A stretch of DNA of 64,000 nt from Acidimicrobiia bacterium. Its GTDB lineage: Bacteria; Actinomycetota; Acidimicrobiia; Spongiisociales; ZC4RG35. Of this stretch, positions 1 through 64,000 are shown piece after piece. Under the pieces are notes generated by a model, which did no database searches, was not told the DNA's origin, and worked only from the letters and a program-made list of their open reading frames with translations. The stretch's first letter is position 1, and each line of letters starts with the position of its first letter. Made by a program: the position numbers and the translations under genes. Where the stretch lies: contig JANQOU010000006.1 of NCBI GenBank assembly GCA_028285585.1, positions 372,001 to 436,000 of the forward strand, given 5' to 3'.

Positions 1-1
1 T

Positions 2-247
2 TGTGGCGAGAAGCTGTTCTCATCGAACACGAAGTTCGAGTCGGGGTCCGGATGGCCGAGCTTCTACAAGCCGCTCGACTCCGGCATCGTCGATGAGGAA
101 GAGGACCGTTCGTTCGGGATGGTGAGGACCGAGATCAAATGCGCCAACTGCGGAGGCCACCTCGGTCACGTCTTCGATGACGGACCGAACCCCACCGGTC
201 TTCGCTACTGCGTCAACTCCGCCTCGCTCGACCTCGAGACCGACTAA
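2..247 (+). CDS. msrB: Peptide-methionine (R)-S-oxide reductase MsrB, C-terminal part (truncated by window start)
   Basis: Own translation [25 protein letters not shown]...[43 protein letters not shown], CxxC and RYCVNSASL motifs of MsrB. Confidence 0.93.
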
Positions 248-363
248 CCGACGAGTTAGTCACCGCTCCCCTCTCCCAGGGCTCGTGCCGCATGAGCGCC
301 GCCTGTGGCCGACGGTTTATAAACACTGCTCACGAAGCAAGCCGGCATGGGTAAGGTGTAGAA

Positions 364-673
364 ATCTGGTGAGGCGAAGGAGGAGGTGCCAGATGAGGTT
401 TCGTTCTCTGTGTCGGCAACTGCAACTCGTGACACGCCGACCGCTGTGACACCGACACGTGCTTCTGGGAGGCCCATGCGCTGACTTCGCTCGTATGGAG
501 CTGTGGAACTCCGAGCCAGAACCCGGGAACTGGGAAGGCACAGCTCTGATCCTTGAGGCGGGTCATCCAACCCTCTCCACCCACCCTGATGGGAGGAAAG
601 GAACGTGCAAAAGGATGGCCCGCCTCAAGCTTTGAAAGCAGGCGGGCGGGAGCGTAGCCACGACAGACCCGCC
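364..673. ncRNA. Candidate structured RNA / hairpin-rich intergenic element, family unknown
   Basis: Six successive stems read directly: 364-369/389-394, 410-416/452-458, 474-480/492-498, 499-505/539-545, 553-568/613-628 (16 bp, one G-U) and 641-646/668-673; no convincing ORF. Confidence 0.4.
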
Positions 674-754
674 GCGCCCCGAAACCTTCTGATGGTTCAC
701 ACCTCGGCAAGTTGATGCTCACGAGTCGGGGGTAGTGACGGTAACTTTCCCGGC

Positions 755-1675
755 GTGGCACGACAGCGGCTGGCGACGGTCACCTCCGAATTCGGCTCCG
801 GAAAGCGGGAGTCTCACGATGCAACACCGTTTTACGAGCGGTTCGCCGCGCCGATCATCTCCAAAGATGAGCGGGTCAACCCCCCTGCGTCCCGCGACAC
901 TCTCTTCCACGGTGACGCCAGGCACATGACTGACGAGCAGGTCGCTGACCGCTCGGTGGCCTTGATGATCACATCGCCCCCTTACTTCACCGGCAAGGAG
1001 TACGAGACAGACGTGAGCGAAGGCCACGTCCCATCGAGCTATGTCGAATACTTGGAGAATCTCACCGAAGTCCTGGCCGTGTGCCTGCGCAAGCTGGAGC
1101 CCGGCGGGCGAATGGCGGTCAATGTCGCGAACCTCGGGCGCAAACCCTATCGGTCCTTGTCAGCCGACGTGATCAGGATCCTCCAGGACGAGCTGGGGAT
1201 GCTGCTTCGCGGAGAGATCATCTGGCAAAAAGCGAAAGGTGCAGGTGGCAGCTGTGCTTGGGGCTCATATCGCTCGCCGCAGAACCCAGTTCTTCGCGAC
1301 ATCACCGAGCGGGTCGTCGTTGCATCCAAAGGCCGCTTTGATCGGGCCATCAAACGAGCCGACCGCAAAGCAGCAGGACTTCCCCATGAACCCTCGATCG
1401 AAACCGATGAGTTCCTCAACGCCACCCTGGATGTGTGGGACATCCCGTCCGAGTCGGCGACGAAAGTCGGCCACCCGGCGCCTTTCCCCACGGCCTTGCC
1501 CAGAAGGCTCATCGAGCTGTTCACCTACAAAGACGATCTCGTTCTCGACCCGATGATGGGCTCTGGCTCAACAGCGGTGGCCGCCGTCACCGCCGGGCGT
1601 CACTATGTGGGGTTTGACACGGAGACGGACTACATCGAGCTTGCCGAGAAGCGGATCGCTGAGGTGAGCCGATGA
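755..1675 (+). CDS. Site-specific DNA methyltransferase (N4-cytosine/N6-adenine type)
   Basis: TSPPYF catalytic motif, C-terminal DPMMGSGSTAVAAVTAGRHYVGFD SAM-binding motif; GTG start. Confidence 0.88.
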   Translation: MARQRLATVTSEFGSGKRESHDATPFYERFAAPIISKDERVNPPASRDTLFHGDARHMTDEQVADRSVALMITSPPYFTGKEYETDVSEGHVPSSYVEYLENLTEVLAVCLRKLEPGGRMAVNVANLGRKPYRSLSADVIRILQDELGMLLRGEIIWQKAKGAGGSCAWGSYRSPQNPVLRDITERVVVASKGRFDRAIKRADRKAAGLPHEPSIETDEFLNATLDVWDIPSESATKVGHPAPFPTALPRRLIELFTYKDDLVLDPMMGSGSTAVAAVTAGRHYVGFDTETDYIELAEKRIAEVSR

Positions 1676-2163
1676 GCTATCGGATCCTGGCCGTCTGCGC
1701 CGGGAACATATGCAGATCACCAGCAGCGGAGGCAGCCATCAGGCGAGCAGCTGAAGAGTTCGGGATCGAGGTCGAAGTCGACTCTGCGGGAACGGGTGCC
1801 TGGCACATCGGCCAACCCCCGCACCCAGAGTCGATTGCCGCCGGAGCGAGAGCCGGTCTGGAAGTCGAGGGCAGGGCCAGAAAGGTGCACACCGCCGACT
1901 TCGACCGGTTCGACATCATCCTCGCCATGGATCGGTCCAACATGCGAGACCTGGAGCACCTGGCGCGCTCACTCGAAGACCAGGCGAAGTTGCGGCTGTT
2001 CCGGACCTACGACCCCTTTTCAGAAGAAGAGGAAGTGCCGGATCCTTACGGCGGGCCCCAAGAGGGATACGACGAAACGGTTCGGATAGTCACCGCGGCG
2101 GCGCGAGGGATGATGGACAGCCTCACCTCATCCGGCGTGGAGAATCCGGTACCCGTCGACTAG
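1672..2163 (+). CDS. Low molecular weight protein-tyrosine phosphatase family
   Basis: N-terminal VCAGNICRSPAAEA (CX5R P-loop) and DPYGG motif; 4-nt overlap with preceding methyltransferase gene. Confidence 0.9.
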   Translation: MSYRILAVCAGNICRSPAAEAAIRRAAEEFGIEVEVDSAGTGAWHIGQPPHPESIAAGARAGLEVEGRARKVHTADFDRFDIILAMDRSNMRDLEHLARSLEDQAKLRLFRTYDPFSEEEEVPDPYGGPQEGYDETVRIVTAAARGMMDSLTSSGVENPVPVD

Positions 2164-2847
2164 GAAGGAAAGGGCTCTTCCTTCCGGATCGCCAGTGTCC
2201 AGCAGTTCCCCGTAGCTGAGGCTTCCACCGTTGAACGCCTCGCTGTTCCAGAACGGGTTGCTCCTGTCGATGTCCGACCACGAAGCGACATAGAGGTACG
2301 GCTCAGGGTGAGCGGAGTCTCCCGGCGAGGCGCCGAAGGACGCCCGCTGGCCCTTGTCGGAGTCGCCAAGCTCCGTCGCTGGATCAAAATGCTCTGGCCA
2401 GAGCTGAACCTCGGTGACGTCGTCACCCTCGACACCATGTGATCGCAACTCATCTAGGACCTTGAAGCCAAAGTCGAACCAGGCACCGATGGCGCGAGCC
2501 GCCTCGTCGTCGACAGACAGCTCTGCGTCAGGGTCGACTGGTGCCAACGGGTCGTGCCAGTTCTCGAACCAGGCAACCTCATACTCATTGCCGAAGAACT
2601 CGGCGCCGGCCCGAACCGTGGTGATCGACTGGGCAGCGACATTGCCATCGCTTTCGTCAACAAGCATCGCCCCATCCACACGAACAACCCGACCGTCAAA
2701 GTCGGGAGTGCCGAACCCGCCGGGTGTTGCCTTCAGTCCCATTCGCCCCATCGCCTTGTACCTCGTCGGGCTCAGCGCGAAGAAGGCCAGCTGATGCAGC
2801 GCCTCTCGCGTGGTGGTGTGTTCGGGTGATAGTGGTTGCAGTGTCAT
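2128..2847 (-). CDS. Conserved hypothetical protein
   Basis: 239-aa ORF; convergent 36-nt overlap with the phosphatase gene; 4-nt overlap with DoxX gene. Confidence 0.65.
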   Translation of the reverse strand: MTLQPLSPEHTTTREALHQLAFFALSPTRYKAMGRMGLKATPGGFGTPDFDGRVVRVDGAMLVDESDGNVAAQSITTVRAGAEFFGNEYEVAWFENWHDPLAPVDPDAELSVDDEAARAIGAWFDFGFKVLDELRSHGVEGDDVTEVQLWPEHFDPATELGDSDKGQRASFGASPGDSAHPEPYLYVASWSDIDRSNPFWNSEAFNGGSLSYGELLDTGDPEGRALSFLVDGYRILHAG

Positions 2848-3422
2848 CTTGAGCCTTCCTCTTTGACTGGCTTGCGCCAGAACGTTGCCAACAAACCCGC
2901 CGCCGCAGCTATGCCAAGAGCGAATATCCCCGCACCGGCTGCTCCAGAAAGCGATTCGTCCAGACCGATCGCGGCGTCTATCGACACCGAGCCTGGTCCG
3001 GCAATCGCAATGGCCAGCGCTACGACGCCGAGGGTTGCCACGTACTCATAGCCCTCATCCGGCCTGTGGAACACGAAGAAGCCGACATGACGATGGATGG
3101 CCCAGAACGCCACGAACATCGTTGATGCGAGGCCGGCAGCGGCCAGAGAAGTCAGAAAGCCGAAGATGAGACCCACTCCGACGGCCACCTCGACGCCGGC
3201 CGACAGGATCGCGTTCAACCTCGGCTGCCGGAACCCGACCTTCTCGAACCAACTGGCAGTCCCATCGAGGCTGCGGCCGTGGTTGATTCCGTGAGCGATG
3301 ATCACAACCCCAGTCCAAACCCTGAGGCTCAGCATCGCAATGTCGACTTGGTCCATATCCACCTCGTAACTCCGTCTACGTGGTGAATGTCGCCTGGACG
3401 GCAGTTTATGCCGCGCCTCCAA
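2844..3422 (-). CDS. DoxX family membrane protein
   Basis: Multi-TM, RVWTGVVIIAHGINHGRSLDGTASWFEKVGFRQPRLNAILSAGVEVAVGVGLIFG typical of DoxX; start may be internal (MDQVDIAML). Confidence 0.75.
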   Translation of the reverse strand: MEARHKLPSRRHSPRRRSYEVDMDQVDIAMLSLRVWTGVVIIAHGINHGRSLDGTASWFEKVGFRQPRLNAILSAGVEVAVGVGLIFGFLTSLAAAGLASTMFVAFWAIHRHVGFFVFHRPDEGYEYVATLGVVALAIAIAGPGSVSIDAAIGLDESLSGAAGAGIFALGIAAAAGLLATFWRKPVKEEGSR

Positions 3423-3449
3423 TAGACCGCTATGGCCGCTTCTGTTGGC

Positions 3450-4847
3450 TCAGGCCTCTTCGACGATCCAGGCAGTGACCATCCCGAACATGCCCTCGTC
3501 ACGCTCGACGTGAGTCAGGATGTGGCAGTGCCACACCCACACACCCGGGTCCTCTAGCTGCAACAGCACGGAGTAGCGCTCTCCTGGGGCCACGTTCACG
3601 GTGTCCGACCAATACGGCTGATCCAATGGGATCCCATCTTTGGCAAACACGAGTTGCGGGAACTGGTGCTGATGCATTGGATGGATCTGGAGCCCCTCGT
3701 TGTAATAGTGGACCACCACCCAGTCGCCAACCTTGCCCACATAGGGCTGGGTGGCCGGGAACGACTTCCCATTCAGGCTCAAGCCGATCACACCTGCATC
3801 ATTGAGGATCATGGGGATCTCATGATCGATGGTGAGGTCAGCCGGGATCTCCACGCCGGACACGGTCATCCCCCGCGGCACCGGAGTGTCACCGATGATG
3901 AAGGCACCGAACAACCCGTTCGTCACCTGCATCTGGGCATGGTGATGAGCGTGATACATCCCGATCGCGGGCTTGCGAGTCGTGAACTCATAGACGAAAG
4001 ACTCGCCCGACTTGATCAGATCCTGAGTCAATGGGGCAACGCCATCCATGTTGTTTGGCGTGGCGATTCCGTGCCAGTGAATGTCGGTGCCCATCGGCAA
4101 CTGGTTGTCGACGAGAACTCTCACCTTGTCGCCAACGTCGACCCGGATCATCGGGCCGGGCACCTGGCCGTTGTAGGCCCAGGCGTCAACGAACACGCCG
4201 GGCTCGACCTCCCACGGGACGATGGCTACCTCGAGCTCGAACTCCTTGGTCCCATCCGGAAGGATCCTCGGTTCCAGAGGCTGATTCCCAAGCCCCTCGG
4301 TCTCGGCGGGAAACGCCAGCATCGAATCCATCATCGCCTGGTCGAGGGCCTCCCAATCGACGTTCTCTCCGCTGTGACCGCCGTGGCCCTCGCCACCTCC
4401 GGTGCTGCCAGCGCTCGATGAGACAACTAGCTGAGTCTCCATGCCGGCCTCACGGTGCCCGGCGATGGAGCAGAAGATGGTGTAGGTCCCTGGCTGGAGG
4501 TCCCCGACGTTCATGACAGCGGACTCGCCGCCTGCGAGATCGGGACTCGACTGGCCGGTCTCCTCGATGACGAGGTTGTGGATTTGGCCACCGACGTTGA
4601 CGACCTGAAAGGAAGTCGGCGCTGACGAGATCTGGGCAGGACCGTCGATCGAGAACTCACTGAGCTCCCATGAGATGGTCTGTGGCGCCGCCTCGCCGCT
4701 GTCTCCGCCCCCGCCACTTGCAATCCCGAACACGGCGAGGATCAGAGCAGCAGCGGCCACAACGCCGACTATCAGGAGGAGTTTGTCGAAAGCGCCCGCA
4801 GGCGTATCAGATTGTGAGCTCACGAAGAGATCGTAATCCTGAGGCAC
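3450..4847 (-). CDS. Multicopper oxidase with N-terminal cupredoxin domain
   Basis: HWHGIATPN, YHAHHHAQMQVTNGLFGAFII, HPMHQHQFP, WVWHCHILTHVERDEGM copper motifs; N-terminal TM then blue-copper-like segment. Confidence 0.9.
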   Translation of the reverse strand: MPQDYDLFVSSQSDTPAGAFDKLLLIVGVVAAAALILAVFGIASGGGGDSGEAAPQTISWELSEFSIDGPAQISSAPTSFQVVNVGGQIHNLVIEETGQSSPDLAGGESAVMNVGDLQPGTYTIFCSIAGHREAGMETQLVVSSSAGSTGGGEGHGGHSGENVDWEALDQAMMDSMLAFPAETEGLGNQPLEPRILPDGTKEFELEVAIVPWEVEPGVFVDAWAYNGQVPGPMIRVDVGDKVRVLVDNQLPMGTDIHWHGIATPNNMDGVAPLTQDLIKSGESFVYEFTTRKPAIGMYHAHHHAQMQVTNGLFGAFIIGDTPVPRGMTVSGVEIPADLTIDHEIPMILNDAGVIGLSLNGKSFPATQPYVGKVGDWVVVHYYNEGLQIHPMHQHQFPQLVFAKDGIPLDQPYWSDTVNVAPGERYSVLLQLEDPGVWVWHCHILTHVERDEGMFGMVTAWIVEEA

Positions 4848-4948
4848 CGGCGGCCACTAAGGCCAAAAGGCCCTAGTTGGGCCAGGCCAAACGGGCAGAT
4901 CCGAGGCTTCCCGGCGTAGAGCGCCGACGCCGTCTACCGTTCCCAACG

Positions 4949-5374
4949 ATGAGGAGTTGGGCTGAAGCCGTGTTGGCCATCGTCGTGATCGTGGCGCTGG
5001 GAGCCGGCCTGTTCTTGTTCACAGGTGAGTCCCTTGGAGGCGACTCCACCGATACCACTACTCCCGGCACAATCGATACGGTCGCCGCCGCCCGAGGCCA
5101 GACCGTCGCCAAAAACGCCGGGTGCCTGGCATGCCACACCGTCGACGGCTCCGATGGCACCGGGCCGACATGGAAGGGCCTCTATCAGGCAAGCCGTCCG
5201 CTCACCTCTGGGGAATCGGTGCAGGCTGATGAGCCCTATCTCCGGGTCGCCATCCTCGATCCCGGTGCCCAGGTGCTGCTTGGCTACGACAACATCATGC
5301 AGTCCGACCCCGGTCAGAGCCTCACTGAAGCCGAGCTCACCGACCTGATCGAGTACATCAAGAGCCTCGCCTGA
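4949..5374 (+). CDS. Membrane-anchored c-type cytochrome
   Basis: N-terminal TM (AEAVLAIVVIVALGAGLFLF), CLACH haem site, C-terminal helix LTDLIEYIKSLA; divergent from multicopper oxidase gene. Confidence 0.85.
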   Translation: MRSWAEAVLAIVVIVALGAGLFLFTGESLGGDSTDTTTPGTIDTVAAARGQTVAKNAGCLACHTVDGSDGTGPTWKGLYQASRPLTSGESVQADEPYLRVAILDPGAQVLLGYDNIMQSDPGQSLTEAELTDLIEYIKSLA

Positions 5375-5427
5375 TTGGCACCAAGTCCGTCGATTCTCCC
5401 TGGTCACAGCGCCACGTCACCAGAAAT

Positions 5428-5456
5428 ATGACAACACCTCACTCAGGTTGTAGAAT
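5428..5456 (+). promoter_or_regulatory. Probable sigma70-type promoter of dnaK operon (ATGACA-N17-TAGAAT)
   Basis: Read directly; 17-nt spacer, 37 nt upstream of the dnaK ATG. Confidence 0.5.
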
Positions 5457-5493
5457 CTGCGAAGACTCAAACTGAACCGGAGGTTTTGAAACA

Positions 5494-7320
5494 ATGTCAC
5501 GTGCTGTAGGTATCGACCTGGGTACCACGAACAGCGTCATCTCGGTGCTCGAAGGCGGTGAGCCGACAGTGGTCGCCAACTCGGAGGGACAACGCACCAC
5601 TCCATCGATCGTCTCCTTCAAGGACGGCGAGGTGCTGGTCGGCGAGGTTGCCAAGAGGCAAGCCATCACCAACCCCGACCAGACCGTCAGGTCGGTCAAG
5701 CGCTACATGGGCACCGACTGGAGCATCGACGTCGACGATAAGAAGTACACAGCTCAAGAGATCTCCGCCCGGATACTCATGAAGCTGAAGAGGGACGCGG
5801 AGTCGTACCTGGGTGACACCGTGAGCGACGCGGTGATCACCGTGCCCGCCTACTTCAACGACGCCCAGAGGCAGGCAACCAAAGAAGCCGGGCAGATCGC
5901 GGGACTCAACGTCCTGCGGATCATCAACGAGCCGACATCTGCTTCGCTCGCATACGGCCTGGACAAGGAGACCGACCAGACCATCCTCGTGTACGACCTG
6001 GGCGGTGGGACCTTCGACGTCTCCGTGCTCGAGATTGGCGACGGCGTCTTCGAAGTCAAGGCGACATCCGGTGACACCCAACTCGGCGGCGACGACTGGG
6101 ACGAGGCCGTCATCGGCTGGCTCGTCGAATCGTTCAAGAACGACCATGGCGTCGACCTCAGCGAGGATCGGATGGCCATGCAACGTCTCAAGGAGGCGGC
6201 GGAGAAGGCAAAGATCGAGCTCTCGACAGTTGCCGAAACCGAGGTCAACCTTCCCTTCATCACGGCGACCGACGCCGGGCCGCTCCATCTCCAACAGAAG
6301 CTGAGTCGCTCCGAGTTCCAGAAGCTCACCGAAGACCTGCTCCAGCGGACCGTCGGCCCCTTCAAGCAAGTGGTCAAGGACGCCGGGGTGGACATCGGTG
6401 AGATCGACCACATTGTCATGGTCGGGGGATCGACGAGGATGCCGGCCGTCCAGGAACTGGTCCACGAGCTGACCAGCAAGGAGCCCCACAAGGGCGTGAA
6501 CCCCGACGAAGTGGTGGCATCCGGTGCTGCGATCCAGGCAGGTGTGCTCAAAGGTGACGTCAAGGACATCCTCCTCCTCGACGTCACACCGCTGACTCTC
6601 GGCATCGAGACCAAAGGTGCCGTGATGACTCGCATGATCGAGCGAAACACGACAATCCCAACCAAGAAGACCGAGATCTTCACTACAGCGGACAACAACC
6701 AGCCTGAAGTCGAGATCCATGTCCTCCAGGGTGAGCGGACCATGGCAAGCGACAACAACAGCCTGGGCAAGTTCCGCCTGACCGGCATCCCGCCGGCACC
6801 GATGGGGATCCCGCAGATCGAGGTGACCTTCGACATCGACGCCAACGGCATCGTGCACGTTTACGCCAAGGATTTGGCGACGAACAAAGAGCAGAAGATG
6901 ACGATCACCGGCGGCACGGCCCTCGCCCAAGACGACATCGATCGGATGATGAAAGACGCCGAGGCGTATGCCGACGAAGACGCCAAGCGACGGGAAGCCA
7001 TCGAAACCCGAAATCAGGCTGACCAGCTTGTCCATCAGACCGAGAAGCTGATCGAGGAGCAAGGTGAGCAGATGACGGACGAGGAGAAGTCGTCAGTCGA
7101 AGAGGCTGTGGCTGGGCTGAAAGAGGTACTCGGCTCCGAAGACTCCGATGCCGACGCCATCAGGTCCAAGATGGACGAGCTGATCCAGGCGAGCCAGGCG
7201 ATGGCAACTCGGATGTATCAGGAAGCAGCAGCGGCTCAAGCGGCTGGTGAGGGTGAGGCCGCCGGCGATGACGGTGAAGACGACGTCGTCGAGGCAGAGA
7301 TCATCGAAGAGGATGAGTGA
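5494..7320 (+). CDS. dnaK: Molecular chaperone DnaK (Hsp70)
   Basis: [53 protein letters not shown]. Confidence 0.99.
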
Positions 7321-7882
7321 CACACAGGCCGATGGTGTCGTAGAGACACCGGAGGTCGAGGAGATCCCGGCTCCAGACCCAAGTTCTTTGGGTCTGGAGT
7401 TGCCTGACGATCGAGAAGGAGCTGAGGCTCTGCTTCTACGCGAGATAGCTGCCTCGCGCACCAAGGCAGAGACGTATCTCAACGATCTGAAGCGAATCGC
7501 AGCCGACTTCGACAACTTCAGAAAACGCTCGAAGCGCGATCACGAGACCGCGCTGGGCTTCGCCACAGAGAAGGTCGTGGTCGGGTTGTTTCCGGTCCTC
7601 GACACCTTCGACGCAGCCCTTGGCACTCAGCCCGAGACCGATGGCGAGCGTCTGCTCTACTCGGGGTTGATCAACACTCGCGAGCAGTTGCTCAAGGCCC
7701 TCGAATCGGAGGGGCTAGAGGTGGTGCCGACCGTTGGAGAAGAATTCGATCCTGAGGTGCACGAGCCCGTTGGCGCTCCAGGAGGCGACGGGACACTGGT
7801 TGTCTCCGATGAGCTCCGTCGTGGCTACCGGATCAACGGGAAGCTGTTGAGAGCGGCTCTGGTAGTCCTGGAAGCAAGCTGA
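7313..7882 (+). CDS. grpE: Nucleotide exchange factor GrpE
   Basis: [16 protein letters not shown]..., start ATG overlapping dnaK stop (ATGAGTGA); operon position. Confidence 0.95.
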
Positions 7883-9006
7883 TGAACAGAGATTGGATCG
7901 AGAAGGACTTCTACAAGACCCTGGAGGTCTCCAAGGAGGCAGACGCGGACGAGATCAAGAAGTCGTACCGCAAGCTCGCGCAGAAGTACCACCCCGACGC
8001 CAATCCAGGCGACACCGCAGCCGAAGAGAGGTTCAAAGAGATCTCGGAGGCATACGCAACACTTTCCGATGCCGAGCAACGCAAGGAGTACGACCAGGTT
8101 CGCCGGGTGGCGGCCTCCGGTGGTTTCCAGGGCTTTGGCGGTCAGCCAGGTGGCTTCTCGGGCGGCTTCGGCGGCCAGCAGGTTCGTGTCGAGGACTTGC
8201 AGGATCTCCTAGGAGGTCTTGGAGGATTCGGTGACCTCTTCGGAGCGAGGAGCTCTTCAGCCGGCCCGGCGCGAGGGCCCGACCTCCAGACCGAGTTGAA
8301 CATCAGCTTCGACGACGCGGCGCACGGCGTGACCACTGTGGTCAAGGTCAGAGGCGAGGCGGCTTGCTCCAATTGCGGAGGAGTGGGAGCCGAGCCCGGC
8401 ACCTCGGTGACCACATGCCACAACTGTGGCGGCCGAGGTGTCGTCGCTCAGAACCAAGGTTTCTTCTCCTTCTCCCAGCCTTGCCCTCAATGCCAGGGAG
8501 CAGGGCGGCTCATCGAGACCCGGTGCAAGGTCTGCCGGGGGACGGGTGCCGAGCACAGGACTCGTGATGTGAAGCTCAAGGTCCCTGCCGGCGTGAGTGA
8601 CGGATCGACTTTGCGACTTCGAGGCAAGGGAGGGCCTGGATCCAACGGAGGACCGGCCGGCGACTTGCTGGTGAGACTCCGAGTCGGAGCGAGCCCGACC
8701 TTCGGTCGCAAGGGCAATGACCTGACTCTCACCGTGCCGATCACCTATAGCGAAGCGACGTTGGGAACCAAGATCAGTGTCCCCACGCTCAACGGCGGAG
8801 TCACCCTCAAGGTGCCGTCTGGCACTCCGACGGGAAAGACGTTCCGGGTCAGAGGCAAGGGGATCGATCCCGAGCGCGGAAGATCTGGCGACCTTTTGGT
8901 GACAGTGGAAGTAGCCGTGCCGAACAAGGTTTCCAAGGCCGAGAAGAAGCTCTTGGAGGAATTGGCCGAGCTCGAGACCGACGATGTGAGAGCGCATCTG
9001 AGATGA
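7882..9006 (+). CDS. dnaJ: Chaperone DnaJ
   Basis: J-domain DFYKTLEVSKEADADEIKKSYRKLAQKYHPD; four CxxCxGxG-like zinc motifs. Confidence 0.97.
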   Translation: MNRDWIEKDFYKTLEVSKEADADEIKKSYRKLAQKYHPDANPGDTAAEERFKEISEAYATLSDAEQRKEYDQVRRVAASGGFQGFGGQPGGFSGGFGGQQVRVEDLQDLLGGLGGFGDLFGARSSSAGPARGPDLQTELNISFDDAAHGVTTVVKVRGEAACSNCGGVGAEPGTSVTTCHNCGGRGVVAQNQGFFSFSQPCPQCQGAGRLIETRCKVCRGTGAEHRTRDVKLKVPAGVSDGSTLRLRGKGGPGSNGGPAGDLLVRLRVGASPTFGRKGNDLTLTVPITYSEATLGTKISVPTLNGGVTLKVPSGTPTGKTFRVRGKGIDPERGRSGDLLVTVEVAVPNKVSKAEKKLLEELAELETDDVRAHLR

Positions 9007-9018
9007 TGGTGGTGACCA

Positions 9019-9393
9019 ATGGCTGAATCGACACACGCGGTGTTTGTCATCTCGGTGGCTGCCGAGCTATCCGGGATGCATCCACAGACGCTTCGGATCT
9101 ACGAGCGCAAGGGCCTGATCGACCCGTACCGCACGCCGGGCGGGACCCGCCGCTACTCCCAGGAGGACATCGAGCGCCTGGCGTTGATCCAGGAGCTGAC
9201 CAACCAGGGGCTCAACCTCGAAGGGGTCAAGAGAGTCCTGGCGCTCCAGGAGGAGAACCGGCGCCTGAGAAGGAAAGTCGACCGGCTTCGTGACAAGCTC
9301 GAGGAGCTGGAAGAGGCCATCGAGGAAGCCGGGAGGCATCCCGAGATACTCCTGCGCAGCCAGGTTCGGCCGCTGTTCGGAAAGGAACGCTGA
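9019..9393 (+). CDS. hspR: HspR, MerR-family heat-shock repressor
   Basis: [47 protein letters not shown]; directly follows dnaJ. Confidence 0.95.
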
Positions 9394-9668
9394 TGGCAGA
9401 TTCGTACACCGGGCCGGTCAGGATCAACGGAGGGGATGACGGGATCCTTCTCACGACCGGCATCGCGAACCTGGAGACAGACTCCGAGATGGGTACTTGG
9501 ACAGGCCTGGTTCAGACCTTGCGCGGCACAGGTGTGGCCGGGAAGGCCCTCGTCGTCGAGCTACAGATCCCCGACGGGGGTGCAGGGCGGGCGCAACTGA
9601 CCCCGGCAGGGGAGGTCGGCGATAAGGCCAACTCAACGGTTGTCGGGCTGGGCGAAGCGCCGTTCTAG
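9393..9668 (+). CDS. Small hypothetical protein
   Basis: 91-aa ORF, ATG overlaps hspR stop. Confidence 0.6.
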   Translation: MADSYTGPVRINGGDDGILLTTGIANLETDSEMGTWTGLVQTLRGTGVAGKALVVELQIPDGGAGRAQLTPAGEVGDKANSTVVGLGEAPF

Positions 9669-10036
9669 CGGGTCAGCAAGGCGACAAATGAGAAGATGGC
9701 AGTGAGACCGGTCATCGAGCCTGCCATCGTGCCCACGTAGAAGCGCTGCATCCGATCCATCTTCTCTTCGAGACGGTCGAACCGGTCCTCGAGACGGTCG
9801 AACCGGTCGTCAAGCCGGTCGAACCGGGCGTCGACCTGAGCGGAGCGAGCATTGAACTCGGTTCTGGTAACCGCCTGGTCCGAGCGATCCTGGGGCAGAT
9901 GGGTCATGAGAGTGTCCGCGTTCTCCTGGCCGAGCACCTCTTCTAGACGTGAATATAGGGCGTGACGGGCCGGCTCACGAACAGACATCCCTCGATAGTG
10001 CCTCAGAATCGACGGTGACGGAAGACCTCTGATCAC
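9665..10036 (-). CDS. Coiled-coil protein with C-terminal TM
   Basis: Heptad repeats RFDRLDDRFDRLEDRFDRLEEKMDRM then hydrophobic GSMTGLTAIFSFVALL. Confidence 0.65.
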   Translation of the reverse strand: MIRGLPSPSILRHYRGMSVREPARHALYSRLEEVLGQENADTLMTHLPQDRSDQAVTRTEFNARSAQVDARFDRLDDRFDRLEDRFDRLEEKMDRMQRFYVGTMAGSMTGLTAIFSFVALLTR

Positions 10037-10067
10037 CCGTCACCACGGCACGACTAGAACTCGGGAC

Positions 10068-10634
10068 ATGGGCGCAGCTGCGGATTGTGAGCTGATAAGG
10101 GCCGACTGGCTCGGTCAACCTGTGAACACCGTCACCACGGTTGCGTTCGTCTTGGCCGGGTTGCTGCTGATCCGGCGGCCACCGGTGCGATGGGTCGGAA
10201 TCGGGTTGATCGCAACCGGTGTCGGCAGCTTCCTCTTCCACGGCCCGATGCCTCCAGCCGCCGAGTGGGCCCACGATGTCAGCCTGGCCTGGCTGCTCCT
10301 CTTGGTGGCCGGCGTGGGGCAGACGTGGGAGCATTGGACACGTCTTCCTGCTCTGATCGGCACCAGCGTCGTCTTCTGGCCGATCCCAGCCCTCGCCGAC
10401 CCGATCGCCGTGCTGGCAACCGCTCTGGCGGTGGTTCTTCTCCTCCGGCGAGACCGCTCAATCACGACACTGGGGCCCCTGACACTTCTCGCGGCTTCAG
10501 CGATCCTGGGCCGGATGGGCGCGACCGGCTGGCCCTTGTGTGACCCTACGTCCTGGTTCCAGCTGCACGGCATCTGGCACATCGCCGCAGCTGGAGCCGT
10601 CACCTGGTGGGCGCTGGCGTTTAGCTCGCGGTAA
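10068..10634 (+). CDS. Membrane protein, ceramidase/CREST-superfamily-like
   Basis: Multi-TM with GVGSFLFHG and C-terminal HGIWHIAAAG; pattern similar to ceramidase family. Confidence 0.55.
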   Translation: MGAAADCELIRADWLGQPVNTVTTVAFVLAGLLLIRRPPVRWVGIGLIATGVGSFLFHGPMPPAAEWAHDVSLAWLLLLVAGVGQTWEHWTRLPALIGTSVVFWPIPALADPIAVLATALAVVLLLRRDRSITTLGPLTLLAASAILGRMGATGWPLCDPTSWFQLHGIWHIAAAGAVTWWALAFSSR

Positions 10635-10658
10635 CAGGGCCCGCCCTACCTTGACACG

Positions 10659-12035
10659 ATGAGCAAAGCGGCGGTCGTCTTCCTCTTGCTGGTCACAGCA
10701 TGCACCGGAGCGACTCAAACCGAGGAAACACCAGCCGAGGAAACAGGCGCCGGCACAACAACCAGCACCGAGCCTGCCGATCAGCCGTATCCGTCGCGGC
10801 CCGAGGTCCCCACCGGACCACTAGACCCGACCACGGCGGAAGGTGTCGAGGAGCTGTTGGGCTCGATCTACTCGGGTGACTTCGACGGAGCGCAAACGGT
10901 CAAAATCACCCAGGGAGGGGACGTGCGGGCGGCATGGATAGTGGCCGACCTGCTCCGCTTCTTCCAGAGCGGCCCACCCCGAGACGAGCTCGTCTTCACC
11001 TTTACCGAGCTGACCGGGATTCCATGGGAGCCGGGAAAGGTCGATTTCGTATGGGCGTTCGACCTCCTCATGGCTTGGGATCTGCCGGATTGGGATCAGT
11101 ACTCAGAGGTGAAAGCCGCGCTGTACACGAGAGTGCAACCGTCATGGCAGAAGTTCTTCGACGAGGACGTGTCCGTCGACTGGCGTCATGTGACGTGGGG
11201 CGGGGTTCTAGCCGACGAGCGGCCGTTTGACGACAACGGGCCGTGCAATTGCATCCCCAGCCTCGACAACCCCCTGACCACTCCGACTGACGGCGGTGAC
11301 TGGTATCCGGACGAGCGGATCGTGTTCGGGGTAGTGGTCAACGGGGAAGCCCTGGCGCTGCCCAAACATCAGATGGAGATCCACGAGATGCTCAACCTCA
11401 CTCTCGGTGGCCGAGACCTCGGGATCCCGTACTGCACACTCTGTGGGTCGGCCCAGGCCTACTTCACCGACACTCTCGATGAGCGCGTTGTCCTGAGGAC
11501 CTCCGGCCTCCTCTCCAGGTCGAACAAGATGATGTACGACCTACCAACGGGCTCTTTGATCGACACTTTCACCGGCGAGGCGACCTCAGGGCCACTCGCC
11601 GAGGCAGGAGTCGTGCTCGAGCAGACGACAGTGGTTGCGTCCACTTGGGGAGAGTGGAAGGCCGCCCATCCCGACACGCAGATTCTCGCCCAGGACGGAG
11701 GGATCGGCCGCGTCTACAGCTTCGACCCGCTGGGCAACCGCGACGCGAACGGGCCGATCTTCCCGATCGGAGAGGTCGATGAGCGGCTCTCAGTCCAGGA
11801 GAACGTTGTCGGAGTCGTGACGCCGGACGGAACGGCCCTGGCCATCCCGGTGGAGGCGGCAAAATCTTCGTTGGGCCCGGGCGGTGAGAGCGAGTATCAA
11901 GGAGTCACCATCAGGTTCGACGACGCCATCCGCGTGTTCGATGCTGACGGTCGTGAGCTGGCCACCCACCAGGCATTCTGGTTTGCCTGGAGCCAGTTCC
12001 ACCCCGACACCCTGCTTTGGCCCGAGCAACCTTGA
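10659..12035 (+). CDS. DUF3179-type lipoprotein
   Basis: Lipobox LLLVTAC, Thr-rich linker, GIPYCTLCGSAQAYFTDTLD and RSNKMMYDLPTGSLIDTFTGEATSGPL characteristic of DUF3179. Confidence 0.8.
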   Translation: MSKAAVVFLLLVTACTGATQTEETPAEETGAGTTTSTEPADQPYPSRPEVPTGPLDPTTAEGVEELLGSIYSGDFDGAQTVKITQGGDVRAAWIVADLLRFFQSGPPRDELVFTFTELTGIPWEPGKVDFVWAFDLLMAWDLPDWDQYSEVKAALYTRVQPSWQKFFDEDVSVDWRHVTWGGVLADERPFDDNGPCNCIPSLDNPLTTPTDGGDWYPDERIVFGVVVNGEALALPKHQMEIHEMLNLTLGGRDLGIPYCTLCGSAQAYFTDTLDERVVLRTSGLLSRSNKMMYDLPTGSLIDTFTGEATSGPLAEAGVVLEQTTVVASTWGEWKAAHPDTQILAQDGGIGRVYSFDPLGNRDANGPIFPIGEVDERLSVQENVVGVVTPDGTALAIPVEAAKSSLGPGGESEYQGVTIRFDDAIRVFDADGRELATHQAFWFAWSQFHPDTLLWPEQP

Positions 12036-12089
12036 GGACCTCTAGATCCCGAAATCCTCTGCAACCTCTCTTCGACTTCGGGGAGTCCA

Positions 12090-13487
12090 TTGAGGTCAGC
12101 AACCTCTAGGCTGCCCGAGCCTGTGAATCTCTTTTACAACAGGCCAGAGACGCACTACGCGACGAGTGGCGAGGGTCAGCTGGCTTATCAGCAGTTCGGC
12201 AAGGGCCCGACAGATCTGGTCTACATGACGTCGACGGAGTCCCACGCAGAGATGATCTGGGACCATCCGATACCCGCCCACTATTACGAACGCCTGGCCT
12301 CCTTCAGTCGAGTCCTCTTCTTCGACGTTCGCGGTGCCGGAGCTTCGGATCCCGTGCCCTTAGGGCGGCCACCTACACCGGAGAGTTGGACTGACGACGC
12401 TCGGGTTGTCATGGACGCCGCGGGTGTGGAGCGAGCGGCGGTCGTAGCCGAAACAGAGGGTGGATTCATGGGTTTGACCTTTGCAGCACTCCATCCGGAG
12501 CGAACGACAGCCCTGGTTCTCATCAACAGCTTCGCCAAGTTGTTGCGGAGCGAGGACTACCCGATAGGCATTCCCGAAAGGGTGCTTCAACGGATAATCG
12601 CACTAGGTCGCCAGAACTGGGGACGACCCGACTACTACAAGCTGATGCTTCCTAGCAGAGCTGATGACAGAGCTTTCATGGAGTGGCTGGCCAAGTATCA
12701 GCGAGTCATTTCTACCCCGAACTCCCAGCTGACGATCTACGAGAACTTCGCGCGGATGATCGACCTCCGCTCCATCCTTGATTCGATCCAAGCTCCAACC
12801 TTGATCATCTGCCGCAAAGACGCTGCATTCCATCGAGCCGACTACAGCCGATACATGGCCGAGCACATCCCAAATGCGAAACTCGTAGAGCTACCAGGAG
12901 CGGATTCTCATCCGGTGTTCGCAGCCGACTCTGAACCGGTGTTGGACGAGATCGAGGAGTTCGTCACCGGCGTCCGCTCCACGACCGTGCCGGATCGGAC
13001 CCTGGCCACCGTGATGTTCACCGACATCGTCGACTCAACCGGACACGCCGCCCGTCTTGGAGATCGGGGTTGGTTGGAGTCGCTGGAACGGCAGCACCAA
13101 CTGACCCGCAACCTCCTCGACCGGTATCGGGGTCGAGAGGTGAAGTCCACTGGTGATGGCGTGGTCGCCACTTTCGATGGACCAACACGAGCGGTCACCT
13201 GCGCGGCGCAGGTGCGTCAGGGCACACAAGAGATGGGCTTCGACCTGCGCGTCGGCCTCCATACAGGAGAGATTGAACTGGTTGGCGACGACATCTCTGG
13301 AATGGCAGTGAACATCGCCGCCCGAATCACAGACCTTCAGAGTGGTGGGGGCGTTGCCGCATCAGGAACAGTCCGCGACCTAGTTGTGGGCTCGGGCATC
13401 GAGTTCACCTCGATCGGCCTATACGAGTTGAAGGGCGTTCCGGATAAGTGGCCGCTCTACGAGTTGGTCTCAGTGCCGATCATCTAA
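12090..13487 (+). CDS. Alpha/beta hydrolase fused to class III adenylate/guanylate cyclase domain
   Basis: Hydrolase part FDVRGAGASDP...VVAETEGGFMGLTFAALHPE; cyclase part TVMFTDIVDSTGHAARLGD...VKSTGDGVVATFDGP; start uncertain. Confidence 0.87.
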   Translation: MRSATSRLPEPVNLFYNRPETHYATSGEGQLAYQQFGKGPTDLVYMTSTESHAEMIWDHPIPAHYYERLASFSRVLFFDVRGAGASDPVPLGRPPTPESWTDDARVVMDAAGVERAAVVAETEGGFMGLTFAALHPERTTALVLINSFAKLLRSEDYPIGIPERVLQRIIALGRQNWGRPDYYKLMLPSRADDRAFMEWLAKYQRVISTPNSQLTIYENFARMIDLRSILDSIQAPTLIICRKDAAFHRADYSRYMAEHIPNAKLVELPGADSHPVFAADSEPVLDEIEEFVTGVRSTTVPDRTLATVMFTDIVDSTGHAARLGDRGWLESLERQHQLTRNLLDRYRGREVKSTGDGVVATFDGPTRAVTCAAQVRQGTQEMGFDLRVGLHTGEIELVGDDISGMAVNIAARITDLQSGGGVAASGTVRDLVVGSGIEFTSIGLYELKGVPDKWPLYELVSVPII

Positions 13488-13586
13488 CCGAGCCTCAAAC
13501 TCATCTCTATCAATGCCTACCTGGCGTGACCTTGCCTGTCGCGGCCTTCGAGACTCACGACCGCTACCGACTCAGTCATCTGGCTA

Positions 13587-14195
13587 TCAGGGCCCGGTCA
13601 GCGTGAACGAGGCGATCGTCGAGCCGTCGCTGAAGACAATTTCGTTGATGACGATGTCGTAGCCACCATCGTCCAGCTGGTTGATCGTGATCGAGCCAGT
13701 CGCACCGAAGTCGGCGTTGAGATTCCCCAACGGGCCGGGGCCGTCCGGATCGAAGTGGGGGCAGATCCCGGTCGAGTTCGGGCCTGGCGCCGCCTCGTTG
13801 CAGATGATCGCAACATCACCCAACTCGCCCTGCCACAGAGCGCCGTACCCGGTCGTGTACATCTCGAGGCCGAAGTAGAAGCCATCGACATCCGGCTGGG
13901 TGTGGATGAAGAAGAACGGGCTGTCGGCTGTTCCGGCGCTCGGGTCCCAGAAGGGCCCGCTGACTGCACTCCAATCAATCATGTAAACGGATCCATCCTG
14001 CGACAAAGCAGGTTCCCCGGCTGTCGTGGTGGTCGCAGCCATCGTGGTAGTCGTCGGCTCGGGCTGCGTGGCAGCCGGCGCGGGAGCCTGTGTGGTGACA
14101 GGGGCAGTCGTTGTGTCTGGAGCACTAGTGCTGGAGTCTGCGGTAGCTCCTGCACAAGCTGCAACAACCAACAAGACAAGGCTGAGACGATGCAT
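13587..14195 (-). CDS. Secreted/lipoprotein of unknown function
   Basis: MHRLSLVLLVVAACAGA lipobox followed by Ser/Thr-rich linker. Confidence 0.65.
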   Translation of the reverse strand: MHRLSLVLLVVAACAGATADSSTSAPDTTTAPVTTQAPAPAATQPEPTTTTMAATTTTAGEPALSQDGSVYMIDWSAVSGPFWDPSAGTADSPFFFIHTQPDVDGFYFGLEMYTTGYGALWQGELGDVAIICNEAAPGPNSTGICPHFDPDGPGPLGNLNADFGATGSITINQLDDGGYDIVINEIVFSDGSTIASFTLTGP

Positions 14196-14227
14196 GAATT
14201 GAGCCTACCGAGGCAGAACCAGCGAGG

Positions 14228-16765
14228 TCAGCCGAAAGCGATCTCGTCGTGCTCGACCGTGACCTTGATCGTGTCGCCCTCGGTGTACCGGCCTTCGAGG
14301 ATGGCGGAGGCAATCGGATCGGCTAGGTCCTTCTGAATAACCCGCTTCAGCGGACGCGCTCCATAAACCGGGTCGTAACCGCGCTCCGCTAGGAGGTCCA
14401 GAGCGTCACCGGTAACAGCGAGCTCGACCTGCCGGGCCTCGAGTCGGTCTCTGAGAGAGCCGAACTGGATCTCGACGATCTGTCGCAGGTCTTCCAAGCT
14501 CAGCCTGTCGAATACGACCATGTCGTCGATCCGGTTGAGGAACTCTGGGCGCATCGCGTCCCGCACGACAGCGAGAACCCGCTCGGTCACCACTTCACGT
14601 GGAAGGTCGGCGGCGATGAGCTCCGAGCCAAGGTTTGAAGTCATGATCAGGACGACGTTGGAGAAGTCCACGGTGCGACCTTGTCCATCGGTGAGACGAC
14701 CGTCGTCGAGAAGCTGAAGCAGGACGTTGAATACCTCTGGATGAGCCTTCTCGACCTCGTCGAGCAGAACCACCGAATAGGGACGTCTGCGCACTGCCTC
14801 GGTGAGTTGACCACCCTCGTCGTATCCCACATATCCCGGTGGCGCTCCGATCAACCGGCTCACGGAGTGCTTCTCCATGTACTCCGACATGTCGACCCGG
14901 ACCATTGAGCGGTCGTCGTCGAAGAGGAACTCGGCAAGCGCCCTGGCCAGCTCCGTCTTGCCGACACCAGTCGGCCCGAGGAACAGGAACGAGCCGACAG
15001 GGCGATTCGAGTCGGCCAGACCTGCCCTGCTCCTGCGAACCGCGTTGGCCACGGCCCCGACGGCGTGATCCTGTCCAACCACCCGCTGATGGAGATGATC
15101 CTCGAGATGAAGGAGCTTCTCCGTCTCGCCCTGCATCAGCTTCGAAAGTGGGATGCCTGTCCAGCGCGACACCACTTCCGCAACGTCTTCGTCGCCCACC
15201 TCCTCGGAGAGCATCGAGCCCTTCTCGTGCAACTGGGCCAGATCTGCCTCCCTCTCGACGAGATCGGCATCGAGTTGGGCGATCGTCCCGTACCGAAGTT
15301 CGGCAGCTCGCCCGAGATCACCAGCGCGCTCAGCCATGTCGGCTTGGCCCCGAGCCGCCTCTATCGACTCCTTCAGCTCCCTGATCGAGGAGATCGCGTC
15401 GATCTCGAGGTTCCATCTCGCTGACAGCGCGTTGATCTCTTCTGTCAGGTCAGCGATCTGGGCCTCGACGCCCTCGAGTCGATCGGCAGAAGCAGAGTCT
15501 GTTTCCTTATTGAGGGCCTCCCTCTCGATCTCCAACTGGATTCGACGCCGGGTGAGCTCATCGATCTCCTCGGGCATCGAGTCGATCTCGATGCGAAGCC
15601 GCGACGCCGACTCGTCGATGAGGTCGATGGCCTTGTCCGGGAGGAAACGGGCCGGGATGTATCGATCGGACAGCACCGCGGCCGCGACCAGGGCCGCATC
15701 TGTGATCCGCACGCCGTGATGGACTTCATACCGCTCCTTGAGGCCACGAAGAATCCCGATGGATTCTTCGACTGTCGGCGGCTCTACCAGCACGGGCTGG
15801 AACCGCCTCTCTAGGGCGGCATCCTTCTCGATGTGCTTCCGATACTCGTCGAGAGTGGTTGCTCCAATCAGCCGTAGCTCCCCGCGGGCAAGCATCGGCT
15901 TCAACATGTTGGATGCGTCCATCGCGCCTTCGGCTGCTCCCGCTCCGACCAGCGTGTGCAGCTCGTCGAGAAAGGTGATGATCTCCCCCTGGCTCTGCTT
16001 GATCTCTTCGAGCACGGCCTTGAGACGCTCTTCAAACTCGCCGCGGTATTTGGCACCCGCGAGCATCGAGCCCAAGTCGAGAGACACGATCCTCTTCGTC
16101 TTGAGGCCCTCGGGGACGTCTCCGTCGGCCACACGTCGGGCGAGGCCTTCCACGATCGCCGTTTTGCCGACGCCGGGCTCGCCGATGAGAACAGGGTTGT
16201 TCTTGGTACGGCGCGAGAGAACTTGGATCACACGCCGGATCTCCTCGTCGCGACCGATGACGGGATCGAGCTTTCCCTCCCGAGCCACGGCGGTCAGGTC
16301 TCGGCCAAACTGCTCGAGGGCGTTGAGAGTGTCCTCCGGATCGTCTGTGGTCACTCGACGATGACCGCGAATGTTGTTGATGGCCTCGGCGGCTGCCTTC
16401 CTGTCGAGATGGAGAGTCTCGGCGAGCGCCAGGACAAGGTGCTCCACTGAGAGATAGTCGTCGCCCATCTTCGATCGCTCGCGGTCGGCTTCGCTGAGCG
16501 CAGCGGAAAGCGCGGGGCCGGCGGTCAGCTCACTGTCTCCGTAGACCTTCGGCTGAGCATCGAGACGGGACTCGAGTGAGCGTCTCAGATCCAGCGGGGC
16601 GACGCCCAAAGCGTCGAGCAAGGGGTAGACGATGCCATCCGATTGCCCGAGTAGCGCCAACCCGAGGTGCTCGGGGAGGATCGAGGCATGATTGGCCGCG
16701 CGCGCCAGCTCGGTGGCTTCAAGCAGGGCTTCTCGAGTTCTGGTGGTCAACTTCTCCTGATTCAT
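14228..16765 (-). CDS. clpB: ATP-dependent chaperone ClpB
   Basis: Two Walker A sites ([27 protein letters not shown]), middle coiled-coil, 845 aa. Confidence 0.98.
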
Positions 16766-16967
16766 CTCTCTACTCTCCTGAATAAAACTTGAGTGAAAGA
16801 CTATCAGATTTATGTAGTGGTCTCAAGATGCGGGGAGGGAACCTACTCAATGGGGCTCGACGGACGTGCACCACGTGTCGCTCACCGCCACGCGTTGCTA
16901 TAGCAAGGAGCCAGAACGCGAAAACTCGCAACCTTGTGTTGTTGACAACCTTGCATATCTTAGTAGT

Positions 16968-17327
16968 ATGTATCGCATGGTACCTAAGAGTGCCGGGCAG
17001 GGTCACACCTCCCAGCTTCTCCATGGGGTACTCGACATGTGTCTTCTGTCGATCATCAACGAGGAGGCCTCGTACGGGTACGAGATGGTTCGCAAGCTGA
17101 GAGACCGTGGCCTCGACTTGGCCAGTGAGGGCTCGATCTACCCGCTTCTCTCCCGTTTGCAGAAGCAAGGGATCATCGAGGGCTACCTGGTCCAGAGCTC
17201 AGAGGGGCCTGCCCGGAAGTACTACAGGATGTCTCACGAAGGCAAGGAGGTGCTTGACCAGTGGTTGAGCGATTGGTCGAAGTTCAGGAACTCGGTCGAC
17301 GCCGTTCTCAACGGCGGCGCACGATGA
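16968..17327 (+). CDS. PadR family transcriptional regulator
   Basis: LDMCLLSIINEEASYGYEMVRKLRDRGLDLASEGSIYPLLSRLQKQGII...GPARKYYRMSHEGKEVL; start may be 16977. Confidence 0.92.
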   Translation: MYRMVPKSAGQGHTSQLLHGVLDMCLLSIINEEASYGYEMVRKLRDRGLDLASEGSIYPLLSRLQKQGIIEGYLVQSSEGPARKYYRMSHEGKEVLDQWLSDWSKFRNSVDAVLNGGAR

Positions 17328-18100
17328 CTGAGCACCATCGCATAGCTGTTGAGGTCGAGAGCTATTGGCTCGAGGCCGGGCTCGACCCGGCCGAAGCGTC
17401 AGAGATGCGGAGCGAGCTCGACCAGCACCTGGCGGAGGCGATCGCAGACGGCCAGACCGTCGAAGACGTCGTCGGGGACACCGCCACCTTCGCAGAAGCG
17501 TGGGCCGAGGCTCAGAAGGGCCAATCGGTCGAGAGCTGGGAAGACGTTCGAAGCGGAAGGACAAGAAATCGGCGGATAGCCAGAAGAGATCTCATCTCTT
17601 ACGGCATCGGCACTGCAGCTGTTGTTGCAGCGGCCGCCGTCGCCGGACAAGGAGGAAACGACGTGGACAATCAAGTTTGGGCTTGGCTGTGGACCGTCCT
17701 GGCCATCGTCCTTGGCATAGGGGAGATCTTCACCGCAGGGTTCTTCTTGCTGCCGTTCGCCATCGGCGCGGGAGCAGCAGCAATCCTCGGTTGGATCGGA
17801 GCCAATGTGATCGCCCAATGGCTCGTCTTCTTCGGGGTCTCGATCTTCTCGATGGCCTACCTGCGGAAGTACATCAATCGGCAGGACGAAGCCGGGCTGC
17901 CTCGAGTCGGCGCCAACCGCTGGGTTGGTGCGAGCGGGGTGGTGCTGGAGGCGATCGATCCTCGCACCGGAGCCGGGTTGGCAAAGGTGCTCAACGAGGA
18001 GTGGCGTGTCACGGCGCCGGCTCCCATCAATGCTGGCGAGCAGATCATCGTGACGGACATCGAGGGAACTCGACTCGTGGTCGAGAAAGTCGAATCGTGA
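17324..18100 (+). CDS. HAAS-like (PadR-associated) N-terminal domain fused to NfeD-like membrane protein
   Basis: N-terminal LDPAEASEMRSELDQHLAEAIADG...VEDVVGDTATFAEAWAEA; C-terminal TMs and OB-like GVVLEAIDPRTGAGLAKVLNEEWRVTA; overlaps padR stop. Confidence 0.7.
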   Translation: MTEHHRIAVEVESYWLEAGLDPAEASEMRSELDQHLAEAIADGQTVEDVVGDTATFAEAWAEAQKGQSVESWEDVRSGRTRNRRIARRDLISYGIGTAAVVAAAAVAGQGGNDVDNQVWAWLWTVLAIVLGIGEIFTAGFFLLPFAIGAGAAAILGWIGANVIAQWLVFFGVSIFSMAYLRKYINRQDEAGLPRVGANRWVGASGVVLEAIDPRTGAGLAKVLNEEWRVTAPAPINAGEQIIVTDIEGTRLVVEKVES

Positions 18101-18148
18101 TCGCCGATCACGCGTGATGACGATCAGGTTTAGGAGAAAGGACAGGTA

Positions 18149-19081
18149 ATGGAAGCAGTAGTAGTGCTATTCGCGATTCTCGCTCTGGCACTGATATTGA
18201 TCGCGGCTGCCGGCTTCAAGGTGGTGCGGCCCTATCAGAAGGGTCTCATCGAGTTCCTTGGCCGGTACGAGAACACGGTTGACTCCGGTCTGCGTTGGGT
18301 CATGCCCTTCGTGAAGCGAATCACCAAGGTGGACATGCGTGAGCAGGTCGTCGACGTGCCGCCACAGGACGTGATCACCAAAGACAACGTCGTCGTGACG
18401 GTGGACGCGGTGATCTATCACGAGGCCACCGACCCGGTGAAGCTGCAATACAACGTGGGCAACTTCATCCTCGCCGTGACCAAGCTGGCGCAGACCAACT
18501 TGAGGAACGTCGTGGGTGACCTGGATCTCGACTCGGCGTTGACATCTCGCGAGGTGATCAACACCAAGCTCCGCCAGATCCTCGACGATGCCACAGACAA
18601 GTGGGGTGTCCGCGTGGTCCGCGTGGAGATCCAACGGATCGAGCCGCCGGTTGACGTAACCGACGCCATGCATCGCCAGATGAAGGCCGAGCGTGATCGT
18701 CGTGCGGCCGTGACTGAAGCGGAAGGTGACAAGAGAGCCGCCATCCTCAAGGCCGAGGGAGTCAAGGAATCCCAGGTGCTCGAGGCCGACGGTCGCGCCG
18801 AGGCGATCAAGCGTGTCGCCGACGCCGAGAAGTACCAGAAGCTCACTGTCGCGGAAGGTGAAGGACAGGCTATCGAGCGGGTCTTCGCCGCGATCCACAA
18901 CGGCGACCCAACACCGGACCTGATAGCCATTCGCTATCTGGAGACGTTGCAAGGCGTCGCCGACGGCCAGGCGACGAAGATCTTCCTGCCGCTGGACACC
19001 TCCGGCGTGCTGGGATCGGTTGCCGCCATCGGAGAGATGTTCAACGAGGCTCAGAACGGCTCAGAGCCGTCGAGCAACTAG
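18149..19081 (+). CDS. SPFH/Band 7 (stomatin/prohibitin-like) protein
   Basis: [33 protein letters not shown]..., [30 protein letters not shown]; downstream of NfeD-like gene. Confidence 0.92.
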
Positions 19082-19093
19082 AGCACGCCAATC

Positions 19094-19123
19094 GAGGGAC
19101 CCTCTCTCATGAGGGGGTCCCTC
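19094..19123 (+). terminator. Intrinsic-terminator-like hairpin after SPFH gene
   Basis: GAGGGACCC-tctctcatgagg-GGGTCCCTC. Confidence 0.6.
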
Positions 19124-19156
19124 TGCATTGAGACACCCCCGCAACCCGCAACCCGC

Positions 19157-19949
19157 AACCTCAGGTAATACCGACCGTATGCGGGCCCCATAGCCTCATC
19201 TACACCGAGCCTCGGCTGGGGCATTGGTGCCGGCTGGTGCCGGCTGAAGCTGCAACCCCTACTCGATCAGCCGCCGACGCGGTTCATGCTCAACAGCACC
19301 TGCTCGACATCCTGCGGGCTCCAGGGCGGGTAGAACACCATGGTGTAGAGGTCGCAACGCTCACCGGGCTGCTCGAACCATCCAGCAACCCAAGTGCCGT
19401 CCGGATGAGGACCCACGGCGGCCCGTGTCCCATCGATCTCGACCTCTCCCTTCTCCCCCGGCCAGTCCACGGCAGGGAGGGTTCCGCGAATCAGCGCAAT
19501 CGCAACGGTGCCGTCGCTACGTCCGATGAACGTCGTCCGGCTCCCCCCGACCGAAGTCCACACGTCGGGCTCCAGGTCCGACGGGTCGAATCCGGCCTGA
19601 TTGACGTTCACCGGGAGAAAACCGATCTCGTAAGGTGCTGCCGGACACTCGTCAACAGCCGCAGGGCGAGTGGTCGAGGTCGACGCCATCGGCGCGCTGG
19701 TCGTCGTTGACGGGGTCGTGGTCGTCCCGACGGATACCGCCGAGCAGCCGACAGCTACGAGCAACATCACTCCGGCCAGTTTCCACATGCCGGCGATGAT
19801 ATGGAGAGGGCAGGAGTTTCCCAGGAACCCTCGGTCACGTCGCAGCCCGAGGCTCGGTGTAGATGAGGCCATAGCGCCCGTGCCCTGGAAAGGGCACGGA
19901 GTTTCTGGCAGAAACTCCAACCTGATTTCATCAGGCATTACCTGAGGTT
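19157..19949. repeat. Dispersed repeat element copy 2 (gene-bearing): terminal inverted repeats AACCTCAGGTAAT / ATTACCTGAGGTT
   Basis: Left end 19157-19169, right end 19937-19949; inner perfect 23-bp inverted repeat 19193-19215 / 19847-19869; shares about 55 nt of exact right-end sequence with 29139-29301. Confidence 0.75.
19267..19788 (-). CDS. Lipoprotein of unknown function, located inside the repeat element
   Basis: MWKLAGVMLLVAVGCSAVSVGTTTTPSTTTSAP lipobox plus Thr-rich linker; longer ORF start in track (19938) runs into the repeat. Confidence 0.65.
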   Translation of the reverse strand: MWKLAGVMLLVAVGCSAVSVGTTTTPSTTTSAPMASTSTTRPAAVDECPAAPYEIGFLPVNVNQAGFDPSDLEPDVWTSVGGSRTTFIGRSDGTVAIALIRGTLPAVDWPGEKGEVEIDGTRAAVGPHPDGTWVAGWFEQPGERCDLYTMVFYPPWSPQDVEQVLLSMNRVGG

Positions 19950-19962
19950 CGCAGTTGGGGGG

Positions 19963-21528
19963 TCAGCGGAGGGCGTGGAGGAATCCGTCTCGGGAGCCGA
20001 TGTAGATGTTGCCGTTGAGGATGGCCGGTGTGGCCTCGATGCAAGACCCGCTGATCGGCACGGTCCAAGCCGACACCGGCTCTCTCGGATCGGAGAGTGA
20101 GTAGCCACGGACCTCTCCCAGGCATGTCGCAACCACCAGGATGTCATCGACGACTGCTGGCGATGACCAGGAATGCCAGCCAACGAAGTCAGACCAGACG
20201 ACATCCCCGGTGGCCGCGTCAACCGCGATCAGGTCGCCGAGGTGAGTGCTCACATAGAGCATCCCGTCATGGAGCGCAGGCGTAGCCCACAGTCCGGAGT
20301 CGGAGTTGCCACTGGTCAAGTCGATGCCCCAAACCCGCGGGTCGCCTGATGCATAGGGGTCGAACTTCACCAGTTGACCGACTTCCAGGTTGCGCTCCAG
20401 TTCCACAGCTCTCATCTGCGCCGGCTCGTGCTCGATTGCCACATAGATGTACCCATCCTGATCGACGATGGGAGTGGCATCGATGTCGCCACCGGCGTAG
20501 TAGTCGAAGACGATGGGAGCGAGGCCACTGCGGATGTCGGAGACATCGACACCGACGACGCGACCCCCAGAGTTGGTGAAGTAGATCCTCTCCTCGAATG
20601 CGACAACGGACGACTCGATCGACACGTTGCGCCCGGACTTGGCAAGAAGTTCGTTGTCGTAGCCCGGCATGGCCAGAAGCTGCACTGGGTCGACTGTGAC
20701 CATGCCCTCTGAGTCGACCCCACGGTTCAGGGCGTAGGCGAAGAACCAGCCGTTCTCACCGCCGACATACATGATGTCGTCGATGATCGAGGGGTTTCCA
20801 TCCCAATCGTTGTTCCAGATGCCGTTCACTTCGTTGGCGTGCAGTGACCACAACTCGACCGGCTCATTGCGGTCGAGAGCAAGTATCCGAAGGCGGTTGT
20901 CGCGCGATCCGAAGTAGAGGAGCGGATATCCGTCCGGATCAAGAGTGACACTTCCCTTGATCAAGTCACCAGTAACGAACCGCGATCGCAACGCTTGACC
21001 GGTCTCCCCGTTCACGAAGTGGACCGCACGGTCGTAGGCCCCAAAGATGACCTCGGTCACGCCATCGTCTCGGACATACGCAACCGGCTGGCCGGTCCAC
21101 CCCATGCCGCACCAGACTCGGGTCTCACCCGAAACCGTCGAGTTGCTGCACATCGGAGACTCCGGGTAGCTCCACCGAACCGACGGAGACACCGCTATCG
21201 GGCCAGACCCGTACCAAGAGCGTGTCGGATTGCCTCGAAACATCGACATCGACTCTTCACGACCCCACGGCTGAGAAACGGTCCAGCCGGGAATCACTCC
21301 CGGCTGGCGGGTCAGCACCGTGGTTGTGGTGGTGGAGGGCGCGGCGACTGTCGTCGAGGGATCCAATGTCGATGTCGTATCGCCAACGGTTGTCGTGGAA
21401 ACACTGGCCTGGGTCACATTGGTCGAGGGTGGCCCGCCATCCCAAAGGTTGAGCAGCACGAACGCGGCGGCTCCCAAGACCGTCCCCACCGTGAGCACGG
21501 TGATGATCGGCCAGGCGCTCCTGCTCAC
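19963..21528 (-). CDS. PQQ-like beta-propeller repeat exported protein
   Basis: Repeated LYFGSRDNRLRILALD, IYVAIEHEP, LYVSTHLGDLIAVDAATGDVVWSDFVG; GTG start overlaps capA-like stop (GTGA). Confidence 0.78.
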   Translation of the reverse strand: MSRSAWPIITVLTVGTVLGAAAFVLLNLWDGGPPSTNVTQASVSTTTVGDTTSTLDPSTTVAAPSTTTTTVLTRQPGVIPGWTVSQPWGREESMSMFRGNPTRSWYGSGPIAVSPSVRWSYPESPMCSNSTVSGETRVWCGMGWTGQPVAYVRDDGVTEVIFGAYDRAVHFVNGETGQALRSRFVTGDLIKGSVTLDPDGYPLLYFGSRDNRLRILALDRNEPVELWSLHANEVNGIWNNDWDGNPSIIDDIMYVGGENGWFFAYALNRGVDSEGMVTVDPVQLLAMPGYDNELLAKSGRNVSIESSVVAFEERIYFTNSGGRVVGVDVSDIRSGLAPIVFDYYAGGDIDATPIVDQDGYIYVAIEHEPAQMRAVELERNLEVGQLVKFDPYASGDPRVWGIDLTSGNSDSGLWATPALHDGMLYVSTHLGDLIAVDAATGDVVWSDFVGWHSWSSPAVVDDILVVATCLGEVRGYSLSDPREPVSAWTVPISGSCIEATPAILNGNIYIGSRDGFLHALR

Positions 21529-22622
21529 AGCTCTGGACCACACTCCGGCTCGCCGGTGATCTCCGGTCTCCCGTGTGTCCGGATGAAGGCGGGGATGAAG
21601 CAAGCCTCGATCGACCCGTCGGGGCTAACCACTGCCCGCGCCACCGCCGTGGTGGCGCTGGGTACCGAGTTGTGCGGCCAGATGAAGTTGCCCAGGCCCC
21701 AGAAGACTGCCGCGCCATCGACCATCTCGAGCGGGTTCATCCGATGCTGGTGATGGCCGAAGATGATGTCCGCACCGGCTTCGATCATGGCCTCCGCTGC
21801 GACGATGTCATCGGCGCGCGGCTGGGTGTCCAGCTCTCTCCCCCAATGCACAGTGACGATCACGATGTCTGCGATCTCGTCGGCGGCAGCAACTGCCTCT
21901 GCCATGCCTTCCGGGTCGTCCCCGTTGCGCATCCCGGGCGAGTCCTCGGTGGCGTAGTACCAGGTAGAAGGAGCGACACCACCGAAGCCGACGACGGCGA
22001 CAGTCCATCCGTTGATCTCGAACACAGCGGGCGCTCCGGCCTCGTCGTGATTGGCACCCGCCCCGACCGGTGCGATCCCGTTGGCGAGAAGCTGGACCCG
22101 GCCATCCACCAAAGCGTCTTTCCCGAAGTCGACCGAGTGGTTGTTGCCCATGTTGGCGACCTCGACACCGTTCCTCTGGATCGACGGCAGCGACTCTGTG
22201 GGGCACCTGAACGTGAATGTCTTGTTGAGGCGGGAGCCCAGATCGGAGGGCACACACTCGAGGTTGATGACCGTGAGGTCATCGGTGAGGAAGAGCCCGC
22301 CAAGACCCGAGAAGGCGTGATCCCAGCCCTCCCGGCCCAAAGTCGGGATGTAGTTGGCGTCCATCGCCACATCGCCCGTGCCGTGAATCACCAGAGTCCC
22401 CTTCGGGGGAAGCGTCGTCGTCGTTGTCGGCGGAACAGTCGTGGTCGTCGGTGGCAGGGTCGTCGTGGTGGTCGTTGACGTGGAGGTGGTTGTCTCGATG
22501 GCAACGACCACCGTCGTTGGCGGCGGATCGTCCGTCGCAAGTGACCACCAAGAGAAGGACAAGCCACCGAGCAGCGTCCCTCCAACCAGGACAACCACGA
22601 GCTTGATGGCAATGGACCGCAC
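21525..22622 (-). CDS. CapA family protein (poly-gamma-glutamate synthesis type metallophosphatase)
   Basis: GTGDVAMDANY...NLECVPSD...NGVEVANMGNNHSVDFGKDAL...HWGRELD...GADIIFGHHQHRMNPLEMVDG; N-terminal TM and Thr-rich linker. Confidence 0.85.
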   Translation of the reverse strand: MRSIAIKLVVVLVGGTLLGGLSFSWWSLATDDPPPTTVVVAIETTTSTSTTTTTTLPPTTTTVPPTTTTTLPPKGTLVIHGTGDVAMDANYIPTLGREGWDHAFSGLGGLFLTDDLTVINLECVPSDLGSRLNKTFTFRCPTESLPSIQRNGVEVANMGNNHSVDFGKDALVDGRVQLLANGIAPVGAGANHDEAGAPAVFEINGWTVAVVGFGGVAPSTWYYATEDSPGMRNGDDPEGMAEAVAAADEIADIVIVTVHWGRELDTQPRADDIVAAEAMIEAGADIIFGHHQHRMNPLEMVDGAAVFWGLGNFIWPHNSVPSATTAVARAVVSPDGSIEACFIPAFIRTHGRPEITGEPECGPEL

Positions 22623-22681
22623 AGCGGTCAGAGGCTATATCCAGGCAAGGCCTATTCCCTGTCGCGCGACTGGATCAGCAG

Positions 22682-23461
22682 CTACAAGATCTGGCTCAAG
22701 AAAAGCTTGGTTCGCTCTTCTTGTGGGTTGGTGAAGAAGTGCTCAGGGGTGCCTACCTCAACGATCTGGCCATCCGCCATGAACACGACGCGGTCGGCCA
22801 CGGCGCGGGCAAAGCCCATCTCGTGAGTGACACAGATCATGGTCATTCCTCCCTCAGCCAGCTCGACCATCACATCCAAAACCTCTTTGATCATCTCAGG
22901 GTCGAGTGCGGACGTTGGCTCGTCGAACAGCATGACTTTCGGCTTCATCGCCAGCGAGCGAGCGATCGCGACGCGTTGCTGCTGGCCACCAGAGAGCTGG
23001 CCCGGGTACTTGCGCGCCTGATCAGGAATCCCGACACGCTCGAGCAGCTGCATGGCGTTGGCTTCGGCTTCATCCTTGGCCTCGTGCCGAACTTGCCGCG
23101 GAGCGAGGGTGATGTTGTCGATCACAGTCAGATGCGGGAACAGGTTGAACTGCTGGAACACCATGCCCGTCTCACGACGGATCTCTTGGATGTTCTTGAT
23201 GTCATCGGACAGCTCGATGCCATCCACGACGATGGTGCCGCGGTCGTGCTTCTCGAGCCGGTTGATGCAACGGATCAGAGTCGACTTGCCGGAGCCAGAA
23301 GGGCCAATGACGACAACCACTTCCTGCTTGCCAACGTTCATGTTGATGTCGGCCAGTGCCTGGAAGTCACCAAAGAACTTGTCGACATCCCGCAGCTCGA
23401 TTACCGATTCGCCCTTGGCCTGGGTCGCGTCGGAGAAGACCTGTTGTTGTTCGCTCGTCAT
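22682..23461 (-). CDS. aapP: Amino-acid ABC transporter ATP-binding protein
   Basis: [48 protein letters not shown]. Confidence 0.93.
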
Positions 23462-24858
23462 CTTGTCACTCGCAATCTACGTTCCAATCTCTGACTCTCA
23501 CGTGACATGGCAAAGGCGAAAGCCCAGTAGCCAATTGCCACAAAGACAAGTGTTTCCGCAATGCTCACCGCTCTGAAGTCGGGTTGTGTGTGCACCAGCG
23601 AGCGCACCCTCAAGAACTCCACGATCGAGATGATGAACAGCAGGGAGGAATCTTTGAACAGTGAGATGAACTGCCCCACCATCGCCGGGATCACTGCGCG
23701 CAGAGCTTGAGGCAACACGATTCGATTCATGATCGTGGGCGGGGCCAACCCCAACGCCTGGCCTGCCTCAGTCTGACCCCGCGGCAAAGCCTGAAGACCA
23801 CCGCGGACAATCTCAGCAACATAGGCAGCAGTGAACAGCGTCATCGCAGCGATTGCTCTCGATACAGCGGAGAGGTCCGTGCCCGCCGGGAGCATGAAAC
23901 CAAGAATGAACTGACCCATGAAGAGCAGCGTGATCAGAGGGACGCCACGGATCACCTCGATGTACATCGTCGACATGATTCGCACGGCGGGAAGCGTGGA
24001 TCTCCGTCCCAACGCAAGTAGCAAGCCGAGTGGGAACGCCAGAACGATGGCGATGGCTGAAACCATCAACGTGAGATGGAGCCCTGACCACTCGTCCCAA
24101 CCGATGCCCGGCGAATCGACCAAGGCGTAGATCGTTCGGATTACAGCAACTACTGCGACCGCAGCCACAAGACGCATCACAATTCTGAGCCAGCCAGCCT
24201 CGAACCGACCAACCGGGGCAACCATGTAGGCAGCGATTCCGTAGGTGAGCCCTAGAGGCAGCCAACCCCCAACATCGAAGCCGGAAACCACCTGGAAACC
24301 CAACACGAGAAACGTGGCGGTGAGCAACCAGCCCGCACTACGGAGCCGACGAGGGAAGCGGAATGCTTGGAAGCCGACAAGCAAGACTGCAACGGCAGCA
24401 CCTATGAGAAGGAAGGGGTTGAGGAGGCCACCCACGTCGTCGGTCGACGCAAACCACAAGAGAATCCCCAAGAACACTACGAGGGACCACATCCGTCCCA
24501 CCGTGGCCAGAACGCTGCTCCGCTCATAGGGAAGCCCGGCATCTTCAGCGCGATCCTGCACCGCCGCGGAGTTCGTGCCGAGCCCGATCCCGAAAGCAAG
24601 CACGAACAGAAGTATCTGGGAGTAGATCCGCCACTCCATCTCGCGATCGAAGGTCCCGATCATGAACAACGTGAGGTTGCGCTGAACTGCCTCCCATTGA
24701 CCGTTGACGAAGAAGAAGAGAAAAGCCCGGTAGCCGAGAACAAGGATGAGCGGGATCAGAAGGATGGTCAGCACCCCCGACCACCAGTTCTTAAAGAGGT
24801 TCTTGCGTACCCACTCCAACGGAGTCAACTGGTTGACGGGAGGTGCCGCAGTCGTCAT
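23458..24858 (-). CDS. aapM: Amino-acid ABC transporter permease (AapM-like)
   Basis: [63 protein letters not shown]. Confidence 0.9.
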
Positions 24859-26090
24859 CGAGCCACCAACTGGATTCGCCGATTAATGATATTGAGTATC
24901 AAAGAGATGATCAGCGAGAAGGACAGGTACACCGCCATCATGATGATGATCGACTGGACGGCTGGCCGGCCGTTGCCGATGGACGTCTTGGTGAGAGCTG
25001 TGATCTCCGCATAAGACACGGCCGTGCCCAACGATGTGTTCTTCACCAAGTTGAGGTATTGGTTGATGGTCGGGGGTACGGCAATCCGCATCGACTGCGG
25101 GAGAACCACAAAGCGGTACCGCTGGAAGGCATTGAGAGCCAGAGCGTTAGCAGCCTCCGACTGCCCGTGATCAACAGCCAGGATCGACCCGCGGATGATC
25201 TCACCGATATGGCTCGCCGTGTAGAGGCCCAATGCCACGGTGAGTGCCATGAAGCCCCAATTCATCTGGAACCCACCCGAGATGTTGCGTCTGTTCTCGG
25301 TGAGTTCGGGCCAGGACATCGCGAAGGGCGCTCCACTCACCAGATAGGCCACAACTAGCCCAACTACCACGACGCCGATGAACCAGAGGACTCGATGATG
25401 GGGCTCGCCGATCTGCTCAAAGACACGGGTCCTCCAGCGCCATATGAGAATGGCAACAATCAAGACAACCAAGAGAACGATGAAGAACACCAGGGCCTCT
25501 CCCACCTGAGAAACTCCCGGTATGCCCCAGCGATCGTTGTTGATCATCAGGAAGTTGTCATCCGTGCCTGGGACCTTCAACTCCCAACTTTCGGCAAGGA
25601 TCGGAAACGGGCCAAAGGTGAAAACAGCAAACCCGAAGAAAATTATGATGACCAGCGGCGGGATGTTCCTGAAGATCTCGACGTAAAGAGTTGCTAGCCG
25701 AGCTACCAACCAGTTTTCCGAAAGTCGCGAAATGCCAACAATCACACCGACGACTGAGGCAAGGATGACCCCAAAGAAGCCGGCGAGGAAAGTGTTCTTG
25801 ATGCCGACGACGGTCATCTCCCAGACCGGCGATCGAGGATTGAACCTGCTCTGGAATGGGATCACCCAGCACTCGCCACAGAATGGAATCTGAAAATTCG
25901 TCGGTCCAGAAAGAAAGTCGAATGACGTCGAGATATTGACGCGGTTGAGGTTGTCGATGAGGTTCGAGAACAGCCATCGGCCCACGAGGAAGACAACCAG
26001 TACAGCTAAGACCTGGCCGACGATCCTCAGGACTCGGATATCGCGCCAGAAGGGCGGGCGCGCAAGTTCTCTTGTCTGCGTCTCAGTCAC
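24855..26090 (-). CDS. aapQ: Amino-acid ABC transporter permease (AapQ-like)
   Basis: YVEIFRNIPPLVIIIFF, EIIRGSILAVDHGQSEAANALALNAFQRYRFVVLPQSMRIAVPP. Confidence 0.9.
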   Translation of the reverse strand: MTETQTRELARPPFWRDIRVLRIVGQVLAVLVVFLVGRWLFSNLIDNLNRVNISTSFDFLSGPTNFQIPFCGECWVIPFQSRFNPRSPVWEMTVVGIKNTFLAGFFGVILASVVGVIVGISRLSENWLVARLATLYVEIFRNIPPLVIIIFFGFAVFTFGPFPILAESWELKVPGTDDNFLMINNDRWGIPGVSQVGEALVFFIVLLVVLIVAILIWRWRTRVFEQIGEPHHRVLWFIGVVVVGLVVAYLVSGAPFAMSWPELTENRRNISGGFQMNWGFMALTVALGLYTASHIGEIIRGSILAVDHGQSEAANALALNAFQRYRFVVLPQSMRIAVPPTINQYLNLVKNTSLGTAVSYAEITALTKTSIGNGRPAVQSIIIMMAVYLSFSLIISLILNIINRRIQLVAR

Positions 26091-26112
26091 TAAAGGACAA
26101 CCCGGGAAGAGG

Positions 26113-26140
26113 GTGAGGGTGACCCGAAGGCCACCCTCAC
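26113..26140 (-). terminator. Hairpin between aapJ and aapQ (attenuator-like)
   Basis: GTGAGGGTG...CACCCTCAC 9-bp stem. Confidence 0.45.
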
Positions 26141-26147
26141 AATGTTT

Positions 26148-27197
26148 CTAGCGGTAGGGCGGAACGTACATCAGGCCGCCGTTCGACCAGAGGTCGTTGA
26201 CGGACCCGTCAAGCGGAGCCAGCTCGGCGAACTGGTTGTAGATCTCCGGGTAGTTGCCGACCTGCTCGACGATCTGAACTGCAAAGTCCGACGGGAGACC
26301 CAGCTTCGGGTCGAAGTTGTCGGTTCCGATGAAGTTCAGAATGTTGGGGTCGGTCCCCGAGTAGCTACCAATGTTGCCGGAGTTCAAACCGAACTCCCAG
26401 GCCTGAACGGTCGCCATGACCGACCAGTTGACTACCTGAGCCCACTCCGTGTCGCCATCAGCGACGGCAGGGCCTAACGGCTCTTTGGAGAAGATCTCAG
26501 ACATGATCGTCTGATCTGCTCCACCTTCACTCTCAATGGTGAACTTCCACGAGCCCAACTGCGAGGCATCAGAAGTCCAGCCTTCACACTGCTCTTCCTC
26601 GTAAGCGGGACGCAACTGGTTGTTGTCCTCGAACACCACCGGGTTGAATGCGATTCCGCGTGCGTTGAACACCGCAGTGAGGTTCAACTCCGTAGTGGTG
26701 CCTGACAGAACACAGATGTTGGCGCCATCGAGGTCCTCGAGTGTTGTGAAGCCGGTCGAGGCCGGGACCATCATCCCCTGACCGTCGTAGAAGGTGGTGT
26801 ACAGGAAGTTGACACCTTCTTGACCATCACGAGTGGCGGTCCAGGTTGTGTTCCTGATCAGCACATCGATCTCACCGGCCTGAAGTGCCGTGAATCGCTG
26901 CTCAGCGGTCAGCGGGACGTACTTCACGGCATTGGCGTCGCCGAGCACACCCGCTGCGACCACGCGACAGAACTCGATGTCAAAGCCGCTGTAGCTGCCA
27001 TCCTCGGCCACCTCTCCAAATCCTGGGAGTGTCTCATTGACACCGCAGTTGAGTTCGCCTCGATCGAGAACGGCTTGCAGCGTGCCGCCTCCCTCTCCGC
27101 CGCCGGCCACGGTGGTGTCTCCGCCACCGTCATCCGAACAAGCAGCGAGAATGAGAGCAAAAGCGAAGAATGCCACCAAGAGCTTGCTTCTTTTCAT
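26148..27197 (-). CDS. aapJ: Amino-acid ABC transporter substrate-binding lipoprotein (AapJ-like)
   Basis: MKRSKLLVAFFAFALILAACSDDGGG lipobox; GVNETLPGFGEVAEDGSYSGFDIEFCRVVAAGVLGD. Confidence 0.92.
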   Translation of the reverse strand: MKRSKLLVAFFAFALILAACSDDGGGDTTVAGGGEGGGTLQAVLDRGELNCGVNETLPGFGEVAEDGSYSGFDIEFCRVVAAGVLGDANAVKYVPLTAEQRFTALQAGEIDVLIRNTTWTATRDGQEGVNFLYTTFYDGQGMMVPASTGFTTLEDLDGANICVLSGTTTELNLTAVFNARGIAFNPVVFEDNNQLRPAYEEEQCEGWTSDASQLGSWKFTIESEGGADQTIMSEIFSKEPLGPAVADGDTEWAQVVNWSVMATVQAWEFGLNSGNIGSYSGTDPNILNFIGTDNFDPKLGLPSDFAVQIVEQVGNYPEIYNQFAELAPLDGSVNDLWSNGGLMYVPPYR

Positions 27198-27366
27198 TTC
27201 TCCTCCGTCTGTTTGAAATGTGAGCTGGCAGAACCGGCCCACGTAGGCGGCGACCCTAATCCGATTGCGCTGCCGTTGCCCTTGGTTCCCGCCCAAACCA
27301 TTCGCATTGGGGTCGGTCTCATTGATACGCTTGACGCCCGCTTCCACACGAGGAGACCCACCAATC

Positions 27367-28203
27367 ATGAAGAAATCAATACGTCTATTTGCGCTTCTTG
27401 CGGCGCTGGCACTCGTAGTTGCCGCTTGCAGCCCCGACGAAGGCGGTGAAGGCGGCGGCTCTGACGGCACCACAGCCGCTGGTCTGCCCGACCTCGGTGG
27501 CCGCACCGTCACCGTGGGCGTCGAGAACGCCTACTTGCCCTTCAACTACATCCTGGCCGGAGAGTCCGAAGGCCAAGGCTGGGACTACGACGCGTGGCGC
27601 GACATCTGCGAGCGACTCAACTGTGTTGCCGACTTCGTCGAGGCCGCTTGGCCGGCCGTGATCGATCAGGTCGCTCAGGGCGAGATCGACACCGCTGCCG
27701 ATGGCATCTCCATCACTGACGAGCGCAAGGAGATCGTTGACTTCTCCGACCCTTACATGGTCGTCGAGCAGAAGTTCATCGTTCAGAAGGGTGACGATCG
27801 TTTTGGCAGCGCCCAGGATGTGATCGACGACTCAGCTGCGATCGTGGCTACCCAGGTGGGCACGACCAACTACGAACTGGCTGAGAGCTTGGTTGGCGAA
27901 GCCCGGATTCAGGCCTTCGACCAGTTCGCCCTGGCCATCCAGGCCCTCATAGCCGGTGATGTCGACGTGGTGATCATCGACGATGCCGCTGGGCTCGGGT
28001 ACATCGGCGAGAACGCCGATGTGATCGACACCATCGACGACGGGCTCCAGTCCGACCCCCTCGGGTTCATCTACCCCAAGGGCTCCGATCTCGTTGATCC
28101 TGTCAACCAGGCAATCGCACAGATGAAAGAGGACGGGACGTTCGACGAGCTCGGCCGGATCTGGTTCGGCCCTGACTTCGACGTCAGCTACGACGACCTC
28201 TAG
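27367..28203 (+). CDS. Amino-acid ABC transporter substrate-binding lipoprotein
   Basis: MKKSIRLFALLAALALVVAACSPDEGG; VTVGVENAYLPFNYILAGESEGQGWDYDAWRDICERL. Confidence 0.92.
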   Translation: MKKSIRLFALLAALALVVAACSPDEGGEGGGSDGTTAAGLPDLGGRTVTVGVENAYLPFNYILAGESEGQGWDYDAWRDICERLNCVADFVEAAWPAVIDQVAQGEIDTAADGISITDERKEIVDFSDPYMVVEQKFIVQKGDDRFGSAQDVIDDSAAIVATQVGTTNYELAESLVGEARIQAFDQFALAIQALIAGDVDVVIIDDAAGLGYIGENADVIDTIDDGLQSDPLGFIYPKGSDLVDPVNQAIAQMKEDGTFDELGRIWFGPDFDVSYDDL

Positions 28204-28225
28204 GCCGAGAAAGAACAAGACAGAC

Positions 28226-28259
28226 AAGAGCGCCGGGCCGATTGCGGCCTGGCGCTCTT
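28226..28259 (+). terminator. Strong hairpin between SBP and permease genes (attenuator-like)
   Basis: AAGAGCGCC-gGGCCG-attg-CGGCCt-GGCGCTCTT. Confidence 0.6.
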
Positions 28260-28274
28260 AATGTTGCACAGTTC

Positions 28275-29126
28275 ATGGCAGATGGAGATGACGGCCACGC
28301 GCGAGTGGCCGATGCAGATCTGATCGAAGCAACCCGCACGCCGGGGGGTGCCTACCGATTCGATCGCAAGGAGTTCCCTTGGTGGTTGGTGGGGCTGCTC
28401 GCCATCGTGGCGTTGATGGTCGTCGCGATTCTCTTCAGCGAGGCCTATCAAGAGGCCTTTGCCGCCATCTTCCCGGTCCCCTTCAGCTGGACCGAGGGGA
28501 TCATGATGACCTTCTACCTGACCATCGGGTCGTTCCTAGTCGCCACTGTCCTCGGCCTGTTCATCGGCCTAGCCAGAGTCAGCAAGAACACTGCCGTCTC
28601 CAACGTCGCGGCGCTCTACATCGAGTTCGTGCGCGGCATCCCGATGATCGTTTTCATCTTCACGATCGCACTGGTGGTAGTGCCCGACTTCGCCGACCTG
28701 ATCAATCAGCCCAGCCGTGCGATCCCACAGGCCATCCGAGCTTCTGCTGCCATGTCCCTCTTCTACGCCGCTTTCATCGCAGAGGTGTTCCGGGCAGGCA
28801 TCCAGTCTGTGCCAAGTACGCAGAGTGAGGCCGGCCGCGCCGTTGGGATGACCGAGTCGCAAATCATGAGAAAGGTGGTTCTCCCCCAAGCGGTGCGGAA
28901 CATGCTTCCCGCGTTGGGCAACGACCTGATCGCACTGATGAAAGACACTTCACTGGTCTCGGTGCTGGCCGTGAGAGAGTTCACTCAGATGGCACGGCTG
29001 TACGGTGGGTCAACATTCCGGTTCCGCGAGTCGTTCTTCATCCTGACGGTGATCTACGTGGTGCTGACCCTCAGCCTCTCCCTGCTGCTCCGCTGGTACG
29101 AACGACGAGTAGCCGTCCCGTCCTAG
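28275..29126 (+). CDS. Amino-acid ABC transporter permease
   Basis: YIEFVRGIPMIVFIFTIAL, EVFRAGIQSVPSTQSEAGRAVGMTESQIMRKVVLPQAVRNMLP. Confidence 0.92.
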   Translation: MADGDDGHARVADADLIEATRTPGGAYRFDRKEFPWWLVGLLAIVALMVVAILFSEAYQEAFAAIFPVPFSWTEGIMMTFYLTIGSFLVATVLGLFIGLARVSKNTAVSNVAALYIEFVRGIPMIVFIFTIALVVVPDFADLINQPSRAIPQAIRASAAMSLFYAAFIAEVFRAGIQSVPSTQSEAGRAVGMTESQIMRKVVLPQAVRNMLPALGNDLIALMKDTSLVSVLAVREFTQMARLYGGSTFRFRESFFILTVIYVVLTLSLSLLLRWYERRVAVPS

Positions 29127-29138
29127 CCCCCAACCTGC

Positions 29139-29301
29139 AACCTCAGGTAATACCGCCCGTATCTGGTCGCTATGGCCTCAGGTTGAAACGCGGCGAGCCA
29201 ACTGGAGGTCATAGGGCCCGCATTTGGGCCGGTGCCCTGAAAGGGCATTGGAGTTTCTGGCAGAAACTCCAACCTGATTTCATCAGGCATTACCTGAGGT
29301 T
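29139..29301. repeat. Dispersed repeat element copy 1 (compact, 163 bp)
   Basis: AACCTCAGGTAAT (29139-29151) ... ATTACCTGAGGTT (29289-29301); inner stem 29170-29185/29199-29214; hairpins GGAGTTTCTggcAGAAACTCC and CCTGAtttcaTCAGG; shared with 19157-19949. Confidence 0.8.
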
Positions 29302-29306
29302 CGCGG

Positions 29307-31148
29307 TCAGGGGGTGAGGGTGGTGAGGATGCGGTTGACGACGGAGTCTGGGTCCATCCCCACCGACTCCATCACATCCGCTGCCGAACCGAAGGGCAAG
29401 AAACCGTCGGGCACGCCGACATGGCTGAACTTCTTGGCCACCCCTGCCTCTGCGAACATCTCGGTCACGGCTGAGCCGAATCCACCGGCAATGACGTTGT
29501 CCTCGAGGGTGACCACCAGGGGTGCCTCCGAGCACCACTCGACGATTCGTGGGTCAAGAGGCTTGACCCAGCGGGCGTTGATCACCCCGGCGTCCACACC
29601 TCGCTCCACCAGATCGGCTGCCGCCTTCTCCGCGATCTCCACCATCCGGCCCACCGCCACCAGCATCACATCTGATCCAGACGACAGCTTCTGAGCGACA
29701 CCGACCTCCAGCGCCTCCACCGGCAAGGAGGGCACCGAGACGGCACCGCCTTTCGGATAACGGATCGCGATAGGGCCGTCATGGTCGACAGCCGTCTCGA
29801 TCATGGCGCAAAGCTCGGTGGCGTCAGCTGGGGCACCAACAGTCAGGTTGGGGATCATCCTCAGATAAGAAAGGTCGAACACGCCATGATGGGAGGGCCC
29901 GTCTGGACCGGTCACCCCGGCCCGGTCGATCAGGAAGGTCACCGGCAGGTCATGAAGCGCAACATCTGCGTTGATCTGGTCGAAAGCGCGCTGAAGGAAG
30001 GCCGAATAGATGGCGACCACCGGCTTCTTGCCGGCCATGGCCATTCCCGCGGCAAGCGTCACCGAGTGCTGCTCAGCTATCCCGGTGTCGAAGACACGAT
30101 CTGGGAAGCGCCGCGCCATCTGCTTGAGCCCGGCGGTCGACACCATTGCCGCCGAGACCGCATAGACATCCTCGTCACGGGCCGCTGCCTCGGCTAGAGC
30201 CCTTCCGGCCACCTCGGTCAGCTTCAACTCCGACTTCAGTGCCTTGCCGGTGGCGATGTCAAAGGAGCCGACACCGTGCAGCTTCTCCTCCTCGTCTTCG
30301 ATGGCCGGCTGATAGCCGTTCCCCTTCTCGGTGACGACGTGAACGACCACCGGCTCGGTGAAGGTCTTCGCTTGCTCGAGAGTCTCCTCGAGAAGCTTGA
30401 TGTCGTGACCGTCGACAACACCTGAATACTTGAGGTCGAGTGCGTCGAACACAGTTGACGGCTCGAGAATCTGCTTCACCGCGTCTTTCATCCGGCCGGC
30501 CATCTCGTCAGCCGACTCGCCGACGACGGGAATTCCCCGCAGCATCTTCCCGATCGCCTTCTTGGTCTTCTCGTATCGGGGATCGATGCGGTAGTGAGCA
30601 AGGGTTGCCAGCCCCCCGACAGTCGGCGCATAGGACCGGCCGTTGTCGTTGAGCACGATGATCAAGCGCTCGGGCTTGGTGACGGCGATGTGGTTCAGAG
30701 CCTCGTAGGCCATCCCGCCGGTGAACGCCCCGTCGCCAATAACTGCAACGGTCCACCCGTCGTACCCGGCTAGCGCATGACCCACCGCATAGCTCAACGA
30801 TGTCGAAGCGTGACTGTTCTCGACGAAGTCGTGTGGCGACTCGTCCCGGCTTGGATAGCCGGATAGGCCGCCGGTGTGCCTCAGCTGATCGAACTCGGTG
30901 GCTCGGCCGGTGAGGATCTTGTGCACGTAGGCCTGATGTCCGACATCCCATATGAGCCGGTCCTTCGGCGAGTCGAACACCCGGTGGAGTGCGATGGTCA
31001 GCTCCACAACACCCAAGTTGGGGGAGAGATGCCCACCGGTTTTGGAGACCTTCTCGAGGATGAAGGTCCGGACCTCGTCACACAAGACTTCCAAATCGTC
31101 GTGTGAAAGGCTCTTCAGATCTGAGGGTTGGGAGATCGATTCGATCAT
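29307..31148 (-). CDS. dxs: 1-deoxy-D-xylulose-5-phosphate synthase
   Basis: SKTGGHLSPNLGVVELTIALHRVFDSPKDRLIWDVGHQAYVHKILTGR; SHHGVFDLSYLRMIPNL. Confidence 0.98.
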   Translation of the reverse strand: MIESISQPSDLKSLSHDDLEVLCDEVRTFILEKVSKTGGHLSPNLGVVELTIALHRVFDSPKDRLIWDVGHQAYVHKILTGRATEFDQLRHTGGLSGYPSRDESPHDFVENSHASTSLSYAVGHALAGYDGWTVAVIGDGAFTGGMAYEALNHIAVTKPERLIIVLNDNGRSYAPTVGGLATLAHYRIDPRYEKTKKAIGKMLRGIPVVGESADEMAGRMKDAVKQILEPSTVFDALDLKYSGVVDGHDIKLLEETLEQAKTFTEPVVVHVVTEKGNGYQPAIEDEEEKLHGVGSFDIATGKALKSELKLTEVAGRALAEAAARDEDVYAVSAAMVSTAGLKQMARRFPDRVFDTGIAEQHSVTLAAGMAMAGKKPVVAIYSAFLQRAFDQINADVALHDLPVTFLIDRAGVTGPDGPSHHGVFDLSYLRMIPNLTVGAPADATELCAMIETAVDHDGPIAIRYPKGGAVSVPSLPVEALEVGVAQKLSSGSDVMLVAVGRMVEIAEKAAADLVERGVDAGVINARWVKPLDPRIVEWCSEAPLVVTLEDNVIAGGFGSAVTEMFAEAGVAKKFSHVGVPDGFLPFGSAADVMESVGMDPDSVVNRILTTLTP

Positions 31149-31197
31149 CGGTGAATGGCAACGAGCCGGTTCAAAGGCTAGTTCCCGCGTGAGAGAT

Positions 31198-32919
31198 TCA
31201 GGAAGACGAAACCGGGAGGAACAAGGTGAAAGATGTCCCGACACCCAGCTCGCTGGTCACCTCGACTTGGCCTCCGTGGCTCTCCGTCACATGCTTCACG
31301 ATCGACAGGCCGAGCCCTGTCCCACCGGTCGCCCTGGATCTTGCGGCGTCGACCCGATAGAACCTCTCGAAGATCCTCTCGATATCGCGAGTCGGAATCC
31401 CCACTCCGGTGTCTCTGACCTCCAACGACACTCGGCCATCCGCTTCGGCGAGCGTCGCATAGACCTCGCCGTTCTCGTCGGTGTAGTGGATCGCATTGTC
31501 CAGGAGGTTGCGCACGGCGATGGCCAAATCACGATGGCTCCCATCGACGGACACCTTGATGAGGTCGGCTTGCAACTCGAGGCCGCGCTCAGCAGCCAAT
31601 TCCCGGACCCTCTCCAATTCGTCGGCCACGAGGAGGTCGAAACGAATCGGGGCCAGCTCAGGGCGCTCCCTCTCCAATCTCGAGAGATCCAGCAAGTCGG
31701 CGACCAGGCCGTCGAGTTGGTTGGCAGCGGATTGGATCTGGTCGGCGAAACGAAGGGCTGAGGGATCGTCCCGCTCGACGGCGATGCGCAGGGCATCCGA
31801 TGCCGCGATGATCGAGCTCACTGGTGTCTTCAACTCGTGCGACGCGTTGGCAACGAAGTCGCGGCGCACCGCGGCCGAGCGCTCGTTGTCTGTCACGTCG
31901 ACCACCACAAGCAAGATCCGGCCGTCGCCGGTGAAAGGGGTGGCCACGCCGCGGAGGCGCCGAACCGGCACGCCGTGATCCGAGACCCGGTTCACTACAA
32001 CTCTGTCGTCGCGCGCTTCGCGCACCACCGACTGGAACGTGAACGGTGAGAGCGCAGCCAGCTCTTCGGGCACCGAGCCCAGCAGCTCATACGCCGACGG
32101 GTTCGCATAGGCGATCCGCTCGTTGGCGTCGATGAGAACGGTCCCCTGCGGCAGTGCCCCCAGCACCGTTTCGAGATACTCCGACGCTTGCTCGGCTTCG
32201 GTCACCCTCGATCCCAAGTCGTGGGCCAAGGCCGAGATGGCGACACCAAGAGAGTCGATCTCGCTCACTGGTGAGCGACGAGGAAGGACCGACAGGTCTC
32301 CCTCGGCCAATGCTCGAGACTGCTCGGTGAGCTCCGTTATTGGTCGTGTCATGCGTCTGCCCAATAGGGCGACGACAACGACGCCCAGCAGGCCGATGAC
32401 TATCGCCACAGCGATGATCGAGCCCCGTATCGACGCCAACTCCTCACCGATCTCGCGGGTGGGCACAGACAGCCTGACGATCAGTCCCTCTTCTGGCGGC
32501 AGCGCCAGGTAGAGCTGCTCGAAACCCGTGCTTGCGCTGACTCTCGTCGCCGTTCCCACCTGACCGTCTCTGGCCTCGATGACCTCCGGCCGGTCGGCAT
32601 GGTTCTCCATCACGGCGGGGTCGGCGTGAGAGTCGGCCCAAACCACACCATCTACGGCAATGAGGGTCGTGCGGTAGCCGCTCGCGCCGAAGACACCGTC
32701 CGCCCAGCTCGCAAAGTCGCCGTCCACGTCGGGGAGACTCTCCTCGGCAAGCTCGGCGGATGTCTCGAGGGACTCGGTGAGATTTCTGATCAAGCTTGCT
32801 TCGACGGTCTGCACCACCACGAAGCTCATCAGGCCGATCAGAATTGCGTAGACGAGGGCGTAGCTGACCAGGAATCTGGTGGCTAGCGGGGTTCGGCCGT
32901 ACCCGGACCGGCTACTCAT
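31198..32919 (-). CDS. Sensor histidine kinase, PhoR-like
   Basis: HAMP, PAS, FVANASHELKTPVSSI, DNAIHYTD, GVGIPTRDIERIFERFYRVD, GGTGLGLSIVKHV; upstream of pst genes. Confidence 0.93.
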   Translation of the reverse strand: MSSRSGYGRTPLATRFLVSYALVYAILIGLMSFVVVQTVEASLIRNLTESLETSAELAEESLPDVDGDFASWADGVFGASGYRTTLIAVDGVVWADSHADPAVMENHADRPEVIEARDGQVGTATRVSASTGFEQLYLALPPEEGLIVRLSVPTREIGEELASIRGSIIAVAIVIGLLGVVVVALLGRRMTRPITELTEQSRALAEGDLSVLPRRSPVSEIDSLGVAISALAHDLGSRVTEAEQASEYLETVLGALPQGTVLIDANERIAYANPSAYELLGSVPEELAALSPFTFQSVVREARDDRVVVNRVSDHGVPVRRLRGVATPFTGDGRILLVVVDVTDNERSAAVRRDFVANASHELKTPVSSIIAASDALRIAVERDDPSALRFADQIQSAANQLDGLVADLLDLSRLERERPELAPIRFDLLVADELERVRELAAERGLELQADLIKVSVDGSHRDLAIAVRNLLDNAIHYTDENGEVYATLAEADGRVSLEVRDTGVGIPTRDIERIFERFYRVDAARSRATGGTGLGLSIVKHVTESHGGQVEVTSELGVGTSFTLFLPVSSS

Positions 32920-33625
32920 CTACGAACTTATAGCCGAGCCCTCGAACAGTGAGTATGTGGACCGGGTTGGAAGAGTCCTTCTCCAGCTTCTGGCGAAGCC
33001 GCTTGATGTGAACATCGAGTGTCTTGGTGTCACCGAAGTAGCTGGGCCCCCATACCTCGTCGATCAGCGTGTGTCTCGCCGCCAGGCGATTCTTCCTGCG
33101 CAACAGTGACTCGAGCAGCTCGAATTCTTTGGGGCGGAGCTCTACCTCATCGCCATCGACCCGCACGACGTGTGCGTCGAGATCAAGATCGATCGGCCCC
33201 CCACGGAGCACTTCATTGGAATCGGACAGCGCGCCGGCCTTGGCCGCTCGGCGGAGGTGGGCCCTCACCCGGGCAATCAACTCCCGCATCGAGAAGGGCT
33301 TGGTCACGTAGTCGTCGGCACCCAACTCCAACCCCGCCACCTTGTCGGCCTCGGAGTCCTTGGCAGTGAGCATCACAATCGGGACGTCTGAGAACGACCG
33401 GATCTGGCGACACACATCGAGACCCGACATCTCCGGCAGCATGAGGTCGAGGAGGACCAGATCCGGCTCGTGCACCCGCGAGTACTCCATGCCTTCGAGG
33501 CCAGTGCTCGCAACGAGCACATCGAAACCCTCGGCCTCTAGCGAGTACTTGACCGAGTCGGCTAGGCCCGGTTCGTCTTCGACGACAAGCACTCGATAGG
33601 AGCGCCAGTCAGCTTGGGTCGTCAT
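32912..33625 (-). CDS. OmpR/PhoB-family response regulator
   Basis: VLVVEDEPGLADSVKYSLEAEGF, DLVLLDLMLPEMSG, VMLTAKDSEADKVAGLELGADDYVTKPFS; winged-helix C-term. Confidence 0.95.
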   Translation of the reverse strand: MTTQADWRSYRVLVVEDEPGLADSVKYSLEAEGFDVLVASTGLEGMEYSRVHEPDLVLLDLMLPEMSGLDVCRQIRSFSDVPIVMLTAKDSEADKVAGLELGADDYVTKPFSMRELIARVRAHLRRAAKAGALSDSNEVLRGGPIDLDLDAHVVRVDGDEVELRPKEFELLESLLRRKNRLAARHTLIDEVWGPSYFGDTKTLDVHIKRLRQKLEKDSSNPVHILTVRGLGYKFVDE

Positions 33626-34316
33626 CCCCTTGCCTGTTCAGGCCCTTCTCGTTGAACCCGGCTCGCTCGCCCGTGATCAGGTAGGCGGTCTGCTCGGCGA
33701 AATCGACAGCCTGGTCGCCGATCCTCTCCAGCGCCCGCGAAGCCATCAGCATCTTGGTGGCCCATTCGAGAAGCCTCGGGTTGTTCCCGACCGCCACCGT
33801 CTCCTTGTACATGTTGGCATTGAGACGATCGACCGGCTCATCCATGGACGGCAGAAGGCGCGCCTCGTCGAGGTCTTGCCGAACATAGGCATCACTGGCA
33901 GTCCGAATCATTGGGCGCACCAGATCTCCCATCTCTTGGATCTGGTCGCGTATCCGTTCCACCTGAGGCAACTCAGAGTTGAACTGGGCGATCTTGGCGA
34001 TGTTCTCGCACTGATCGCCCATCCGCTCGAAGGTGATGTTGAGCTGGAGCAGCACGGCCATCCGGCGAAGGTCCGGGCCCAAGGGCTGGTTCAAGGCCAT
34101 CAGGCGTGTCCACTCGTTGTGAACTTCGAGATAGGTCTCATCGATCCCACGATTCAGGTTGATGACCTCCTCGGCCTTTGCCATGTCGCTTTCGACAACG
34201 GCGTCCACGGCGAGCCCGACCATGTGCTGAGCGCGGTCGACGACGCCAAGAACCGTCTGTTCTAGAGCGTCCAACTCCTGGTGAAAGTGGACATTGGTGT
34301 CCGTGAGCTCGGTCAT
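33609..34316 (-). CDS. phoU: Phosphate transport system regulator PhoU
   Basis: [34 protein letters not shown]...[14 protein letters not shown]...[14 protein letters not shown]. Confidence 0.95.
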
Positions 34317-35227
34317 CCGAACCGCCCGGTTATGTAATCCTCGGTCGCCTTCTCTTTGGGCGCCGTGAACAGCTGGTCTGTTGGGGTGAATTCAACCAGC
34401 TCACCGGTCCGCTGACCCTCGTTGCTCAGCTCGATGTTGAAGAAGGCCGTCTTGTCCGAGACGCGGGCTGCCTGCTGCATGTTGTGAGTCACGATGATGA
34501 TCGAATAGTTCTGCTTCAGCTCGAGCATCAACTCCTCGATGCGCAAGGTGGCGATGGGGTCGAGCGCTGAGCAGGGCTCGTCCATGAGCACCACATCCGG
34601 CTGGGTGGCGATGGCACGTGCGATGCAAAGTCGCTGCTGCTGGCCGCCAGAAAGCGAGAGCCCGCTTTCTTGAAGCTTGTCTTTGACCTCGTCCCAGATC
34701 GCAGCTTGCTGCAAAGCGTTCTCGACCAGGTCGTCAGCCTCCGCCTTGGAGCCTTTGAACCCGTTGATCTTGGCCCCCCAGATGATGTTCTGATAGATCG
34801 ACTTCGGGAAGGGGTTGGGCTTCTGAAAAACCATGCCGATGCGACGCCGGACCGCCACGGGATCGACCCCCGGGGCATAGATGTTCTCACCGTGGTACGT
34901 CACCACGCCTTCGGTGCGAGCTGTAGGAATCAGATCGTTCATGCGGTTCAGCGAGCGCAGGACAGTGGACTTGCCACAGCCTGACGGTCCAATCAAGGCA
35001 CTGATCTCGTTGAACTGGAAGTTCAGGTTGACGTCGTGAACCGCTTTGAAGGACCCGTAGTAGATGTCCATGTTCTGGGTCTGGATGACCCCGTCCCTCT
35101 CGACAGCCGGCTCGGTGGCGACAGCTGTCTTGTCATCGGGGAGTGCTGGTGGCTGGGCGGACGGTGTCTCCACCGGCCCTTCATGACTGGACACGTCAAC
35201 TAGATCCTTAGTCGTCTCATTGGTCAC
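34313..35227 (-). CDS. pstB: Phosphate ABC transporter ATP-binding protein
   Basis: [57 protein letters not shown]. Confidence 0.97.
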
Positions 35228-36630
35228 TGGGGTCTCCTGGAGTATCGATTACGCAGTATCACGGCGCCTGCATTGAGTATCAATAGAAGAATCAACAGGG
35301 TGAGTGAGGCAGCAGCCGCCAGGTGCTGCCACTCGAACTGGGGAAGGGCGGTCCACTGGAAGATCTGGATCGGCAGGGCTGTGAACTTCGAGAACGGGCC
35401 GGTCGGGTCGGCGGTGATGAAACTCGCCGCGCCGACGAGGATGAGCGGCGCTGTCTCTCCGATCGCCCTGGCCAGAGCCAGGATCACCCCGGTGAGGATG
35501 CCCGGTATCGCCACCGGCAAGACTTGGCTTCGGACCGTCTGCCACTTGGTCGCTCCAACTCCGAGCCCCGCTTGGCGCAGTGAGTTGGGCACGGCTCTCA
35601 GCGCCTCTTGCGAGCTGATGATCACAACAGGCAGGGTGAGAAGACCCATCGTCAACCCAGCGGAGAGGACTGTCCGCCCGTTTGCCTGCTCGATGCCGAA
35701 GATCGCACCGGAGGTGAGCGCTTCAAGTGCCCTCACGAAAATGGCGAGCCCCAGCATTCCGTAGATGATGGACGGCACACCGGCCAGATTGTTGATGTTG
35801 GTCTGGACGAAATCGTTGAACCGAGACGGGCGAGCGAACTCCTCCAAGTAGATCGCTGCACCGACACCCACGGGGACCGCGAAGGTGATTGTGATGATCA
35901 CCAGCCAGAGGGTTCCCAAGATGGCCGTCCGGATACCGGTCGTCTCGGGTGCGGTGCTCTGTGGTGTGACCAGGAAGGTGGGGTTGAGCCAAGCCCGCCA
36001 CTGGAACTGGACCTGATCGAAGGTGTAGTCAGGGAAGCGCTCCGGGGTGTTGGCGAAGGTGACTTCGACGTCCTCCTCGAATGCCTGAGGATCGAGCAGG
36101 GACGGAACCAGGTTCGCGGCAGCGATGATGTCGGGCTGGACGATTCTCTCGTTGACCAGCTGGAGAACACCGGCGTGATCACGTGGCGAGGAGTCACATC
36201 CGGCAGGTGGCTCATCGGATGAGCAGATCTCGGCCCAAAGCTCGTCCGACTCGAACACGAGTTTGTCTGCGTAGAACCTCTGCTCCCTCTCCAAGCGACG
36301 GCCCACATTGGTCGAGATGCCTCCGCCGAGTGACTCCACCAGCTCGTCATAGGACAGGTCCGCCAGCGCTGTGGTCGACGGGTCGTATCCGAAGGAAGCC
36401 ACGATGTCCTCAGGCTCGTTCTGGTTGACCTGAGCCACCAACCCAAAGGACTCGTTGACGATGGTGTAGAGCAGAGCTGCCAGGGCCAGGACTGCCGTGG
36501 CCAGCGCCGCCATGAAGAACATCTTGGCGATGAGACCCTTGCGGTTCTTCTTTCCGAGAAGCTTGTCGTACTCGGCGTCGGTGGGGAAGTGCTCTTGTAT
36601 CTCGAGGCGCTCGGGAGCTTCGACGCTCAT
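35224..36630 (-). CDS. pstA: Phosphate ABC transporter permease PstA (long N-terminal insertion)
   Basis: [30 protein letters not shown], order pstS-C-A-B-phoU. Confidence 0.93.
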
Positions 36631-37592
36631 TCGTACTCCTGCCGGTATCTCTTGACGATGCGACGACTCAGCGAATTGAGGCCGAGAGTCATGAAGAAAA
36701 GGGTCAGCCCGATCGCGAAGATCGAGTTGTAGTCAATGGTGTTGTAGCTCAGGTCGCCGCTGGCAGTTATGACGATGTAGCCCGTCATTGTCTGGGCCCC
36801 GACGAAGGGATTGACGATGTCCCACAGCGACTCCTGGCCGAACATGAAATTTCGCGGCGAGGCACCGGCGGCGAGAGTCACGACCATCGTCTCGCCGACC
36901 GCACGGGACATGGCGATGACAACGCCGGCTGCGATGCCCGACAAGGCAGCCGGGACTACCACGCGGAGAGACGTCTCGAGCTTGGACGCGCCCATCGCGT
37001 AGGCGGCCTGCCTCAGAGAGTCGGGGACGGCGGAAAGAGCATCTTCAGAGAGCGAGCTGACCAGAGGGATGATGAGGATGCCGACGACGATGCCTGCCGA
37101 GAGGACGTTGAAGAACCCGACCACATCGTTACCGAAGATCCCCCGCAGGATCGGCGTCATGAAGGTGATGGCGAAAAAGCCGAAGACAACGGTTGGTATG
37201 CCGACCAGGATCTCCAGGACCGGCTTGAAGAACCCGCGAACACGCGGGGACGCGTACTCCGACAAGTAGATCGCAGCGCACAGCCCGATGGGAATGGCTA
37301 CGAGGAGAGCTATGACGGTGATGAGCAGGGTTCCGAGGATGAGTGGCCAGATGCCAAAGGACCCCGCTTGTGGTGACCATGCGGTGGTCAGGAAGAAATC
37401 AGTGATGGTCACTTCCGGGTCGCGGAAGAACAGGAGCGACTCGGTGCCGAGGGTCCAGAGGATCCCGAGGGTGGTGGCTATGGAGATGGCTCCGCAAACG
37501 AGAAGCGTCACGAGGATGATGCGCTCGGTGACGTTGCGCGAGCTTCGAAGCTTCTGACCCATCCCGGGGTCGTGGAGCGCTTGGTCGGTCAT
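36627..37592 (-). CDS. pstC: Phosphate ABC transporter permease PstC
   Basis: EILVGIPTVVFGFFAITFMTPIL, AVGETMVVTLAAG. Confidence 0.94.
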   Translation of the reverse strand: MTDQALHDPGMGQKLRSSRNVTERIILVTLLVCGAISIATTLGILWTLGTESLLFFRDPEVTITDFFLTTAWSPQAGSFGIWPLILGTLLITVIALLVAIPIGLCAAIYLSEYASPRVRGFFKPVLEILVGIPTVVFGFFAITFMTPILRGIFGNDVVGFFNVLSAGIVVGILIIPLVSSLSEDALSAVPDSLRQAAYAMGASKLETSLRVVVPAALSGIAAGVVIAMSRAVGETMVVTLAAGASPRNFMFGQESLWDIVNPFVGAQTMTGYIVITASGDLSYNTIDYNSIFAIGLTLFFMTLGLNSLSRRIVKRYRQEYE

Positions 37593-37619
37593 TGGTGAGA
37601 GGACTCTATGTGGGAGGAG

Positions 37620-37651
37620 GTGGAGTGGGCCCTCATGAGGGCCCACTCCAC
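37620..37651 (-). terminator. Perfect palindromic hairpin between pstS and pstC (attenuator-like)
   Basis: GTGGAGTGGGCCCTCATGAGGGCCCACTCCAC, 16-bp arms. Confidence 0.6.
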
Positions 37652-37663
37652 TCGAGTGTCAGA

Positions 37664-38797
37664 TCAACCGCAACCGAGGCTTGGGGCTGCTGCACAGATG
37701 TTGGCGGCGGCACCTTGCAGGTCCGCATCCGGAGCCGGGAAGTAGCCCACCTGCTGGATCAGCTCACCAACGTTGTTCAGGTAGTAGGCCATGAACTGGG
37801 CGACTTCGAGCTTGTCGGCAACCACCTCTTCTGCCGTGTACATGTACAGCGGGCGAGAGATCGGGTAGGTGCCGGCATCGACACTGTCAGGGCCGGGTGA
37901 AACTGGGCCGTAACCTTCCTCAGCATCAACCGAGACCACGCTGAGTGAGTCTGCGTTCTGCTGGAAGAAAGCGAAGCCGAAGTAGCCGATGGCGCAGACG
38001 CCGTTGTCGGCGCAGCTGTCACCGGCAACACCCTCAACCGTGATGTTGTCGTCCTCACCCACGATCTCGCAGGATTCGAGCATCGGGGCAGGCTCATCGT
38101 TCTCCTCGAGATCCGGGAAGATCGTCTCGAAGAAGAAGTCGAAGGTGCCCGAGTCGGCTCCTGGGGAGAAGCACTGGATCTCGGCGTCCGGGAACGACGA
38201 GTCCACCTCTGACCACAGGGAGCCCTTGGGGAGTGAGAAGGCCGAGGCAACCTGCGTGAAGGTCAGCTCGCCGGCGAAGTCATTGTCCGGGTTGACCACG
38301 ATCGACAGGGCGTCGGTGCCGACACGAACAGGGATGATGGTGCGGCCGTTGCTCGCGCACTCGTCGACCTCGGAGTCCTTGATGGCGCGGCTGGCATTGG
38401 CAATGTCGGAAGCGGTCTCAACACAGAACCGCTCGATGCCGCCACCTGATCCGATGGAGTCGAGCGAGTACTCAGGACCACCCTCGTCAATCCACTGCGC
38501 CAGGACAACCTGGCTGAGAGGGAAGACGGTCGAAGAGCCGGCCATGGCGACGTCAACGCCTGCGTCGACGCTCAAGGGGTCGATCTCAGGGAGGCCGTAC
38601 ATGCCCATCATGGTCTCGCCACCACCGTTGTCCGGTGCCTCAGTCGTGTCCGGGGCGTCAGTTGTGGCCGGAGCGGCGGTTGTCGCCGCAGGACCTTCAG
38701 TCGTGGTGGTGTCGTCCCCAGTAGTCGGGGAACAAGCAGCCACGATCAGAGCCAGAGCTGTGAGAAGCACGAAAACTCTCACAAGTCGGGTTTTCAT
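37664..38797 (-). CDS. pstS: Phosphate ABC transporter substrate-binding lipoprotein PstS
   Basis: LALIVAACSPTTGDDTTTTEG lipobox; VDVAMAGSSTVFPLSQVVL. Confidence 0.95.
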   Translation of the reverse strand: MKTRLVRVFVLLTALALIVAACSPTTGDDTTTTEGPAATTAAPATTDAPDTTEAPDNGGGETMMGMYGLPEIDPLSVDAGVDVAMAGSSTVFPLSQVVLAQWIDEGGPEYSLDSIGSGGGIERFCVETASDIANASRAIKDSEVDECASNGRTIIPVRVGTDALSIVVNPDNDFAGELTFTQVASAFSLPKGSLWSEVDSSFPDAEIQCFSPGADSGTFDFFFETIFPDLEENDEPAPMLESCEIVGEDDNITVEGVAGDSCADNGVCAIGYFGFAFFQQNADSLSVVSVDAEEGYGPVSPGPDSVDAGTYPISRPLYMYTAEEVVADKLEVAQFMAYYLNNVGELIQQVGYFPAPDADLQGAAANICAAAPSLGCG

Positions 38798-38891
38798 CGA
38801 GTGTTACTCCTTATATGGGAAAAAAGAACCCGCGAGTTCTGAACAACGTCGGGCAACGTAGAAGCGCGGGTTAACCACCAGGCAATGTTGG

Positions 38892-38909
38892 GGTTAACGG
38901 GTGGTGAAC
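38892..38909 (-). promoter_or_regulatory. Putative PHO box upstream of pstS
   Basis: Minus strand GTTCACCacccGTTAACC: two 7-mers at 11-nt period; further degenerate GTTAACC-like copy at 38869-38875. Confidence 0.7.
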
Positions 38910-38912
38910 GTT

Positions 38913-40982
38913 TTAGAGGTGGGCGTTGGCCCGTGCCAGCGCCAGATCTTGCAACTCGACGTGTGCATCGACCTCACTCCCGGAGGCGACTCGCACCCAG
39001 CTGCCGTCGCCGTTCAGTTCCCAGGCGAGATTGTCGTCGGCGAGGACCACGTCGAGGATCTCGTCCAACCGGAACTGAAGGTCCGGGTCCTCGATTGGAG
39101 TCAGCGCTTCGACACGTCGATCGAGGTTTCTGGGCATCATGTCAGCCGACCCGATGAAATAGGCCCTCTCGGCACCACGAGCGCCGAAACGGTAGATCCG
39201 CGAATGCTCCAGGTATCGGCCAACCAGAGACCTCACCGTGATGTTCTCCGACAGTCCTTCCACGCCGGGACGCAAACAGCAGATGCCGCGGACGATCAGC
39301 TCGATGCGTGTCCCCCTGAGCGACGCCGCATACAGCGATCGGATGATTCCCTCGTCTACCAAGGAGTTCATCTTCAGGGTGATGTGACCGTTGGGACGCT
39401 CCACCTCCTGCTCTATCAACTCGACGATGCGGTTTCGGATGCCGTTGGGTGAGACGGCGAGCTTCCTGTAGCTGGTGCGACGGCTGTAGCCGGTGAGAAA
39501 ATTGAAGAGATCGGACAGGTCGAGGCCAAGCTCCTCGTCCCTCGTGAAGACCCCGACATCCTCGTAGGTGCGCGCAGTCTTCTCGTTGTAGTTGCCGGTG
39601 CCGATGTGGGCGTAGCGAACAACACGATCTCCCTCGCGTCTGATTACAAGAGCGATCTTGGTGTGTGTCTTCAAGCCGACGACGCCGTACATCACATGCA
39701 CGCCGACGTCCTCGAGCCGTTGCGCCCACTCGATGTTGCGCTCCTCGTCAAACCGAGCTTTCAGCTCGACTAGAGCCACCACCTGCTTGCCGGCCTGCGC
39801 CGCCTCGATGAGAGCACTCATGATCGGGGAGTTGGCGGTGGTCCGATACAGAGTCATCTTGATGGCGAGAACGTTCGGGTCACGAGCGGCGCGGGTGACA
39901 AAGGTCTCGACCGTCGACGAGAACGAGTCATACGGATGGTGAGCCAGAAGGTCGCCCTGCTTGATCACCTCGAACATGTCCACTGGCTCGCTGGCGGGTG
40001 AGGCCAGCCTGGGAGGCACTACGGACGAGAAGGACTCGAACTTCAGCTCGGGCCTGTCGACGTCGTAGAGGCTCCACAGACCGGACAGATCGAGGGGGCC
40101 TTCGACCCGATAGACATCGTCTTCTCCGGCACCCATCTCTCGCATCAGCAAATCGAGAGCCTCGTCGGGGATATCGGGATGCACCTCGAGCCGGACCACG
40201 CTTCCGAATCGGCGCTGAGTCAACTCCGACTCGATCGTCATCAGCAGGTCGCCACCCTCGTCCTCCTCGATCTCGAGGTCCGCGTTGCGGGTCACTCGGA
40301 AGACGTCGTGGCCGAGGATCTCCATCCCGGGGAACAGTGAGTCGAGATGGGCGGCGATCACCTGCTCCAAGGGAACAAATCGCTCGCCGTCGGGCAACAC
40401 GACAAACCGCGGCAGGATGGGCGGGATCTTCACCCGGGCAAACTTGGAAACACCCGTCTCGGGATTACGCACGAAGATCGCAAGGTTCAAGGACAGGTTC
40501 GAGATGTAGGGAAACGGGTGGGACGGGTCCACGGCCAACGGAGTGACCACCGGGAAAACCAGCTCGCGGAACCGATCATCCAGAAACTCCCGGTCCTCTG
40601 CGTCCAGCGTCGAGTAGTCGCTGAAGACAATCCCCTCCTTGGCCAGAGCCGGAGCAACTTCAGCGAGAAAAGTCTTCGAGATCAGCTCATAGTGAGAGAC
40701 GACCCGCTCTCTGATCGCGGTCAGCTGCTGGCCGGGCGTCATGCCGTCCGGTGTTGCCGAGGTGAAGCCGTGTGCGATCTGCTCCTTGAGGCCCGCCACT
40801 CTCACCTGGAAGAACTCGTCCAGATTGCTGGCCCAGATGGCCAAGAACTTGGCCTTTTCGAGAATCGGGTAGTCGGGTCGCGCCGTCAGCGAGATGACAC
40901 GCTCGTTGAAGTCGAGCCACGACAGCTCTCGGTTGATGAAGTGGGAGGGCTCATGCCCGACAGGCTGGTCGTGGATCGTCAC
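38913..40982 (-). CDS. ppk: Polyphosphate kinase
   Basis: HFINRELSWLDFNERV, HHPYDSFSSTVETFV, IKMTLYRT, YAHIGTGNYNEKTARTYEDVG. Confidence 0.98.
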   Translation of the reverse strand: MTIHDQPVGHEPSHFINRELSWLDFNERVISLTARPDYPILEKAKFLAIWASNLDEFFQVRVAGLKEQIAHGFTSATPDGMTPGQQLTAIRERVVSHYELISKTFLAEVAPALAKEGIVFSDYSTLDAEDREFLDDRFRELVFPVVTPLAVDPSHPFPYISNLSLNLAIFVRNPETGVSKFARVKIPPILPRFVVLPDGERFVPLEQVIAAHLDSLFPGMEILGHDVFRVTRNADLEIEEDEGGDLLMTIESELTQRRFGSVVRLEVHPDIPDEALDLLMREMGAGEDDVYRVEGPLDLSGLWSLYDVDRPELKFESFSSVVPPRLASPASEPVDMFEVIKQGDLLAHHPYDSFSSTVETFVTRAARDPNVLAIKMTLYRTTANSPIMSALIEAAQAGKQVVALVELKARFDEERNIEWAQRLEDVGVHVMYGVVGLKTHTKIALVIRREGDRVVRYAHIGTGNYNEKTARTYEDVGVFTRDEELGLDLSDLFNFLTGYSRRTSYRKLAVSPNGIRNRIVELIEQEVERPNGHITLKMNSLVDEGIIRSLYAASLRGTRIELIVRGICCLRPGVEGLSENITVRSLVGRYLEHSRIYRFGARGAERAYFIGSADMMPRNLDRRVEALTPIEDPDLQFRLDEILDVVLADDNLAWELNGDGSWVRVASGSEVDAHVELQDLALARANAHL

Positions 40983-41584
40983 GCTCGAAGACCTCCGAGA
41001 AGGAATTGAGACGCGAGAGATGTCACGACATCAGCTGGGATGTGCCCCTCCGAGTCGATGAGGGTCTTCGCCGCCGACATGATGGTGTCCTGGATCAGCC
41101 GGCCCGCCAGATGCGGTGGCATCGACTTGAAGATCCCTTGCTCGACACCTTCCCGGTAGAGCCGAGCCATCTCACCCGACAACTCCGCATGTGACTCCAA
41201 GATCCGCTGCTGGGCTTCGAGGCTCATCCTCCCTGCCTCACGATGGAGAATCACGCCGAAGACAGGGTCGGTCGAGACGAACTCGACAGTCTTCACCGAC
41301 AGCTCGGCCAGCCTCGCATCCACGGGACCGATCTTGGGGACCGACGAGATCAGGGTGTCGATGACCTGAGGAAGCTCGTCTTCGACGAGGGTCGCGATCA
41401 TGTCGTCGCGGTCTGTGAAGTAGTCATACAGCGTTGTCCTACCAACACCGGCAGCGAGTGCGACCTCTCCAAGGGGGATCTCTGCTGTGCCCGCCTCTTC
41501 GATCAGTTCCTTCGCAGCGTCGAGCAAGGCCCGGCGTGTCAGGGCCTTGTGCTCGTCGATGGTCGCGGCGCGAATACGCGGCAT
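40979..41584 (-). CDS. TetR family transcriptional regulator
   Basis: LTRRALLDAAKELIEEAGTAEIPLGEVALAAGVGRTTLYDYFTDRDDMI; overlaps ppk start by 4 nt. Confidence 0.93.
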   Translation of the reverse strand: MPRIRAATIDEHKALTRRALLDAAKELIEEAGTAEIPLGEVALAAGVGRTTLYDYFTDRDDMIATLVEDELPQVIDTLISSVPKIGPVDARLAELSVKTVEFVSTDPVFGVILHREAGRMSLEAQQRILESHAELSGEMARLYREGVEQGIFKSMPPHLAGRLIQDTIMSAAKTLIDSEGHIPADVVTSLASQFLLGGLRA

Positions 41585-41695
41585 GGGGTCTAGAGGCTAT
41601 CGAGAAAAAGGAGGAATGCACCCGCCATCTCGGTGTGCGATTGCGTAGTTTCTGTCCCAACGGAGCTAGTCGAAGGCATAGGAAAGGACGACGCA

Positions 41696-42622
41696 GTGCG
41701 CGTGGCCAAGAGCAAACCCCTCGCTGGAGCAATTCTCGGAATCCTGATAGGGCTGGCCATCGCCGTCATCCTCCAACAGCAAGGGATCTGGCCGCTCGAC
41801 AAGATCACCGTGTTCCTGCTGCCGGCAGCCACCGGTGCCATCGGCGCAGTGATGCTGAGGATCAAAGGCGCTCCTTCGCGGGGAACGCTGGTCATCACCC
41901 TGATCATCCTGATCCCGATGGCGATCTGGGGTGCCACCGGTCTCACCACCATCAACGAGGCCGGTGTCCTCAACGGCGGTTGCGAAGTCTTCTCCGAGAC
42001 CTCGGTGCCCGACCAGACGTTCGTGACCGACTCCAGCAAGCGCGACCCCTTCCTCATCGACCCCCAAGGGTCGTTGGAGTGGAGAGCCACATCGCCAGTG
42101 GCCTTCGATGACTACCCGTGGAAGGTCTGGGTAGAGATCGGCGGCATCCAAGTGACCCTCGACTCTGAGGCCTCCGAGGACAACGACGGCGGAAGTCAGA
42201 TCAACGGCGACGAGGTCGCCAACATCGAGGCGTACGCCGCCGAACGCGGCATCGACGTCTCCCAACTCAGGGGTGTCTACAAGGTGGGTGGCGACGCGGC
42301 CAACACCTGTGACGGGTTTGGGTTCGTCAAGCTGATCGCCGATCCTTTGGAGACGCTCATCGCCAAGATCGCAGCCGCCCTGTTGATCCTGCTTCTGATC
42401 ATCCTGATCGTGCTGGTCATCGTCGGTCGGCGCCGGCCACTGCCAGGAGCGATCAACGGTCCAGACAACAGCTTCATCCCAGGCGACATCGATGGTGACG
42501 GGGACGTCGACTTCGACGACTACGCGGAGCCTGGTGGCGGACCGGGAGATCCTCCCGAGCTCTTTGCCGACGGCTTCGAGAGCGGCGACCCCGGCTCCTG
42601 GAGCGATACCGACCCGAATTGA
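41696..42622 (+). CDS. Membrane protein of unknown function, acidic C-terminus
   Basis: Multiple TMs; C-terminal PGDIDGDGDVDFDDYAEPGG (Ca-binding-like Asp repeat); GTG start preceded by AAAGGA. Confidence 0.65.
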   Translation: MRVAKSKPLAGAILGILIGLAIAVILQQQGIWPLDKITVFLLPAATGAIGAVMLRIKGAPSRGTLVITLIILIPMAIWGATGLTTINEAGVLNGGCEVFSETSVPDQTFVTDSSKRDPFLIDPQGSLEWRATSPVAFDDYPWKVWVEIGGIQVTLDSEASEDNDGGSQINGDEVANIEAYAAERGIDVSQLRGVYKVGGDAANTCDGFGFVKLIADPLETLIAKIAAALLILLLIILIVLVIVGRRRPLPGAINGPDNSFIPGDIDGDGDVDFDDYAEPGGGPGDPPELFADGFESGDPGSWSDTDPN

Positions 42623-42664
42623 TCTCGTTTTGCCAGAGGTGGGACACACCGCGACACTGGACAT

Positions 42665-42949
42665 GTGACTCACGGGCCAGTCAGCCTTGTTCCTGAGCTG
42701 ACAACGGATTGGAAGAACCGTGCCGCCTGCTCCGGCTACCCGAACACACTGTTCTTCCCAGGGCCCAACGCAGAGCCAGCCATCATCGAGCGAGCTTTGG
42801 AGATCTGCGCGTCCTGCCCGGTGACTGAAGCCTGTCTGGAGTACGCGTTGGAAACCAACCAGCGGGCCGGCATATGGGGCGGCACCGACGAGGACCAGCG
42901 TCGGTCGCTGCGCAGGAAGTGGCTGGCGGCACGACGTCGCAGCGCATAG
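42665..42949 (+). CDS. WhiB family Fe-S transcriptional regulator
   Basis: DWKNRAACSGYPNTLFFP...CASCPVTEACLEYALETNQRAGIWGGTDEDQRRSLRR. Confidence 0.93.
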   Translation: MTHGPVSLVPELTTDWKNRAACSGYPNTLFFPGPNAEPAIIERALEICASCPVTEACLEYALETNQRAGIWGGTDEDQRRSLRRKWLAARRRSA

Positions 42950-43008
42950 TTGCAAACCTGGCCGACAACGGGTCTCATATGGGGTGAACCACCCCAGGAA
43001 ACACCCGT

Positions 43009-44334
43009 ATGAACAAGCAAGCTGATTACGTCCTCCGCACGGTCGAAGAGCGCGGCATCCGTTTCGTGCGTCTCTGGTTCACCGACGTCCAGGGGTTCCT
43101 CAAGTCTGTCGCCATCAGCCCTGCCGAGTTGGAGGTGGCCTTCGAGGAGGGGATGACTTTCGACGGCTCGGCGATCGACGGCTACGCCCGAGTCCAGGAA
43201 GCAGACATGCTGGCGAGGCCAGACCCGTCGACCTTTGCCGTGCTGCCGTGGCGGACCGAGCAGCAAGTCGCCCGCATGTTCTGTGACATCGTCACTCCCG
43301 ACGGCGAACCCTTCAACGGCGACCCGAGAACCGTGCTGAAGCGCAACCTCGACCGGGCGGCTGACATGGGATACACCTTCTATGCGGCACCAGAGCTCGA
43401 GTTCTTCTACTTCGAAGACGCCGGGCCCAATCCGAAGGTGTTGGATCGCGGTGGCTACTTCGATCTGACGCCACTCGATGTGGCCCAGGAGTACCGCCGC
43501 AAGACGATCAACGCCCTCGAGCAGCTCGGCATCCCGATCGAGCACTCCCACCACGAAGTGGCTCCGAGTCAGCACGAGATCATCGCCCGCTACACCGACG
43601 CTCTCACGATGTCCGACAACATCATGACTTCGCGGCTGACGGTCAAAGAGGTTGCCTTGCAACACGGGATCTATGCCACCTTCATGCCCAAGCCCCTGGA
43701 GGACTACGACGGGTCGGGCATGCACCTGCATCTCTCGCTCTTCGAGGGTGACGTCAACGCTTTCCACGAGCCAGGCACCCCCGGCGAGCTGAGCAAAGTC
43801 GGCCAAGCCTTCATTGCCGGGCTCCTGAAACATGCGGCAGAGATCACAGCAGTGACCAACCAATGGGTGAACTCCTACAAGCGGCTGGTCGGGGGCTTCG
43901 ACGCGCCGATCCACATTTCTTGGGCGCGCAACAACCAGTCGGCCCTGGTGCGGGTGCCTGCCGTCAAGAAGGGGAAGCCAACTTCGGTTCGAGTCGAGTA
44001 TCGGGCTGCCGACTCGGCGTGCAACCCCTATTTAGCGCTGTCCGTGCTGCTGGCAGCCGGGTTGGCAGGCATCAAGGAAGGCTATGAGCTTCCGCCCGAG
44101 GTGGCCGCCGACGTGGCCCGGCTGACACCGGCAGAGCTCGCGGCGGCAGGAGCGAAGCGTCTTCCGGAGACCTTGTCCGAGGCGTTGGATCGGATGCAAT
44201 CCTCAGACCTCGTCGCCGATGCCCTCGGCGAGCACGTCTTCGACTGGTTCCTTCGCAACAAGCGCGGGGAGTGGAACAGGTATCAGCACCACGTCTCCGG
44301 CTTCGAGCTCGACACCTACCTGCCGATCCTTTGA
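43009..44334 (+). CDS. glnA: Glutamine synthetase
   Basis: FTDVQGFLKSVAISPAEL, FDGSAIDGYARVQEADM, DGSGMHLHLSL, YKRLVGGFDAPIHISWARNNQSALVRVP. Confidence 0.95.
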   Translation: MNKQADYVLRTVEERGIRFVRLWFTDVQGFLKSVAISPAELEVAFEEGMTFDGSAIDGYARVQEADMLARPDPSTFAVLPWRTEQQVARMFCDIVTPDGEPFNGDPRTVLKRNLDRAADMGYTFYAAPELEFFYFEDAGPNPKVLDRGGYFDLTPLDVAQEYRRKTINALEQLGIPIEHSHHEVAPSQHEIIARYTDALTMSDNIMTSRLTVKEVALQHGIYATFMPKPLEDYDGSGMHLHLSLFEGDVNAFHEPGTPGELSKVGQAFIAGLLKHAAEITAVTNQWVNSYKRLVGGFDAPIHISWARNNQSALVRVPAVKKGKPTSVRVEYRAADSACNPYLALSVLLAAGLAGIKEGYELPPEVAADVARLTPAELAAAGAKRLPETLSEALDRMQSSDLVADALGEHVFDWFLRNKRGEWNRYQHHVSGFELDTYLPIL

Positions 44335-44966
44335 TCGTCGCCATCTACCCCGCCGAGATATCCGAGGGGTTGTCCGACGGGCTGACATTGGCGTCGGCTA
44401 CGACCCAGCCTTTGCCCGAATTGGATCCTGAGACAAACGAGCTGGCGGAAGCCGACCTTGTCGTTGTCGAGCTTGGGGATCAGCCGATGCGGCGGCTTCG
44501 AGAGTTGGACCGGGTGGGTGAGGCGCTGGGCATTCCCATAGTCGCGATCGCCCAGCCCGATCAGCTTGTTCTGTTGGAGAGCGCGACATCGGTCAGCGAC
44601 TTCCTGGTGACTCCGATCGACCCCGTGGAAGTCCGTCTTCGGTTGATCCGCCTGACCAGCTCGGAATCGACCACCGACCTGATCCGTTTCAAGGATCTCG
44701 AGTTGAACCCCCTCACCTATCAGGCCTTGTTGGGCAGTGATGCCATGGACCTCACCTACATGGAGTGGGAGTTGCTGCGCTTCTTGGTAGAGAACCCGGT
44801 GCGGGTGTGGAGCCGCGAGCAGCTTCTCTCCCGCGTGTGGGGCTACGAGTATTACGGCGGTGCCCGCACCGTCGACGTGCATGTGCGACGGCTCCGGGCC
44901 AAGCTCGGCGAGGAGCGGTCGTCGTGGATAACGACGGTCCGCTCAGTCGGCTACCGCTTCGGCTGA
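44331..44966 (+). CDS. OmpR-type winged-helix regulator with atypical receiver domain (GlnR-like)
   Basis: TTG start overlapping glnA stop; C-terminal NPLTYQALLGSDAMDLTYMEWELLRFLVENPVRVWSREQLLSRVWGYEYYGGARTVDVHVRRLRAKLGE; receiver has VVVELGDQ at the usual phospho-Asp position. Confidence 0.8.
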   Translation: MIVAIYPAEISEGLSDGLTLASATTQPLPELDPETNELAEADLVVVELGDQPMRRLRELDRVGEALGIPIVAIAQPDQLVLLESATSVSDFLVTPIDPVEVRLRLIRLTSSESTTDLIRFKDLELNPLTYQALLGSDAMDLTYMEWELLRFLVENPVRVWSREQLLSRVWGYEYYGGARTVDVHVRRLRAKLGEERSSWITTVRSVGYRFG

Positions 44967-44968
44967 CC

Positions 44969-45013
44969 TGCGTGTGCAGAAAGGAGTACTGCGTACTCCT
45001 TTCTGCACACGCA
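44969..45013. repeat. Palindrome copy A flanking DUF559 gene
   Basis: TGCGTGTGCAGAAAGGAGTAC-tgc-GTACTCCTTTCTGCACACGCA, 21-bp perfect arms. Confidence 0.9.
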
Positions 45014-45055
45014 CAAGGGGGTTGATCTGGTTCGGGGCAAGGTCGACGATGGGCC

Positions 45056-45976
45056 ATGAACCTCGACGCAAAGCTGGCCGGTCTCTCGTCGCGCCAGAAC
45101 AGGGCCTTTAGCCGACAGCAGGCGCTGGCAACCGGCTTCAGTCGCCAGCAAATCGAACATCGGCTGGAGTCAGGAGTTTGGACGCAGCTAGACACCCAGA
45201 GCTATGCGATCGCCGGAGCCCCAGCTACCTGGGAGCGACAACTCCGGGCCGCAATCCTGAGCCGGCCGACCGCCTACGCCGCGGGCCGAAGTGCAGCTGT
45301 ACTTCACGAGTTCCCCTTCTACAGCCGGTCCAAACCGGAGATAGTTGTCCCATTTCCGGGCAACGCCCGATCGCCAATCGCGAAGGTCATCCGCAACCGA
45401 TACTTCGAAACCGTGGAGAAGGTTCATGTCAAAGGCTTCCCGGCGACCTCGGTGGCAGAGACAATTTACACGCTGAGTCAGCGTGAGCCGAGACAGATGA
45501 TCGAACGACTCATAGACGATCAACTAGCGAGCCGAAGCCTGAAGATCGAGGACTTCGACGTCATCCTCGACCGCCTGGCAGATGCGAGAGTGCGCGGATT
45601 ACCGGCTCTGAGACGTGCCATCGCTGCTCGCGACAAGGATGGCTACCAGCCTCCCACATCGGAGCTGGAGCGACTCCTCTATCGACTTCTCGACTCGCCT
45701 GAACTGCCCACAGTGAGCCATCAAGTCCCTTTGAGGTTGCCAACAACGGCAGCGAGAGTCGATGCCTTCATCAACGACTGGGGCCTGATCATCGAGGCGG
45801 ACGGCCGTCGATGGCACACGAGGGAGCAAGACTTTGAACGGGACCGAGAAAGAGACAACGCGGCCACGGAAGCGGGACTCGCCATCATTCGCTTCACTTA
45901 CTCGATGTTGAAGCGTGAACCGGCCAAATGCCTAGACACGGTGCTCAAGGCCGGCACCTGGCGCCGATCTGCGTGA
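45056..45976 (+). CDS. AbiEi-like N-terminal domain plus DUF559 (Vsr-like endonuclease fold) protein
   Basis: N-terminal LSSRQNRAFSRQQALATGFSRQQIEHRLESGVWTQLDTQSYAIAGAPATWERQLRAAIL; C-terminal RVDAFINDWGLIIEADGRRWHTREQDFERDRERDNAATEAGLAIIRFTYSMLKREP. Confidence 0.82.
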   Translation: MNLDAKLAGLSSRQNRAFSRQQALATGFSRQQIEHRLESGVWTQLDTQSYAIAGAPATWERQLRAAILSRPTAYAAGRSAAVLHEFPFYSRSKPEIVVPFPGNARSPIAKVIRNRYFETVEKVHVKGFPATSVAETIYTLSQREPRQMIERLIDDQLASRSLKIEDFDVILDRLADARVRGLPALRRAIAARDKDGYQPPTSELERLLYRLLDSPELPTVSHQVPLRLPTTAARVDAFINDWGLIIEADGRRWHTREQDFERDRERDNAATEAGLAIIRFTYSMLKREPAKCLDTVLKAGTWRRSA

Positions 45977-45980
45977 GCTT

Positions 45981-46019
45981 GTGTGCAGAAAGGAGTACTG
46001 AGTACTCCTTTCTGCACAC
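45981..46019. repeat. Palindrome copy B flanking DUF559 gene
   Basis: GTGTGCAGAAAGGAGTACT-g-AGTACTCCTTTCTGCACAC, 19-bp perfect arms; 41-nt core differs from copy A by one base. Confidence 0.9.
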
Positions 46020-46023
46020 GCTT

Positions 46024-47187
46024 ATGCTGAGTTCGATGGGCTTCAAGACGAAACAGGTGCACGCCGGGGTAACACCGGATCCGATCACAGGCGCGATCCT
46101 CACGCCAATCCACCAGTCGACGACTTTTGTCCAAGAGTCCGTCGACGAGTACATGGGCCGCGGCTACTCCTACGCGAGAGCTGGCAACCCGACAGTCAAA
46201 GCGTTCGAGGACAAGATCGCAGCCCTCGAGGGAGGAACTGCCGCTACCGCCTACGGCTCGGGGATGGCAGCAACCGTCGCCGTCTTCCTCGCTCTGCTCG
46301 AGGCCGGCGATCACATGGTGATAGCCGACGTGGTCTACGGGGGCACTTACCGGTTCGCCGACCAGTTCATGAGCAAGCTGGGTGTAGATGTCGACTTCGT
46401 CGACGCAGCTGACGTCGACGGCATCGCAGGGCTGCTCAGACCCGAAACCAAGCTGGTGTTCACCGAGTCACCGGCCAATCCCACCCTCAAGGTCACCGAC
46501 CTGGCAGCCGTCTCCGAGTTGTGCCGCGACCGCGGGATTCTTCACATCACCGACAACACATTTCTCACGCCCTACTACCAGCGGCCGTTCGAGCTTGGTG
46601 CGGACGTGATCATCCACTCCACCACCAAGTTCCTCGACGGCCACAACGCCACGCTTGGCGGGGCGGTTGTGGTCAACGACGACGAGCTTCAACAGAAGGT
46701 GGAATTCGCACGCATCTCGGCAGGCCTCGTGATGTCTCCGATGATTGCGTGGCTGACTCTTCAGGGCACCAAGACGCTGAGCGTGCGGATGGACGCACAG
46801 TCAGAGAACGCCATGAAGGTCGCCGAGTGGCTGACTGATCACGCCAAGGTCGACTATGTCAACTACCCCGGATTGCCCGGCCACCCTCAACACGAGATAT
46901 CCACCAAGCAGGCCTCTGGCTACGGAGCGATGGTTTGCTTCGAGGTGCACGGAGGCGTTGAAGCCGGCAAGAAGCTGATGAATGCGGTCGAGCTGTGGTC
47001 ACTCGCTGAGAATCTCGGGTCGGTCGAGTCACTGATAACCCACCCGGTGACGATGACACACGCCGCCATCCCCAGAGACGAGCGACTTGCGGCCGGAATC
47101 ACGGACGGCCTGGTCCGGTTGTCTGTAGGCCTGGAGGACGCCGAGGACTTGATCGATGACCTCGACGAGGCCTTGAACCGCCTCTAG
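46024..47187 (+). CDS. metB: Cystathionine gamma-synthase / PLP-dependent trans-sulfuration enzyme
   Basis: MGFKTKQVHAGVTPDPITGAILTPIHQSTTFVQES, YSYARAGNPTVKAFEDKIAALEGG, HSTTKFLDGHNATLGGAVV, NLGSVESLITHPVTMTHAAIP. Confidence 0.93.
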   Translation: MLSSMGFKTKQVHAGVTPDPITGAILTPIHQSTTFVQESVDEYMGRGYSYARAGNPTVKAFEDKIAALEGGTAATAYGSGMAATVAVFLALLEAGDHMVIADVVYGGTYRFADQFMSKLGVDVDFVDAADVDGIAGLLRPETKLVFTESPANPTLKVTDLAAVSELCRDRGILHITDNTFLTPYYQRPFELGADVIIHSTTKFLDGHNATLGGAVVVNDDELQQKVEFARISAGLVMSPMIAWLTLQGTKTLSVRMDAQSENAMKVAEWLTDHAKVDYVNYPGLPGHPQHEISTKQASGYGAMVCFEVHGGVEAGKKLMNAVELWSLAENLGSVESLITHPVTMTHAAIPRDERLAAGITDGLVRLSVGLEDAEDLIDDLDEALNRL

Positions 47188-47219
47188 GGGAAACAACGAG
47201 CGCCGTTCTCAGAAGGGCT

Positions 47220-47579
47220 TTGATCGCCACGGCTCTGATCGCCGGGCTGTTGCTCCTCTTGTCGACAACGGGTCCCAACCCGCCGACGCTGGCAAGCGGC
47301 ACGATTCAGCGCTTCGGCGGCGTTTGTCTCGAGTTGGAGAGGTGGCAGCTCATCGGCTGGCGAACGATGGGCCAGTCGTACTCCGTCACCGACATCCAGG
47401 AGGGCTTGTGGCACGAGCCGGTCGACGACCCGCCTTGTGTCGCCGTCCCAGAACAGATCTACCTGGTGCGGCCGCCGTTCGACTCGCCGGACGGCGCTTA
47501 CCGAATATGCCCCCTTCTCGACGACGAGCCATGCCTCGAGTTCAGCCGAGTCCCCTTCGAAGGGACGCCGGGGCCTTAG
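47220..47579 (+). CDS. Small exported hypothetical protein
   Basis: N-terminal hydrophobic segment ATALIAGLLLLLSTTG; 119 aa. Confidence 0.45.
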   Translation: MIATALIAGLLLLLSTTGPNPPTLASGTIQRFGGVCLELERWQLIGWRTMGQSYSVTDIQEGLWHEPVDDPPCVAVPEQIYLVRPPFDSPDGAYRICPLLDDEPCLEFSRVPFEGTPGP

Positions 47580-47592
47580 ATAGACTCGCCCT

Positions 47593-48054
47593 GTGTCTGA
47601 TCATCATCTGGCGCAGTTGAACGTCGGACGTGTCCACCGGCCCCTGGATCATCCTGATCTCGCCGAGTTCGTTGCCTCACTCGAGCCAATCAACGCAATC
47701 GCCGAGGCAAGCCCGGGATTCGTCTGGCGGCTGACCGACGACGACGGCCAATCATCGAGCTACGTCGAGATACCGGGCAACGACGACCCGCTTCTGCTCG
47801 TGAACTACTCCATTTGGGAGGATGTGGCCTCCCTCAACCACTTCGTCAACAAGAGCGGCCACGTGGCCTACCTGCGACGGAGGAGAGAATGGTTCGAGAA
47901 GATTGCTGAAGCGACCAGCGTCGCTTGGTGGGTCCCGTCCGGCGAGATCCCCTCAGTCCCGGAAGCGTTCGAGCGGCTCCGGCACATGAGAGAGCACGGG
48001 CCAACCGAGCACGCCTTTGGCCTCGCCAAACCCTGGCCTAAGCCTGCACCCTGA
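47593..48054 (+). CDS. DUF3291-type protein
   Basis: LAQLNVGRVHRPLDHPDLAEFVASLEPINAIAEASPGFVWRLTD...VNYSIWEDVASLNHFVNKSGHVAYLRRRREWFEK; GTG start. Confidence 0.8.
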   Translation: MSDHHLAQLNVGRVHRPLDHPDLAEFVASLEPINAIAEASPGFVWRLTDDDGQSSSYVEIPGNDDPLLLVNYSIWEDVASLNHFVNKSGHVAYLRRRREWFEKIAEATSVAWWVPSGEIPSVPEAFERLRHMREHGPTEHAFGLAKPWPKPAP

Positions 48055-48616
48055 CCAGGGTGTCGAGCGCATAGACCCGACCTTGATCGGTTTCGACCGG
48101 TCTCCGAACACGCACCGCCTCGAGCACTGTCGTGCCGTCAAGCCAGGTGAGAGTCTCCTCGACATCCCAAAGAACCTCAGGCACCTGCGGGCCACCATGG
48201 CCTTCATCGATGTTCAACTTGTCGTGGCCGATCATGAACAGCTCACCTCCCGGCTTCAGCCAGCTCAAAGACCGGTCTACGAGAGCGGCCATGTCCGAGG
48301 TGGGAAGATGCAGGTAGGCAAAGAGGACAAGATCAAAGGCCTGATTCGGCTCGTATGCGGTGACATCGCTGACCTCAAACCTCACATCTGAGGTGAGCGA
48401 ACGGCCGAGTTGAACGGCCACTTCGGAGAAGTCGACAGCGGTCATCGACCACCCCCGGTCTGCGAGGAAGATCGAGTTTCGACCGTCCCCCGCAGCCAAA
48501 TCGAGACCAACTCCCGGCTGGGCACCGCCTAGCCGGTCTACGACAAACAGGTTCGGCTCCGCCGACCACAGTCGGTCGGCAGAGCGATACCTATCGTCCC
48601 AGGCTGAGGCGTCCAC
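48038..48616 (-). CDS. SAM-dependent class I methyltransferase
   Basis: WDDRYRSADRLWSAEPN, VGLDLAAGDGRNSIFLADRGWSMTAVDFSE. Confidence 0.9.
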   Translation of the reverse strand: MDASAWDDRYRSADRLWSAEPNLFVVDRLGGAQPGVGLDLAAGDGRNSIFLADRGWSMTAVDFSEVAVQLGRSLTSDVRFEVSDVTAYEPNQAFDLVLFAYLHLPTSDMAALVDRSLSWLKPGGELFMIGHDKLNIDEGHGGPQVPEVLWDVEETLTWLDGTTVLEAVRVRRPVETDQGRVYALDTLVRVQA

Positions 48617-50131
48617 TCAGCCGAACTCGATGCCTTGGGCGAGCGGCAGATCGTCTCCCCAGTTGATCGTGGTGGTCTGCCGCCTCATGTAGGCCTTCCA
48701 GGCGTCGGAGCCGGCCTCCCGGCCGCCGCCGGTCTCCTTCTCGCCTCCGAAGGCACCACCGATCTCCGCGCCGGACGTGCCGATGTTCACGTTGGCGATC
48801 CCACAGTCACTGCCGGTGCTCGAAAGGAAGCGCTCAGCGTTCTTCAAAGACTCGGTGAAGATCGCCGACGAGAGACCCTGGGTGACCCCGTTCTGAATCT
48901 CAATCGCTTCGTCCAGAGTGTCGAACTCGATTACCCAGAGGATGGGGGCAAAGGTCTCCTCTTGAGTTATCGAAGCCTCCTTCGGCACCACTGCGATCGT
49001 CGGCTCTACGAAGTACCCCGGACGGTCGATGCGGTTGCCTCCCGTGACCACCCGTGCCCCCTGCTCGCGGGCGATCTCGAGAGAGTTCATCATCTGATCG
49101 ATAGCACCCTCCGAGACGACCGGGCCCATGAGGGTCCCGGGCTCGAGGGGGTCACCCACTGGCACCTGCTTGTACGCCTCAGCCAGCCCGTCGACCACCT
49201 TGTCGGAAACAGCCCGGTGCACCAAGAGACGGCGCAGGGACGTGCAACGTTGGCCCGCGGTGCCCACCGCCGAGAAGAGGGCTGCGCGCACGGCGAGGTC
49301 GAGGTCTGCGTCATCCATCACAATGACGGCGTTGTTGCCGCCCAGCTCCAGGATCGTCCTGCCCATTCGCTGCGCGACGGCCGGGCCGACGATGCGGCCC
49401 ATGGCACATGATCCCGTAGCCGAGATCAAAGGAAGACGTGTGTCTTGATTCATGGCCGTGCCGACTGTCTTGCCGTCGCCGACGGCGAGATTGAACACCC
49501 CTTCGAAGCCACTCCCCTCCATCACGTTCTGGGCAATCTTGGTGACGGCGATGGCTGTCAGCGGCGTCCGCTCCGACGGCTTCCAGACCAGGGTGTCGCC
49601 ACAGACGGCTGCGATGGCTGCATTCCATGACCAGACGGCAACCGGGAAGTTGAATGCCGTGATGACTCCGACCGGGCCCAGCGGGTGCCAGTGCTCATAC
49701 ATGCGGTGGTTGGGCCGTTCCGAAGCCATGGTGTTGCCGTAGAGCTGGCGGGACAGGCCCACGGCAAAGTCGCAGATGTCGACCATCTCCTGAACCTCGC
49801 CGACACCCTCGAGATGGATCTTTCCCATCTCCAGAGTCACCAGGGCACCCAGCGCATCGATGTTCTCTCTCAGGGCGTCGCCCAGCTTGCGGATGTACTC
49901 GCCGCGTTTCGGGGCCGGCAGAGACCGCCAACGCCGGAAAGTCTCCTCCGAGGAGGTGACGACCTTCTCGTAGTCCTCGACCGAGGCGAGAGTCACCGAG
50001 GCCAGCGCTTCACCACTGGTCGGGTTGACAACCGAGATCGTCTCCCCCGACGCCGGCAGCCATTCCCCGGCGAAGACACCTGAGTTGGTGTCCGACAAGC
50101 CAAGTCGATCAAAGACTTGCTGGGCGTTCAT
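48617..50131 (-). CDS. Aldehyde dehydrogenase (ALDH7 / aminoadipate-semialdehyde dehydrogenase-like)
   Basis: TAFNFPVAVWSWNAAIAAVCGDTLVWKPSE, LELGGNNAVIVMDDADLDLAVRAALFSAVGTAGQRCTSLRRLLVH. Confidence 0.92.
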   Translation of the reverse strand: MNAQQVFDRLGLSDTNSGVFAGEWLPASGETISVVNPTSGEALASVTLASVEDYEKVVTSSEETFRRWRSLPAPKRGEYIRKLGDALRENIDALGALVTLEMGKIHLEGVGEVQEMVDICDFAVGLSRQLYGNTMASERPNHRMYEHWHPLGPVGVITAFNFPVAVWSWNAAIAAVCGDTLVWKPSERTPLTAIAVTKIAQNVMEGSGFEGVFNLAVGDGKTVGTAMNQDTRLPLISATGSCAMGRIVGPAVAQRMGRTILELGGNNAVIVMDDADLDLAVRAALFSAVGTAGQRCTSLRRLLVHRAVSDKVVDGLAEAYKQVPVGDPLEPGTLMGPVVSEGAIDQMMNSLEIAREQGARVVTGGNRIDRPGYFVEPTIAVVPKEASITQEETFAPILWVIEFDTLDEAIEIQNGVTQGLSSAIFTESLKNAERFLSSTGSDCGIANVNIGTSGAEIGGAFGGEKETGGGREAGSDAWKAYMRRQTTTINWGDDLPLAQGIEFG

Positions 50132-50508
50132 CTGGCCGCCACCACCTCGATCTCGACCAGAAAGCCGCCGGGAAGCGCCCCTGCTTGAAGCGCGGAGCGA
50201 GCGGGTGGGTCCTCCCCGAAGTAGGTGGCGTAGACGTCATTGACGACCGGGTAGTCACCAATGTCAGCGAGAAAGACCGTCGTCTTCAAGATGTCGGCGT
50301 ACCCCAGGCCGAGGTCACCGAGCAGCGCACCGATGTTCTGGAGGACCTGATGAGTCTGTGCCTCAACATCGTCTGGCGCCCGGTCGCCGGTCTCGGGGAC
50401 GAAGCCAACCATCCCTGAGAGAAACACGAGGCCATTGGCCTCGGTGGCAAACGAATACGGTCCCATCGCTCCGGGTGCCGATGGGGTGGCGGGGACTGAC
50501 TTGGGCAA
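50128..50508 (-). CDS. RidA family protein
   Basis: PSAPGAMGPYSFATEANGLVFLSGMVGFVPETG...YADILKTTVFLADIGDYPVVNDVYATYFGEDPPARSALQAGALPGGFLVEIEVVA. Confidence 0.93.
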   Translation of the reverse strand: MPKSVPATPSAPGAMGPYSFATEANGLVFLSGMVGFVPETGDRAPDDVEAQTHQVLQNIGALLGDLGLGYADILKTTVFLADIGDYPVVNDVYATYFGEDPPARSALQAGALPGGFLVEIEVVAAR

Positions 50509-50550
50509 GAGCTACTCCTGTCTGCGGTCGGCGCGGAGCGTACCTGCAAA

Positions 50551-50584
50551 GAGAAAGGGCCCGGCCAAAGCCGAGCCCTTTCTT
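50551..50584 (-). terminator. Intrinsic terminator of erpA-like gene
   Basis: AGAAAGGGC...GCCCTTTCT stem; minus-strand read continues into T-rich CTCTTTG. Confidence 0.6.
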
Positions 50585-50600
50585 CGCAAGCCGCTTGCTT

Positions 50601-50963
50601 CTAAGAGAACGAGTTGCCGCAACCGCAGGACCGCGTGACGTTGGGGTTGTCGATGGCGAAACCTGCTCCCATCAGCGAGTCCTTGTAGTCGAGGGTTGCG
50701 CCGCGGACCATCTCCGCGCTCTGTGGGTCAACCACGACTCTGACATCGTCGAACTCCTCAACTATGTCGGCAGAGTCGATCTCGCTGTCGAAGAACATCT
50801 CGTAGGAGAAACCGCTGCACCCGCCGGGGCGAACGGCCATGCGGAGAGCGAGCCCCGCCTCCTCTTCGGCAAGGATCAACTCACGCACCTTCTCAACAGC
50901 GGTGTCGGTGAGATTGACCGTCTTCTGTGGCTGGTTGGACTTGATCGTCAGTAGCTGAGTCAT
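50601..50963 (-). CDS. erpA: Iron-sulfur cluster insertion protein (ErpA/IscA/HesB)
   Basis: VNLTDTAVEKVRELILAEEEAGLALRMAVRPGGCSGFSYEMFFD, C-terminal SCGCGNSF. Confidence 0.94.
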   Translation of the reverse strand: MTQLLTIKSNQPQKTVNLTDTAVEKVRELILAEEEAGLALRMAVRPGGCSGFSYEMFFDSEIDSADIVEEFDDVRVVVDPQSAEMVRGATLDYKDSLMGAGFAIDNPNVTRSCGCGNSFS

Positions 50964-51048
50964 TGGCTCCTACCTAAAACTACACACCGATACTAACCCC
51001 AAAAACGCCGAGCACCATTCCCCCTATCCGCGTAGTAGAAATTATCCT

Positions 51049-52167
51049 GTGGGCATGGTCACAGAAGACCAAGTCCTGAAGACTCTGGAAGGAGTCAACG
51101 ATCCCGAGTTGGGTGGGAACGTCGTCGAGCTGGGGATGATCACCTCGGTCGACATAACCGACGCCGCTGTGACCATCGGCTTGGCTCTCACCGTCGCCGA
51201 GTGCCCTCTACGGAGTCAGATCGAAGGAGACACGCAGAGGCGTGTCGAAGCGATGCCCGGCGTCGACAGCGTCACGATCAACACGACGGCGATGACCAGC
51301 CGCCAGCGCTCAGAACTGATGTCAGTGGCCCGTCGCAGAGTTCGTGAGATCGCTGAGCCCACGCAAGTTCCCCCTACGACGCGGGTTGTGGCTGTCGCCA
51401 GCGGCAAAGGCGGCGTGGGCAAGTCCTCGATCTCCGTCAACCTGGCGGCCGGCCTGGCCAACAGTGGGTTCAAAGTGGGGATTCTCGACGCTGACATCTG
51501 GGGTTTCTCTGTTCCTCGCATGCTCGGAGTGGAAGGGAAGCTCTCCGCCGCCAGCGACTCCAAGCTGATTGAGCCGGCCCTCTCGAACGGCGTCAAGGTG
51601 ATCTCGACAGGCCTGATCATCGAGTCGGAGGAGACGGCGCTCATGTGGCGCGGGCTGATGTTGTCCAAGGCCCTCGAACAGTTCCTCAAGCAGGTCGAGT
51701 GGGGCGAACTCGACTATCTGGTGATCGACATGCCCCCGGGCACTGGTGATGTCCAGATGGCTCTGACCCGGATGCTGCCTCAAGCTGAGATGCTGGTTGT
51801 CACAACGCCGCAGCGGGCGGCTCAGAAGGTGGCCGTGCGTGTTGCGGACATGGCTCGCAGGTCGCACATGCCAATCATCGGTGTGGTCGAAAACATGACC
51901 GGGGATGTGTTCGGCACGGGTGGCGGCGAACTGCTCTCTAGTGACCTCGGTGTGCCCCTGCTGGGAATCATCCCCCTTGACAGCTCTGTGGTCAGCGGGG
52001 GAGACAGTGGGAAGCCGGTGGTCTTGGAAGCGGGGTCGGGTCCAGCTGCCGCAGCACTGGAGCAGCTGGTCGCCAACTTGGTTCAGGCGTTGCCACCCGC
52101 GCAGCTAGAGACGTGCACGGGCCGCATAGCCAAGCTTCTCGGTGATCTCGAGGACGGTGCCGCTTAG
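51049..52167 (+). CDS. Mrp/NBP35 family Fe-S carrier ATPase
   Basis: N-terminal MIP18-like domain; VASGKGGVGKSSISVNLAAGLANSG, DMPPGTGDVQMALTRMLPQAEMLVVTTPQ. Confidence 0.95.
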   Translation: MGMVTEDQVLKTLEGVNDPELGGNVVELGMITSVDITDAAVTIGLALTVAECPLRSQIEGDTQRRVEAMPGVDSVTINTTAMTSRQRSELMSVARRRVREIAEPTQVPPTTRVVAVASGKGGVGKSSISVNLAAGLANSGFKVGILDADIWGFSVPRMLGVEGKLSAASDSKLIEPALSNGVKVISTGLIIESEETALMWRGLMLSKALEQFLKQVEWGELDYLVIDMPPGTGDVQMALTRMLPQAEMLVVTTPQRAAQKVAVRVADMARRSHMPIIGVVENMTGDVFGTGGGELLSSDLGVPLLGIIPLDSSVVSGGDSGKPVVLEAGSGPAAAALEQLVANLVQALPPAQLETCTGRIAKLLGDLEDGAA

Positions 52168-52694
52168 GTCTGCTCCCCCTTGGGCGCCAGCCATAGATCG
52201 ACGGCAAACGGCTTCCGCTCGACTCCGGTGACCACATAAGTGTTCAAAACCTTGTCGGCGATCGTCTGACGCTTGGCGTCGACGAGTGGAAGCAGCCAGC
52301 CCAGGAAGCAGATAAGGCTGTCGAGGATATGCACGAACTTGCGGCCGATGCCGAGCCCGGCTCCCAGCAGGTTGCCGTCTTTGTCAACCAGCCTGATTCC
52401 CATCATTGCCTTGCCCGGCGTCTGACCGGAGACACCGTCGAGGTTGCCCATCCACACCCAGTAGAGGATGCCGATGAGGCTGGCCAGCACCGAAACGCGA
52501 AACAGGAGAGCGTTGACGATCAGAAGCGGAACCCAGTCGATGATCAGGCCCACCGCACGGGTTCCCCAACTCGCCAGGTTGTGGGGAGACCCATCGGGTG
52601 TTTGCTCGGCTGGTACTTGCGGATCGGTCAAAGTCGTCTCCAAGTCGGGGGCGACGACGATAGACGGTGGTGCCGCCCGGCGACCGTCCCGCAA
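52164..52694 (-). CDS. RDD family membrane protein
   Basis: ASWGTRAVGLIIDWVPLLIVNALLF, GVSGQTPGKAMMGIRLVDKDG; start uncertain. Confidence 0.85.
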   Translation of the reverse strand: MRDGRRAAPPSIVVAPDLETTLTDPQVPAEQTPDGSPHNLASWGTRAVGLIIDWVPLLIVNALLFRVSVLASLIGILYWVWMGNLDGVSGQTPGKAMMGIRLVDKDGNLLGAGLGIGRKFVHILDSLICFLGWLLPLVDAKRQTIADKVLNTYVVTGVERKPFAVDLWLAPKGEQT

Positions 52695-52831
52695 GGGTTC
52701 TTTTGGCCACTCGATGACTAGTCATATTCGAGATGTCACCAAGGGTCCTTTTCTGACCACTTTCCGTGGTCGACAATCTCTACAGAACGTGCCTAGAACG
52801 CTGGGATTCAAGGGCTAGGGAGGCCCGACGT

Positions 52832-52857
52832 GGAGAGAGCCCGAGAGGGCTCTCTCT
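52832..52857 (-). terminator. Hairpin downstream of M23 peptidase gene
   Basis: GAGAGAGCCC-gaga-GGGCTCTCTC. Confidence 0.55.
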
Positions 52858-52870
52858 TCGCGTCCACACT

Positions 52871-54067
52871 TCACCCGCAGATCGACTTCACTAGCGGGTA
52901 AGGGTTGACGGCTGCTCCACCTCCCGGGTGGAACTCGAAGTGGAGATGTGGCAGCCAGCTGGGCGCGTTGCCGGTGCTCCCGTTGTAGCCGACGATCTCG
53001 CCCTCAGACACCCTCTGGCCAACAGAGATGTTGGCGTAATCGTCGAGATGGGCGTAATAGAACTCGTCTCCGTTGTCGGCTCGGATCCAAAGCGACTTCC
53101 CGCCCAAGGTGCCAGTGGAGATTCGCCTGATGCGGCCGTCATAGATCGCCGCCAGCGGAGTCCCCCGCGCTGCGATCATGTCCACCCCCTCGTGGGTCCT
53201 GCCACCTGATCGTGGGGCACCCCAGGTGTCCGAGAAAGAAACGGCGCCTGCGACAGGGCAAGCGCCATTCCCGGAAGGCGGCGGAGGCGCCGTTGTTGTG
53301 GTGGTTGCCGAGATCGTTGTGGTGGTGCTGTCTGGGTCGGTCGTTGTCGTAGCACCTGGCGTAGAGGTTGTTGTTGACGGTGGCAGCGTCGTGGTTGTCG
53401 TGGTCGACGTTGCTCGCCTCGCCTCCTCTTCGGCTCTGCGTCGTGCCTCCTCCTCCTGGCGACGACGCTCCTCTTCTTGACGTCGCCGCTCCTCCTCTTC
53501 CTGTCTTTGCTGCTCGACAAGCTGGTCGTACACCAGCTGCGCGGCGGCCAGGTCTTCGGTCAGATCCGTCACGAGTAGCTCCAACTCGGCAGACACGACC
53601 TCCTGCTCAGCGGCGGCGTCGGCGAGGCGACTCGTCTGACGATCCAGCTCACTGCGGAACGCCCTGAGCTGGTCGATGACCTCGTCTTCGGTCCCACTGA
53701 CCTCCCGCAGATACTCGAGACTTGCTTCGTACTCGTCGTCGGTGGCGTTGAAAAGCAACGCTATCGGCGCAACCGAAGTGGAGCCCATATAAAGCTCGAC
53801 GGCGACCTCCTCCAGGCGCTGCTCGGCATCGGCCAGTTGGAGTCGTGCGTAGTCGATCGATTGCTCCAAGGTGCCGATCTCGTGCTCGAGCTCGAGTTGG
53901 CGCGCGTATGCAGCCTGGACCTGGTCCCCGAGCTCCTGGGACTCCGCCACCATCTCGTTCACCTCAGACCGGGCGCGGTCGATGTCGTCATCGGTCACCT
54001 GTGCCACGGCAGGCAGAGCTACTGACAGCACCAGCACACCGGCGGCCATGCGGCTCACCCGTCTCAC
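52871..54067 (-). CDS. Secreted coiled-coil M23 family metallopeptidase
   Basis: Signal peptide, long coiled coil, Thr-rich linker, GRTHEGVDMIAARGTPLAAIYDGRI...YYAHLDDYANISVGQRVSEGEIVGYNGSTGNAPSWLPHLHFEFHP. Confidence 0.93.
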   Translation of the reverse strand: MRRVSRMAAGVLVLSVALPAVAQVTDDDIDRARSEVNEMVAESQELGDQVQAAYARQLELEHEIGTLEQSIDYARLQLADAEQRLEEVAVELYMGSTSVAPIALLFNATDDEYEASLEYLREVSGTEDEVIDQLRAFRSELDRQTSRLADAAAEQEVVSAELELLVTDLTEDLAAAQLVYDQLVEQQRQEEEERRRQEEERRRQEEEARRRAEEEARRATSTTTTTTLPPSTTTSTPGATTTTDPDSTTTTISATTTTTAPPPPSGNGACPVAGAVSFSDTWGAPRSGGRTHEGVDMIAARGTPLAAIYDGRIRRISTGTLGGKSLWIRADNGDEFYYAHLDDYANISVGQRVSEGEIVGYNGSTGNAPSWLPHLHFEFHPGGGAAVNPYPLVKSICG

Positions 54068-54834
54068 ATCGCCTCCACCGGACGAACCCGGCTTCCATCA
54101 AAGACGACCTGGCCTTCTGCCTTGAGAAGCTCGATGTGTGCGGTCACGGACTGCGCCGCCAGCGGGTGTAGGGAGGTATCGACATCGGAATACACATGTT
54201 CCACGATTTCGGAGACTGTGGAGTTCCCGTCAGTGATCGTTTCGAGAATCTGGCCGTGCCGTTGCAGGCGGTGTGCGAGATACCAGTCAATCACCTCGTC
54301 AGGCCGATCCATCTCGTCGCCATGACCAGGGCACAGCCGGGTGAGGCCCGTGTTGTGGAGCTTGCGCAGAGAGCTCAGGTAGGTGCCCATCTGCTCGACC
54401 ATCACCGACGACCCACCCATGATGTGATCACCGGTGAAAAGCACGTCGCCAGCGCGGAAACAGAGATGGTCCTGGGCGTGACCCGGAGTGTGAACCACCT
54501 CGAGCCGAAGCTCTCCCACCGAGTAGTGGGCACCGTCCAACAGCCGCTCGTCAGGGTCGAACATCGGCCCCGGAGCATGGCCCACGGCAGGAACACCGAG
54601 GTCCGCTGCAAGTGGGTTGGCAAGAGGGGCATGGTCGATATGGGTGTGAGTGACCATCACCGCCACTACCTGTCGGTCACCGACCTTGTCGACGATGGCT
54701 CTCCCGTGTTTGGTGTCCACCGGGCCCGGATCGATCACCACCACTGATCCATCTCCATCGTCCAGAATCCATGTGTTGGTTCCCGGGCCGGTGAACACGC
54801 CGGGGTTGTTTGCCAGGACTCGGTCGATCCTCAC
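54064..54834 (-). CDS. MBL-fold metallohydrolase
   Basis: NTWILDDGDGSVVVIDPGP, VTHTHIDHAPLA, VVHTPGHAQDHLCF, LFTGDHIMGGSSV; GTG start overlaps NUDIX stop. Confidence 0.92.
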   Translation of the reverse strand: MRIDRVLANNPGVFTGPGTNTWILDDGDGSVVVIDPGPVDTKHGRAIVDKVGDRQVVAVMVTHTHIDHAPLANPLAADLGVPAVGHAPGPMFDPDERLLDGAHYSVGELRLEVVHTPGHAQDHLCFRAGDVLFTGDHIMGGSSVMVEQMGTYLSSLRKLHNTGLTRLCPGHGDEMDRPDEVIDWYLAHRLQRHGQILETITDGNSTVSEIVEHVYSDVDTSLHPLAAQSVTAHIELLKAEGQVVFDGSRVRPVEAM

Positions 54835-55535
54835 GGCAGCCCCGCAGGAAGGTGGATGGGGACGAGCGAGCCGTCCTCCATGACCTTCGGCTCGATCAGG
54901 GTCCGGCCATCGGCGCCCTGGGCCGAGTCGACGGCGTCTTCGATCGAATGACGCCTCTCGAGCCAGCGCAGGTGAGCGAGGGTGGGAAGGATCATGCGCC
55001 AAATCCCCTTCTCATGACGATGGAGCGCCTCCGCGGCTGTGACCCAGTCGAAATCGACCAGCTCGTCCGCATCCAGGAGGACGTCAGGCGTTGAGGTGAC
55101 CGGCAAGAGGTAGAACATGGTATCGAACCGACGAGGCGCCAACTCAGGGGTGACCCACCGCGAGACCAGCACGAGATCGTCTCCCGTCAATGTGGAGCCT
55201 CCCTTGTCGAGCTCACGAAAGAGGTCTTCGTCACGGGCCCGCGGGGCGCGGGCAACACCGTCAGTGGTCACAGCGAGCCCGGTCTCCTCAGCCAACTCGC
55301 GCAAAGCAGCTGAACGAAACTGCTGGTCTTCCTGGTCGCCGGTCACCACCTTGCGAGCGAGCCCCGAACGATCGATCGCATCTACCTTTCCACCAGGAAA
55401 GACGACGATCCCGCCGAAGAATCCACGCTGTGGCCGCTCAACCATGAGCACTTCGATCCCATGTGACGCCGGGCGAAGCAAGATCACGCTTGCGGCGAGA
55501 TCGGGGGCTGTGGGAGAGGAAGCCAAGACGTCCAT
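54831..55535 (-). CDS. NUDIX hydrolase
   Basis: FFGGIVVFPGGKVDAIDRSG...AALRELAEETGLAV. Confidence 0.9.
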   Translation of the reverse strand: MDVLASSPTAPDLAASVILLRPASHGIEVLMVERPQRGFFGGIVVFPGGKVDAIDRSGLARKVVTGDQEDQQFRSAALRELAEETGLAVTTDGVARAPRARDEDLFRELDKGGSTLTGDDLVLVSRWVTPELAPRRFDTMFYLLPVTSTPDVLLDADELVDFDWVTAAEALHRHEKGIWRMILPTLAHLRWLERRHSIEDAVDSAQGADGRTLIEPKVMEDGSLVPIHLPAGLP

Positions 55536-55574
55536 CCTAAGAATCTGCTTCTTCGGGTCTGGCACACTGGAACC

Positions 55575-58660
<3,086 letters not shown>

Positions 58661-58692
58661 GCCCTATCTGGTGTCTTGCCGCTATGCCGGGG

Positions 58693-58941
58693 TCAGCTGA
58701 CGAGGGTTACGTTCCTCCGCTCGACCTCAGTGAGCCCTCCCCAGATTCCGAAGGGCTCCCGGATGGCGACTGCGTGCTGTGAGCAAGGTTCCTGTACCGG
58801 GCATACTCCACAGATCGCTTTCGCCTTCATCTCACGCCGCTCCCTCTCGTCCTTTCGCTCGAAAGTCGAAGGGGGGAAAAAGAGGTAGGCGTGATTCCCA
58901 CGACACAGCGCATTCAGCTGCCAATCGTCCGAATAGGACAA
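58693..58941 (-). CDS. WhiB family transcriptional regulator
   Basis: WQLNALCRGNHAYLFFPPSTFERKDERERREMKAKAICGVCPVQEPCSQHAVAIREPFGIWGGLTEVERR. Confidence 0.95.
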   Translation of the reverse strand: MSYSDDWQLNALCRGNHAYLFFPPSTFERKDERERREMKAKAICGVCPVQEPCSQHAVAIREPFGIWGGLTEVERRNVTLVS

Positions 58942-59010
58942 GTGCTCCTCCCGCTTCTAGCGACAACCGGAACGAAGCTACAGAACCGTGATTGGACCAT
59001 CAAGGGAGAA

Positions 59011-59028
59011 TTTGACATTTCTGTCAAA
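59011..59028. promoter_or_regulatory. Inverted repeat TTTGACA-tttc-TGTCAAA upstream of whiB-like gene
   Basis: Perfect 7-bp arms with 4-nt spacer, 70 nt upstream of the minus-strand WhiB start. Confidence 0.35.
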
Positions 59029-59036
59029 GATGAGTC

Positions 59037-60245
59037 TTAGTTTTCGCGGTCTTCTTCGAGCCGGTCCACTTCCAGGAACAACCCGTCGACACCGGTCACG
59101 GTGATCTGAGAGCCGGCGTCGAGCTTCGCCTCGCGATGCGCCGTGGCCCGCCAGCGAGCACCACCAACCTCGACGGTGCCATCCGGGTCGAAGTCGGCGA
59201 TGGCCACGCCTGTTCTCCCGATCAAGGCGTCACGACCAATGGTCGGAGTGGACAAGCGGGCCCGCTGCACGGTTGGCATGGCTATGAGAAAGAAGAAGAG
59301 GACAGCCAAGACACTGGGCAGCACCAGATACCAACGCGGGTCGATCTGCCCTCCCCCATCAACCAGGTTCATTCCCGCCACCTGAAGCATCACCGAGCCG
59401 ACGACGGTTAGAAACACAAGCCCACCCTTCTGGTGGGCAGCAGTGAGCAGCGCCCACCCCAAGAGCACAAGAGCTAAAGCCCACCAGTTGGTAGGCAGAT
59501 TGAGCACACCCCATCCACCGAGCATGAGCGAGATGGCGGCCACACCGGCGGCCACACCAGGGCCAAGTGCGTAGAACTCGAAAGTCACGATGCTCAACCC
59601 GACGAGCAAGAAGAAAAGTGCTGCCTCAGGTGTCACGGCCAATCTGAAGAACCGAGTGCCGAGGCCCGGCTTGATGAATGTCGTCTCCTTCAGGGTGACC
59701 CCGCCTTCGAAGTCGCGGATCGTGGTGACCGTCACCGGTCCATCGCGTGTCCACATCTCCGCGCCGTCGAGCTCTTGGAGGTACTGCCGGAGCGTCGGCT
59801 GGAGACGCAGACCCGACTCTTCTGCGGACTGGACCTCGCTGGACACAGAGTCATCCTCCCCAACCACAACGGGATCGAGCCTCCCGATCTGCGACCCGGG
59901 AGCAATGGCCGCCTCTGCCGACTCTGTGACGAGAAGGGCCGCTCCGCCATAAGCGGTCGCCGGGGCCGGGCCTACCCAAACCGCAAGTGGAAGCGGCGGG
60001 TTTGCCACCAGAGAGGCCACTCGCTCGAGACCTTCTTCGTCGAGGACTGCTTTGGAGTTGATCTGAAGAACCGCAAGCACCTGGCCGGTCGCCGCGGCAT
60101 CTTCGATGGAGTCAGCCATGAACTGAAGCGCGGATGCGTCGAGCGGGCCGCTGACGTCTATGACGTCGATGCCGCCACCGACGTCTTGAGCCGACGCGAC
60201 CAGGGGAACGGCCAAGAAGAACAGGATGAGGAAGCCTCGACGCAC
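59037..60245 (-). CDS. NfeD family membrane-bound serine protease (ClpP-class) protein
   Basis: IDVIDVSGPLDASALQFMADSIEDAAATGQVLAVLQINSKA; four TMs and C-terminal OB domain DALIGRTGVAIADFDPDGTVEVGGARWRATA; GTG start chosen to avoid overlap with receiver gene. Confidence 0.88.
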   Translation of the reverse strand: MRRGFLILFFLAVPLVASAQDVGGGIDVIDVSGPLDASALQFMADSIEDAAATGQVLAVLQINSKAVLDEEGLERVASLVANPPLPLAVWVGPAPATAYGGAALLVTESAEAAIAPGSQIGRLDPVVVGEDDSVSSEVQSAEESGLRLQPTLRQYLQELDGAEMWTRDGPVTVTTIRDFEGGVTLKETTFIKPGLGTRFFRLAVTPEAALFFLLVGLSIVTFEFYALGPGVAAGVAAISLMLGGWGVLNLPTNWWALALVLLGWALLTAAHQKGGLVFLTVVGSVMLQVAGMNLVDGGGQIDPRWYLVLPSVLAVLFFFLIAMPTVQRARLSTPTIGRDALIGRTGVAIADFDPDGTVEVGGARWRATAHREAKLDAGSQITVTGVDGLFLEVDRLEEDREN

Positions 60246-60327
60246 GACGGTCGAGATTAGAGGGGCCTGGGGCCGTATCGAATACCGCTGACGGAGCGGC
60301 GAATGTGTGGCGCTATCGTCCGGCGGC

Positions 60328-60738
60328 GTGTCACGAGTCCTCCTGGTTGCAGATGCCTCCTGGGTGGTCGATGGCGTCCGATCTTCGCTGGCCCTCGGTG
60401 ACTGGATCGTCGAAGAGGTGTCGGACCCGCGGGCGGTCGCCGAGAAGGCCGGTTCCGAGAGATTCGACGCAGTGATCGTCGACATGCAGGTCGGGAGCAT
60501 GGGTGGAATGGCGGTCGTTCGCGACATCCGCCAGTCCCTCTCCGACGAAGACCGGCCCCGAACCATCCTCTTGCTCGATCGGTCCGCCGACGAGTTCATC
60601 GCAAGACGAGCCGGTGCAGACGCCTCCGTGACCAAGCCAATCGTTGCCTCCGAGCTGCGAAAGGCGCTGGGCCCAGGTACGGCCGGCACCACCTCGGCCC
60701 CAACCTCTCGTCAGCGCAAGTCACGACCCAAGTCGTAG
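60328..60738 (+). CDS. Response-regulator receiver-domain protein
   Basis: SRVLLVADASWVVDGVRSSLA, FDAVIVDMQVGSMGGMAVVRDIR, RAGADASVTKPIVASELRKAL. Confidence 0.8.
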   Translation: MSRVLLVADASWVVDGVRSSLALGDWIVEEVSDPRAVAEKAGSERFDAVIVDMQVGSMGGMAVVRDIRQSLSDEDRPRTILLLDRSADEFIARRAGADASVTKPIVASELRKALGPGTAGTTSAPTSRQRKSRPKS

Positions 60739-61136
60739 TGGCCGGGCGTCTCACCCGTGCGCTGATCGGTGCGGTGGCGGGCGGTATCGGCGCACTATTT
60801 GTCGTAGTCGTCATCACCCTGATTCGAGGTGGTTCCATCTCCAAGGCGATCGGTGGCCCCGACTTGTGGATAGTGGAGGGGGTGACCGTCGCCGTCGTCT
60901 TCATCGGTGCCTTCTTCTGGCCCGAAGACAGGGGAAGCGAGACGGCGAAGGCCTCACCGATGGTTGATGTGCTGTTCACTGCCGGCTTCGCAGCAGCCGC
61001 GGCGATCATCATCGGCGTGCTGATCGCGATCTCGCTGGACGAGTCGATCATCGACATCCTGACCAACCAGAGATTCCTGATTGTCTCCGGTATCGGCGTG
61101 GCGGGGGCAGCCCTCTCCGCTTGGTCCGGCGACTGA
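60738..61136 (+). CDS. Small integral membrane protein
   Basis: Four hydrophobic segments; GTG start overlapping preceding stop. Confidence 0.6.
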   Translation: MAGRLTRALIGAVAGGIGALFVVVVITLIRGGSISKAIGGPDLWIVEGVTVAVVFIGAFFWPEDRGSETAKASPMVDVLFTAGFAAAAAIIIGVLIAISLDESIIDILTNQRFLIVSGIGVAGAALSAWSGD

Positions 61137-61151
61137 CGAACGGGTTCCCGC

Positions 61152-61433
61152 TCAGGCGACTTCCAGGAACTTACGAATGGCCTTGCGGATGACCTCGCTC
61201 GTAGTCGTATCGTCGGCATCAGCCCTGGCTTCAATTGCCGCACGCAACTCCGGGTCGATGCGAACTGGCACCACATCGGCCGGACCGGACCCCATGGAGG
61301 GCCTTCCCCTGCGGCGGGTCTTCAAGGTTTCGACGTCGTAGTTGGCCTCTGCGACCTCCGCGGCGAGAGCGTCGATCTCTTCGTCGGTCAACGCGCGACC
61401 ACTGCGGGTACGGCGAATCTCAGGTTGCTTCAC
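61152..61433 (-). CDS. Ribbon-helix-helix (CopG-like) antitoxin candidate
   Basis: VPVRIDPELRAAIEARADADDTTTSEVIRKAIRKFLEVA. Confidence 0.75.
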   Translation of the reverse strand: MKQPEIRRTRSGRALTDEEIDALAAEVAEANYDVETLKTRRRGRPSMGSGPADVVPVRIDPELRAAIEARADADDTTTSEVIRKAIRKFLEVA

Positions 61434-61693
61434 TGCATGTCCTCGTTTGATGTTGGAAGTAGGCCGTAAAAAGTCGGGCGGAGCGGCATGGCGTGGATCA
61501 CGAGACCGACATCTCCGGCGACCTCGATCCAGATGATTTCGAGGAGGTTGCCGGCGTAATCCGCCCCGATTGCAAGAACCTTGGGCGGATCGTGGTCGGG
61601 TTCGAGGTCGACCACAGCGATGACGTGGTCGAGAGCGTGACGAATGGCTGCGACGCCAATCCCGTGTTTGTGCGCCGACTGGTGAATCTCCAC
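61430..61693 (-). CDS. Small toxin candidate partnered with RHH antitoxin
   Basis: 87 aa, HKHGIGVAAIRHALDHVI...LAIGADYAGNLLEIIWIEVAGDVGLVIHAMPLRP; 4-nt overlap with RHH gene. Confidence 0.65.
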   Translation of the reverse strand: MEIHQSAHKHGIGVAAIRHALDHVIAVVDLEPDHDPPKVLAIGADYAGNLLEIIWIEVAGDVGLVIHAMPLRPTFYGLLPTSNEDMQ

Positions 61694-61761
61694 ACCCGCA
61701 ATATCGTAATACGTAACCCCACGGGATGGAATGGTGTTGACGACTGAGGGATCAGCCGGAG

Positions 61762-62431
61762 TTGTGCATGCCGATTCCTATCGATCTCGACGAGCCTCAG
61801 CCGCAAACTCCGAAGACGCAACGCGACATGCACACAGATGCGGACACATCCAAGGTATCCATCGAAACAAAGAGAAATTCGTCTATGTCGGGCACAACTA
61901 AGACTCCTCGTTCCGCGGCCCGAGTGCTTGGAGTTTCGCTTCCCTTTGCCAGCGCATTCATGGCGTCCGCGGCACCCGTTGGAGCATCCGCCGCGGTCAC
62001 CGACACGAAGAGGGAGTCGACGACCTCACGCGTCGATCTGACTACGCCGACCTCAGCAGAGGAGGTCATGGGCCTCTTGGAAGGCACCAGCGCGGGTTAC
62101 GTTGAACTGATTACCAAAGATCAGATCGGGGACCGCATCTACACAACGGGCTATAGGACCAGTAGCGGGAAAGCTCTCGCCGGCGGCGTACTCCGACGCA
62201 GTTGCAAAGACATTCGCCAATATCGCCGACGAACTGACGCGAACCGACGGGGACCCAAACACCACGACATCGGAAGTCGTTGCGCTAAAAGGGATTGTCA
62301 GCGAGATCGACCCCTCCACTCCTCGGATCGTGGCGGTGGTGGTTGCTGATGTGCATAACACCTCCAAAGCGCCATTCGTTCGCGACACCAAGATGGACAC
62401 CGACCCGCCTTGGCCGTTGATCGACAAATGA
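61762..62431 (+). pseudogene. Exported protein gene apparently split by a +1 frameshift
   Basis: Frame 1 N-term with signal-like AARVLGVSLPFASAFMASAAPVGASAAV...GYVELITKDQIGDRIYTTGYRTSSGK; frame 2 continuation SPAAYSDAVAKTFANIADELTRTDGDPNTTTSEVVALKGIVSEIDPSTPRIVAVVVADVHNTSKAPFVRDTKMDTDPPWPLIDK* ending in ATGA coupling with the next gene. Confidence 0.55.
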
Positions 62432-63162
62432 ACGAAACGCCAACCTCGGGCAACGCGAAAGCTAATGCGCAGCATGCAGAGAACTCCCAATGTGAGATTG
62501 CGGTAGTGAACGATTCCATCATCGAGGGCCTGGCCTTGGTCGACCTGATGGCGGACGACGGCCTAACTGCATGTGCTCCGGAACGTCCGATCGATCTGAA
62601 CGCGCTTGGTCACTCCGTATTGGTCATCACGAGTTCGCTACTGCTTGGCTCGCTTCTCGAGGGTTCCTCTAACACTTCAAGGCACCGATCCGATCAGGTA
62701 GTCATTTGTCTATCCCCGAACACAACGCCCGATGAAACGTGTCGTCTGCTGAGCGCCGGCGCCACTTCGGTCCTGCCTCGCTCGCTATCGGCAGACTTGT
62801 TCAAGGCATCGCTCCGAATACTCCTGAGTGGCCTCTTCATTGTCCCTAACTCAGTAACTCAGCTTGCAGACCTGAGCCCAGTTCCCAGCCATCTCACGAG
62901 CGATCAGCAAGTTCTCTTTCGAAAGCTGGTCGAGTATCCAATGGTATCGGATCTCTCGACAGTGCTGGGGTACTCACGAAGCGCGGTTAATCGTCGGCTA
63001 CGAACCCTCTACAAATCGCTAGGCGTCACGTGCAGAGAGGAAGCCTTGATACTTGCAGGCCAACTCGGCATCGGGCGTCGCTTGGACGCAGAGATCCGTA
63101 GGAGCAGCTTGATCTGGGCTGACCAGAGGCCCACCGCCGCTGAGCCATACCGGCACTCATGA
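62428..63162 (+). CDS. LuxR/NarL-like regulator with atypical receiver
   Basis: CEIAVVNDSIIEGLALVDLMADDGL receiver-like N-term; SDLSTVLGYSRSAVNRRLRTLYKSLGVTCREEALILAGQLGI HTH-like C-term. Confidence 0.65.
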   Translation: MNETPTSGNAKANAQHAENSQCEIAVVNDSIIEGLALVDLMADDGLTACAPERPIDLNALGHSVLVITSSLLLGSLLEGSSNTSRHRSDQVVICLSPNTTPDETCRLLSAGATSVLPRSLSADLFKASLRILLSGLFIVPNSVTQLADLSPVPSHLTSDQQVLFRKLVEYPMVSDLSTVLGYSRSAVNRRLRTLYKSLGVTCREEALILAGQLGIGRRLDAEIRRSSLIWADQRPTAAEPYRHS

Positions 63163-63265
63163 TGGCTCTTGCTGTGTCGGGACAACGACTTGTCACCCGC
63201 CCGACAAATCCTGTCCCCCGTGGGATAGCTCTGGTTCGTCATACTTCTAAGCACGTGTCAGCGAG

Positions 63266-63796
63266 GTGAGCGTCAACGAGTGTGGTACCGGCCCGGTCAA
63301 CGACAGTGATACTGCTACGCATCGGCAGGAGCCGTTCGAGAACTTCTTCCGCCGAGAGTACAGGTCGGTGTTGGCGATAGCCACCGCTCTTACTCGAAAA
63401 CGAACCGATGCCGAGGAACTGACGATGGAAGCATTCGAATCCGCACTCCGGCTCTGGGATAGGAACGACTTGAGAAACCCGAGCGCCTGGGTTCGCACCG
63501 TCGTTTCCAACAAGGCTGTTTCTCGCTACCGGCGAGCAGTCACCGAGGCTAAGGCACTAGTCCAGATCGCAGCTAGCGGGGACAAGCAGTCGACCATCGA
63601 CACTGACTCCATAGAGGTCTGGACCGCAGTCCGTAGGCTGCCCGCGAGACAAGCTCAGGCAATCGTGCTGTTTCATGTTGCGGGCTACAGCCGCCTTGAG
63701 ATCGCCAACTTGCTTGGTGTAGGGGAGGAAACGGTCAAGACTCACCTGGACCGTGGACGAGCACGCTTGGCAAAGGCTCTCGAGGTCCCGGAATGA
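63266..63796 (+). CDS. ECF-type RNA polymerase sigma factor
   Basis: FFRREYRSVLAIATALTRKRTDAEELTMEAFESALRLWDRNDLRNPSAWVRTVVSNKAVSRYRR; LPARQAQAIVLFHVAGYSRLEIANLLGVGEETVKTHLDRGRARL; GTG start. Confidence 0.92.
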   Translation: MSVNECGTGPVNDSDTATHRQEPFENFFRREYRSVLAIATALTRKRTDAEELTMEAFESALRLWDRNDLRNPSAWVRTVVSNKAVSRYRRAVTEAKALVQIAASGDKQSTIDTDSIEVWTAVRRLPARQAQAIVLFHVAGYSRLEIANLLGVGEETVKTHLDRGRARLAKALEVPE

Positions 63797-64000
63797 AGAG
63801 AACCGTGGAGGTACTCGAACAGGCAGCGGCCGATCTCCGTAGTGAGGTAGACCGCAGGGCAATCCCATCCCCTCCGACTCGCCATCAAGCCAAAGAGAAG
63901 GCCATATCACCTCAACGTCCGTGGTTGGCTGGACTGATTGCCTTTGCGCTGGTTCTGGGGCTAGGCGGCCTAACGGCGTTGCGGATTCTCGACCGTAGCA
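63793..64000 (+). CDS. Membrane protein, possible anti-sigma factor (truncated by window end)
   Basis: ATG overlaps sigma stop (ATGA); MKRTVEVLEQAAADLRSEVDRR...WLAGLIAFALVLGLGGLTALRIL single TM. Confidence 0.6.
   Translation, partial: MKRTVEVLEQAAADLRSEVDRRAIPSPPTRHQAKEKAISPQRPWLAGLIAFALVLGLGGLTALRILDRS

Follow-up and report, generated by a model that had tools for sequence, protein, structure and literature searches.

The feature at positions 19157-19949 of the 64,000-nucleotide stretch analyzed here (the window) probably consists of two REP-like palindromic units that lie 3′ of convergent SPFH and PQQ genes and enclose a resident gene for a lipoprotein; the repeats would belong to the family of an AbiEi_4-DUF559 endonuclease. 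Table 1 lists the positions of the features in the source genome (G000).

Table 1. Features of the repeat family and neighboring genes (positions without a contig number refer to the window)
Position	Strand	Feature	Remark
G000:C4:372001-436000		Stretch studied (window)	Acidimicrobiia genome of 2.59 Mb (~2.6 Mb), 14 contigs, 97% complete
C4:391157-391949		Inward pair around lipoprotein gene	Same locus as window 19157-19949
C11:67796-69069		Inward pair around gene for 376-aa secreted protein	
18164-19081	+	SPFH-domain protein gene	Conserved left neighbor
19145-19156	+	Element-typical C-rich outer flank, CCCCC..NACCNGC	Alignment of ~60 copies
19157-19202	+	Left half-unit, simple type	3′ of SPFH gene; orthologous half in G011/G029
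19193-19215	+	Left inner arm	Complementary to 19847-19869 without mismatch; CCTCATCTAC common to G011/G029 left half
19267-19788	-	Conserved resident lipoprotein gene	Synteny in relatives
19847-19869	-	Right inner arm	Apparently copy of left arm
19847-19949	-	Right half-unit, type A, three additional triloop hairpins	3′ of PQQ-like gene
19963-21528	-	PQQ-binding-like protein gene	Conserved right neighbor
29139-29301	+	Compact type-A doublet, 163 bp	Convergent genes on both sides; same ends as in DUF559-bearing copy
44970-45010	+	Left palindromic inverted repeat, second DUF559 element	41-nt perfect stem
45056-45976	+	AbiEi_4-DUF559 (Vsr-like endonuclease) gene	Encodes putative enzyme of second palindrome family
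45981-46021	-	Right palindromic inverted repeat, second DUF559 element	41-nt perfect stem

The initial annotation had proposed a dispersed, MITE-like family of inverted repeats; a MITE- or REP-like family was borne out: the 13-mer AACCTCAGGTAAT occurs in 58 exact copies in the genome compared with none for the reversed control, and the genome-wide search for the ends that had been called for yielded 65 matches (35 + 30) with at most one mismatch. Five matches with up to two mismatches were found in the window against 0.46 expected, and folding of the compact copy as single-stranded DNA gave z = -7.5. The presence of the element is patchy, as it is absent or single-copy in most relatives, most of the genomes compared being fragmentary MAGs. 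In a scan of the phylum a 14-mer was confined to the source's own family with the exception of two lone single matches, and an exact-pattern scan of GTDB returned, beyond the genome itself, only one named genome (JANQRA010000019.1, Acidimicrobiia MAG IP29b_bin.45). This genome of another genus (G012) carries a lone doublet of the G000 type at C23:72690-72797, and its DUF559 genes bear other ends; the doublet looks like a horizontal or trans acquisition. No Rfam family matched in the window, and viral contigs contained no match to the element.

The unit of the family is a half of ~47 nt, AACCTCAGGTAATANCGCCCGTATNTGGGCNCTATGGCCTCAGGTT, that forms an imperfect palindrome in the ~60 aligned copies, with a stem register of i+j=47 and an invariant C-C mismatch. 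Its pairs are mostly invariant, and no signal of helix covariation was found within the half. Upstream of the half lies NACCNGC, plus a run of 4-6 C where it is located outside coding sequence. Two types of ends were observed: one is the simple half, and the other, ‘type A’, has three additional triloop hairpins. The halves are arranged as inverted doublets around a spacer of ~16 nt, as singlets (about 14) or on either side of a gene. The compact inverted doublets number 21, with 17 simple (mostly 108 bp, 16-nt spacer) and 4 type A copies (163-164 bp), and three inward pairs enclose a gene (the C4 and C11 pairs of Table 1 and C13:162162-163256). For the compact type-A copy of the window the position given earlier was right; its loop, described as 13 nt, is restated here as a 15-nt spacer between GTT and AAC, most other doublets having 16. 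Left and right halves differ beyond chance at positions 21, 22, 25, 26 and 29 (141 matches against 174.7 expected), thus the doublets are heterodimers. Minimal 23-nt versions of the element are present at C13:39-61 and C14:24-46, both at contig ends beside similar genes and within a perfect C/G-ended hairpin of ~50 nt; these hairpins may represent a repeat-broken end of the assembly. In G011 (C69) a half together with 25 nt is tandemly duplicated, compared with a single half in G029 (C168).

The C13 inward pair encodes a 328-aa AbiEi_4 + DUF559 protein (PF13338 2e-9, PF04480 1.6e-8) and combines a simple half with a type-A end, as found in the 163-bp compact copies and in the lipoprotein copy. 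Independently, in G011 (C85) an inward pair of 1,035 bp with genus-specific ends encodes a homologue that is 57% identical to the C13 protein. Two DUF559 fragments in G027 abut halves of that genome's version, and another DUF559 element of G027 exists in two copies with 96% identity over 326 bp. The second DUF559 element of the window carries a palindrome of its own, with about 12 dispersed and usually intergenic copies in the genome. The third DUF559 gene of the genome (G000:C4:265700-270000) has a 53-nt flanking inverted repeat. The DUF559 columns E205, D236, E247, D249, H254 and D263 are invariant, and profile searches matched PDB 3hrl at 5.4e-7 and, at 1.9e-4, 3r3p, a mobile-intron protein of the EDxHD homing endonuclease type (I-Bth0305I). 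With respect to a trans-acting enzyme, which the initial annotation had envisaged as a recombinase or transposase, the DUF559 nuclease is a plausible candidate; a Y1/RAYT transposase was not found in the genome.

The association of palindromes with DUF559 genes was quantified by scoring inverted repeats within 250 nt of each gene, with other ORFs in the same loci as controls. A score of at least 16 was reached by 35/43 DUF559 genes compared with 1/175 control ORFs, and a score of at least 18 by 31/43 compared with 0/175; the eight of 43 genes without a strong flanking repeat include some that are cut by contig ends. Within G000 only 2/101 genes scored at least 18, namely the DUF559 gene of the window and the C11 gene between halves. 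The palindrome motif also co-varies with the lineage of the DUF559 protein: motif classes (CCTnAGG, CCCnGGG, TTCTGTG, GTGnGCAG and other), assigned before any tree by pattern with four corrections by eye, change 12 times on the protein tree, the mean of shuffled assignments being 27.2 and none of 200 shuffles being as low. Members of the GTGnGCAG class come from four genera and lie on one side of a branch.

The 3′ end of a neighboring gene, as assigned from the gene calls of a codon-usage script, is faced by 43 of the 63 assignable halves, mostly within 20 nt of the stop codon, and in many neighbor genes the stop codon is immediately followed by the C-rich outer flank. This location, the strong hairpins and the occupation of the same positions in two genera would all be in line with bidirectional terminators or 3′-UTR stabilizers under host selection, the DUF559 association being secondary. 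We regard this explanation as rather unlikely: halves are also found between divergent genes (C6:29403, C4:493189), a T-tract is lacking, sequence and not structure alone is conserved, and most relatives have no copy or a single one. Moreover, the palindromes flanking DUF559 genes and the motif–protein co-variation would be left unexplained. That G000 and G011/G029 carry halves at matching positions suggests vertical inheritance over a long time, an observation that a terminator-like function could account for as well. Pre-existing C-rich terminators were considered as an insertion target and rejected, since a stop codon followed by CCCC without the element was found in only 1/172 nearby genes; the exact pattern TGACCCCCC..GGGGGGTCA was not found. 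By inspection, no target-site duplication was evident in the flanks of the aligned copies, and no insertion event was observed.

PADLOC and Pfam both return AbiEi matches for the DUF559 proteins, as would be expected if these were defense or toxin–antitoxin genes and the flanking palindromes their operators or terminators. However, no gene for AbiEii, the nucleotidyltransferase toxin of type IV (AbiE) systems, adjoins the DUF559 genes inspected (C13 copy and window), and palindromes occur on both sides of the genes and dispersed beside unrelated ones, so that we consider such a role improbable.

The reading that we prefer is a REP/REPIN-like system whose palindromes would be spread or homogenized by a nuclease of the homing type instead of a tyrosine transposase. 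The C13 copy would then be the complete element, composed of a half, the nuclease gene and a type-A end. The compact copies of 163 bp resemble internal-deletion derivatives of this element, and the 108-bp doublets would be REPIN-like derivatives. The N-terminal winged-helix (AbiEi-like) part may recognize the palindrome, and the C-terminal Vsr/EDxHD-like nuclease may nick the palindrome or its hairpin, probably when single-stranded during replication. PD-(D/E)XK nucleases hydrolyze DNA and do not join it unaided, therefore host repair would be needed; repair or strand switching could copy the palindrome to new sites or convert old copies. Such events would result in spread, in replacement of a genome's copies by a local variant and in inner arms that match perfectly, as the 23-bp pair does, and sites behind stop codons could be over-represented either by target preference or as the only ones that are tolerated. 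Catalysis by DUF559, movement of the palindromes and the order of these steps are what we infer from the sequence comparisons. Genus-specific versions of the repeat at shared positions suggest that copies have been replaced or converted over time. The single G000-type doublet of G012, whose DUF559 genes have other ends, counts against this scheme.

Mechanistically, the closest parallel is provided by REPINs (PMC3116915) and by dimers of REPs located near 3′ ends (PMC3733652). In common with the REP/REPIN-RAYT systems (REPtron) of Proteobacteria, the family comprises short intergenic palindromes that occur as singlets and as inverted, heterodimeric doublets with variable spacer within ~20 bp of the 3′ ends of convergent or unidirectional genes; in both, the repeat flanks the enzyme gene and the motif tracks the enzyme lineage. 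In contrast, the enzyme found here is an AbiEi_4-DUF559 (Vsr/EDxHD-like) nuclease and not a Y1 HUH transposase, and the halves of ~47 nt carry no GTAG tag; by its enzyme and the missing tag the family falls outside the REPIN/RAYT group. Classical REPINs with a RAYT, a Y1 tyrosine transposase, as their mobilizer would account for palindromic halves, inverted heterodimers, spacer and location 3′ of genes (compare PMC3116915, PMC3733652), but are highly improbable in this case: PF01797 had no match in the 97% complete genome although control genomes were positive, neither a GTAG nor a CGTC tag was present in the aligned copies and the gene between the ends is DUF559. CGTC-tagged REPs, reported to be without a dedicated transposase (PMC3733652), likewise form REP-like dimers and differ by the tag.

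The nuclease domain is related to that of EDxHD homing endonucleases (3r3p), with conserved acidic/His columns, and this relation points to a spread in the manner of homing or gene conversion. Unlike homing endonuclease genes, the DUF559 genes are free-standing and not situated in an intron or intein, their products are fused to an AbiEi-like winged helix and dispersed palindromes flank them. As in MITEs and IS elements, the ends are inverted repeats and compact derivatives accompany a longer coding element (the C13 copy), whereas no target-site duplication was seen, no known transposase family is involved and the ends themselves are hairpins. The GTTRRRY core of integron cassette attC sites is, by eye, absent from the element ends.

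At the lipoprotein locus the coordinates of the inverted outer ends (19157-19169 and 19937-19949), of the perfect 23-bp inner inverted repeat with 631 nt between its arms and of the lipoprotein gene, which lies on the minus strand, proved correct in the initial annotation; the inner repeat can be extended to 34 nt at 91%. Its proposal that the gene is cargo carried in the apical loop was not supported at this locus. A homologue of the lipoprotein is encoded in 24/34 genomes of the family, and the gene is flanked by SPFH (+) and PQQ (-) genes also in G001, G031, G017, G012, G013 and G027, where no AACCTCAGG half was found beside it in the loci fetched; in G001 short spacers surround it. Conservation of the gene in relatives without the repeat, which the annotation itself had named as contrary to its proposal, is thus observed at this locus. 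As the lipoprotein gene lies between the same neighbors in these repeat-free relatives, it is, judged by synteny, older than the repeat, and the halves would have been added on either side later. A cargo-carrying cassette or MITE that captured the gene is therefore hardly tenable, in spite of the complete ends and the perfect 23-bp stem around it, as gene and neighborhood occur without the repeat in several genera.

G011 and G029, which belong to another genus, have halves of their own version at the same two positions, plus an extra gene between them. The left half looks orthologous in G000, G011 and G029, because its inner CCTCATCTAC is common to all three. The right inner arm matches only the left arm of G000 itself, so the perfect 23-bp inner repeat probably arose later, when the left inner arm was copied within the locus onto the right one. 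At its 3′ end the PQQ gene has a half in G011/G029 and none in G031, of the genus of G011, which gives an occupied/empty pair. Behind the SPFH gene, unrelated palindromes are present instead in G031 and G001 (GCTGATACGCCCCGTATACGGGCGTATCAGC; TTCTGTGTCGATTTACCCGG...), suggesting that this intergenic spot is a recurrent landing site. In G027 genes for a peroxiredoxin and a CoA-binding protein (L093 2167-2716, L162 1527-2056) lie between inward halves with short gaps.

DUF559 genes with flanking palindromes were also found in other taxa. In a sample of Actinomycetota and one Tsukamurella plasmid record 13/30 DUF559 genes were flanked compared with 1/69 controls; the palindrome of Tsukamurella tyrosinosolvens is present in three records of its genome, one of its copies being 8 bp away from each of two convergent stop codons. 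For Alphaproteobacteria, Deinococcus, cyanobacteria and Neisseria, 10/15 DUF559 genes scored at least 16 compared with 0/30 shifted controls (maximum 12.5). The repeat that flanks DUF559 in S. meliloti occurs at 26 places in one record and at 508 in 161 records, and shares GGGGAGAGGG(T/C)TAGGGTGAGGGG with the palindrome of the E. coli ycjD-fabI region (K-12, L292 5040-5408). This palindrome, presumably boxC, first noted near envM/fabI, is found in 5,395/5,426 E. coli genomes at a median of 19 places. It is likewise GC-rich and adjoins a DUF559 gene, ycjD, whereas YcjD has no AbiEi-like part and its gene does not have a repeat on each side (score 9). DUF559 had no homologue at 1e-5 in a phage collection and a single plasmid record contained DUF559 genes of the type studied here, which makes movement between genomes appear rare.

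DUF559 proteins have so far been listed as ‘very short patch repair’-like or as AbiEi antitoxins, with no role assigned, and REP-like palindromes are among the commonest bacterial repeats. To our knowledge, an enzyme (RAYT) is known for the GTAG group of REPs only; 14 papers of the open-access literature mention DUF559, and no report linking it to transposition or inverted repeats was found there. We lean slightly towards the view that DUF559 (COG2852/PF04480) proteins are the mobilizing or homogenizing enzymes of widespread palindromes (the Acidimicrobiia families, the rhizobial GGGGAGAGGG repeats, those of cyanobacteria and Deinococcus, possibly boxC of E. coli and further orphan REPs), which would make up a class of mobile DNA that depends on a PD-(D/E)XK nuclease of the homing type. 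If this is true, several families of orphan repeats and a gene family that is very common would find a joint explanation, and a DUF559 enzyme could account for many repeats without a known mobilizer. A further occupied/empty comparison is given by Sphingomonas, where a DUF559 gene is located between sufB and sufC, and Azospirillum, whose sufB-sufC span is ~455 nt shorter.

Follow-up and report, generated by a model that had tools for sequence, protein, structure and literature searches.

An AbiEi-like/DUF559 nuclease gene paired with its own dispersed palindromes in Acidimicrobiia: a probable REPtron-like unit

Dispersed palindromes and the systems described to date

The closest described counterparts of the locus reported here are the REPtrons, in which a RAYT (TnpA_REP) is associated with REP, BIME and REPIN elements (PMC3733652, PMC6006769). 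Palindromes dispersed without a Y1 partner gene are also on record, namely the CGTC-tagged REPs (PMC3733652), while in the AbiE type IV toxin-antitoxin systems AbiEi and Rv2827c bind 23-bp inverted repeats located in their own promoters (PMC7319586).

As in REPtrons, we find here one gene per repeat family, with the repeats flanking the gene; they are intergenic, lie near 3′ ends and occur alone or in inverted pairs. One genome harbours several families, and the gene is mostly vertically inherited. The enzyme, however, is a DUF559 nuclease of the PD-(D/E)xK/Vsr-like type joined to an AbiEi-like domain, and not a Y1 HUH transposase; moreover, the GTAG tag is missing and the palindromes are longer and near-symmetric. 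Y1_Tnp (PF01797) has no match in the genome, which rules out a Y1 transposase as mobiliser and implies that the locus is not a member of the REPtron family, though it probably works like one.

CGTC-tagged REPs are alike in being dispersed without a Y1 partner, but here the sequence is another and a partner gene has been identified. With the AbiE type IV systems the locus shares the AbiEi-type N-terminal fold and inverted repeats beside the gene (PMC7319586), whereas it has a C-terminal nuclease domain, no adjacent gene for the nucleotidyltransferase toxin (AbiEii), and repeats both on the two sides and genome-wide. The EDxHD homing endonucleases (I-Bth0305I, PDB 3r3p) share the Vsr-like fold of the nuclease domain and its conserved acidic residues; yet the gene studied here lies outside any intron or intein, its putative recognition site is unsplit, each flank carrying a complete palindrome, and the palindromes have multiplied, not the gene. 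Integron cassettes, with IntI and varied cassette genes, come into consideration only through their attC sites, which are imperfect palindromes; the genes seen between repeats in the loci examined here are DUF559 genes. In the open PMC literature (preprints and subscription journals being outside this scope), nothing relevant was found on DUF559 together with palindromic repeats, homing or AbiEi. No known family has this pair of enzyme and repeat, the logic of which resembles that of REPtrons; hence we count the system as new, while by logic alone it could be called a REPtron variant.

We propose, with a probability of roughly 0.62, that the locus is a REPtron-like unit, composed of a Vsr/EDxHD-type nuclease gene and its cognate dispersed palindromes, in which the nuclease would copy the repeats elsewhere. 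The association of gene and repeat is very well supported, and the dispersal of the repeats by the nuclease is what we infer.

The locus and its nuclease

In the window (the whole stretch of 64,000 nucleotides analysed, from an uncultured Acidimicrobiia bacterium), an intact gene of 306 aa (45056..45976, + strand) is bracketed by two palindromes to which no strand is assigned: the upstream copy at 44970-45012 (GCGTGTGCAGAAAGGAGTACTGCGTACTCCTTTCTGCACACGC; 43 bp, 20-bp arms and a 3-nt loop TGC) and the downstream copy at 45979-46021 (core 45981-46019, loop TGA). The full 43-bp palindrome reads GCGTGTGCAGAAAGGAGTAC-NNN-GTACTCCTTTCTGCACACGC, its conserved ends being GCGTGTGCA..TGCACACGC, and the foot of the hairpin bears neither GTAG nor CGTC as a tag. 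Both copies had been seen by the first-pass annotation, and they are present as it stated: their 39-nt cores differ at one base, and dinucleotide shuffles of the window give a chance expectation of 0.00 for such a pair. They begin 3 bp past the stop at 44966 and 2 bp past the stop at 45976, in agreement with the 2-4 nt proposed earlier, and 43 bp separate the upstream copy from the start of the nuclease gene. By contrast, the second palindrome does not end 1-4 nt before the metB ATG, as had been thought, if the start is the one that aligns in relatives: metB probably begins at 46033, 11 bp past the palindrome, an in-frame ATG also existing at 46024. The upstream neighbour, which had been called GlnR-like, encodes a winged-helix Trans_reg_C domain; a GlnR_1st match is indeed present, but below cut-off.

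The palindrome has no match in Rfam, and its exact sequence none in the GTDB r220 contigs and IMG/VR, which makes the exact sequence of this family (family 1) lineage-specific. Elsewhere in the window, GTGGAGTGGGCCCTCATGAGGGCCCACTCCAC at 37620-37651 is a perfect palindrome of 32 bp that has no relation to any of the three repeat families described below.

The architecture first suggested for the protein, a C-terminal DUF559 preceded by an AbiEi-like N-terminus, was confirmed. The N-terminal winged-helix part (approximately residues 1-171; 45056..45568, +) is matched by the PADLOC AbiEi profile over residues 6-171 and in its fold by AbiEi (6y8q) and Rv2827c (1zel); it is likely to be DNA-binding. 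The C-terminal Vsr-EDxHD-type nuclease domain (approximately residues 203-306; 45662..45973, +) is supported by profile and fold matches; the DUF559 profile (PF04480) passes its cut-off over residues 229-298. In the predicted structure (model mcb206a9320d6, mean pLDDT 93.9), the C-terminal part matches the homing endonuclease I-Bth0305I, NGO0050 and Vsr, and the N-terminal part AbiEi and Rv2827c; for I-Bth0305I (PDB 3r3p) against the nuclease domain, the TM-score is 0.83 by target length. Residues D236, E247, D249, H254, D263 and R266 are invariant in 57 homologues. No match was found for carriage of the protein by plasmids or phages, and four weak relatives are encoded on viral contigs. No AbiEii toxin gene stands beside the DUF559 gene, whose neighbours are the Trans_reg_C gene and metB.

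Repeat families, their anatomy and their distribution

The family-1 palindrome is dispersed over 14 places in the 2.59 Mb genome (12 found by pattern and two more by covariance model), against 0 matches for the reversed pattern. For most copies, a coding-like ORF ends with its stop codon no more than about 20 bp before the repeat; four copies stand between convergent genes, and no T-run follows the hairpins. Taken alone, this placement at 3′ ends would favour plain REPs or terminators. Likewise, palindromes occurring genome-wide without any link to DUF559 genes had been named from the start as what would refute a connection; 12 of the 14 copies are in fact far from the DUF559 gene, but the link held in the comparisons made, and it is on these comparisons, across relatives, paralogues and homologue loci, that we take it to be real.

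The genome contains three DUF559 genes, each flanked by a repeat family specific to it, and the repeats of the three paralogues bear no sequence relation to one another. The paralogue at C4:267330 has inverted copies of TTGCTATAGCAACTGGTCGCGCT on its flanks (29 genome matches), and that at C13:162261 is flanked by CCCTAYCGSNAACCTCAGGTAAT (family 3; 50 genome matches), with 0 matches for each reversed-pattern control. The dispersal of family 3 was predicted from the flanks of the C13 paralogue and then found by searching the genome, where many copies pair up in inverted orientation at a spacing of about 105 or 160 bp. Within the window, family-3 copies lie at 19147-19169 (+), 19937-19959 (-), 29129-29151 (+) and 29289-29311 (-), the last two forming a REPIN-like inverted pair with a spacing of about 160 bp. 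An extra segment, TGCCTGATGAAATCAGGTTGGAGTTTCTGNCAGAAACTCC...CCCTTTCAGGGCA, is common to some family-3 units (window 29220-29300; L356, L359, L363) and is possibly a nested second hairpin element.

A comparison of 37 copies from five genomes reveals conserved ends, a compensated stem and a free loop. The sequence of the outer 9 bp is conserved, whereas the inner 11 bp vary freely with pairing mostly kept: both partners have changed in 13 pairs, amounting to 109 cells as compared to 41 +/- 5 in shuffles. The relatedness of the copies inflates such compensatory counts, but sliding the partner strand, a control that retains this relatedness, destroys the signal. Among 12 close copies of the present genome the loop is hypervariable (16/36 loop positions deviate, vs 7/432 arm positions), and in G044, 31 copies vary almost solely at one loop dinucleotide. 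This anatomy fits an element whose ends would be recognised by a protein and which would need to fold as a hairpin.

Diverged versions of the palindrome were picked up in relatives with a covariance model, and several of these versions directly adjoin the closest homologues of the nuclease. At the glnR-like/metB junction, the gene and adjacent palindromic sequence are present in six genera (G000, G006, G012, G013, G027, G031), the copy on the glnR-like side being reduced to one arm in G013 and the contig ending inside the DUF559 gene in G031. That strains devoid of the gene keep one palindrome at this place, a point that the first-pass annotation had proposed to check, is true of G011, G024 and G029, which belong to genus g12 like G031, but not of G001, G009, G016, G017 and G020, in which neither gene nor palindrome exists at the junction. 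From this comparison, the gene looks vertically inherited at the junction and absent at times, with one palindrome kept. The pattern GCGTGAGCA..TGCTCACGC yields one extra site in G012 and no dispersed copies in G027, a genome with the gene and flanking palindromes for which none were found with the patterns used. In G026, the same junction (L112) carries a solitary hairpin with AACCTGAGGTT ends that resembles family 3, at a place occupied in other genomes by family 1.

AbiEi/DUF559 fusion genes recur in most of the Acidimicrobiia genomes examined, and the association extends well beyond this junction. We analysed 75 AbiEi/DUF559 loci from GTDB genomes, taking a flank repeat as present when the score of upstream vs downstream flanks exceeded the 99th percentile of within-locus controls. 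A repeat common to both flanks reached this level in 39 of the 75 loci, the remaining 36, many of them distant homologues, being without a detectable one; the glnR-like control genes gave 0/22 (maximum 31 vs a threshold of 39) and the neighbouring ORFs 6/128. Five of these six exceptions are probably the DUF559 gene itself, in loci where that gene was not central. The sixth, L172, is an apparently non-DUF559 ORF with strongly similar flanks (score 177). Most flank repeats are imperfect palindromes, 40-60 bp long, and the repeats differ between clades; two DUF559 genes, L087 (G007:C62) and L088 (G021:C247), have longer, tandemly arrayed repeats (GTCGACGGTG...) on their flanks instead, unlike the solitary palindromes.

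Repeat similarity tracks protein identity (Mantel r 0.64, 0/2000 permutations as high), a signal that comes mostly from pairs above 50% identity, so that only the within-genome paralogues set the association apart from host relatedness, and the covariation is partly shared host ancestry. As to the pairing that the first-pass annotation had proposed to check, palindromes do go with DUF559 genes across genera and paralogues of this subfamily, and the repeat sequence goes with the protein clade.

Copy number follows the gene as well. In genus g22, whose repeats are often dimers 71-73 bp apart, three genomes with the matching gene have 18, 22 and 39 copies of GAGTGTGC-N-GCACACTC, as opposed to 2 copies in a congener where the best DUF559 homologue belongs to a different clade. 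Repeat sites are, furthermore, polymorphic between congeners: G037 and G050 (about 90% DNA identity) have most sites in common, while some exist in only one of them (L233 vs L311; L221 vs L309), and one array has three copies in one genome and two in the other. Clean empty sites with target-site duplication, as expected of insertion sequences or MITEs with terminal inverted repeats, were not found among the congeners G037, G050, G044 and G057, whose flanks have locally diverged. Mobility of the gene itself was considered for the near-identical genes L165 and L168 of one MAG and discarded, as the two represent a single locus from two strains that differ in the number of palindromes in the array.

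Alternative readings and a possible mechanism

Three other readings deserve discussion, each of which fails at least one test. The one that survives best would see in the protein an AbiEi-like autorepressor, in the palindromes its operators, and in the scattered copies further regulated promoters. The binding of AbiEi and Rv2827c to the 23-bp inverted repeats of their own promoters (PMC7319586), the AbiEi-like N-terminus and a palindrome placed 43 bp upstream of the gene all speak in its favour. We nevertheless deem it improbable: a copy also lies behind the gene, most copies are just past stop codons and four are between convergent genes, array number and presence or absence differ between congeners, and the neighbours of the gene, the Trans_reg_C gene and metB, include no AbiEii toxin. 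The genes flanking the palindromes are not orthologous between genomes, one site excepted, and it is for this reason that we reject a regulon. The operator or toxin-antitoxin function initially entertained is therefore disfavoured in its pure form, autoregulation being possible as an additional role.

Less probable still is a homing-like unit, in which the nuclease would cut a lone palindrome and the gene would be copied in, leaving a palindrome on each side. The single gene-less palindrome at the junction in G011, G024 and G029 would suit such a process, as would the resemblance of the nuclease domain to I-Bth0305I, but those sites are equally explained by loss of the gene through recombination between flanking repeats. 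Besides, there is one gene per repeat family in spite of 14-50 intact sites, six genera keep the gene at a single junction, and both flanks carry whole palindromes, not halves. Spread of the whole unit, one of the possibilities raised at first, does not agree with a fixed gene and a palindrome that scatters without it. As to ordinary REPs or terminators lying next to DUF559 genes by coincidence or by attraction to poorly constrained DNA, strong hairpins at gene 3′ ends would be expected of them, but this is highly improbable given three paralogues each with its own flanking family, 39/75 DUF559 loci against 0/22 control genes, a copy number that follows the gene in g22, and hairpins with no T-run behind them.

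The REPtron-like reading, already glimpsed in the REP/RAYT-like option of the first-pass annotation, fits best in our comparison. The two-domain nuclease gene, which looks mostly vertically inherited, is flanked by its own cognate hairpin-forming palindrome, and further copies are scattered, solitary or paired, mostly at gene 3′ ends. The AbiEi-type N-terminal domain would recognise the conserved outer arms, for which AbiEi and Rv2827c offer a precedent, and the DUF559 domain may nick or cut the palindrome once it is extruded as a hairpin or cruciform, possibly close to the loop; a copy of the palindrome would then be set at a new place through repair or replication. The surviving copies would be those located where they are least harmful, directly behind stop codons, and each paralogue would drive its own repeat family only.

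In a broader perspective, on which we would lay even odds, these mobile palindromes could form a second class of the REP type, one that evolved independently and is common in Acidimicrobiia; the nuclease would recognise its cognate hairpin and spread it by cutting and repair, the loop would be rewritten at each event, and several non-interfering families would live in one genome. If so, REP-like systems would have arisen more than once with unrelated enzymes, and the AbiEi/DUF559 fusion genes would gain a function. Many bacterial genomes hold dispersed palindromes without a known mobiliser, such as the CGTC REPs (PMC3733652), and here a nuclease family is tied to repeats of this kind, which suggests an undescribed route by which bacterial genomes may acquire small repeated sequences.
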